Positions 1 through 35,702 of a stretch of DNA of 35,702 nucleotides are shown in pieces. Where the stretch lies: contig CACXOM010000010.1 in NCBI GenBank assembly GCA_902769255.1, forward strand, positions 1 to 35,702. The letters run 5' to 3'. This DNA is from Oscillospiraceae bacterium. GTDB taxonomy: Bacteria; Bacillota; Clostridia; Oscillospirales; Acutalibacteraceae. Under the pieces are notes generated by a model, which saw only the letters and a program-made list of their open reading frames with translations, was not told where the DNA came from and ran no database searches. Numbering within the stretch: the stretch's first letter is position 1; the number at the start of each line of letters is the position of its first letter. The position numbers were made by a program, and so were the translations under genes.

Positions 1-41
1 CTTTCGCCGGTCGAGTGCCTCGACACGCAAGACTTCGGCAT
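1..41 (+). repeat. 41-bp interspersed repeat, copy 1
   Basis: Identical over 41 bases to 146-186 and closely related to 35626-35666. It begins with the 3' arm of a GC-rich hairpin cut by the window edge. It then holds a second hairpin, GTCGAG-TGC-CTCGAC, and ends in a conserved tail containing GCAAGACTTCGGCAT. In the distant copy the second hairpin reads GTCAAG-TGC-CTTGAC, so both arms changed together and pairing is kept. Confidence 0.85.
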
Positions 42-68
42 AAAAGTTTGATAAAACTAAAAATAACG

Positions 69-97
69 TTGTAGGGGTCGGATTCCTATACGACCCG
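69..97 (+). repeat. TGTAGGGGTCGG hairpin repeat
   Basis: A 29-base unit beginning TTGTAGGGGTCGG and ending CGACCCG, with stem GGGTCG/CGACCC. It matches the two copies inside the RAYT gene (16707-16735 and the reverse complement of 16882-16910) at 26 of 29 positions by eye. Confidence 0.85.
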
Positions 98-127
98 CCA
101 AAGTTTGATAAAAATATATAAATGCTT

Positions 128-186
128 TGTAGGGCGGAGGCGTAGCTTTCGCCGGTCGAGTGCCTCGACACGCAAGACTTCGGCAT
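128..186 (+). repeat. Interspersed repeat, copy 2 (two hairpins)
   Basis: A complete copy. It starts TGTAGG and forms a nine-pair hairpin GGCGGAGGC-GTA-GCTTTCGCC with G-T wobbles. The GTCGAG/CTCGAC hairpin follows, then the conserved GCAAGACTTCGGCAT tail. Bases 146-186 equal bases 1-41. Confidence 0.85.
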
Positions 187-238
187 TAAAGTTTGATTTT
201 TATAAACGTTTTGTGTCGCCTCAGGGGTGTAAATTTGA

Positions 239-360
239 TAAAAACATATAAATACTTTGTAGGGCGGGGGCATAGCTTTCGCCGTTTTATTTTGCACAAA
301 CTTTACACCTCATCCGTCAAGCGTTCCGCTTGCCACCTTCTCCTCGAGGAGAAGGCTTTT
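239..360 (+). repeat. Left inverted repeat flanking the LRR gene
   Basis: About 122 bases matching, in reverse complement, 2682-2802 on the other side of the LRR gene. In order it holds an AT-rich lead, the hairpin GGCGGGGGC-ATA-GCTTTCGCC, a conserved ACTTTACACCTCATCC segment, the hairpin CAAGCG-TTC-CGCTTG (318-332), and a perfect 20-base palindrome at 336-355 (CCTTCTCCTC then its complement). The right copy replaces the 318-332 hairpin with a different stem, GTTGC-TGT-GCAAC. Confidence 0.85.
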
Positions 361-411
361 TTAAATTTGTACCTTTAATTAAATTTTAATCAAACTTTTA
401 GTTTTCCACAT

Positions 412-440
412 CGGGATGTCAAGGATGCCATCCCCTACAT
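412..440 (-). repeat. TGTAGGGGATGG hairpin repeat, minus orientation
   Basis: Read on the minus strand, it starts ATGTAGGGGATGG and ends CATCCCG, with a GGGATG/CATCCC stem. It has the same layout as the GGGTCG/CGACCC units but a different, self-consistent stem. Confidence 0.65.
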
Positions 441-465
441 TGTAACTTAAATTTTTATCTAACTT

Positions 466-494
466 TGTAGGGGTCGGATTCTTGAGCCGTCCCG
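466..494 (+). repeat. TGTAGGGGTCGG hairpin repeat, variant
   Basis: Starts TGTAGGGGTCGG like the 69-97 unit, but the 3' arm is CCGTCCCG. The stem GGGTCGG/CCGTCCC has one central mismatch. It looks like a degenerating member of the family. Confidence 0.65.
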
Positions 495-613
495 AATGGC
501 CGTCTCGACATATATTTTAAAAAAATTTAAAAAACTTGAAACTTTTGTGAACTAATAGGACACTTAATAATTAGTAATTGAAAAAATTTTCTGAAACAGA
601 GAGGTATTTTTAA

Positions 614-2635
614 ATGAAAAAGAGATTATTAAGATTAATTTTATGTTTAGTAACGGTATTCACCGTTGCGCCTATGGCGGTATTAGTTAGCGCCGAAACT
701 GATGGTTATTATGAATATAAAATAACCGACGGCGAAGCGACAATTACTGATTGTGACAGCCCTTACGGCGATATTACAATCCCGTCAGAATTAGGCGGTT
801 GCCCTGTAACAAGTATTGGTTATGAGGCATTTTATAATTGCGGTTTTAAAAGCATAACAATACCGAATAGCATTACAAGCATTGGTATTCGTGCATTTGA
901 ATATTGCGGCTCATTAACAAGCGTAACAATACCGAATAGTGTGACGAGTATTGGTGAAGGAGCATTTGAATATTGCAAATCATTAACAAGCGTAACAATA
1001 CCTGATAGCGTAACAAGTATTGGTAGTAGTGCGTTTTATAATACTGGTTTATTTAAAGATAAAGCAAATTGGGAAAATGGCGCTTTATATATTGATAATT
1101 GTTTAATTGACATGAAAAACGAATATAAAGGCGATTATGCTATAAAAGATGGCACAAGATTAATTGCTGATGATGCATTTTCTTATTGCGAATCATTAAC
1201 AAGCGTAACAATCCCTAATAGTATGACGAACATTGGCGATTCATTATTCTACGGTTGTACATCATTAACAAAAATAAATGTATCAGAAGGTAATAATAAT
1301 TTTTCTTCGATTGACGGCGTTTTGTTTAATAAAAAGAAAACAAAAATTATTTGTTATCCGCCTAAAAAAGCAGGAAAATCTTATACAATCCCAAATAGCG
1401 TAACAAGCATTGATAAGCATGCATTTTCTTATTGCACATCATTAACAAACATAACAATCGGTAATAGCGTTACAAGTATTGGTGAAAGTGCATTTTATAA
1501 TTGCGAAAAATTAAAAACAGTAAAACTCGGTAAAAACCTTAAAAAGATTGGTGACAATGCTTTTTTTGATTGCGATTCATTAACAAACATAACAATACCT
1601 AACAGCGTAACAACTATTGGTTATCAGGCGTTTCGTAGTTGCGGTTTTAAAAGCGTAACAATACCTGACAATGTAAAAAGCATTGGTTGGGGTGCATTTT
1701 TTAATTGCGACTCATTAGAAAGCATAACAATACCTGATAGCGTAACAGAAATTGGTAGTGATACATTTTATTGGTGCACATCATTAAAAACTGCAAAAAT
1801 CGGCAATAGTGTAACAAGGATTGGTAGTCAGGCATTTTATTATTGCGAATCATTAAAGAGTATAAGAATTCCAAATAGCGTAACGAGTATTGGTTATGGC
1901 GCGTTTTATAATACTGCTTTATATAACAACAAATCAAACTGGGAAAACGGTGTTTTATATATTGATAATTGTTTAATTGATATGAAATCAAATTATACAG
2001 GAAGTTATACTATAAAAAGAGGTACAAGAGTAATTGCTGAATCTGCACTTTATGGTAGTCCATTGCTTGAGAGTGTAACAATCCCTGACAGCGTAATAAG
2101 TATTGGTTCTGGGGCGATAGGTTATTATACCAACGACACAGAAAATACAGATAAGGCAGAAAACTTAACAATTTATGGTCATAAAGGTTCGGCTGCACAA
2201 AAATATGCCCAAGAAAACGGATTCCAGTTTATAGATGGACATAAAACTGTTACAGAAAACAAAAAGGCAACTTATTTTGCAAAGGGTTACAAAAATCTCA
2301 AGGTTTGTGCAATTTGCGGAAAAGTGTTTAAAAAAGGCAAAACTATTGCAAAACTTAAGCTTAAAACACCTAAATTTACTCTTAAAAAAACTAAAAAATC
2401 TTTTAAAGTGACTTATAAAAAAGTAAAAGGTGCGACAGGTTTTCAGGTTAATTATAAAACAGGCAAAGGCAAGTGGAAAACCCAAAAATTTAGCACTAAA
2501 AAGACAGCAACAAAAACAATTAAAAAGCTCAAAAAAGGTAAAAGATATACCGTTAAAGTAAGAGCTTTTGTAAAACAAGGCAAAAAAATCGCTTATTCAA
2601 ATTGGACAAGCACGAAAAAAGTCACTGTAAAATAA
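614..2635 (+). CDS. Secreted BspA-type leucine-rich-repeat protein with FN3 tail
   Basis: A 673-residue exported protein. A signal peptide spans about 1-27 (KKR, hydrophobic core, VSA cleavage site). About twenty LRR_5-type repeats follow to about residue 515, each resembling SVTIPNSVTSIG-AF--C-SL. Two island segments containing WENG-LYIDNCLIDMK interrupt the repeats near residues 150 and 440. The C-terminal part has a CAIC cysteine pair near 560 and a lysine-rich fibronectin-III-like domain from about 590 to the end. There is no LPXTG motif. BspA-like LRR proteins are commonly surface adhesins; adhesion here is inferred from the family. A GAGAGG ribosome site precedes the ATG. The cysteine pair and FN3 module resemble those of the M23 peptidase at 34363. 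Inverted repeats bracket the gene, and it stands alone between them. Confidence 0.85.
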   Translation: MKKRLLRLILCLVTVFTVAPMAVLVSAETDGYYEYKITDGEATITDCDSPYGDITIPSELGGCPVTSIGYEAFYNCGFKSITIPNSITSIGIRAFEYCGSLTSVTIPNSVTSIGEGAFEYCKSLTSVTIPDSVTSIGSSAFYNTGLFKDKANWENGALYIDNCLIDMKNEYKGDYAIKDGTRLIADDAFSYCESLTSVTIPNSMTNIGDSLFYGCTSLTKINVSEGNNNFSSIDGVLFNKKKTKIICYPPKKAGKSYTIPNSVTSIDKHAFSYCTSLTNITIGNSVTSIGESAFYNCEKLKTVKLGKNLKKIGDNAFFDCDSLTNITIPNSVTTIGYQAFRSCGFKSVTIPDNVKSIGWGAFFNCDSLESITIPDSVTEIGSDTFYWCTSLKTAKIGNSVTRIGSQAFYYCESLKSIRIPNSVTSIGYGAFYNTALYNNKSNWENGVLYIDNCLIDMKSNYTGSYTIKRGTRVIAESALYGSPLLESVTIPDSVISIGSGAIGYYTNDTENTDKAENLTIYGHKGSAAQKYAQENGFQFIDGHKTVTENKKATYFAKGYKNLKVCAICGKVFKKGKTIAKLKLKTPKFTLKKTKKSFKVTYKKVKGATGFQVNYKTGKGKWKTQKFSTKKTATKTIKKLKKGKRYTVKVRAFVKQGKKIAYSNWTSTKKVTVK

Positions 2636-2640
2636 TTAAA

Positions 2641-2668
2641 AAAGGAACGCAAAATGCGTTCCCTTTTT
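2641..2668 (+). terminator. Rho-independent terminator after the LRR gene
   Basis: Stem GGAACGC/GCGTTCC at 2644-2650 and 2656-2662, with an AAAAT loop and a T-run. It lies six bases past the LRR stop codon. Confidence 0.8.
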
Positions 2669-2681
2669 ACGTAGAATCTTC

Positions 2682-2802
2682 AAAAGCCTTCTCCTTGAGG
2701 AGAAGGTGGGTTGCACAGCAACTCGGATGAGGTGTAAAGTTTGTGCAAATAAAAACGGCGGGAGCTTAAGCCCCCGCCCTACAAAGTATTTATATGTTTT
2801 TA
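2682..2802 (-). repeat. Right inverted repeat flanking the LRR gene
   Basis: Reverse-complement partner of 239-360. The GC hairpin (GGCGGGGGC-TTAA-GCTCCCGCC on the minus strand, 2757-2783) and the near-palindrome CCTTCTCC..GGAGAAGG are both kept. The middle hairpin reads GTTGC-TGT-GCAAC instead of CAAGCG-TTC-CGCTTG, so structure is kept where sequence is not. Confidence 0.85.
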
Positions 2803-2811
2803 ACAGAATTC

Positions 2812-4128
2812 TTAATCATAAAACTCTTCATAGATTGCTTGTAAAGCTTCTTCAAAATTATTTGAGTCAACGCCGATAATAATATTAATTTCTGAAGAGC
2901 CTTGGTCGAGCATACGAATGTTGATTTTTTTCTTTGAAATAGCAGTTAAAACTCTTGCCGCAGTACCTGTTACATTTTTCATTCCGACACCTACAACCGC
3001 AATTAATGCGAGGTCGTCTTCAAAAGAAACGCTGTCTGCCAAAGTTTCACGCTTGATTGTATAAACTAAATCTTCTTTCTTATCTTCAATCGCTTTGGTT
3101 TCGATAACAACCGACATTGTATCAATACCCGAAGGCAAATGTTCAAAACAAAGTCCCTCGCGCTCTAACACCGACAAAACTTTTTTGCCGAAACCGATTT
3201 CAGAGTTCATCATAGCTTTTTCAATGTTGATAATCGAAAAGCCTTTTTTGCCTGCAAGACCGGTAATATTAGGCGTTGTTTCATCAACTTTATATTCTGA
3301 AACAATCATAGTGCCCGGTGCTTCGGGGTTGTTGGTATTGCGAATATTAATAGGAATACCTGCCTGATGAACAGGGAAAATTGCGTCTTCGTGCAACACG
3401 GTAGCGCCCATATAAGAAAGCTCTCGAAGCTCTTTATATGTAATTTTTGAAATGATTTTTGCGTTTTTAATAATTCTCGGGTCGCTTACCAAAAAGCCGT
3501 CAACATCTGTCCAGTTTTCATATAAATCGGCGCAAACCGCACGGGTTACAAGCGAACCTGTAATATCAGAACCGCCACGTGAAAAGGTTTTAATTGTGCC
3601 GTTAGGCATTCTGCCGTAAAAGCCCGGAATTACCGCTCTTTCATAATGCGAAAGATGCTCGGCGGTTTTTTCAAAAGTAAAATCAGAGTTAAAACTGCCT
3701 GTTTCGTTAAAACGAATACATTTGGCAGCGTCCATAAAATGATAGCCGATAAGTTCAGCCAAAATCATACCCGAAAGATATTCGCCACGTGATGCGGCAT
3801 AATCACGGCCAGCATCGTTTTCAAGCGCAATGCGAATTTTTTCATATTCAGGGGTTAAGTCAATATTAAGTCCCAAATCAGCAATAATGCTGTCAAATCT
3901 TTGCTCAATTGTTTGCAAAACAGGGTTAAAATCTTCACCCTCGCTTGCGAGTTCATAAGCGTTATAAAGCAAATCGGTAACTTTAATATCGTCATCAAAA
4001 CGCTTACCCGGCGCAGACGGTACAATATATCTTCTGTCGGGATTTTCTTTAACTATTTTTGCGACTTTTCTGAACTGATTGGCGTCAGCCAAAGAGGAGC
4101 CGCCGAACTTTGCAACAATTAACGACAT
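2812..4128 (-). CDS. lysC: Aspartate kinase
   Basis: A 438-residue monofunctional aspartokinase (aspartate + ATP to aspartyl phosphate), the entry step to lysine, threonine and methionine. KFGGSS at residues 7-12 is the signature nucleotide/aspartate site. SRGGSDITG near residue 183 belongs to the kinase core. The last ~130 residues carry the tandem ACT domains that normally give feedback inhibition. A strong AGGAGG lies before the ATG. It is third in the operon, 21 bases after hom. Its neighbours hom and the ACT protein suggest a role toward threonine/homoserine supply. The class (lysC versus an ask paralog) cannot be settled without the rest of the genome. Confidence 0.93.
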   Translation of the reverse strand: MSLIVAKFGGSSLADANQFRKVAKIVKENPDRRYIVPSAPGKRFDDDIKVTDLLYNAYELASEGEDFNPVLQTIEQRFDSIIADLGLNIDLTPEYEKIRIALENDAGRDYAASRGEYLSGMILAELIGYHFMDAAKCIRFNETGSFNSDFTFEKTAEHLSHYERAVIPGFYGRMPNGTIKTFSRGGSDITGSLVTRAVCADLYENWTDVDGFLVSDPRIIKNAKIISKITYKELRELSYMGATVLHEDAIFPVHQAGIPINIRNTNNPEAPGTMIVSEYKVDETTPNITGLAGKKGFSIINIEKAMMNSEIGFGKKVLSVLEREGLCFEHLPSGIDTMSVVIETKAIEDKKEDLVYTIKRETLADSVSFEDDLALIAVVGVGMKNVTGTAARVLTAISKKKINIRMLDQGSSEINIIIGVDSNNFEEALQAIYEEFYD

Positions 4129-4149
4129 TGTAAAAAATTCCTCCTAAAA

Positions 4150-5370
4150 TTATATGTCAAGCACACGAATTTTTGATAAAACTTCACCGTTTACAAGGCT
4201 TAAAATGCTGTCGAAAGCTTTTTCTTTCATAGCGTCGGTAATAAAAGCAACTTCGCCGTTTTCGGCTTTTTCATAGCTTAAAAATTTAACTTTGCCGAAA
4301 GCTTTTTCAACCTCTTCTTGTGTGGTTTTCATTCTAACATACATAGCAACGGTGTCTTGCTTGTAGTCTTCAACATAATCTTTTTCGCCCTTGCTCCAAG
4401 AAACATATTTTCTCGAAGCCAAATGTTTTGCGCAGTCGATAACATCGGCTACAACTGCCGAAGCGGTAGGAAGTTTACCGGCGCCTCTGCCGTAGAAAAC
4501 AACATCGCCGATAGCGTCGCCCCTTACCATAACCGCATTGTAAACATCATCAACAGTAGCTAATTGACTGTGAGAAGACAACGCTGCAGGGTAAACAGTT
4601 GCAAAAACTTTGTTATCGCTAAGTTTTGCAGTTTTGCCGATAAGTTTTATTACCATACCTGCCGACTCGCAATAAGCGACATCAGCCAAAGTGATTTTAG
4701 TAATTCCTTCGGTATAAACCTGTTCAGGATAAACGTGTTTGCCGAATGCCAAAGCCGATAAAATACAGATTTTTCTGCAAGCGTCGGCGCCTTCAATGTC
4801 GGCAGTCGGGTCTTTTTCGGCATAACCGAGCTTTTGCGCTGTTTTGAGCGCATCTTCAAAAGATACCGAAGAATTAATCATTTGTGTTAAAATATAGTTG
4901 GTAGTTCCGTTCAAAATACCGTAAATTTCTTCAATTTCATTTGCGGCAAGGCATTGGGTAATAGGGCGAAGAATAGGAATACCTCCGCCTACCGAAGCTT
5001 CAAACAAGAAGTTTACATTTTTCTCTTTTGCGATTTCAAGCAATTCATCGCCGTGGGTTGCAACAAGTTCTTTGTTTGAAGTTGCAACGCTTTTGCCCGA
5101 AAGCAAGCATTTTTTAACAAAATCATAAGCAGGGTTTACACCGCCCATTGTTTCAACAACAATTTTTACTTCGTCATCATTTAAAATATCGTTAAAATCT
5201 TTTGTAAAAAGTGCTTCGTGTGGGTCGCCCGGGAATTCCCTTAAATCAAGAATATGAGCGATTTCCATTTGTTTGCCGGCTTTTTTCTGAATAGATTCGT
5301 GGTTTTTATAAAAAACCTCAACAACGCCCGAACCTACAACGCCGTAGCCCATAACAGCAATTTTAATCAT
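4150..5370 (-). CDS. hom: Homoserine dehydrogenase
   Basis: A 406-residue enzyme reducing aspartate semialdehyde to homoserine. The N-terminal Rossmann motif G-Y-G-V-V-G lies at residues 8-13. The catalytic region includes GILNGTTNYIL and GYAEKDPTADIEG (about 150-195), both typical of the family. A C-terminal segment of about 80 residues fits the regulatory ACT domain. It sits 16 bases after the ACT-domain gene and 21 before aspartate kinase, so the three are almost certainly co-transcribed. Confidence 0.95.
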   Translation of the reverse strand: MIKIAVMGYGVVGSGVVEVFYKNHESIQKKAGKQMEIAHILDLREFPGDPHEALFTKDFNDILNDDEVKIVVETMGGVNPAYDFVKKCLLSGKSVATSNKELVATHGDELLEIAKEKNVNFLFEASVGGGIPILRPITQCLAANEIEEIYGILNGTTNYILTQMINSSVSFEDALKTAQKLGYAEKDPTADIEGADACRKICILSALAFGKHVYPEQVYTEGITKITLADVAYCESAGMVIKLIGKTAKLSDNKVFATVYPAALSSHSQLATVDDVYNAVMVRGDAIGDVVFYGRGAGKLPTASAVVADVIDCAKHLASRKYVSWSKGEKDYVEDYKQDTVAMYVRMKTTQEEVEKAFGKVKFLSYEKAENGEVAFITDAMKEKAFDSILSLVNGEVLSKIRVLDI

Positions 5371-5386
5371 TATTAAATACCTTCCT

Positions 5387-5824
5387 TTACTCGCCTAAAA
5401 CCCTGTGAACAGATTTTACGCCGTCAATTTGTTTTAATTTATCAATTAAGTCGTTTACCGAAAACTCGCAGTCTTTTGTTCTGAAAGAAACCGAAACCGG
5501 CGCTCTTTTGCCTGAAGGAATATTTTGGTTTACCGTTAAAATGTTTGCCCCGCTTTCGTAAAGCGCCGACATAAACATAGATAAAATTCCGGCTCTGTCA
5601 GACAAAACCGCATGCAGAGTTACAATGTTGCCCGCTGTTTCGTCAAAATCAAAAATATGGTCTTTATACTTATAAAAAGCGCTTCTCGAAACGCCGGCTT
5701 TTTTGCAAGCCTCGCTTGTTGAAGTTTCGCTTCCGTCGTTCAACCTGTCTTTGATTTGCTTAACTTTTAAAAAAATTTCGGGCAACACTTCGGTATCAAC
5801 AATAAGTTTAGAATTGTTGCTCAT
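5387..5824 (-). CDS. ACT domain protein, PheB/UPF0735 type
   Basis: A 145-residue protein, the usual length of the UPF0735 (PheB-like) family. I chose the internal ATG at 5824 because GGAGG lies just upstream. The longer frame to 5893 would run through the promoter and add atypical residues. The N-terminal half looks like a small helix-turn-helix (EACKKAGVSRSAFYKYKDHIF, split about 37-57). The C-terminal half is an ACT domain (VLSDRAGILS..), which usually binds an amino acid. As first gene ahead of hom and lysC it may sense threonine or a related amino acid and regulate the pathway; this is inference. Confidence 0.85.
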   Translation of the reverse strand: MSNNSKLIVDTEVLPEIFLKVKQIKDRLNDGSETSTSEACKKAGVSRSAFYKYKDHIFDFDETAGNIVTLHAVLSDRAGILSMFMSALYESGANILTVNQNIPSGKRAPVSVSFRTKDCEFSVNDLIDKLKQIDGVKSVHRVLGE

Positions 5825-5864
5825 CGTGTCCGCCTCCGGTGAACTGTGTTTTTGAGATAAAAAC

Positions 5865-5893
5865 ACTATAACAGAAAATTGCCCGAATTTCAA
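5865..5893 (-). promoter_or_regulatory. SigA-type promoter of the ACT-hom-lysC operon
   Basis: On the minus strand, TTGAAA (5888-5893) and TATAGT (5865-5870) are 17 bases apart. The transcript leader would be only about 35 bases, leaving no room for a T-box or riboswitch. Confidence 0.7.
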
Positions 5894-5942
5894 GTGTTTT
5901 TTTAAAAAATATTTTAATTTTTATTAATTAAATTAGTGCTTT

Positions 5943-5967
5943 TTCAGTAGTTTTGTGTTATACTGAA
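5943..5967 (+). promoter_or_regulatory. Extended -10 promoter with overlapping inverted repeat (two-component operon)
   Basis: TG-T-TATACT (-10 at 5959-5964) fits an extended -10 promoter for the response regulator; the -35 is poor. The seven-base arms TTCAGTA (5943-5949) and TACTGAA (5961-5967) form an inverted repeat overlapping the -10, a plausible operator. Confidence 0.45.
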
Positions 5968-6036
5968 GAAAATATCACATTATTATCATTATTATTGTAT
6001 ATAATTTAGAAAACTTAAAGTAAGGATTGGTGTTTT

Positions 6037-6735
6037 ATGTCTGCAATAAACAATTCAGCAACAATTTTGGTGGTTGATGACGATAAAAAGTTGCGCAGCA
6101 CGCTGGAAGACTATTTAACCGAAAGCGGTTTTGAGGTTATTACAGCGGTTGACGGCGCTGACGCTATTAATATTTTCGACAAACAGCACCACAAAATTGA
6201 TTTGGTTTTGCTTGACGGAATTATGCCGAGAATTGACGGTTTTGACGTTTTAAAAATAATTCGCCAGCAGTCAGATGTGCCTATTATTATGCTTTCGGCA
6301 AGAGAGCACGAGCAAGACCAGCTAAAAGGGTTTGAATACGGCGCTGACAACTACATAACAAAACCGTTTTTGCTTTCGGTTTTGAAAGAACACATTAAGT
6401 CTTGCCTTGCAAGAACAAATTTGAGCAAAAACACCATTGTTGAAAAGGGCAAACTTTCAATTAATGTTGAAAAACGTCGTGTTTATCTTGATGAAAAACC
6501 GCTTGATTTAACCCCGAAAGAGTTTGATGTTTTAAACTTTATGATAGAAAACGAGCATAGGGTTTTAAGCCGTGAGGCTATTTTAGATTCGGTTTGGGGA
6601 ATGGACTATTACGGCGATTACAGAACGGTTGACACAATAGTTAAGCAACTTCGCAAAAAGCTTACCGAAAAGCACAATTATATTCGCTCGGTTTACGGCG
6701 TTGGTTACTTTTTTGAAATACAGGAGGAAAAGTAA
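6037..6735 (+). CDS. OmpR/PhoB-family response regulator
   Basis: A 232-residue two-component regulator. The receiver domain (about 9-125) shows the acidic pocket VVDDD, phospho-acceptor Asp in LVLLDGIMP and conserved Lys in YITKPF. The C-terminal winged helix (about 135-230) contains LTPKEFDVLNFM, the recognition-helix region RTVDTIVKQLRKKL and the terminal hairpin SVYGVGYFFE. The stop codon abuts the kinase TTG start. The target stimulus and regulon are unknown; adjacent candidates are its own promoter and the liv operon. Confidence 0.93.
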   Translation: MSAINNSATILVVDDDKKLRSTLEDYLTESGFEVITAVDGADAINIFDKQHHKIDLVLLDGIMPRIDGFDVLKIIRQQSDVPIIMLSAREHEQDQLKGFEYGADNYITKPFLLSVLKEHIKSCLARTNLSKNTIVEKGKLSINVEKRRVYLDEKPLDLTPKEFDVLNFMIENEHRVLSREAILDSVWGMDYYGDYRTVDTIVKQLRKKLTEKHNYIRSVYGVGYFFEIQEEK

Positions 6736-8172
6736 TTGTTTAAAAAGCTTTCTTTCAAACTTGCCGTTTACATTATGGTTGTTTTGATTTTAACAATCGG
6801 CGCAATCTCTTTTCTTTATACAAGCAATGCAAAATCGCTTTATATTGCTAATGAAAAAGATGTAATGAAACAAGCGGTAAAACAGCTTAATTCTTATAAT
6901 TTCGGCAAGAATGTTTCAAAAATAGACGAGTTTTTGGAAATTTATTATGAGCAAACTTATGATTTGTATATTTGCGACAGCGATTTGTCGGTAATTTATT
7001 CAACAAAACGAAGTGCGCAAACAGATGATATTGTTAAAGAGATTTTTTATGAGAGAATTGACGATTATAAGTCAAATTCTGTGCCTATTACCGTAAACGA
7101 AAACAACAGCGATGAAAGCATTGTTTTAAAAGCAAAACTAAAAAACAGCGGAAAAACTTATTATGTTTATATTGAGCAAAGTTTAAAAACAACCGATTCT
7201 GTTTTTACTTATACAAACAGGTTTTTGCTTTTAATGCTTAGCGCATTTATAATTGCGAGCGGTATTCTTATGTTTGTGTTAATTCACAGGGAAACCAATT
7301 CAATTACGCAGTTAAGCACTCTTACCACAAAAATTTCAAAAGGCGATTATTCCGCAAGGTTTAGCGGTAAAATTAAAAAAGATGAAATAGGCGTTTTGGC
7401 GAAAAACTTTAACTCAATGGCAGACACAATTTCAGAATATGTAAACAGCCTTAACAACTATAACTTCCTTTTAAAAGAAGACAACAAGCGAATGACTGAA
7501 TATGAAGATATGCGAAAGCGTGTGCTTACAAATATCACCCACGAGTTAAAAACTCCGCTTGCCATTATTTCAAGCCAAATTGAAATGATGAATTTAACCA
7601 AAGACAGCGAGAAAAAGCTTTATTATTACAACTCTGCTTTAGAAGAAATTGATAAAATGAGCCAGCTTATCAGCCGATTACTTAATATTCAGGCAGGCGA
7701 AAAAACAATTTTTGAAAACGAAGTTGAAATTATTCAGTTAGACGATATGATAAAGGCACTTTGCAAAAAGAGCGAACTGCTTTTAAAAGCAAAAGGAATT
7801 AAGCTTGAAACCGATATTATGCCTTATGAGATTGAGGCGGCGCCACAAAATATTGAGCATATTTTCGACAACTATCTTATGAACGCAATTCAATATTGCA
7901 AGCACAACCAAAAAATAAAAGTCAGCTTAAAAGCCGATGATTTTAAGTGCAGGCTTTCGGTTTTCAACGAGGGCAGTCATATTTCAAAAGCAGACGGCGA
8001 GAATATTTGGACTGATTTTTATAAGTCAAAACACGCCAAAGACCAAGAAAAACATTCGGGTATAGGCCTTTTTATTGTAAAAGAAATTTCGCTTATAAAT
8101 CACGATGATTGCGGTTTTGAAAATCACGACAACGGCGTTGAATTTTGGTATGATTTTAATATTAAGGTATAA
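6736..8172 (+). CDS. Sensor histidine kinase
   Basis: A 478-residue membrane kinase starting with TTG, set by CAGGAGG six to twelve bases upstream and abutting the response regulator stop. TM1 is at about 11-29, an extracytoplasmic sensor of about 130 residues follows, then TM2 at about 163-183 and HAMP at about 184-236. HisKA holds the phospho-acceptor His269 in NITHELKTPLA. The HATPase domain has an N box around NYLMNAIQYC and a G box GIGLFIVKEI. The sensor domain matches nothing I recognise. It pairs with the response regulator. Confidence 0.92.
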   Translation: MFKKLSFKLAVYIMVVLILTIGAISFLYTSNAKSLYIANEKDVMKQAVKQLNSYNFGKNVSKIDEFLEIYYEQTYDLYICDSDLSVIYSTKRSAQTDDIVKEIFYERIDDYKSNSVPITVNENNSDESIVLKAKLKNSGKTYYVYIEQSLKTTDSVFTYTNRFLLLMLSAFIIASGILMFVLIHRETNSITQLSTLTTKISKGDYSARFSGKIKKDEIGVLAKNFNSMADTISEYVNSLNNYNFLLKEDNKRMTEYEDMRKRVLTNITHELKTPLAIISSQIEMMNLTKDSEKKLYYYNSALEEIDKMSQLISRLLNIQAGEKTIFENEVEIIQLDDMIKALCKKSELLLKAKGIKLETDIMPYEIEAAPQNIEHIFDNYLMNAIQYCKHNQKIKVSLKADDFKCRLSVFNEGSHISKADGENIWTDFYKSKHAKDQEKHSGIGLFIVKEISLINHDDCGFENHDNGVEFWYDFNIKV

Positions 8173-8194
8173 ATTCAAACAAAAATAATAACAT

Positions 8195-8234
8195 ACCCCT
8201 ACGGTTTATTAAAGCCGTGGGGGTTGTATTTTTT
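8195..8234 (+). terminator. Terminator after the two-component operon
   Basis: ACCCCTACGGTTT pairs with AGCCGTGGGGGT (with G-T pairs) around a short loop and leads into TTGTATTTTTT. It separates the kinase from the liv operon. Confidence 0.7.
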
Positions 8235-8329
8235 ATAAAAACCCAATGCTTTTTAAAGGGAAATGTTGAGAAAAAGGGGAATTTGAGCAAAAATAAACCT
8301 TAATTTGCGGTAAATTAAGCAAATTTTTA

Positions 8330-8358
8330 TTGTATTTGCAAAGGATTTGTGGTATAAT
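8330..8358 (+). promoter_or_regulatory. Promoter of the liv operon
   Basis: TTGTAT (8330-8335), a 17-base spacer, and TATAAT (8353-8358). It lies 37 bases ahead of the livH start. Confidence 0.75.
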
Positions 8359-8394
8359 TATTAATAATTTTATTTTTTAAGAGGTGGAAATAAA

Positions 8395-9270
8395 GTGGGT
8401 TTTTTAACAAACCTTATTAACGGAATAAGCCTTGGCAGTATTTATGCTGTAATAGCGCTTGGCTATACAATGGTTTACGGTATCGCAAAAATGCTTAACT
8501 TCGCTCACGGCGATATTATTATGGTAGGAGGATATGTTGCGTTCATTTCTATGATTGAACTCGGACTTCCCTCTTATGTTGCAGTCATTATGTCGATACT
8601 TGTTTGCACATTGCTTGGTATTACAATTGAAAAAGTGGCTTACAAACCGCTTCGTTCGGCAACACCGCTTGCGGTTTTGATTACCGCTATCGGCGTTAGT
8701 TATTTTTTGCAAAATTCGGCATTGCTTATTTTCGGCTCAAGCCCGAAAATGTTTTCATCGGTTGTAAATATTCCGCCGTTAAAACTTGGCGAGCTTGAAA
8801 TTTCGGGCGTAACTGTTGTTACAATTATTATTTCAGTTCTTATTGTTGTTGCGCTTTCGCTTTTTGTTAACAAAACAAAACCCGGCAGAGCAATGATAGC
8901 AGTTTCGGAAGATAAAGGTGCTGCTCAACTTATGGGCGTTAATGTAAACGGCACAATCGCTTTGACATTCGCAATCGGCTCGGCTTTGGCTGCGGTTGCA
9001 GGCGTGCTTTTATGTTCAAAATATCCGAACCTTGTTCCTACAACAGGCGCAATGCCCGGTATTAAAGCGTTTGTTGCGGCGGTATTCGGCGGTATCGGCT
9101 CAATTCCCGGCGCAATGATAGGCGGTATTTTAATCGGCGTTATCGAAATTTTCGGTAAAGCTTATATTTCCGCCCAATTGGCAGACGCAATCGTTTTTGC
9201 AGTATTAATTCTTGTTTTGCTTATTAAACCGACCGGTATTTTAGGCAAAAAAGTAAACGAAAAAGTTTAA
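8395..9270 (+). CDS. livH: Branched-chain amino acid ABC transporter permease LivH-type
   Basis: A 291-residue polytopic permease of the LivH family. It opens with the family hallmark NGISLGSIYAVIALGYTMVYG and NFAHGD. It has about eight hydrophobic segments and a late GGIGSIPGAMIGG loop typical of the ATPase-contact region. The start is GTG with GAGGTGG eight bases upstream. It is first of four tightly spaced genes (livH-M-G-F). Substrate is inferred from the family; relatives carry leucine/isoleucine/valine, but some carry urea or other amides. Confidence 0.9.
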   Translation: MGFLTNLINGISLGSIYAVIALGYTMVYGIAKMLNFAHGDIIMVGGYVAFISMIELGLPSYVAVIMSILVCTLLGITIEKVAYKPLRSATPLAVLITAIGVSYFLQNSALLIFGSSPKMFSSVVNIPPLKLGELEISGVTVVTIIISVLIVVALSLFVNKTKPGRAMIAVSEDKGAAQLMGVNVNGTIALTFAIGSALAAVAGVLLCSKYPNLVPTTGAMPGIKAFVAAVFGGIGSIPGAMIGGILIGVIEIFGKAYISAQLADAIVFAVLILVLLIKPTGILGKKVNEKV

Positions 9271-9285
9271 GGCGGTGATAGAATT

Positions 9286-10368
9286 ATGAAGTTGCAATTG
9301 TTAAGAAAAAACTCAACCAAAGATTATATCACCTACGCCATTGTAATAGTAGCGTTTATAATTGTTCAGGCTTTAAGGGTAAGCGGCAGCATTTCTTTTA
9401 TGCTCGAAGGCTTGTTAGTTCCGACTTGCGCTTACATTATTCTCGCTATTTCGCTTAATATTACAGTCGGCATTTTGGGCGAACTTTCGCTCGGACAAGC
9501 AGGCTTTATGTGCATTGGCGCATATTCGAGTGCGCTTTTCTCAATAACCACGCAAGAGACCATTTCGCAAGTTTGGATTAGATTTCCGCTCGCTTTATTG
9601 GTAGGCGGAATTTGCGCCGCAATTTTCGGCGTACTTATCGGAATTCCGGTTCTTCGCTTAAAAGGCGACTATTTGGCGATTGTTACACTCGCTTTCGGCG
9701 AAATTATTAAAAACATTTTCTCATCAACCTATTTCGGTTATGACTCAAAAGGTTTGCATTTTTCGTTTATTTCGCAAAGCGAACTTAATTTACAGACTGA
9801 CGGCACAACGCTTATTAACGGACCGCTCGGTCTTAACGGCACGCCGAACGACTCAAACTTTATTGTCGGTTTTGTGCTTATAATGGTTACACTTATTATT
9901 ACGCTTAATTTCATTCGCTCACGCACAGGCAGAGCGGTAATGTCTATTCGTGATAACCGCATTGCCGCCGAGTCGGTAGGTATTAACATTACAAAATATA
10001 AGCTTATCGCTTTTGCTTTAACCGCATTTTTAGCAGGTTTGGGCGGTGCGCTTTATTCGCACAACTTCGCAACACTTCAAGCGGTTAAGTTTGATTACAA
10101 CACTTCAATTTTAATTTTGGTATTTGTAGTTTTAGGCGGTATCGGAAATATTCGAGGCTCAATTATTGCGGCTACAATTCTTTATTTGTTGCCTGAGGTG
10201 CTTCGCTCGCTTTCTGATTATCGTATGCTTTTCTATGCAATAATTCTTATTGTAATGATGATTTTCGGCAACAACCCGACAATCAAAAATTACAGAGAAA
10301 AAATTTCTATGTCGACAAAATCGGTGTTTAGAACCATATTCCCAAAATCGAAAAAGGAGGCTGAGTAA
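9286..10368 (+). CDS. livM: Branched-chain amino acid ABC transporter permease LivM-type
   Basis: A 360-residue second permease. Family landmarks are the LGELSLGQAGFMCIGAY segment (about 64-80), RLKGDYLAIVTLAFGEI (about 124-140) and GGIGNIRGSI near 285. A polar tail of about 30 residues is cytoplasmic. It starts 15 bases after livH with GGCGGTGATAG upstream and forms the channel with LivH. Confidence 0.9.
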   Translation: MKLQLLRKNSTKDYITYAIVIVAFIIVQALRVSGSISFMLEGLLVPTCAYIILAISLNITVGILGELSLGQAGFMCIGAYSSALFSITTQETISQVWIRFPLALLVGGICAAIFGVLIGIPVLRLKGDYLAIVTLAFGEIIKNIFSSTYFGYDSKGLHFSFISQSELNLQTDGTTLINGPLGLNGTPNDSNFIVGFVLIMVTLIITLNFIRSRTGRAVMSIRDNRIAAESVGINITKYKLIAFALTAFLAGLGGALYSHNFATLQAVKFDYNTSILILVFVVLGGIGNIRGSIIAATILYLLPEVLRSLSDYRMLFYAIILIVMMIFGNNPTIKNYREKISMSTKSVFRTIFPKSKKEAE

Positions 10369-10370
10369 AA

Positions 10371-11129
10371 ATGGCTATATTAGAAGTTAAAAATCTCGGT
10401 ATCTCTTTTGGCGGACTTAGGGCAGTTGACAAACTCGATATGGTTATTGAAAAGGGCGACCTTTACGGACTTATCGGCCCTAACGGCGCAGGTAAAACAA
10501 CCGTTTTCAATATGTTGACAGGCGTTTACAAGCCGACTGACGGCGAAATTTTGCTTGACGGCGTTGACATTACAGGCAAGCCGACAACTTTTATTAACAA
10601 AGCCGGAATTGCAAGAACATTCCAAAACATTCGTCTTTTTAAAGACCTTTCGGTTATTGACAATATTAAAGTCGGACTTCACAATCAATATAAATATTCA
10701 ACATTTACATCGGTTGTAAGACTTCCTAAATTTTTCAAAACCGAAAAGGCTTTTACCAAAAAGGCTATGGAACTTTTAAAAGTGTTTGATTTAGAGGAAT
10801 TTGCCGACATTAAGGCTGACAACCTGCCTTACGGCCAGCAAAGAAAGCTTGAAATTGCACGCGCTCTTGCAACAAACCCGAAATTGTTGTTGCTTGACGA
10901 GCCTGCCGCAGGTATGAACCCAAACGAAACGCAGGAACTTATGGACACAATTCGCTTTGTTCGTGATAAATTCGATATGACAATTTTGTTGATTGAGCAT
11001 GATATGCGACTTGTTGCAGGTATTTGCGAAAAATTAACGGTGCTTAACTTTGGTACAGAACTTGCTCACGGCGAGCCTGAAAGCGTTCTTAAAAACCCCG
11101 AAGTTATTACCGCTTATCTTGGAGATTAA
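10371..11129 (+). CDS. livG: Branched-chain amino acid ABC transporter ATPase LivG-type
   Basis: A 252-residue ATPase. Walker A GPNGAGKTT (about 36-44), the family-typical signature LPYGQQRKLEIARAL (in place of LSGGQ), Walker B LLLDEPAAGMNP and switch histidine in LLIEHDM. The insert containing FQNIRLFKDLSVIDN is a LivG trait. It starts two bases after livM with AAGGAGG overlapping livM's end. It energises transport through LivHM. Confidence 0.93.
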   Translation: MAILEVKNLGISFGGLRAVDKLDMVIEKGDLYGLIGPNGAGKTTVFNMLTGVYKPTDGEILLDGVDITGKPTTFINKAGIARTFQNIRLFKDLSVIDNIKVGLHNQYKYSTFTSVVRLPKFFKTEKAFTKKAMELLKVFDLEEFADIKADNLPYGQQRKLEIARALATNPKLLLLDEPAAGMNPNETQELMDTIRFVRDKFDMTILLIEHDMRLVAGICEKLTVLNFGTELAHGEPESVLKNPEVITAYLGD

Positions 11130-11148
11130 AAGAAAGGAAACTAAACCA

Positions 11149-11859
11149 ATGGCATTGCTTGAAGTTAAAGACTTGGAAGTTTATTACGGTATGATTAATG
11201 CTTTAAAGGGCGTTTCCTTTGAAGTAAACGAGGGCGAAATTGTATCTCTAATCGGCGCAAACGGCGCAGGCAAAACCACAATTTTGCACACCGTAACAGG
11301 ACTTATTTCCGCAAAAAGCGGTTCTATTATTTACGACGGAAAAGATATTACAAAAGTTCCGCCGCATAAAATTGTTTATATGGGTATGGCTCACGTGCCT
11401 GAAGGCAGACGAGTTTTTCAACAGTTGTCGGTTTATGACAACTTAAAACTCGGCGCTTATACCAGAAAAAATAAAGAAGAAATTTCAAAATCGTTAGAGC
11501 GTGTTTATAAACACTTCCCACGATTGAAAGAGAGAAAAAACCAAATCGCAGGCACGCTTTCGGGCGGTGAACAGCAAATGCTCGCAATGGGCAGAGCTAT
11601 GATGAGCGACCCGAAAATTATTGTTATGGACGAGCCTTCGATGGGTCTTTCACCGTTGCTTGTTAAAGAAGTGTTTAAAATTATTAAGGCTATGCACGAA
11701 AGCGGAATTACTGTTTTGTTGGTTGAGCAAAACGCAAAAATGGCGCTTTCAATTGCCGACAGAGCTTATGTTTTGGAAACTGGTAATATTACCCTTTCGG
11801 GAACTGGTAAAGAACTTTCCGAAAGTGAAGATATTAAAAAGGCTTATCTTGGCGGTTAA
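11149..11859 (+). CDS. livF: Branched-chain amino acid ABC transporter ATPase LivF-type
   Basis: A 236-residue ATPase. I place the start at the ATG preceded by AGAAAGGAAAC. A longer in-frame extension to 11050 overlaps livG and adds residues foreign to the family. It has Walker A GANGAGKTT, signature LSGGEQQMLAMGRAM, Walker B IIVMDEPSMGLSP and LLVEQNA. The tail SEDIKKAYLGG is typical of LivF. It is the last of the four liv genes; no substrate-binding protein gene lies before or after. Confidence 0.93.
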   Translation: MALLEVKDLEVYYGMINALKGVSFEVNEGEIVSLIGANGAGKTTILHTVTGLISAKSGSIIYDGKDITKVPPHKIVYMGMAHVPEGRRVFQQLSVYDNLKLGAYTRKNKEEISKSLERVYKHFPRLKERKNQIAGTLSGGEQQMLAMGRAMMSDPKIIVMDEPSMGLSPLLVKEVFKIIKAMHESGITVLLVEQNAKMALSIADRAYVLETGNITLSGTGKELSESEDIKKAYLGG

Positions 11860-11891
11860 AGCTGCCACAACTATTTAAGGAGGAGTTTTTG

Positions 11892-11954
11892 ATGGACGAC
11901 GGTCCGGCGAACTGTTATAATGAAAAAATCGGGGGTAGAAAAATATGCTTCTGA
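11892..11954 (+). CDS. Possible 20-residue leader peptide ahead of the CorC-like gene
   Basis: An ATG follows a near-ideal AAGGAGGAG at seven bases and opens a 20-codon frame (MDDGPANCYN.. ..RKICF). Its stop lies ten bases inside the next gene in another frame, so coupling is possible. I know no family for it. The same bases also look like a promoter (TGGACG, 17 bases, TATAAT), so the strong ribosome site is the main argument for translation. Confidence 0.3.
   Translation: MDDGPANCYNEKIGGRKICF
11893..11921 (+). promoter_or_regulatory. Possible promoter of the CorC-like gene
   Basis: TGGACG (11893-11898) and TATAAT (11916-11921) with a 17-base spacer, 24 bases before the start codon. The transcript would begin inside the 20-codon frame, so the two readings compete. 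Confidence 0.45.
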
Positions 11955-13276
11955 TTAAAATTTTAATACTTATACTTATTTTACTAACTTACACATTGGT
12001 AAACGCTTTTTTGGTTGCAATAGGGCTTCTTTCTGAGTCGGCAACCGAACAAAAGGCGCAAGAGGGCGACAAACGCGCAAAAAGAATTTTAAAATATATT
12101 CAAAACGAAAAAAGCAGAGCTGAAAGGGTTGACGCTGCAAAATCGGTTTGCGCAATGCTTTTTGCAGGTTTTTCGGTGCTTTGCTTTATTTCTGATATGC
12201 GAATAGCGCTTTGCAAATTGTTTTTTGCAAAAGGTTATGTTGCAATTGCCTCTTTAAATGTTTTGGGCGCGGTTATTATTCTTGCTATTTCAGCGATTGT
12301 TTTGTATATTTTCGGTGAAATTATTGCAAAAATTATCGGGCTTTCACATTCTGAATCTACCGCTAAAAAACTGCTTAATTTTTCGGCGTTTATTTCCGCT
12401 TTAATTTACCCCGCATTTGCGGTTTTGGAATTTTTCTGGAAAAAGGTTTCAAAAGTTTGCGGAACTAACCCTGATTTTGATGAAGAGGTTACCGAAGAAA
12501 ATATTTTGCAATTAGTTGATGACGCTGAAGAGTCGGGCGTTTTAGAAGAAGGTCAAAAAGAAATTATCAACAACATTTTCGAGTTTGACGACATTTCGGT
12601 TGATGATGTTATGAACCACCGCACAGAAATTGTTGCGGTTGATATTGATGAAAAACTCGAAGGCGCTTTGAAAATTGCAATTGACGAGGGCTTTTCACGA
12701 ATTCCTGTTTATGAAGACGACCTCGATAACATAATAGGCATTGTTTATGTTAAAGACTTGCTTAAATATGTCGGCAAAAAATTGCCGGAGCGACTTACTC
12801 TTCGCTCGGTTATGCGTGAAGCTTACCACGTTCCGCAGACAAAGCGTTGTTCTGAACTTTTTGAAGAATTTACCGAAAAGCGTATTCAAATGGCGATTGT
12901 TGTCGACGAATACGGCGGAACGGCGGGCATTGTAACGCTTGAAGACTTGATTGAGTCGATTTTGGGCAATATTCAAGATGAATATGACGATGAAGAAGAA
13001 GAAATAAATAAATTAAACGAAACGACTTTCAAAATTGAAGGCACTTGCGATATTGAGGAAGTCGAAGAAATGCTCTCAATAAAATTTCCTGATGAAGATT
13101 ATGACACATTGGGCGGTTTTATGCTTTATCGATTGGGCAGAATTCCAAAAGATGACGAAACGCCGAGCATTGAAGAAAACGGCTATAGATTTACCGCTTT
13201 AAAGGTAAAAGAACGCAGAATTGAGTTTATTAAAGCCGAAAAACTTCCCGAATTAGAAGAAAATTCTCAAGAGTAA
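11945..13276 (+). CDS. CNNM/CorC family membrane protein (hemolysin-like)
   Basis: A 443-residue protein of the CNNM transmembrane plus CBS-pair plus CorC_HlyC layout. The N-terminal ~165 residues hold about four hydrophobic segments (DUF21/CNNM). Then come the CBS region (DVMNHRTEIVAVDID.. and the second near ..QMAIVVDEYGGTAGIVTLEDLIE) and a C-terminal CorC_HlyC domain (about 355-430). Relatives act in magnesium or cobalt homeostasis; the old 'hemolysin' label is not informative. The ATG is preceded by GGGGGTAG. It follows livF by 85 bases and probably has its own promoter. Confidence 0.88.
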   Translation: MLLIKILILILILLTYTLVNAFLVAIGLLSESATEQKAQEGDKRAKRILKYIQNEKSRAERVDAAKSVCAMLFAGFSVLCFISDMRIALCKLFFAKGYVAIASLNVLGAVIILAISAIVLYIFGEIIAKIIGLSHSESTAKKLLNFSAFISALIYPAFAVLEFFWKKVSKVCGTNPDFDEEVTEENILQLVDDAEESGVLEEGQKEIINNIFEFDDISVDDVMNHRTEIVAVDIDEKLEGALKIAIDEGFSRIPVYEDDLDNIIGIVYVKDLLKYVGKKLPERLTLRSVMREAYHVPQTKRCSELFEEFTEKRIQMAIVVDEYGGTAGIVTLEDLIESILGNIQDEYDDEEEEINKLNETTFKIEGTCDIEEVEEMLSIKFPDEDYDTLGGFMLYRLGRIPKDDETPSIEENGYRFTALKVKERRIEFIKAEKLPELEENSQE

Positions 13277-13286
13277 AAAAGTTAAT

Positions 13287-13326
13287 AAGTCAGTCGCGAT
13301 TACCTGACTTAAATAAAAACAAGGAG
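13287..13326 (+). promoter_or_regulatory. preQ1-I riboswitch controlling queT
   Basis: Seven-pair stem AAGTCAG/CTGACTT (13287-13293, 13304-13310) closing the loop TCGCGATTAC. An A-rich tail TTAAATAAAAAC runs straight into AAGGAG, the queT ribosome site. From memory this closely follows the compact preQ1 class I aptamer of Thermoanaerobacter (stem, TCGC loop, TAAC, A-rich tail, AAGG). In that class the tail and ribosome site fold back into a pseudoknot when preQ1 binds, lowering translation. The downstream gene is a preQ1-type transporter, which fits. Confidence 0.8.
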
Positions 13327-13337
13327 ATACATTTATT

Positions 13338-13868
13338 ATGCAAAAAAACACAAAAAAATACACGCTTTTTGTCGTGAAAGGGGCGTTAATAGCAGCTTTA
13401 TATGCTGTTTTAACACTCGTTTTAGCACCAATTTCTTACGGTCAAATAGGCATTGAATTTCGAGTTGCCGAAGCGCTTACCATTTTGCCGATTTTTTCTT
13501 CGGCAGCAATTCCCGGCCTTACTGTCGGTTGCGTTGTCGCAAATTTAATCGGTATGTCGGTATCGGGGCTTGGTATGGCTGATGTTATTTTCGGCTCGCT
13601 CGCAACGCTAATTGCAGCAATTGCAACCTATTTGTTAAGAAAAGTTACTTTAAAAGGTTTTCCTTTGCTTTCGTTTTTACCGCCGATTATTGCAAATGCA
13701 ATTATAGTAGGTTTTGAACTTAGCATAATTTTAACCGATGTTTTCCCTTCGTTCTTGTGGGCGTTTTTTGTAATCGGTGTCGGCGAGGCGGTTGTAGTTT
13801 TTGTTTTGGGAACACCGCTTTATTTCTTAATTAAAAACGATAAGAAATTAAACAAATTTTTAAAATAA
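13338..13868 (+). CDS. queT: QueT family queuosine-precursor transporter (ECF S component)
   Basis: A 176-residue, very hydrophobic protein with five to six membrane segments. The N-terminal stretch ALIAALYAVLTLVLAP followed by GQIGIEFRVAEALTILP is characteristic of QueT. As an ECF S component it should bind a queuosine precursor and use shared EcfA/EcfT energising subunits, which are not in the window. A preQ1-I riboswitch overlaps its ribosome site. Confidence 0.88.
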   Translation: MQKNTKKYTLFVVKGALIAALYAVLTLVLAPISYGQIGIEFRVAEALTILPIFSSAAIPGLTVGCVVANLIGMSVSGLGMADVIFGSLATLIAAIATYLLRKVTLKGFPLLSFLPPIIANAIIVGFELSIILTDVFPSFLWAFFVIGVGEAVVVFVLGTPLYFLIKNDKKLNKFLK

Positions 13869-13890
13869 TTTTTTTGTTAAAAAAAATTAA

Positions 13891-13925
13891 AGCAGGTATA
13901 CGATAATTCGTATACCTGCTTTTTT
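13891..13925. terminator. Bidirectional terminator between queT and gyrA
   Basis: A perfect 13-pair stem, AGCAGGTATACGA and its complement around a TAAT loop (13891-13920). It is followed by T-runs for the plus strand and preceded by A-runs for the minus strand. It serves both convergent genes. Confidence 0.88.
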
Positions 13926-13937
13926 GTGTTATTTTAT

Positions 13938-16451
13938 TTAGTTTTCTTCGGGAATTTCAATAGGTTTTACATCGTCTTGCAAAACTTCTTGTGCCTGCTC
14001 GTTTTCAGCCTGTTCCTCTTCTTGCTCTTCCTCTTTTTCGGTGAGCGAGAGAGTTATAATTCTTTCATCGTCTTTAACTCTCATAACCCTAACGCCTTTT
14101 GAAGGACGGGCAAATTTTGAAATCGAGTTAACCGGCGTTCTAATAACAATGCCTGCCGAAGTAATAAGCATAATATCTTCATCGCTGTTTTCATCGACCA
14201 TAGCGATTTGAGCGACATCGCCGTATTTTGCGGTACGATAGTTAATAATACCTTTACCGCCACGAGATTGAATTCTATAATCATCAACCGAAGAAAATCT
14301 GCCGTAACCTGTTTCGGTAATGGTTAAAATGTTGGCGTTATCTCTTACAACCGCCATACCGATAACCTCATCACCCGCCTTTAGCGTTATTGCTTTAACG
14401 CCACGAGCGGTTCTGCCGAGCGGTCGAGCATCGTTTTCATTAAATCTAATCGCCATACCTTTTTTGGTTGCTACGATAATTTCGCTGTCGCCGTCAGTTA
14501 AGTCAACAAATCTTAACTCGTCGCCCTCATCAAGCGTTACCGCATTTACACCGCCTTTGCGGTTGGTTTTGTAAACTGCAAACTGCGAACGCTTAACAAC
14601 GCCGTTTTTAGTACCCATTACAATGTATTTTTCTTCATCAAATTCAGATAAATGTACCATTGCGGTAACTTTTTCGCCCGCTTCGAGCGGTAAAAGGTTA
14701 ATAATGTTAAGACCTTTTGAAGTTCTTGTTCCCTCAGGCACAACATAGGCTTTTTGGTGGTAAACTCTGCCAAGGTTTGTGAAATACAAAATAATATCGT
14801 GGGTCGAGCAAATAAACATATGCTCCGCATAGTCTTCATCACGAGTGGTCATACCTTTAAGACCTTTACCGCCTCGGTTTTGAGCGTGGTAAGTGTCAAC
14901 CGGCAAACGCTTAATATAACCCATTTTTGTAAGTGTAAGCACGCAATCTTCTTCAGGAATTAAATCTTCGTCGTCAACATCGCCCTCAACCATAGAAATT
15001 TCGGTTTTGCGGTCGTCGTTAAATCTGTCGCGAATTTTTAATACCTCTTCTTTAACAATTTCAAGAATTCTTTGCTCGTTTGCAAGAATATCTTCAAAAT
15101 CGGCAATTTTTTCTTTAAGTGCAGCCAATTCAGACTCGATTTTCTCAATTTCCAAACCTGTTAATTGAGCGAGTCGCATATCAACAATATGTTTTGCCTG
15201 AATTTCATCAATCGGGAAATTCTCCATCAACGCAGTTTTAGCTTCATCAACAGTTTTTGAAGCACGAATTAATTTAATAACCTTGTCAATATCGTCAAGC
15301 GCAATTATAAGACCCTCTAAAATGTGCGCTCTGTCCATTGCTTTTTTAAGGTCAAATTTGGTACGGCGTGTAATAATTTCCTCTTGATATTTTACATATT
15401 CGTGCATAATTTCTTTTAAATTAAGCACTTTCGGAACGCCGTCAACAAGCGCCAACATAATAACGCCGAATGTTGTTTGCAACTGTGTATATGTATAAAG
15501 TTTGTTAAGCGCAACTTGCGGATTAACGTCTTTTTTAAGCTCAACAACAATTTTCATACCGTCACGGTTTGAGTAGTCGACAATGTCGTCAATGCCCTCA
15601 ATTTTTTTGTTGTCTGCCAAATCAACGATATTTTTAACAAGTTCTTTTTTATTAACCTGATAAGGAATTTCAGTAATAACAATTTGGAATTTATTATTGC
15701 GAATTTCCTCAATTTCGGCTCTGCCTCGAACAACAATTTTGCCTCTGCCGGTAGCATAAGCGGAGCGAATACCGCTTCTGCCCATAATAACACCGCCTGT
15801 CGGAAAATCAGGTCCGGGCAAAATTTCGTTCATTTCGTCAAGAGTGATTTCGGGGTTATCGATATAAGATACGATACAGTCGATTACCTCGCCCAAATTG
15901 TGCGGCGGAATATTGGTTGCCATACCAACGGCAATACCTTTTGAGCCGTTTACCAACAAATAAGGAATTCTTGAAGGAAGAGTTGTAGGCTCTTTGAGTC
16001 GGTCGTCGTAGTTCGGCATAAAATCAACGGTATTTTTTTCAATGTCGGCAAGCATTTCAACCGCCATTTTCGACATTCTCGCCTCAGTATAACGGTAAGC
16101 AGCGGCAGGGTGGCCGTCAACCGAACCGAAGTTTCCGTGACCGTCAATCATTTCATAACGCATTGAAAAGTCTTGCGCCATTCTAACCAAAGCGTCATAA
16201 ACCGAAGCGTCACCGTGAGGGTGATAAGAACCTAATACCGCACCGACAATATCGGCACATTTACGGTAAGGTTTATCAGGCGTAAGGCCCCTTTCAAACA
16301 TTGTGTAGAGAATTCTTCTGTGAACAGGTTTTAAACCGTCTCGAACATCGGGCAATGCACGGGAAACAATAACGCTCATTGAATAGTCAAGGAACGATTT
16401 TTCCATAGTATCGCATATTTCGACCGGTATAATTTTCTCTTCAAAATCCAT
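13938..16451 (-). CDS. gyrA: DNA gyrase subunit A
   Basis: A 837-residue gyrase A from the ATG at 16451. A TTG three codons upstream (16460) is the alternative start; GGAGA sits too close to the TTG and rather far from the ATG, so neither is decisive. The breakage-reunion domain has DGLKPVHRRIL, the quinolone region GSYHPHGDASVYDALVRMAQ and catalytic Tyr in AYRYTEAR. The C-terminal half is the beta-pinwheel, with the GyrA-box-like QNRGGKG and a later SRGGKG. The tail is acidic. The residue matching E. coli Ser83 is alanine. It is separated from gyrB by a YcxB-like gene and a RAYT. Confidence 0.96.
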   Translation of the reverse strand: MDFEEKIIPVEICDTMEKSFLDYSMSVIVSRALPDVRDGLKPVHRRILYTMFERGLTPDKPYRKCADIVGAVLGSYHPHGDASVYDALVRMAQDFSMRYEMIDGHGNFGSVDGHPAAAYRYTEARMSKMAVEMLADIEKNTVDFMPNYDDRLKEPTTLPSRIPYLLVNGSKGIAVGMATNIPPHNLGEVIDCIVSYIDNPEITLDEMNEILPGPDFPTGGVIMGRSGIRSAYATGRGKIVVRGRAEIEEIRNNKFQIVITEIPYQVNKKELVKNIVDLADNKKIEGIDDIVDYSNRDGMKIVVELKKDVNPQVALNKLYTYTQLQTTFGVIMLALVDGVPKVLNLKEIMHEYVKYQEEIITRRTKFDLKKAMDRAHILEGLIIALDDIDKVIKLIRASKTVDEAKTALMENFPIDEIQAKHIVDMRLAQLTGLEIEKIESELAALKEKIADFEDILANEQRILEIVKEEVLKIRDRFNDDRKTEISMVEGDVDDEDLIPEEDCVLTLTKMGYIKRLPVDTYHAQNRGGKGLKGMTTRDEDYAEHMFICSTHDIILYFTNLGRVYHQKAYVVPEGTRTSKGLNIINLLPLEAGEKVTAMVHLSEFDEEKYIVMGTKNGVVKRSQFAVYKTNRKGGVNAVTLDEGDELRFVDLTDGDSEIIVATKKGMAIRFNENDARPLGRTARGVKAITLKAGDEVIGMAVVRDNANILTITETGYGRFSSVDDYRIQSRGGKGIINYRTAKYGDVAQIAMVDENSDEDIMLITSAGIVIRTPVNSISKFARPSKGVRVMRVKDDERIITLSLTEKEEEQEEEQAENEQAQEVLQDDVKPIEIPEEN

Positions 16452-16524
16452 TTTGCTCAATTATCTCCAATCTGAATTAATGTTTATTTAAAATCCGCTC
16501 TAAAAGAGTGTTATAAAATATTAT

Positions 16525-17031
16525 CTAACAAAACAAACTATCGCTTTCCCAAACAGCAGGGTTATTATGAATATATTCACTAATTTCTATTAATGATTTT
16601 TCGTTTCTTATTACGTGTTCGTAAAAAGACCTTTGCCAAAGCTTCTTATTTGTTTTTCTGTTTGTATATCTTTTTAAAGATGAAACAACTTTAGAAAGAA
16701 TTGCGTTTGTAGGGGTCGGCTTCCCAGACGACCCGTTTGCTGACTCATTGTTTATAAATACAATTAAATGAATGTGATTAGGCATTATGCAATAGGTTTC
16801 TATATTGACAAATTGATTTGTTTCGTCAATAAATTTTATCGCATTTTCTACAGTTTTTCCGATTTCGATTAGTTCTACTTTCGGGTCGTCTGGGAAGCCG
16901 ACCCCTACAATCTTTGATAAGGTTTTTTGCTTTTCTTTAGTACAAATTGTTAAATAATAGTAACCGGTTTCGGAATAATCAAAATCTATAAGCCTAATTC
17001 TCTTTCTTTTAGGTAAATCTTTTTTATTCAT
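16525..17031 (-). CDS. REP-associated tyrosine transposase (RAYT, IS200-like)
   Basis: A 168-residue Y1/HUH nuclease. HIH at residues 86-88 in YCIMPNHIHLIV is the metal-binding HUH motif. The C-terminal LWQRSFYEHVIRNE..EYIHNNP block is the RAYT hallmark, with Tyr137 or Tyr153 as candidate nucleophile. Its ATG overlaps the YcxB stop by eight bases, so translation is probably coupled. The gene contains two 29-base perfect inverted copies (16707-16735, 16882-16910) of the hairpin repeat found between genes at 69-97, encoding residues 99-109 and 41-50. RAYTs are usually single-copy and linked to palindromic repeats; that fits, though activity is unproven. Confidence 0.88.
   Translation of the reverse strand: MNKKDLPKRKRIRLIDFDYSETGYYYLTICTKEKQKTLSKIVGVGFPDDPKVELIEIGKTVENAIKFIDETNQFVNIETYCIMPNHIHLIVFINNESANGSSGKPTPTNAILSKVVSSLKRYTNRKTNKKLWQRSFYEHVIRNEKSLIEISEYIHNNPAVWESDSLFC
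16707..16735 (+). repeat. Hairpin repeat inside the RAYT gene, copy A
   Basis: TTGTAGGGGTCGG..CGACCCG, stem GGGTCG/CGACCC. It is a perfect 29-base reverse complement of 16882-16910 and encodes residues 99-109 (NGSSGKPTPTN) of the RAYT. Confidence 0.9.
16882..16910 (-). repeat. Hairpin repeat inside the RAYT gene, copy B
   Basis: Inverted partner of 16707-16735 with identical sequence on the minus strand. It encodes residues 41-50 (IVGVGFPDDP), in a different frame from copy A. Confidence 0.9.
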
Positions 17032-17539
17032 TTATATCGCAGAAATAGTCTAAAACTTTTTTCAGCGGGGGTTTGTTGTTGTCGTTTAAAATGCGTTTTG
17101 GTATCGCCATTAATCTGCCATCAACAAGCACAATTATAATTTCATTTTCGCTTGTAAGCACTTGTCTTACATCTTCTTTTAAAATGTCCCAATTTGCGTC
17201 ATACGCTTCAACCACAACATTAATTTTGTCATCAAAAAGCGTAAGCACGGTATTTTCACCGGTTGTTGATGCACGAACTGTGTTTTTTTCGTTATTTTTA
17301 TAGCCGAAATAAGCGAAAATATTAACAATTATCAGTGCAAGTGTCGGCAAATATGCGTTTGGGTCTTTAAAAATTTCCGTTAGCGATTTATTTGTCAGCG
17401 GAATAAACGATAAAATTATTACAAGAAGTGAAACCATCGCAATAAAAATTATTCGTTTTTTGTAATTTTTTAACACCCCTGCGGTGTAAAGTGCTTCTTT
17501 AACCTCGTCCGGCGATAGAATATAAGAAAGTCTTTCCAT
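17024..17539 (-). CDS. YcxB-like membrane protein
   Basis: A 171-residue protein. Residues 1-25 are polar, two membrane segments lie at about 29-48 and 64-79, and a soluble C-terminal domain (about 90-171) resembles the YcxB-like family (beta-strand rich, with VLVDGRLMAIPKRIL near the end). Function is unknown in the family. It begins 12 bases after gyrB ends and its stop overlaps the RAYT start. Placement between gyrB and gyrA suggests co-transcription, not a gyrase role. Confidence 0.65.
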   Translation of the reverse strand: MERLSYILSPDEVKEALYTAGVLKNYKKRIIFIAMVSLLVIILSFIPLTNKSLTEIFKDPNAYLPTLALIIVNIFAYFGYKNNEKNTVRASTTGENTVLTLFDDKINVVVEAYDANWDILKEDVRQVLTSENEIIIVLVDGRLMAIPKRILNDNNKPPLKKVLDYFCDINE

Positions 17540-17551
17540 AAATACCTCTTT

Positions 17552-19519
17552 TTATATATCGAGATTTTCGACAAATTTTGCGTTTTCTTCGATAAAGTTC
17601 TTTCTTGGCTCAACCTCGTCGCCCATAAGCACGTTGAAAACTTGGTCGGCACGCTCGGCGTCTGCCATTGTTACTTTAAGCATAGTTCTAAACGATGGGT
17701 CCATTGTAGTTTCCCAAAGTTGCTCAGCGTCCATTTCACCAAGACCTTTGTAACGCTGAATAGAAGCGTTTCCGCCGAGTTCGGCATTATATTTATCACG
17801 CTCTGCCTCGTTAAAAGCATATCTTTTTTGTTTGCCTTTTTTAACCTCAAAAAGTGGCGGTTGAGCGATATAAATGTGTCCGTTTTCGATAAGTTGCGGC
17901 ATATAGCGGAAGAAGAATGTAAGCAAAAGTGTTGCGATATGCGCACCGTCAACGTCGGCATCGGACATAATAATAACTTTGTGATAACGAAGTTTTTCAA
18001 TATCAAAATTGTCGCCTATTCCTGTTCCCAAAGCTATTATGATAGGGGTTAGTTTATCGTTGCCGTAAACCTTATCAATTCTTGCTTTTTCAACATTAAG
18101 CATTTTACCCCAAAGAGCCAAAATTGCTTGATATTTACTGTCACGTCCTTTAATTGCAGAACCGCCCGCCGAGTCACCCTCGACTATGTAAAGCTCGTTT
18201 TTGGTCGGGTCACGTGAAATGCAGTCAGCCAATTTATCAGGCATACGCATTTTGCCTATACCTTTTGATTTTTCACGCTCTAACTCTCTTGCTTTTTGCG
18301 CTTTTTCTCTTGCGGCGGTTGCCGACATAACTTTGCTGACAACCAATTTTGCAACTGCTGGGTTATCTTCAAAATAGTCGGTCAATTTTTCGTTCATTGC
18401 CTGCGAAACGAGTGTTCCTATATAGGTGTTGCCGAGTTTCGCTTTAGTTTGGCCCTCAAACTGCGCATCGGTAAGTTTTACCGAAATTACCGCAATTAAG
18501 CCCTCTTGAACGTCTTCGCCCTTAAAATTAGAGTCGTTATCTTTTAAATATTTAAATTTTCTTGCATAGTCGTTTACAACCTTGGTAAGGGCTTTTTTAA
18601 ACGAGTTTTCGTGAGTACCGCCGTCAACGGTATGAATATTGTTTGCAAACGAGATAATGTTTGTGTCGTAACCGCTGTTATAAAGAAGCGCTACTTCAAC
18701 CTGTGCATCGCCTTTTACTGCGGAAATGTAAATATCGTCTTCGGTAATTCTTGTTGCAGCTTTCTTTTTAGAAAGCAAAAAGTCGCAATAAGATTTAATA
18801 CCTCCCTCAAAATGCAAAACATCTGCTCTTGGCTCGCCCTTGTCGTCAACTTCTGCGTCAAAACGTTTATCTGAAAGGTTAATTCTAATACCTGCGTTTA
18901 AAAACGCTTGTTCACGAAGACGGGTAAGCAAAGTTTCATAGTCATATCTTGTAGTTTCGGTGAAAGTTTTTGCGCTGGCTTTAAAAGTTACGGTTGTACC
19001 TGAACCCTCGCAGTCGCCGATACATTTTAAGTCATAAACCGGTTTTGAGTCTTCAAAACGCTGACGATAAAGTTTGCCGTCTTTTCTTACCTCAACTTCG
19101 AGCCAGTCGGAAAGAGCGTTTACAACTGATGAACCTACGCCGTGAAGACCGCCTGAAACTTTATAGCCCGAACCGCCGAATTTACCGCCTGCGTGAAGCT
19201 GTGTAAATACAACGGTAACCGCCGGCATACCCATTTTTTTCTGAATATCAACAGGAATACCACGGCCGTTATCAGAAACTTTAATAACGTCATCGTCTAA
19301 AATTTCGACATTAATATCGGTACAGTAGCCTGCTAACGCTTCATCGATAGAGTTATCGACAATTTCGTAAACCAAATGGTGCAGACCTCGCTCGCCTGTT
19401 GAGCCGATATACATACCCGGTCTTTTTCTTACCGCTTCGAGTCCTTCAAGGACCTGAATCGCAGAGGCGTCATATTCTTCCTCAACCTGCGTGTTCATCA
19501 AAATTTCTTCGTTTTCCAT
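17552..19519 (-). CDS. gyrB: DNA gyrase subunit B
   Basis: A 655-residue type IIA topoisomerase ATPase subunit. I use the ATG at 19519, preceded by AAAGGTGAAG; an upstream extension to 19558 lies in leader sequence. The GHKL ATPase domain shows [14 protein letters not shown], the NSIDEALAG Mg/ATP motif, DNGRGIPVD and [14 protein letters not shown]. The TOPRIM domain shows EGDSAGGSA and DADVDGAHI. The segment [14 protein letters not shown] replaces the more common PLRGKILNVEKA. It makes A2B2 gyrase with GyrA. Confidence 0.96.
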
Positions 19520-19561
19520 TTTATCTTCACCTTTCCAACACAGTGCCTGTGCACGCAAACT

Positions 19562-19608
19562 CCTCGGGAAAAAGTTTTAATAAAACTTAAAGTTCTTCTT
19601 ACCTCGGG
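19562..19608 (-). promoter_or_regulatory. Palindrome between short direct repeats in the gyrB leader
   Basis: CCTCGGG occurs at 19562-19568 and 19602-19608, exactly 40 bases apart. Between them is the palindrome AAGTTTTA-A-TAAAACTT (19572-19588). It lies 45-90 bases upstream of gyrB. Regulatory function is a guess; a weak CATAAT -10 with TTAAAA -35 lies just upstream at 19610-19638. Confidence 0.35.
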
Positions 19609-19646
19609 GATTATGTTTTTATTTTTAATATGTTTTAAAAAAGATT

Positions 19647-19892
19647 TTATATTAATTTATTTTTTGCTCTATAATTTAAAGTTTTTGTTGCTATTGGTGA
19701 AATGTAAGACACATTTTTAGTAACAACCAAAGATAACGGCAAGTCGTAAATGCTTGTATAAACAATATTTTTTTCTTTTTCGGCGTTGTTTAAAAACTCA
19801 CGAGTTTTTTTAGAAACGGTAACAATATCCATATCAAAAATGCCGATTATTTCATCATTTTTTACAAATGTATTTCCGCCGAGATAAAGCAT
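19647..19892 (-). CDS. remB: Extracellular matrix regulator RemB (DUF370)
   Basis: An 81-residue member of the DUF370/RemA-RemB family, opening MLYLGGNTFVKNDEIIGIFDMD. It occupies the same slot, next to gyrB on the recF side, as remB (yaaB) in Bacillus. RemA-type proteins are DNA-binding regulators of matrix and osmoprotection genes in Bacillus; a similar role here is inferred. GGGGAG lies upstream of the ATG, 14 bases after the methyltransferase stop. Confidence 0.85.
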   Translation of the reverse strand: MLYLGGNTFVKNDEIIGIFDMDIVTVSKKTREFLNNAEKEKNIVYTSIYDLPLSLVVTKNVSYISPIATKTLNYRAKNKLI

Positions 19893-19906
19893 ATTTTCTC
19901 CCCGTA

Positions 19907-20629
19907 TTATAAAAATTTTATTAATCTTTTTTTGCTTTCTTCAAAATATTTTTTATCAATTTCAATTCCTATATATCTTCTATTTAGTTTTAAAGCAGCT
20001 TCTCCAGTACTTCCGACTCCGTTAAAACAATCCAAAACAACATCATTTTCATTTGAGGCAATTTTAATTATTTTTTCTAATAGTTTTACAGGCTTTTGTG
20101 TAGGGTGCAACGATTTTCCGTTTTCATCTTTTATTCTTTCTTTGCCCATGCATATACCACACTCAAAAAAATTATGCATATCTTTCTGATTTGTGAAATT
20201 CCAAGTATGCCCTTTGTTCCAACAAGAAACGATAAGCTCACAGCTGTTTAAAAAAGACGATTTTCTAAAATTAGGCACAGGGTTTGATTTATGCCATACC
20301 ATAAATTGAAAAGTATCAAATTCTGGATCAAATATTTTATGATATTCACCTATTATATTGTAAGAACAAAAAATAAATATATTTCCTTTTGGTGATAATA
20401 TTCTCTTAAATTCACATATTAAATCTGCCGGATTTAATTGTTTTAAATCCCATTCTGCTAGATCGTTGTTTATGTCAGAACGCCAATCAAATTTAAGATT
20501 GCCCGTACTATATTTTGCTATGTTATAAGGAGGGTCAGTTAAAATTAAATCAATTGAATTATCAGGTATTTTTTTTAATGAATCAAAACAATCATCATTT
20601 ATTAAAGTAAGTTTTTTAATCTTTTCCAT
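19907..20629 (-). CDS. DNA amino-methyltransferase (beta class, type II modification)
   Basis: A 240-residue DNA methyltransferase. The catalytic motif DPPY (32-35) comes first, then a variable target-recognition middle part. The SAM motif follows near residue 203 (DCFNGVGSTGEA), preceded by HPTQKPVKLLEKI. That order is the beta class, and DPPY favours N6-adenine over N4-cytosine. It starts one base after the preceding nuclease-like gene with no clear ribosome site, so coupled translation is likely. The recognition sequence cannot be read from the protein. Codon use looks more AT-rich than in neighbouring gyrB. Confidence 0.88.
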   Translation of the reverse strand: MEKIKKLTLINDDCFDSLKKIPDNSIDLILTDPPYNIAKYSTGNLKFDWRSDINNDLAEWDLKQLNPADLICEFKRILSPKGNIFIFCSYNIIGEYHKIFDPEFDTFQFMVWHKSNPVPNFRKSSFLNSCELIVSCWNKGHTWNFTNQKDMHNFFECGICMGKERIKDENGKSLHPTQKPVKLLEKIIKIASNENDVVLDCFNGVGSTGEAALKLNRRYIGIEIDKKYFEESKKRLIKFL

Positions 20630-20630
20630 A

Positions 20631-21446
20631 TTAACTAAAATACAAATCCTTTATTCTTGCCAAAGCTGTTTTAATTTTATTTGCCGATACTTTATATTGT
20701 TCAAAAATAATATCAAAACCTTTTTCATCATCACAAACAAAATTCCAATAATCTTTACCTATTAATAATTCATCCTCTGCAAAAAACTGTTTAACCCTTT
20801 CTTGTTTCCACTCTTTTCCCTCGCCAAATTTGTTATAGGCAGTCCCAAAAAATATTTTTACTTTTGCGGTTTTATCATCTTTTAACTGATTTTTTAATAA
20901 AAAATATTCTTCTAATAATGCTGATTTTTCCGCTCTTGATTTTTTATTATCTAAGTCACCAGAAGCTTTTAACTCTATTAAATAATGTTCATTTTTTTCA
21001 CAACTGAAAAAATAATTATCGGTTACATGCGTTCTTTTGTAGCTAGTTATATCTTTTGGATATATGGATGAAAAAGAAGAATAATGATTTATTTCAGGTT
21101 TTGCGGAATGATCTAAATAACTATCTAAAATGCTTGCAATTCTTTGAGTTTGTTCAGGTAAAATAAAAGAATCAATATTATTTTTTACGTCATAAGATAA
21201 TTTTGCAATATTATTTCCCATTTTTTCTAAAACATTTCCAAAGCTGCTATCAAAACTTCTTACAAATGCAGAATAAAACATAAATTCTTCACCTAATTCA
21301 GCAATAAAACAATTATTTTTTTTCATATTTATAACACCGTTAATATCACTAACTTCTTTGCTGTATCTGCTAAAAAGACCATCCGAAAATGAACTTATGG
21401 CAGTATCCACTAACAGTTTTATAGCTTTTTCTTTTTCAACATTCAT
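20631..21446 (-). CDS. Probable type II restriction endonuclease
   Basis: A 271-residue protein paired with the methyltransferase. A PD-(D/E)XK-like core is visible: Asp143 in THVTDNYFF, then Glu158-Leu-Lys160 in YLIELKASGD. The lysine-rich DNKKSRAEKSALLEEY segment follows. It has no signal peptide or membrane segment. I cannot place it in a named restriction family, so the endonuclease call rests on this motif and on its neighbour. AAAGGAAG precedes the ATG. It lies 36 bases after recF with no obvious promoter of its own and upstream of the methyltransferase. Confidence 0.72.
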   Translation of the reverse strand: MNVEKEKAIKLLVDTAISSFSDGLFSRYSKEVSDINGVINMKKNNCFIAELGEEFMFYSAFVRSFDSSFGNVLEKMGNNIAKLSYDVKNNIDSFILPEQTQRIASILDSYLDHSAKPEINHYSSFSSIYPKDITSYKRTHVTDNYFFSCEKNEHYLIELKASGDLDNKKSRAEKSALLEEYFLLKNQLKDDKTAKVKIFFGTAYNKFGEGKEWKQERVKQFFAEDELLIGKDYWNFVCDDEKGFDIIFEQYKVSANKIKTALARIKDLYFS

Positions 21447-21482
21447 TATAAACTTCCTTTCAATAATAAATTCCCCGCCGTA

Positions 21483-22568
21483 TTATTCGTTTGTAAGCAG
21501 GCCGTTTTGCATTTTAAAAACTTTGCCTTTATTAAGCGATTTTATGGTATTCGGGTCGCAACAGGTAATAAAAACCTGCCAGCCTTTTATATGGTTTAAA
21601 ATGTAGTCTTGCCTTTTTAAGTCAAGCTCGCTCATTACATCGTCTAAAATCGCAATAGGCTGTTCGCCTGTATATTTTTTCAAAATCTCCGCTTCGGAAA
21701 GCTTTAGCGACACAACTGCTGAACGACGCTGTCCTTGCGAGCCGAAAATTTTAAGCGCTAAACTGTTAATAAAAAACTCCATATCATCACGGTGCGGACC
21801 GCAATTTGTTGAAGATGTGGCAGCGTCTTGTACCCTACTTTTCTTTAACTGCTCTAAAATTTCCTCTTCGCTGCCTTCCCCAGTTGAACATTTATATTTT
21901 ATTGATATTTCCTCTTTATTTGAAGAAATTCCGCTGTAAATATCAGTAATATATTCGCCAAGCGCTTCAATATATTTTTTTCTTTGCGCAATTAAATAAG
22001 CGCCGTATTTTGCAATTTTTCCCTCATAAACATCAAGCATAAAATCAAGTTCAGGGTGAAAAACAACATCTTTTAATACGGTGTTTCGCTGAATTACCGC
22101 TCTGTTATAAGCTGTTAAAACTTTGTGATATTTCGGGCGAACGGTAGAAATTGCGTTGTCTAAAAATTTTCTTCTAACAATAGGGCCTTCTTTTATTAAA
22201 TCCATATCGGAAGGTGAAAAAAGCACCGCTGTAAATTTTTCAGAAAGACCGCTTGCCGAGCTTAAATTTATATCATTTACCGAGGCTAAACGTTTATTTG
22301 TTATAATAATATCGGCTTTTTGCGTTCTTTCACCCGAAAAAAACGTGGTTTTAAGCTTTGCGGTTTGATTTTCACTTAAAATGTTGATAAGTTGGTTATC
22401 TTTTGTACCTCTAAAGCTTTTTTTGCCTGTAAAAAGCCAAATTGCCTCAATTAAATTAGTTTTGCCCTGCGCATTGTCGCCATAAATTATGTTAATTTCT
22501 TTATTTGGCTCAAATTCGCCCTTTTTTAAATTACGATAATTTTCATATTCAAACTTTTCAATATACAT
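21483..22568 (-). CDS. recF: DNA replication and repair protein RecF
   Basis: A 361-residue SMC-like ATPase that helps load RecA at gaps with RecOR. It has N-terminal YRNLKKGEFEP, Walker A GDNAQGKTN (30-38), signature GSQGQRRSAVVSLKLSEAEIL near 280 and Walker B PIAILDDVMSELD. It lies 14 bases after yaaA in the conserved dnaA-dnaN-yaaA-recF order. Confidence 0.95.
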   Translation of the reverse strand: MYIEKFEYENYRNLKKGEFEPNKEINIIYGDNAQGKTNLIEAIWLFTGKKSFRGTKDNQLINILSENQTAKLKTTFFSGERTQKADIIITNKRLASVNDINLSSASGLSEKFTAVLFSPSDMDLIKEGPIVRRKFLDNAISTVRPKYHKVLTAYNRAVIQRNTVLKDVVFHPELDFMLDVYEGKIAKYGAYLIAQRKKYIEALGEYITDIYSGISSNKEEISIKYKCSTGEGSEEEILEQLKKSRVQDAATSSTNCGPHRDDMEFFINSLALKIFGSQGQRRSAVVSLKLSEAEILKKYTGEQPIAILDDVMSELDLKRQDYILNHIKGWQVFITCCDPNTIKSLNKGKVFKMQNGLLTNE

Positions 22569-22582
22569 TAAATGAACACCTG

Positions 22583-22786
22583 TTACTCAACTTCAATAAT
22601 TTCTTCAAAAATTTCGACTCTGTCGCCTTTGCGAATTTTTTTACCGCGCATTAAACAGGTTTCGCCATTTACTTTAACATCGCCGTTTTGAACAAACATT
22701 TTTGCCACTCCGCCGGTAGATGCTATACCTGAAAGTTTAAGAAGTGAATCTAATTTAATAAATTCTGAATTAAGTTTAATTTGCAT
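22583..22786 (-). CDS. yaaA: S4-domain RNA-binding protein YaaA
   Basis: A 67-residue S4-like domain protein ([30 protein letters not shown], read in pieces). It sits between dnaN and recF exactly as yaaA (also called rlbA) does in Bacillus. RNA binding is assumed from the fold. AAAGGAAA precedes the ATG. Confidence 0.9.
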
Positions 22787-22823
22787 AATTTCCTTTTCTT
22801 TCTTAAAAAGTGTTAAAAATTTT

Positions 22824-23936
22824 TTATTCCGCTTTCATAATTACCGGAACTACAATAAACAAGAAATCATCGCCCTCAAGCGGTAAAATTTTAATAGGTC
22901 TTTGTGGTCCGTTTATAACAACTTTAACTTTATCAGTATCAACCGCACGAAGTGCATCAATAAAAAATCTTGAATTAAAGCCTATTTCCTGTTCTTCGCC
23001 CGCAATATCGCAATTAAGAAAATCAGAAGATTTACCGTTAATTGTTGAACAACGCATATAAACCTGATTGTCTTTAACGGTGCAACGAATAGGCGATTTT
23101 ACCCTATCAGAAATTACAAGCGAAATTCGCTCAATTAAATTAAGCATTTCTTTTGTATCAGAAATAACAACGGTTTGCTCACCCTCAGGAATAACCGAAT
23201 TGTTGTTATAATTGAAAAATTCGCCCTCTAACAATCTTGAAATTAAAATATAATCGTTAATTTTAAACTCAATATGACGACGGCTTACGCTTATTTTTAC
23301 ATCAAAATCGCTTTCTTCACCGATAAGTTTTAAAATTTCATTAAGACCTTTTGAAGGTACAACAAACTCAAAATCGCCGTTGTCGTTAATTTCTTCTTTT
23401 CTAATAGCGAGTCTGCAACCGTCTGCCGATACTAATTTCAACATATTATTGTTAAGCTCAAACAAAATACCTTTATAAATAGGTCTGTCGTCAGCCGTTG
23501 AAACAGCAAAAATAGTTTGCGAAATCATACTGCGTAAAGTTTCAGCATTAACTTCAAACGATTTTTCATCATCAAGTTTTGGAAGTTCAGGATATTCGTT
23601 TGCATCTAACGCGATAATTGTAAATTCACTTGTTCCGCCTGTGATTAAAGCTTTATTAACATCGTAAATTTCAATTGTTACCCTGTCAGAAGGTAATTTT
23701 CTTAAAATTTCGCCTAATATTTTTGCGTTAAGCACTGTGCAACCCTCTGTTACAATATCGGCAGAAATTTTTGTTTGCATAGCAATTTCAAGGTCATAAC
23801 CCGAAAGAATAATTTCGTTTTGATTTGTTCTTATTAAAATTCCTTCAAGAGTAGCAAGCGAAGATTTAGAAGTAACCGCTCTTGCTACGCAACTAACTGC
23901 GTTTGATAATAATGCTGTTTCACAAGAAAATTTCAT
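22824..23936 (-). CDS. dnaN: DNA polymerase III sliding clamp (beta)
   Basis: A 370-residue beta clamp with the three-domain layout and typical start [21 protein letters not shown]. Recognisable segments are [12 protein letters not shown], the [18 protein letters not shown] region and [16 protein letters not shown] near 315. Its C-terminus reads [19 protein letters not shown] lies upstream of the ATG. The distance to dnaA (322 bases) is unusually large for a coding pair and contains origin elements. Confidence 0.96.
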
Positions 23937-24258
23937 TTTTTAAGCTCTCCTTAATATTTTTGTAGTTTTTAAAAGTTTTCACAACTAATTTTAAAAAACG
24001 AATATTTTTATTTTAAAAAACTTACATAAATAACTATTAATTTTAGTAGTAGTAGTAGGGGCGGTTAAAAGTGTTAAAAACTCCCCATTCTATTTTAAAC
24101 AAAGTTTTTTTGCATCAACATCAAATGTTAAAAATTTTAATGTTTTTTTTGAAAACTTTTTTTAAAGTCATTCTTTTAACATTTGTGTTGAAAAAATAAT
24201 GTTGAATGTTTAAAACTTGTCTAAAATTTTACCCTAAAATTATTTGTGTTTTAAGAAA
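23937..24258. other. oriC: dnaA-dnaN intergenic: probable oriC unwinding region
   Basis: 322 gene-free, very AT-rich bases. At 24044-24058 five TAG trinucleotides stand in tandem, followed by GGGGCGG (24058-24064). This matches the DnaA-trio plus GC-cluster arrangement of the Bacillus basal unwinding system. TGTTAAAAA occurs at 24072-24080 and 24126-24134, with CTTTTAACA (reverse variant) at 24173-24181 and the looser TTTTAAACA at 24093-24101. I find no TTATCCACA or one-off variant here. dnaN's promoter presumably lies here too, but I cannot point to it. Confidence 0.7.
24044..24064 (+). promoter_or_regulatory. DnaA-trio-like TAG array with adjacent GC cluster
   Basis: Five in-phase TAG triplets and then GGGGCGG. 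In the Bacillus-type origin, DnaA bound at double-stranded boxes next to a GC cluster extends along single-stranded trios. Here the GC side faces dnaA, where the TGTTAAAAA motifs lie. Confidence 0.6.
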
Positions 24259-25566
24259 TTATTTCATGCTTCCTTTGGTTGTAAGATTACGCATTACTTT
24301 TTCAACTTTTCTTAGTTCAATGTCGTTTTTAGTTAATAATTTATCGATTTTGTTGCAAGAATAAAGAACAGTTGAATGGTCTTTATCAAACTCTTTACCG
24401 ATATTTTTTAAAGAAGTATCGGTAATTTTACGAATAACATACATAGCAACCTGTCTTGCGTGAGAAATTTCAGCGTCTTGACGTTGCGAATAAATGTCAT
24501 CAACCGAAACATTATAAACGCTTGAAACGCTTTCAATAATTTTTTTGATGGTTATAGGTTCGGGCTCATCGTCACGCTTAATATCACGAATTGCATTTTC
24601 CGCAACCGCAAGTGTAAGATTATCATAAATCATAGAATAAGCCTGTAATTTTTTAATAACGCCTTCTAATTGGCGAATATTGCTTTTAACATTGTCAGCA
24701 ACATAAATCAAAATATCTTCAGGCAAATCAAAATGCATAAGCTGTGCTTTTCTTTTTAAAATACCTACCCTTGTTTCATATTCCGGCGGTTGAATATCAG
24801 CAATAATGCCGGCTTCAAATCTACCTACAAGTCTTTCAGGAATTTGGTCAATATCTTTCGGCGGACAATCTGAAGTTAAAACAATTTGTTTACGTTTTTC
24901 ATAAAGGTCGTTGAAAGTATTGAAAAATTCTTCCTGCAAAGCCTCTCTACCTGAAATAAACTGAACATCGTCAACTAAAAGTACATCGACATTTCTGTAT
25001 TTTTCTCTGATTTTGTGCATAGTACCATTTTGCAAGCAATAAAAAACATCGTTTGCAAAAGCCTCGCAAGTGGTATAAACAATTTTTTTATCGGGAAATT
25101 TTTCTTTTATTCTTGTAGCAATTGCTGAAAGCAAATGAGTTTTGCCAAGCCCCGAATTTCCCCAAATAAAAAGCGGGTTGTAAATAATTGTATCGTTTTC
25201 AGCAACCGCAAGAGAAGCGGCGTGTGCAAAACGGTTTGAAGAACCCATAATAAAAGTGTCGAAAGTATATTCGTATTGCTCCGAAGTATCAACAACTTTA
25301 ATAGGTGAAATAGGTTTATCTTCTTCAGTAATAATAATTACTTTTACAGGAAATTTCAAAACTTCTGTAAAAGCGTCAGTCAAAATATCTTTATAATTAT
25401 CGTTAATAATGCTTTTTAAAAATGGTGTGTTTACATATAAAATAGCATTACTTCCTTCAATTTTTTGTAATGTAATAGTGGTGAACCAAGCGTTAAAAGT
25501 TACTTCATTTACTTGTTTTTTACAACATTTACAAACTGCTTGCCATACTTCCTGTAATGTTTCCAT
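24259..25566 (-). CDS. dnaA: Chromosomal replication initiator DnaA
   Basis: A 435-residue initiator. Domain I is at about 1-80, domain II is short, and the AAA+ domain holds Walker A GNSGLGKTH (136-144), Walker B LLVDDVQF and the box VII arginine in ERLVGRFEAG. Domain IV at about 340-435 binds the box. Its signature reads FDKDHSTVLYS (393-403), where the usual form is FGGRDHTTV: one residue shorter, arginine to lysine, first threonine to serine. The basic loop usually like KRRSRSVARPRQ reads SQRQDAEISHARQ. AAAAGGAGG lies 12 bases before the ATG. Its gene faces away from rpmH. Confidence 0.96.
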   Translation of the reverse strand: METLQEVWQAVCKCCKKQVNEVTFNAWFTTITLQKIEGSNAILYVNTPFLKSIINDNYKDILTDAFTEVLKFPVKVIIITEEDKPISPIKVVDTSEQYEYTFDTFIMGSSNRFAHAASLAVAENDTIIYNPLFIWGNSGLGKTHLLSAIATRIKEKFPDKKIVYTTCEAFANDVFYCLQNGTMHKIREKYRNVDVLLVDDVQFISGREALQEEFFNTFNDLYEKRKQIVLTSDCPPKDIDQIPERLVGRFEAGIIADIQPPEYETRVGILKRKAQLMHFDLPEDILIYVADNVKSNIRQLEGVIKKLQAYSMIYDNLTLAVAENAIRDIKRDDEPEPITIKKIIESVSSVYNVSVDDIYSQRQDAEISHARQVAMYVIRKITDTSLKNIGKEFDKDHSTVLYSCNKIDKLLTKNDIELRKVEKVMRNLTTKGSMK

Positions 25567-25638
25567 TCTGTAATTTTTTCCTCCTTTTAAAAATTTATAT
25601 AACAGCGTTTTTGAATTCGCCGATTTATAACCGATTAT

Positions 25639-25667
25639 ATTCTATCACACTTTTTAACATTTTGCAA
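25639..25667 (-). promoter_or_regulatory. dnaA promoter
   Basis: On the minus strand, TTGCAA (25662-25667), 17 bases, TAGAAT (25639-25644). The spacer contains the motif TGTTAAAAA (minus strand), so a protein binding it would block transcription. Confidence 0.65.
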
Positions 25668-25758
25668 TATATATATTTAATATTATATAATAATATATAG
25701 TATACTATTAAAAATAGACAAAAAATAATAAGCGTAATTGATTAAAATTAATTTTTGC

Positions 25759-25787
25759 TTGACAAAACTTAAAAAGTAGTATATAAT
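25759..25787 (+). promoter_or_regulatory. rpmH promoter
   Basis: Perfect consensus TTGACA (25759-25764), 17-base spacer, TATAAT (25782-25787). This suits highly expressed ribosomal protein L34. The leader is about 100 bases. Confidence 0.88.
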
Positions 25788-25896
25788 TCTTAAATGGTTT
25801 AGAATCTTTTATTATGCCTTTTCTAAAACACTTAAATTTTTCCGAAAACTTAATAAAAGTTCAAATAAAAAATATTTAAAGAAAGGTGAAAAAACT

Positions 25897-26031
25897 ATGT
25901 TAAGAACATTTCAACCAAAAAAATTACACAGAAAAAAAGTTCATGGTTTCAGAAAAAGAATGGCTGATAGAAACGGTCGCAAAGTTCTTTCAAGAAGAAG
26001 AGCAAAAGGAAGAAAAAGACTCTCTTATTAA
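25897..26031 (+). CDS. rpmH: 50S ribosomal protein L34
   Basis: A 44-residue basic protein, the normal L34 length, beginning [18 protein letters not shown] and ending in the arginine/lysine-rich [18 protein letters not shown] precedes the ATG. It heads the rpmH-rnpA-yidD-yidC-khpB cluster. Confidence 0.97.
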
Positions 26032-26055
26032 TTTTAATTAAAAAGGTAAATTATA

Positions 26056-26388
26056 GTGGAAATTATCACTATTAAAGAGAATAGGGATTTTAGACGGCTT
26101 TATCGTAAAAAGACATCTTTGGTTTCTCCTGCGCTTGTAGTTTATTTTAATGAAAACGGCGCGGGATTTTCTCGCTTAGGAATAACTGCAGGCAAAAAGG
26201 TAGGCAAAGCGGTTAAAAGAAACAGAGCAAAAAGGGTTATAAGGCAAGCATTCTTTACCCTTTTGCCAAAGTTTAAAAAGAATGTTGATATGGTAATAGT
26301 CGCAAGAGCAAAATGCGCCGAACTTAAAAGTTTTGAAGTTACACAACAACTTGAAAATCTTTTAAAAAAAGCGAAAATTATTGATTGA
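26056..26388 (+). CDS. rnpA: Ribonuclease P protein component
   Basis: A 110-residue RNase P protein, which helps the catalytic RNA mature tRNA 5' ends. It has the RNR motif [13 protein letters not shown] (about 55-67) and the typical AGKKVGKAV before it. The start is GTG, with AAAAGGT nine bases upstream. It lies 24 bases after rpmH. Confidence 0.95.
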
Positions 26389-26390
26389 TT

Positions 26391-26624
26391 ATGAAATATA
26401 TTCTTATTTTTTTTGTTAAAGCTTATAAAAAAATAATATCGCCTATAAAACCGCCTTGTTGCAGGTTTTCGCCGACTTGTTCGGCTTATGCTGTAGAGGC
26501 TTTAAAAGTTCACGGTGCTATAAAAGGCTCTTATCTTTCAATAAAAAGAGTGCTTCGGTGCAATCCTTTTTGTGAGGGCGGGTCAGACCCCGTTCCCCCT
26601 AAAATAAGTTATAAGAAAGGTTAA
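26391..26624 (+). CDS. yidD: Membrane protein insertion efficiency factor YidD
   Basis: A 77-residue YidD with an amphipathic N-terminus and the conserved core [20 protein letters not shown], then [14 protein letters not shown] use the ATG at 26391. An in-frame TTG at 26385 would overlap the rnpA stop as TTGA and is a real alternative. There is no clear ribosome site, so coupling to rnpA is likely. It assists YidC next door. Confidence 0.92.
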
Positions 26625-26629
26625 AAATT

Positions 26630-27421
26630 ATGGAAACCGTTTTAACCCCTTTTGTTTGGTTATTAAAACAACTTTGTTTACTTTTTCAAAGTTACCCAAT
26701 AGCTATATTTGTTTTTACATTAATTGTTAATTTAGCGCTTATTCCTTTTAATATTAAACAACAAAAAAATATGGCAAAACAAGCAAGACTTCGTCCGAAA
26801 TTAGAAGCGCTTAAAGAAAAATTCGGCGATGACAAAATGAAATATCAATCGGCAATGCAAGAACTCTATCAAAAAGAGAATGTAAGCCCTACAGGCGGTT
26901 GCTTGCCAATGCTTATTCGTATGGTTATATTAATGATGGTGTTTTACAGCGTTAATGTAATTATTTACGGCTCTTCAACAAGAGGTAAAATTAACCCTCA
27001 AATTGACCATTCATTTTTAAAAATATTCGGTCTTGATTTAGCGCAAACACCGCATTTCAGCACCGATGTTATTCACGCATTTGAACTTACTTGGCTTATT
27101 CCGATTATTTGTTTTTCTGCTCAAATGCTTTCAATGTTTGTTTCAAACAAACAGCAGGCAAAAAATAATCCGCAAATGGCATCACAAGGCGGTTCAATGA
27201 AAATTATGTTGTTCACAATGCCGGTAATTTCGCTTATTTTCACATTCCAAGTGCCTTGCGCAACTGGTTTTTACTGGATTTGTTCAAGCGTTGTAAACAC
27301 AGTTATTATGCTTATTGTTAATCATTTTTATTCGGCTGACAAAATTTCGGCAAAAGAAATGATTGAAGAAGGAAGTTTAAGAAGAAAAAAAGAACAAAGA
27401 ATTATTGACTCGCAGAATTGA
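26630..27421 (+). CDS. yidC: Membrane protein insertase YidC/SpoIIIJ
   Basis: A 263-residue Oxa1/YidC family insertase of Gram-positive size. It has five predicted membrane segments and a basic cytoplasmic loop after the first (NIKQQKNMAKQARLRPKLEAL). The conserved SPTGGCLPMLIRM segment is near 90-102, and there is a late FYWICSSVVNTVIM. A lipobox is not apparent, unlike Bacillus SpoIIIJ. AGAAAGGTT precedes the ATG, six bases after yidD. Confidence 0.94.
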   Translation: METVLTPFVWLLKQLCLLFQSYPIAIFVFTLIVNLALIPFNIKQQKNMAKQARLRPKLEALKEKFGDDKMKYQSAMQELYQKENVSPTGGCLPMLIRMVILMMVFYSVNVIIYGSSTRGKINPQIDHSFLKIFGLDLAQTPHFSTDVIHAFELTWLIPIICFSAQMLSMFVSNKQQAKNNPQMASQGGSMKIMLFTMPVISLIFTFQVPCATGFYWICSSVVNTVIMLIVNHFYSADKISAKEMIEEGSLRRKKEQRIIDSQN

Positions 27422-27434
27422 AAGGAAATTTTAA

Positions 27435-28304
27435 ATGATTATTGATGCTATTGCCACAGGCAAAACGGTGGAAGAAGCCAAAGAAAAAGCTTTGCAACAA
27501 TTAGGCGCCGCCGTAGAAAATGTAGAAGTAGATTTTGAAATTATTGATATGCCTAAACCTAAAACTTTGGGCTTGTTCGGCGGAAATGATGCAAAAGTTA
27601 GAGTTTTTGCCGAAGTTGAGGGCGTTGAAGAGCAAAAGGTTGAAAAAACAGCAGAAGTTGTTGTAAAACCGCTCGTTAAAAGCGCCGAAATGGACAAAAA
27701 AACCGAAAAGAAAACAATTGAATATTTAAAAACAATTCTTGAAACAATGGGCGTTGAAAACGTTAAAGTTGAAGTAAGAATTGAAGAAGACGGCACAAAA
27801 ATCGATTTTGACGGCGACAATCTCGGCGTTGCAATCGGCAGAAAAGGCGAAACAATTGACGCTATTCAACACTTAATTTCGTTGGTTGCTAACAAAGGTC
27901 AAGACGAATATATAAGAATTTCTTTAAATCCGGGCGAATACCGCCAAAAAAGAGAGCAGGTTTTAATTAACCTTGCGAAAAAAAGCGCTGTTAAAGCGAA
28001 GAAATTTAATAAAAATATTATGCTTGAAGCAATGAATTCTTATGAAAGAAGAATTGTTCACAACGCAGTTCAAGAAGTTGAGGGCGTTGAAAGCTGGTCA
28101 ATCGGCGAAAACGACCACAGAAGAGTTTGCATCGGCACTTCGAGAGATAATAAACCGTTTAGACCAAACAGAAGAAGAAACAACAACCGCAGAGGCAATT
28201 ATAATAAAGGTGGCAGACAGCAAAGACGTCCTTATCAGCCGAAAACTGCTGACCGCGCACCAAAAGCCGATAACGATATGCCATTATACGGCGTAATTAA
28301 ATAA
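27435..28304 (+). CDS. khpB: RNA-binding protein KhpB (Jag/EloR)
   Basis: A 289-residue protein with a Jag_N domain (about 1-50), a KH domain with GVAIGRKGETIDAIQHL (about 133-149) and an R3H-type domain (NSYERRIVHNAVQEVEGVES). A low-complexity Arg/Asn/Gly tail of about 50 residues (RPNRRRNNNRRGNYNKGG) follows and is probably disordered and RNA-binding. Homologs bind many RNAs and affect elongation and division. GAAAGGAAA precedes the ATG, 13 bases after yidC. Confidence 0.92.
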   Translation: MIIDAIATGKTVEEAKEKALQQLGAAVENVEVDFEIIDMPKPKTLGLFGGNDAKVRVFAEVEGVEEQKVEKTAEVVVKPLVKSAEMDKKTEKKTIEYLKTILETMGVENVKVEVRIEEDGTKIDFDGDNLGVAIGRKGETIDAIQHLISLVANKGQDEYIRISLNPGEYRQKREQVLINLAKKSAVKAKKFNKNIMLEAMNSYERRIVHNAVQEVEGVESWSIGENDHRRVCIGTSRDNKPFRPNRRRNNNRRGNYNKGGRQQRRPYQPKTADRAPKADNDMPLYGVIK

Positions 28305-28336
28305 GCGAAATTTTAAAAAACAAACTTAAAACATTT

Positions 28337-28367
28337 AAAAAGGAACGTGTTTTCACGTTCCTTTTTT
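28337..28367 (+). terminator. Terminator of the rpmH-khpB operon
   Basis: Ten-pair stem AAGGAACGTG/CACGTTCCTT around TTTT (28340-28363), then a run of T. Confidence 0.85.
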
Positions 28368-28381
28368 TGCATAGCATAATT

Positions 28382-28403
28382 AAAAAGCCCGCAAAATGCG
28401 GGC
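28382..28403 (-). terminator. Terminator of abrB
   Basis: On the minus strand, GCCCGC-ATTTT-GCGGGC followed by TTTTT. It lies about 35 bases past the abrB stop. Confidence 0.8.
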
Positions 28404-28437
28404 CGAAAGGGTTAAAATGGAATATATTCTATTAAAA

Positions 28438-28683
28438 TTATAATTCTGCTTTGATTTGAGCAACGCAATTTGAGCAAATACCTTTACCGTTTAAAACTTT
28501 AACGTCTTCCTTGCTGCCGCAAAGATAACAAGTGCTGCTGCTTTTTTCAAGAATAATTCTTGTTCCCTCCAAATGAATTGAAATTGGAGTTTTAGCAGGC
28601 ATTGACAAGTGGTCACGAAGTTCTTTAGGCAAAGTAATTCTGCCTAAATTGTCGATTTCTCTAACTACTCCTGTTGAAGCCAT
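28438..28683 (-). CDS. abrB: AbrB family transition-state regulator
   Basis: An 81-residue DNA-binding protein. The N-terminal swapped-hairpin AbrB domain (STGVVREIDNLGRITLPKEL, about 3-22) is unmistakable. The C-terminus has two cysteine pairs, CYLC and CSNC (about 51-74), likely a small zinc ribbon. I chose the ATG at 28683 because GGGAGGTG lies upstream; the longer frame to 28728 would read across the promoter. AbrB proteins repress stationary-phase genes. It diverges from soj. Confidence 0.92.
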   Translation of the reverse strand: MASTGVVREIDNLGRITLPKELRDHLSMPAKTPISIHLEGTRIILEKSSSTCYLCGSKEDVKVLNGKGICSNCVAQIKAEL

Positions 28684-28847
28684 GGTTTCACCTCCCTTGG
28701 TTTGTTTGCTATAACCATAATACACCAAAATTTACCAAAAGTAAAGCCTTTTTTGTAAATTTTTACAATTTTGTTAAAATTCACCAATAAATCGCCAAAA
28801 AATCGCAAAATTACCAAAATTTAGCACAAAAGGAATGGCAAGTAGAA

Positions 28848-28863
28848 TGTTTCACGTGAAACA
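28848..28863. promoter_or_regulatory. parS: parS centromere site
   Basis: A perfect 16-base palindrome TGTTTCACGTGAAACA, matching the well-known ParB binding consensus. It lies 87 bases ahead of soj and about 50 ahead of its promoter, about 3 kb from dnaA. Confidence 0.96.
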
Positions 28864-28908
28864 TTTTTATTTTTTACGCAAAAAGCACTTTAAAAATTGC
28901 TCGCAATG

Positions 28909-28917
28909 TGTTATACT
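28909..28917 (+). promoter_or_regulatory. Extended -10 promoter of soj-spo0J
   Basis: TG-T-TATACT with -10 at 28912-28917. The -35 (TTTAAA at 28889-28894) is poor, as is often the case with an extended -10. Confidence 0.5.
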
Positions 28918-28949
28918 TGATTTACAGAATTTTAATAGGAGGAAACCAA

Positions 28950-29714
28950 ATGGGCAAAATAATAGCGATAGTCAACCAAAAAGGCGGAGTTGGCAAAACC
29001 ACAACTTCCGTTAATTTGACCGCCGCTTTGGGTGCCAGAAACAAAAAGTGTCTGCTTGTTGATATTGACCCGCAGGGCAATTCGACCAGCGGTTACGGCA
29101 TCGAGAAAAAGAAAATCGAAAAATCATCTTACGATGTTATGATAGGCGAAAGCACAGCAGAACAAGCAATTTTGAAAACAAACTATAAAAATGTAGATAT
29201 AATTCCGGCAAATATAGATTTGTCGGGCGCAGAGGTTGAGCTTGTTGATGTAAAAGAGCGTGAATCTGCTTTGAAAAAAGCATTGTTAGAGCAAAAGGCG
29301 AATTACGACTATATTATGCTCGACTGTCCGCCCTCGCTCGGACTTATAACGCTAAATGCGCTTTGCGCCGCCGATTCAATTTTAGTGCCTATTCAATGCG
29401 AATATTACGCACTTGAAGGACTTTCACAGTTGATGAACACGGTGCGCTCAATCAAAAGACTTTATAATCCAAGAATTGAAATTGAGGGCGTTTTGCTTAC
29501 AATGTTCGACGGCAGACTTAATTTAACACAGCAAGTAGCCGCCGAAATTAAAAAATTCTTCCCGAAAAAAGTGTTTGGCACAACAATTCCAAGAACGGTA
29601 AGAATTTCTGAAGCGCCAAGCTACGGCGAGCCGATTATGTATTATGACAAACGCTCGAAAGGAACTGACGCTTATAACAAACTCGCTAAAGAGATTATTA
29701 AAAATAACAAATAA
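28950..29714 (+). CDS. soj: Chromosome partitioning ATPase Soj/ParA
   Basis: A 254-residue Walker-type ATPase. The deviant Walker A KGGVGKTT is at 11-18, with IDPQGNST (switch I), LDCPPSLG and the ARISEAPSYG-like RISEAPSYG near the end. I use the ATG at 28950 with AGGAGG upstream; an extension to 28908 would run through the promoter. It drives origin segregation with Spo0J and parS and may affect DnaA. Confidence 0.95.
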   Translation: MGKIIAIVNQKGGVGKTTTSVNLTAALGARNKKCLLVDIDPQGNSTSGYGIEKKKIEKSSYDVMIGESTAEQAILKTNYKNVDIIPANIDLSGAEVELVDVKERESALKKALLEQKANYDYIMLDCPPSLGLITLNALCAADSILVPIQCEYYALEGLSQLMNTVRSIKRLYNPRIEIEGVLLTMFDGRLNLTQQVAAEIKKFFPKKVFGTTIPRTVRISEAPSYGEPIMYYDKRSKGTDAYNKLAKEIIKNNK

Positions 29715-29726
29715 GGAGGGTATATA

Positions 29727-30560
29727 ATGGCTAAAAAATCAGGACTCGGCAGAGGTTACGAAGCTTTAATGAGCGACAATGCGACCGAGCAGGCGAATGC
29801 GGTTGAAATTCGAGTTGACGAATTAGAGCCTAACCCCGACCAGCCGAGAAAGAATTTTGACAAAACCGCGCTTGATGAATTGGCGGAAAACATTAAAAAA
29901 TACGGCTTAATTCAGCCGATTGTGGCAAGACCTACCATAATGGGCAACTACCAAATTGTCGCAGGTGAGCGCCGTTGGCGCGCTTCAATTCAGGCTGGGC
30001 TTAAAACTGTGCCTGTAATTGTGAAAGATTTGGCAGACGATGAAACAATGGAAATCGCCATAATCGAAAACCTACAGCGTGAGGACTTAAATCCGGCAGA
30101 AACAGCAAGAGGGTTTAAAGCGCTTATGGAAAATTTCTCGCTTACACAAGAGCAGGTGGCGGAAAAAGTCGGAAAATCTCGCTCGGCGGTTACAAATACT
30201 TTGCGATTGCTCGAACTTGGTGACTATTTAAAATACCTTGAAGACGGCACAATCACCGCAGGCCACGCGCGAGCAATGCTTTCGATGAGCGATGATATGC
30301 GTGAAGTTGCGCTTGAACTTATTAAAAAAGGCGCTTCGGTGCGTGAAATTGAAGTTTTGGCGAAGAAAAAGCCGAAAAAACAGCGTGAGAGCGTAAAGGC
30401 CGTTAAAGAAATGCCTGTTTTTTATAAAGAAGTCGAAATTTCGCTAAAACAGGAACTCGGCAGAAAAGTCGAAATCAAGCAAGACAAAAACAAATGCACG
30501 CTTTCAATCGACTTTTTCAACGAAGATGATTTAAAAGAATTAATTAAAAAGATGTTTTAA
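29727..30560 (+). CDS. spo0J: Chromosome partitioning protein Spo0J/ParB
   Basis: A 277-residue ParB. It opens AKKSGLGRGYEALM and has the CTPase box with GERRWRA (about 75-81) and ENLQREDLNPAETARGF. The helix-turn-helix TQEQVAEKVGKSRSAVTNTLRLL (in two parts, about 137-160) binds parS. The C-terminal dimerisation part spans about 230-277. AAGGAGGG precedes the ATG, 12 bases after soj. Confidence 0.95.
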   Translation: MAKKSGLGRGYEALMSDNATEQANAVEIRVDELEPNPDQPRKNFDKTALDELAENIKKYGLIQPIVARPTIMGNYQIVAGERRWRASIQAGLKTVPVIVKDLADDETMEIAIIENLQREDLNPAETARGFKALMENFSLTQEQVAEKVGKSRSAVTNTLRLLELGDYLKYLEDGTITAGHARAMLSMSDDMREVALELIKKGASVREIEVLAKKKPKKQRESVKAVKEMPVFYKEVEISLKQELGRKVEIKQDKNKCTLSIDFFNEDDLKELIKKMF

Positions 30561-30572
30561 GGAGAAAAAACC

Positions 30573-31850
30573 GTGATAGATATAAGATTTTTAAGAGAAA
30601 ACCCCGAAATTGTTAAAGAAAATATTAAAAAGAAGTTTCAAGACCACAAATTACCGCTTGTTGAAAAGGCAATTGAGTTTGATGCGAAAAAACGCGAGGT
30701 GCAGGCTGAAGCAGACTCGCTTCGAGCAGAGCGCAACAAAATTTCAAAGCAAATTGGCGCATTAATGGCGCAGGGCAAGCGTGACGAGGCTGAAGAAGTT
30801 AAGAAAAAAGTCGGCGAATATGCAAGCAGACTTGCCGAAGTTGAGGTTTTGGAAAAAGAATTTGACGAAAAACTTACCGAAGTTATGATGAAAATTCCAA
30901 ATATCATCGACGAAAGCGTGCCGATTGGTAAAGATGACAGCGAAAATGTCGAAATTACACGCTACGGCGAGCCGAAAGTGCCTGATTTTGAGGTGCCTTA
31001 CCACACCGATATTATGGAAAAATTCAGCGGAATTGACCTCGATTCTGCAAGAAAAGTCGCAGGAAACGGCTTTTACTACCTGATGGGCGACATTGCTCGA
31101 CTTCATTCGGCAGTTATCGCTTATGCGCGCGATTTTATGATAGACAGGGGCTTTACCTACTGCGTTCCGCCGTTTATGATTCGTTCTAACGTGGTTTCGG
31201 GCGTTATGTCGTTTGAAGAAATGGACGCTATGATGTACAAAATCGAGGGCGAAGACCTTTATTTAATAGGCACTTCGGAGCATTCGATGATAGGTAAATT
31301 TATCGATACACTAAACCCTGAAGAGAATTTGCCTTACACTTTGACCTCTTATTCGCCTTGTTTTAGAAAAGAAAAAGGCGCTCACGGCATTGAGGAGCGA
31401 GGCGTTTACAGAATTCATCAGTTTGAAAAGCAAGAAATGATTGTTGTTTGTAAACCTGACGAATCGAAAATGTGGTTTGATAAACTTTGGCAAAATACTG
31501 TTGATTTGTTCCGTTCTATGGACATTCCGGTTAGAACGCTTGAATGTTGCTCGGGCGATTTGGCTGATTTAAAGGTAAAATCGGTCGATGTTGAGGCTTG
31601 GAGCCCTCGCCAAAAGAAATATTTTGAGGTCGGCTCTTGCTCAAATCTTACCGATGCGCAGGCAAGAAGACTGAAAATTAGGGTAAAATCTAAAAACGGC
31701 AACTATTTTGCACACACGCTTAACAACACGGTTGTTGCTCCGCCGAGAATGTTGATTGCTTTCTTAGAAAACAATCTTCAAGCAGACGGAAGTATTAAAA
31801 TTCCAACCGCTTTACAGCCTTATATGGGCGGAAAAACAGAAATAAAATGA
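30573..31850 (+). CDS. serS: Serine-tRNA ligase
   Basis: A 425-residue class II synthetase. The N-terminal ~110-residue coiled-coil arm (tRNA-Ser long variable arm binding) runs through RAERNKISKQIG. Motif 2 lies around CFRKEKGAHGIEERGVYRIHQF. Motif 3 is APPRMLIAFLEN, where many relatives read GRTLVAILEN. The start is GTG with AAGGAG upstream, 12 bases after spo0J, so it probably shares that transcript. No tRNA genes lie nearby. Confidence 0.96.
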   Translation: MIDIRFLRENPEIVKENIKKKFQDHKLPLVEKAIEFDAKKREVQAEADSLRAERNKISKQIGALMAQGKRDEAEEVKKKVGEYASRLAEVEVLEKEFDEKLTEVMMKIPNIIDESVPIGKDDSENVEITRYGEPKVPDFEVPYHTDIMEKFSGIDLDSARKVAGNGFYYLMGDIARLHSAVIAYARDFMIDRGFTYCVPPFMIRSNVVSGVMSFEEMDAMMYKIEGEDLYLIGTSEHSMIGKFIDTLNPEENLPYTLTSYSPCFRKEKGAHGIEERGVYRIHQFEKQEMIVVCKPDESKMWFDKLWQNTVDLFRSMDIPVRTLECCSGDLADLKVKSVDVEAWSPRQKKYFEVGSCSNLTDAQARRLKIRVKSKNGNYFAHTLNNTVVAPPRMLIAFLENNLQADGSIKIPTALQPYMGGKTEIK

Positions 31851-32437
31851 GAATTTACGATATTTCGAGAGAATTGTTTTCGGCGCCGGTTTACCCGAAC
31901 AACACAAAACCTCATTTGAGTGAAAAACAGGCAATAAAATTCGGCGATGTCTGCAATGTTTCAGACATTACAATGTGCTTGCACAACGGCACTCACATTG
32001 ATGCGCCAAAGCATTTTATTGAAAACGGCAGAGATATTTTGGCGCTTGGAATCAACACTTTTTGCGGTGTTTGCGATGTTATTACCTTTGACGACCACAT
32101 AACCGGCGAGGATTTTTCTAACAAAGTTCCCGCCGACTGCGAACGCCTGATTATTCGTTCAAACGGCAACGGCAGGCTGACTTTCTATTCGCTTATGGAC
32201 ATTGTTGCAACGGATATTAAACTTATCGGAATTGACGATATTTCGGTTGCAATTGAGGGCGCAGAGGCGCAAATTCACAAAGAATTGTTAGGAAATGACA
32301 TTGCAATTTTAGAAGGGCTTGATTTGAAAAATGTGCCAGACGGGCGCTATGTTTTGGTGTGCGAGCCAATAAAAATGGCAGGCGCAGATGCAGCCCCTTG
32401 CCGAGCAATTTTGTTAAAAGACATTACAATTTATTAA
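31847..32437 (+). CDS. Cyclase family protein (kynurenine formamidase-like)
   Basis: A 196-residue metal-dependent hydrolase of the cyclase family (PF04199). Its metal motif is H-N-G-T-H-I-D-A-P-K-H at 46-56, and PVYPNN near residue 14 is typical. The start overlaps the serS stop as ATGA, so expression is coupled to serS. Family members include kynurenine formamidase and isatin hydrolase. No tryptophan-degradation genes are near, so the substrate is unknown. Confidence 0.85.
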   Translation: MRIYDISRELFSAPVYPNNTKPHLSEKQAIKFGDVCNVSDITMCLHNGTHIDAPKHFIENGRDILALGINTFCGVCDVITFDDHITGEDFSNKVPADCERLIIRSNGNGRLTFYSLMDIVATDIKLIGIDDISVAIEGAEAQIHKELLGNDIAILEGLDLKNVPDGRYVLVCEPIKMAGADAAPCRAILLKDITIY

Positions 32438-32466
32438 AAAAACGAGGGCTTTTCGCTCTCGTTTTT
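32438..32466. terminator. Bidirectional terminator between cyclase and PBP genes
   Basis: Stem AAAAACGAG/CTCGTTTTT extended by GGC/GCT around TTTTC, with T-runs on both strands. Convergent genes end on either side. Confidence 0.8.
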
Positions 32467-34021
32467 AGTTTTTTATTGAATTAATTTGTTCGGCAATTTC
32501 TTTGAAAATCGGCGCTGCGGTTTTACCGCCCGAATCGCCATTTTCAGCCAAAACAACCACGCTGTATTTCGGATTTTTTGCAGGAAAAAATCCGCCAAAC
32601 CACGTTTGTTTAACGGCTTTCCCGCTTTTGTCAAAAATGCCCGTTTCGGCGGTTGCAGTCTTGCCCCCTGCCGTGCCGTTTTTAAGTCTTGCACGTGTAC
32701 CTGTACCGCATTTTACGCAAGAAATCATACATTTTTGCATTATTTTCGCACTTTTTTCATCTAAAATATAAGTTGGCGCATTTTGCTTTGTGCTTTGAAT
32801 TAAACTGCCCTTGTAATCAGTAACCCCCTCAACCAGCGAGGGCGTTATTTTTTTGCCGTTATTTGCTATCATTTGAACAAGCGAGGCTATTTGAAGCGGG
32901 GAAACCAAAAGACTTCCCTGCCCGAATGAAAAAAGCGCAAGGCTCGCAGGGGAGTTGCTCAAATCGTTTATTTTCGGCAAAAACGCACTCGAAGCGACAA
33001 TGCCATCGCAAAGCTTAATATCACAACCAAAACCGCAGAGTTTTGCAAAATTTAACAGCCTTTTTGCGCCGACTGCAAGCCCTAATTTAATAAAATAACA
33101 GTTGCAAGAACTCGCAATTGCACGCTCTAAATCGGTGTTTTTGTGCTTTTTTAGGCACTTAAATGTGTTGTTTCCTATTTTAATTTTGCCGTTGCAATTA
33201 TACTTTAACGAAATATTGTAATAAAGCGAGGCGGCAGCAACGCAAAGCTTAAAAATCGAACCGCAATTGTAATTGTCTATTGCGCGGTTTAAAAAAGGTG
33301 AGGCGGGACTGTCAAGCGATTTTTCAACATCATTTTGCTCAAAACTCGGCGCCGAAGTCAACGCTCTTAATTTTCCGTTTTTGTTCTCAATAACGATAAT
33401 TGCGCCGGCATTTAGCCGTTTTTTTGCGATTTTTTCGCAAATTTTTTGAATTTTTTTGTCAATTGTCAGCATAACGCCCCTGCCGAAATATTCGGGCGAG
33501 CCTTGCACTTCGCCTGCCCCCGAAACCTCGCCTTTTGCACTACAAGTAAATTTTACCTTGATTTTATGCCCCTTTAACACCGAGTTATAAGCCTTTTCAA
33601 TTCCGCAAACGCCGTTGTTTTCCGCATTGCAATAGCCTATAATGTGTGCGGCGACATTAGAATACCTTTTAGGAGTCAAAACCGTGCAAACGCTTTTTGA
33701 AGAAAAATTTTCGCCTACTTTTACCCTTATAGGAAAGCCGTTTGCAAGCGTTTTTCGGTCGTTTTCGCTTAAATATTTTGAAACAGCGTTTACCGCCTTG
33801 GCGTTCGGTGCAACCGCCACTTGTTTTTGATAAAATTCGTTTGTAAGCCGTTTTTTGTTGCAATCAAAAATTGTTCCGCGCAAATTAGCCATTTCAACCG
33901 ATTTTGAATTAAAACTGCCGAAAACACGGGCAGAAAAATCTTTATTTATATAAATAATTCTTGCCGAAACGGCCAAAAAACACAAATTTAAGCTTAAAAA
34001 AACTAAAATTAATCGTTTCAT
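32465..34021 (-). CDS. Penicillin-binding protein, D,D-transpeptidase
   Basis: A 518-residue FtsI/PBP2-like transpeptidase from the ATG at 34021 (GGTGA upstream); an extension to 34222 is low-complexity and overlaps the divergent gene. It has one N-terminal membrane anchor (about 3-23). A short dimerisation region includes LRGTIFDCNKKRLTN, then MLTIDKKIQK near 184. The catalytic motifs are S255-I-F-K, S305-C-N and K454-T-A (usually KTG). It crosslinks peptidoglycan outside the membrane. It is not next to division or sporulation genes, so its assignment as PbpA-, FtsI- or SpoVD-like is open. About a dozen cysteines is unusual for an exocytoplasmic enzyme. Confidence 0.9.
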   Translation of the reverse strand: MKRLILVFLSLNLCFLAVSARIIYINKDFSARVFGSFNSKSVEMANLRGTIFDCNKKRLTNEFYQKQVAVAPNAKAVNAVSKYLSENDRKTLANGFPIRVKVGENFSSKSVCTVLTPKRYSNVAAHIIGYCNAENNGVCGIEKAYNSVLKGHKIKVKFTCSAKGEVSGAGEVQGSPEYFGRGVMLTIDKKIQKICEKIAKKRLNAGAIIVIENKNGKLRALTSAPSFEQNDVEKSLDSPASPFLNRAIDNYNCGSIFKLCVAAASLYYNISLKYNCNGKIKIGNNTFKCLKKHKNTDLERAIASSCNCYFIKLGLAVGAKRLLNFAKLCGFGCDIKLCDGIVASSAFLPKINDLSNSPASLALFSFGQGSLLVSPLQIASLVQMIANNGKKITPSLVEGVTDYKGSLIQSTKQNAPTYILDEKSAKIMQKCMISCVKCGTGTRARLKNGTAGGKTATAETGIFDKSGKAVKQTWFGGFFPAKNPKYSVVVLAENGDSGGKTAAPIFKEIAEQINSIKN

Positions 34022-34109
34022 TTTATCACCGATAATATTTTGCCTAAAACTTTGAATAAAATTCAAAACACTTGTTAAAACTAATGGTAAAAGTGAAAGG
34101 AGAGATTTT

Positions 34110-34319
34110 ATGCTAAACAAAATTGCGTTAATAATAGCAATTATCGGTGGAATAAATTGGGGCAGTATCGGGCTTTTCGGGTTTGATATTGTTGCGGCGA
34201 TTTTTGGCGGACAAGGCGCCATAATCAGCAGAATTATCTACACAATCGTGGGACTTAGCGCCGTTTGGTGCATTTCGCTTTTGTTTCGCAACACGCGCGA
34301 TGTAGCGGTAACCGACTAA
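34110..34319 (+). CDS. DUF378 small membrane protein (YuzA-like)
   Basis: A 69-residue protein with two membrane segments, opening LNKIALIIAIIGGINWGSIGLFGFDIVA, a hallmark of DUF378 (the INWG motif). Function is unknown. GAAAGGAGAG precedes the ATG. It is alone on the plus strand between divergent and convergent genes. Confidence 0.88.
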   Translation: MLNKIALIIAIIGGINWGSIGLFGFDIVAAIFGGQGAIISRIIYTIVGLSAVWCISLLFRNTRDVAVTD

Positions 34320-34330
34320 ATTAAAAAACA

Positions 34331-34358
34331 AAAAAGACGCTTTTTTAAGCGTCTTTTT
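34331..34358. terminator. Bidirectional terminator between DUF378 and M23 genes
   Basis: Perfect 12-pair stem AAAAAGACGCTT/AAGCGTCTTTTT around TTTT, usable from both sides. Confidence 0.85.
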
Positions 34359-34362
34359 GTCG

Positions 34363-35436
34363 TTATATTTTTTGAATTCCTTTTCGGTTTTTCAGCCCTA
34401 TAAAAGAAACAGGGTTAATTCGGTCGGCAGATTTTACATTTGGCGGTTTTTTCGCGCTTTTGCCACCGTAATAAATTTCAAAATGCAGGTGTGTTCCGTA
34501 AGAGCGACCGGTGTTGCCGGCTTTACCTAACTTTTGCCCTTGAACTACCGTTTGCCCTTTTTTCACGCTTATTTTGCTTAAATGAGCGTAGCCCGAGTAA
34601 ACGTCTTTACCGTTGATTTTGCCGTGGTAAATCATAACATAATTGCCCCAAGACGACTGGTAGCCCGCTTTGCATACATAACCGTCTTTCCAAGCAACAA
34701 TGGTATCGCTCTTTCTTGCCGAAAGGTCAACGCCTGCGTGAAAACTGCCCCAGCGCCAGCCATAAAGCGAAGAAACATAAATTTCGCTTTTGTTTGCAAT
34801 CGGGAAAGAATAAACATTTCTGTCAATTTCATACTTTTTGCAGGCTTTTATCGGAATTTTGTAAGTTTTAGCGTCTGTTTTGCCCGTTGCGGTTTTACCG
34901 TCATCTTTTATGTAAGCCTTAATTTTGTATTTATACTTTTTGCCTATTGCAAGACCGCTGTCTTTGTAAGTAGTTTTTTTAACATCGTCAATTTTCTTGA
35001 ATTTTTTGCCTTTTTTGCGGTAAACATAGTAGCCGTCAGCATTTTTTACTTTTTTCCAAGTAATTTTAACGGTGTCAATGTCAATTGTTTTAATTTTTTT
35101 AATTTTCGGTGTTTTAAGGTGTTTTTTAGCGATTTTTCCACCGTTTTCTTTAACAAAACCGCAAACAGAACAAACAATTTTGCCGTTTACGCCCTCGTTA
35201 AAATAGGTGCTTTTAACATTTTTAGTTTCAAATTGGTGGCCGTTTGCCGGTAAAACTTCTTCATAAGAATAACCGCAATCTTTGCAGGTGTAAACGATAA
35301 CGCCGTCTTTTACGCAGGTTTGTTCGTGTGTTTGTGCTTTAAAATTGTGGTTATGCTCTTCGCTCGCAACAGCGGTAGCGGAAGAGAAAATAATCGTAAA
35401 AATCACCGCAAACGCAATAATTCTAATGATTTTCAT
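34363..35436 (-). CDS. Secreted M23 peptidase with cysteine-pair and FN3 modules
   Basis: A 357-residue exported murein endopeptidase. The signal peptide is at about 1-25 (VAS/E). Two short modules with cysteine pairs follow (CVKDG..CKDC at 41-54, CSVC at 89-92). A lysine-rich fibronectin-III-like domain spans about 108-195. The C-terminal M23/LytM domain has zinc ligands His233 and Asp237 in HAGVD and the H316-L-H318 pair, with His285 in AHLS. All active-site residues are present, so an active hydrolase is expected. The middle modules resemble the tail of the LRR protein at 614. AGAAAGG precedes the ATG. A consensus promoter flanked by twin palindromes lies upstream. Confidence 0.92.
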   Translation of the reverse strand: MKIIRIIAFAVIFTIIFSSATAVASEEHNHNFKAQTHEQTCVKDGVIVYTCKDCGYSYEEVLPANGHQFETKNVKSTYFNEGVNGKIVCSVCGFVKENGGKIAKKHLKTPKIKKIKTIDIDTVKITWKKVKNADGYYVYRKKGKKFKKIDDVKKTTYKDSGLAIGKKYKYKIKAYIKDDGKTATGKTDAKTYKIPIKACKKYEIDRNVYSFPIANKSEIYVSSLYGWRWGSFHAGVDLSARKSDTIVAWKDGYVCKAGYQSSWGNYVMIYHGKINGKDVYSGYAHLSKISVKKGQTVVQGQKLGKAGNTGRSYGTHLHFEIYYGGKSAKKPPNVKSADRINPVSFIGLKNRKGIQKI

Positions 35437-35457
35437 TATTATAAAGCCTTTCTAAAA

Positions 35458-35473
35458 GTTACATTTTTGTAAT
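35458..35473 (-). promoter_or_regulatory. Palindrome downstream of the M23 promoter
   Basis: ATTACA-AAAA-TGTAAC on the minus strand, followed by TTTTAGA, located in the leader between the expected transcript start and the ribosome site. Confidence 0.55.
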
Positions 35474-35484
35474 CAACGGTTACG

Positions 35485-35513
35485 ATTATAGCACATTTAA
35501 TTACAAATGTCAA
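35485..35513 (-). promoter_or_regulatory. Promoter of the M23 peptidase gene
   Basis: Perfect consensus on the minus strand: TTGACA (35508-35513), 17 bases, TATAAT (35485-35490). Confidence 0.88.
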
Positions 35514-35520
35514 GCAAAAT

Positions 35521-35536
35521 ATTACAGCTTTGTAAC
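35521..35536 (+). promoter_or_regulatory. Palindrome upstream of the M23 promoter
   Basis: ATTACA-GCTT-TGTAAC followed by TTTTAGA, the inverted partner of 35458-35473. Centres are 63 bases apart. Confidence 0.55.
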
Positions 35537-35608
35537 TTTTAGACCTCCTACACCGTGATTTTGGGACGCACCGAACGGCATTTCTACACCGTAAATTAAT
35601 AACAAACC

Positions 35609-35702
35609 TGTAGGGCGGGGGCTTGCTCCCGCCGGTCAAGTGCCTTGACACGCAAGACTTCGGCATAAAGTTTGGTTTTGCTTAAAGTTTTGTGTCGCCT
35701 CA
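35609..35702 (+). repeat. Interspersed repeat, copy 3, at the right window edge
   Basis: Starts TGTAGG with hairpin GGCGGGGGC-TT-GCTCCCGCC. It continues with GTCAAG-TGC-CTTGAC and the GCAAGACTTCGGCAT tail (35626-35666 aligns with 1-41), then TTTTGTGTCGCCTCA, which also occurs at 210-224. The unit continues beyond the window. Confidence 0.85.

Follow-up and report, generated by a model that had tools for sequence, protein, structure and literature searches.

An Inverted REP Pair Carried in Two Loops of a Group 4 RAYT Gene and Its Covariation With the Putative Recognition Helix

The window, i.e., the whole 35,702-nt stretch of DNA that was analyzed, contains a RAYT (REP-associated tyrosine transposase) gene, P0001, with two REP units inside its reading frame. 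The gene, its parts and the dispersed units of the window are as follows.

16525..17031, minus strand: RAYT gene P0001, 168 aa, a Y1/HUH transposase; its motifs NHIH, WQ and YIxNNP are those of group 4 / subclass 2.4
16882..16910, minus strand: REP unit of loop 1 (residues 41-50); on the gene strand, GTAG comes first, then a hairpin with a mid-stem G.A mismatch
16707..16735, minus strand: REP unit of loop 2 (residues 99-109), inverted, with the gene-strand end CTAC(AA); perfect partner of the loop 1 unit
16768..16779, minus strand: NHIH (HUH) motif, residues 85-88, between both REP units; N85, H86 and H88 are (nearly) invariant
16651..16701, minus strand: helix 111-127, putatively the one that recognizes the REP; covariation with the unit at residues 117, 121 and 124; R121 aligns with E. 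coli K82
16573..16575, minus strand: Y153, presumed to be the catalytic tyrosine from its position within YI..NP; invariant column, role taken from the family
69..97, plus strand: dispersed REP unit, commoner variant, with 3 differences from the intragenic units
2753..2783, minus strand: dispersed unit related to the REP of a second RAYT (contig C6), with GTAGGG on the minus strand at 2773-2782
35609..35640, plus strand: dispersed unit related in sequence to the same C6 unit

P0001 had gyrB (together with an unassigned 171-aa gene) on one side and gyrA on the other, and the minus strand encoded all of them (window 13941-19558); the start of P0001 and the end of the upstream frame overlapped. 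The same-genus genome G002 lacked about 530 bases (near 16494-17026) between the two neighbours, which were both present, denoting an empty site. The spacing of the matches in the same-genus genome G001 likewise fitted the absence of the RAYT, and the two sides of the locus were on different contigs in G003. A RAYT match was absent in three same-genus genomes, G003 among them. Elsewhere in the window, REP units and inverted arms of 35-44 nt at 1-500 and 2675-2810 bracketed a 673-aa gene (614-2635), for which PARCEL-repeat and weak leucine-rich adhesin matches were obtained.

The features of a RAYT (TnpAREP) were present in P0001, namely the Y1 HUH transposase fold, NHxH and the catalytic Tyr; the NCBIfam match was below the 80-bit cut-off. 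The motifs NHIH, WQ and YIHNNP fitted the published table of subclass 2.4, i.e., RAYT group 4 (NH[IFV]H, WQ, YIxNNP; PMC6006769), and the assignment was made by these motifs. The RAYT groups were defined by Bertels 2017, as cited in PMC6006769. A REP inserted in frame in the gene, which is a trait of subclass 2.4, was also present. The perfect 29-base inverted pair described in the original prediction was confirmed at 16882-16910 and 16707-16735, and the units had the characters of GTAG REPs, namely GTAG with an imperfect GC-rich hairpin, repetition and a mostly extragenic location. The structure model of P0001 agreed with the suggested placement in surface loops: loop 1 was modeled as the tip of a beta hairpin and loop 2 as a low-confidence stretch between E86-93 and H111-127. 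Consistent with insertions at these sites, both loops were empty and shorter in relative L100 (11 and 12 residues vs. 17 and 23 in P0001). The view that the loop peptides are by-products of the DNA was supported, because in relatives the two loops held different units and different peptides. Covariation of the loops in protein alignments and contact predictions would be misleading, as these peptides are translated DNA repeats.

The distribution of the unit was explored in the 1.79-Mb assembly, in which 22 matches to the 26-base P0001 pattern (up to 3 mismatches) and 0 to the reversed pattern were found. Two of the 22 were in the RAYT gene, 19 of the other 20 were outside any ORF of at least 80 aa, and the one remaining match overlapped nothing but a 99-aa frame at the end of a contig. 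The gene carried the rarer variant, with 4 exact dispersed copies over 26 bases vs. 9 of the variant at 69-97. The gene had been called a host or a source of the repeats; the first part stood, given that it carries members of a dispersed family, whereas a source role is putative. The two findings named beforehand as speaking against the original prediction were not made, as further copies of the unit were present in the genome and the loop peptides differed among relatives. Short palindromes read in frame inside proteins are likewise known as Rickettsia palindromic elements, which are CGTC-tagged and lie in many genes (PMC3733652), whereas the present units begin with GTAG and only the two in the RAYT, among 22 own-genome matches, lay in a clearly identified gene. 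Intragenic REPs in other genes have also been reported (PMC3733652).

The expectation of a single RAYT per genome did not hold. A second RAYT was present on contig C6, with a perfect inverted pair of 26 nt from another REP family, and the C6 unit recurred at 16 or more other places with 86-96% identity (best 40 of 109 candidates scored). In other words, the two RAYTs of this genome carried perfect 29- and 26-nt pairs from two different dispersed families. The dispersed units were frequently near units of other types. Mobilization of the HUH segment between both units was searched for with the whole gene in its own genome, and only REP-sized matches were found besides the gene (best 40 of 85 candidates). 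A phage or plasmid as the main home was rejected, with 3 of 51 candidate stretches in viral contigs and 6 distant plasmid records. With a looser pattern (up to 2 mismatches) in 37 genomes of the same family, the window REP family had 23 matches in its own genome, 22 in G003 and 1-4 in four others, and 31 genomes had none. For G003, with 22 matches and no RAYT match, either the REPs persist without the gene or the gene is missing from the assembly.

The inverted REP pair was found in the same two loops flanking HUH in 116 of 160 related RAYTs and was reversed in none. Set 1 contained 90 genes, i.e., the window gene, 80 loci (by title mostly Clostridia, some from other phyla) and 9 loci of a further search, from which fragments, an antisense match and L037 (ambiguous frame) were left out. 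A score of at least 14 between loop 1 and the reverse complement of loop 2 denoted a pair, and 67 of the 90 genes had one. GTAG in loop 1 with CTAC in loop 2 was seen in 64 of the 67, the other three showing one only, and 0 were reversed. A motif-free k-mer scan of set 1 gave exact internal inverted 14-mers in 57 of 90 genes, all at residues 39-54 and 95-113. The independent set 2 was drawn from the 70 of 391 genomes of the window's class with a RAYT match. These yielded 80 near-full-length places (30 loci and 50 stretches, without the window genome's genes, G049 and shorter matches) and 75 near-full genes, of which 70 were kept as having less than 90% core identity to any set 1 gene. The pair was present in 49 of these 70 genes, 48 of the 49 in the GTAG/CTAC orientation and none reversed.

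The two arms within a set 1 gene were identical at a median of 96% over a median of 27 nt, and 24 of 67 were perfect. Loop 1 was read in one frame in 62 set 1 pairs and in another in 3 (2 not scored), and loop 2 in three frames (53, 12 and 1; 1 not scored), the tree implying 5 or more frame changes. For genes sharing 30-50% core identity, the mean loop score was 7.8-8.8 across genes vs. 24.4 within genes, for 67 genes chosen for matching loops; this same choice also inflates the loop-to-loop partial correlation, which was 0.79. Among all 90 set 1 genes, the own loop 2 beat every other gene's in 34 and was in the top five in 61. L052 had different units from its sisters L068 and L080, with both loops changed (SH-aLRT 91, below the 95 mark). 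Beyond the unit, arm matching dropped to about chance, on one side starting three bases ahead of GTAG and on the other past the end of the alignment. Hence, there was no sign of long conversion tracts, which selection on neighbouring codons could mask. The pair is dispensable, since 44 of the 160 genes lack it. In L114 and L118, loop 2 had both GTAG and CTAC (double-foot type) and loop 1 was short, a form that may predate the spread of the pair over two loops.

Such loops could also be explained by neutral tolerance, by which REPs land anywhere, most of those inserted into genes are lost, these two loops happen to tolerate them, and the unit is uninformative on specificity. The hairpin tip and the low-confidence stretch of the model, the 44 genes without a pair, and the repeated units inside single loops of L052, L061, L070, L180, L201 and L234 are consistent with this explanation, and the insertion has been described as peripheral, with possibly little impact (PMC6006769). 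However, tolerance does not predict the covariation of unit and helix in two sets and in tree-independent pairs (see below), and the fixed orientation (64/67 and 48/49, none reversed) and the same unit in both loops of a gene argue against it. We regard it as unlikely.

The bare finding is already known, because in-frame REPs have been published for tnpAREP genes of subclass 2.4, in general lying between HUH and Tyr (PMC6006769). The present genes resemble that subclass, as described in the text of PMC6006769, in motifs, in-frame REP units, the variable insert between HUH and Tyr, and GTAG hairpins; they differ in that a second, inverted, matching unit lies before HUH too and that unit and recognition helix vary together. 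The same text mentions for subclass 2.4 an extra segment of 8 aa, located where alpha B ends, that is not called REP and may be loop 1. A REPtron consists of a RAYT gene with inverted REPs on both sides, and the coevolution of RAYTs and REPs was described from two tree topologies (PMC2817692). One RAYT, two inverted REPs, a genome-dispersed REP family and RAYT-REP coevolution are shared with it (PMC2817692), whereas the inverted REPs were here inside the ORF instead of flanking it. No exact GTAGGGNNNG outside the RAYT ORF was found in the window nearer than about 7 kb. Flanks of 1 kb on either side of the ORF were inspected for 81 relatives with a pair; 16 had a unit of the same type there, 5 of them on both sides.

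The carried unit was also compared with the genome around it. For 5 of 5 RAYT genes tested genome-wide, the unit recurred in its own genome. The units of L073, L086 and L081 were searched in one set of 20 whole genomes with up to 3 mismatches allowed and the two in-gene copies counted, and two of the three were absent from the 19 other genomes: 22 own-genome matches for L073 and 44 for L086 (Gemmiger), with 0 elsewhere for both. The L081 unit was not private, with 18 matches in its own genome, 112, 30, 210, 9 and 1 in five others, and 0 in 14. When only the available flanks were used, an own-type unit was found for 18 of 65 genes, at 0.048 per kb vs. 0.0064 per kb in other loci.

An inverted pair within a gene may also act in the transcript, where the arms would pair as a long stem and limit RAYT expression. 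The predicted fold of 261 nt reached -84.9 kcal/mol (z -11.0, with 0 of 200 shuffles as good), but such a strong fold is expected because any inverted pair yields it. Arm transitions in 67 genes kept a G-U pair in 24 cases vs. 24 in which it was broken, and 40 differences were transversions. Selection on the mRNA stem was therefore rejected by this wobble test, mRNA self-regulation as first suggested was not upheld, and this reading is considered highly improbable. The self-recognition suggested beside it gained support in a different sense, i.e., that the carried unit covaries with the recognition helix.

The covariation was evaluated by a column scan, in which the partial correlation between residue sharing and the similarity of the loop 1 units was obtained with the rest of the core controlled. 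All core columns were taken without structural input; the K82 contact described below was known beforehand. The top columns of set 1 (65 genes) were 121 (0.51), 124 (0.33) and 117 (0.29), with a 95% point of permuted maxima of 0.154. For set 2 (49 genes), only 117 (0.50) and 121 (0.41, barely) exceeded the 95% point of 0.401. The column profiles of the two sets correlated at 0.73. In the joint scan (113 genes), the signal was at 117, 118, 121-124, 127, 130 and 134 (0.22-0.52), with a second signal at 63, 64 and 71 (0.19-0.31) and at most 0.17 at the other numbered columns. In P0001, the covarying residues 64 and 71 belong to helix 56-71. Hence, at the level of sequence, the carried unit was shown to covary with the putative recognition helix across two sets. 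Within helix 111-127, residues 117, 121 and 124 would share one face. K82 of E. coli TnpAREP belongs to alpha 3, the DNA-binding helix, and makes a specific contact with C27, the bulged base of the REP (PMC8266576). The HMMER alignment to 4er8 placed K120 on K81 and column 121 on K82, with W94 and Q95 fitting the published numbering; the E. coli enzyme differs in being a group 2 protein, with 21% identity to P0001 over the structural alignment.

The helix starts directly after loop 2, and both could thus be exchanged together by recombination, with unit and helix traveling as one piece without recognition. We consider such linkage very unlikely. Columns 115 and 116, which are the nearest, scored 0.11 and 0.03 vs. 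0.41, 0.52 and 0.34 for 117, 121 and 124, and all loop-adjacent columns (37, 55, 91, 115 and 116) were at 0.11 or below in the joint scan. Columns 85-91 before loop 2 reached 0.03 at most, whereas 64 and 71 in another helix had 0.25 and 0.31. Moreover, the unit of loop 1 was used in the scan, and the highest-scoring column corresponds to K82, a known contact, in the alignment.

The residues were then related to the shape of the predicted stem. With R or K at 121, the stem was irregular (mismatched) in 39 of 43 genes vs. 3 of 70 with other residues, and with R121 and N124 in 36 of 37 vs. 6 of 76. Tree-independent pairs for R121+N124 against the irregular stem numbered 18, of which 15.4 were in the same and 0 in the opposite direction (median p 6e-5); for R/K121 alone, 15.4 were same and 0.3 opposite. 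C117 and a GGCTTGC-like apex gave 8 such pairs (6.9 same, 0 opposite), and the best of 56 control columns gave p 0.09. All branches of a poorly resolved tree built without the tested columns were used; with well-supported branches only, there were 5 usable pairs (4.3 same, 0 opposite), which was not significant. M121 was present in all 7 genes with a TTCACG apex and in no others of the 113. In 26 further genes (L245 and L246 being alike), an irregular stem was predicted in 3 of 7 with R121 vs. 1 of 19 without it, so that R121 by itself predicted the stem poorly, and in 3 of 4 with R121+N124 (the fourth, L243, having an interrupted unit) vs. 1 of 22 others; the N124 refinement was fixed after the table of these genes was known, and the latter comparison is not a blind test. 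L168, L178, L184 and L234 had R121+S124 with perfect stems and three-base loops, possibly a second reading mode of R121.

Judging from these sequence data, the carried REP would be the cognate single-stranded target of the enzyme, kept current by REP-for-REP replacement. The helix would read the middle of the hairpin, and R121, like E. coli K82, may read the mid-stem mismatch of the P0001 unit. As recognition drifts, the favoured REP variant would spread through the genome and also replace the in-gene copies, by cleavage and rejoining by the enzyme or by gene conversion. The loops would tolerate such replacement, so that each strand of the gene would hold a current copy of the target. The pair may serve as a portable seed REP after horizontal transfer or in DNA-level autoregulation. 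We have fair confidence in this explanation as a whole, i.e., that P0001 is a group 4 (subclass 2.4) RAYT with an "internalised" inverted REP pair in two tolerant loops flanking HUH, and that the pair is the cognate target, read by the helix and replaced REP for REP. Points against it are the 44 genes without a pair, the lack of an M121 RAYT in the matches of G073 (see below), the L081 unit shared with other genomes, the weak showing of R121 alone in the 26 further genes, the REPs of G003, the rarer variant in P0001 and the few usable pairs on well-supported branches. The convergent pair in two loops, the joint turnover and the covariation with the recognition helix are added here, as they were not found in the literature searched; no paper on covariation of intragenic REPs with the recognition helix was found in the open-access literature.

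With less assurance, and leaning only slightly to this side, we read the REP pair as both the true target and a heritable record of specificity, a self-labelled lock-and-key unit with a recognition code between residues and hairpin. REP families and RAYT specificities would therefore arise together in one gene. As parts of the same reading, R121+N124 would correspond to a mid-stem G.A or A.G mismatch, G117+M121+N122 to a TTCA[CT]G apex, C117+S121 to a GGCTTGC-like apex, and R117+T121 mostly to GATG...CATC. The repeat and the recognition helix change together across relatives, and thus enzyme and target may be read side by side in one gene. Work in vitro on the choice of REPs by RAYTs has dealt with three enzyme-REP pairs (PMC8266576). 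Provided that every group 4 gene holds its own target, genome sequences could yield hundreds of such enzyme-target pairs with no need of experiments. If true, specificity would be predictable from few residues, and orphan REP families could be assigned to a partner.

A prediction was set before the search, namely that G060, G063 and G073, which have many TTCACG units and known RAYTs carrying others, have a further RAYT with M121. The prediction held in 2 of the 3 genomes, with one of the two genes broken. The M121 RAYT of G063 (L240) had G117, M121 and N122 with the near unit TTCATG. In G060, the M121 RAYT L250 was broken, with the exact unit in loop 1 and a separate second piece reading G117, M121 and N122. 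No M121 RAYT was found among the 9 matches of G073 (second piece of L271 included), nor among the genes read from 14 genomes without the TTCACG unit, some short fragments being left out. G073 (locus L092) had 210 matches of the TTCACG-type REP, which would represent either a REP family without a partner or a RAYT gene that the assembly lacks. G060 (Chakrabartyella piscis) contained eleven RAYT-like loci of different types (L212, L232 and L242-L250) on one 3.4-Mb chromosome; L245 and L246 shared their loops, and at least L250 was broken.
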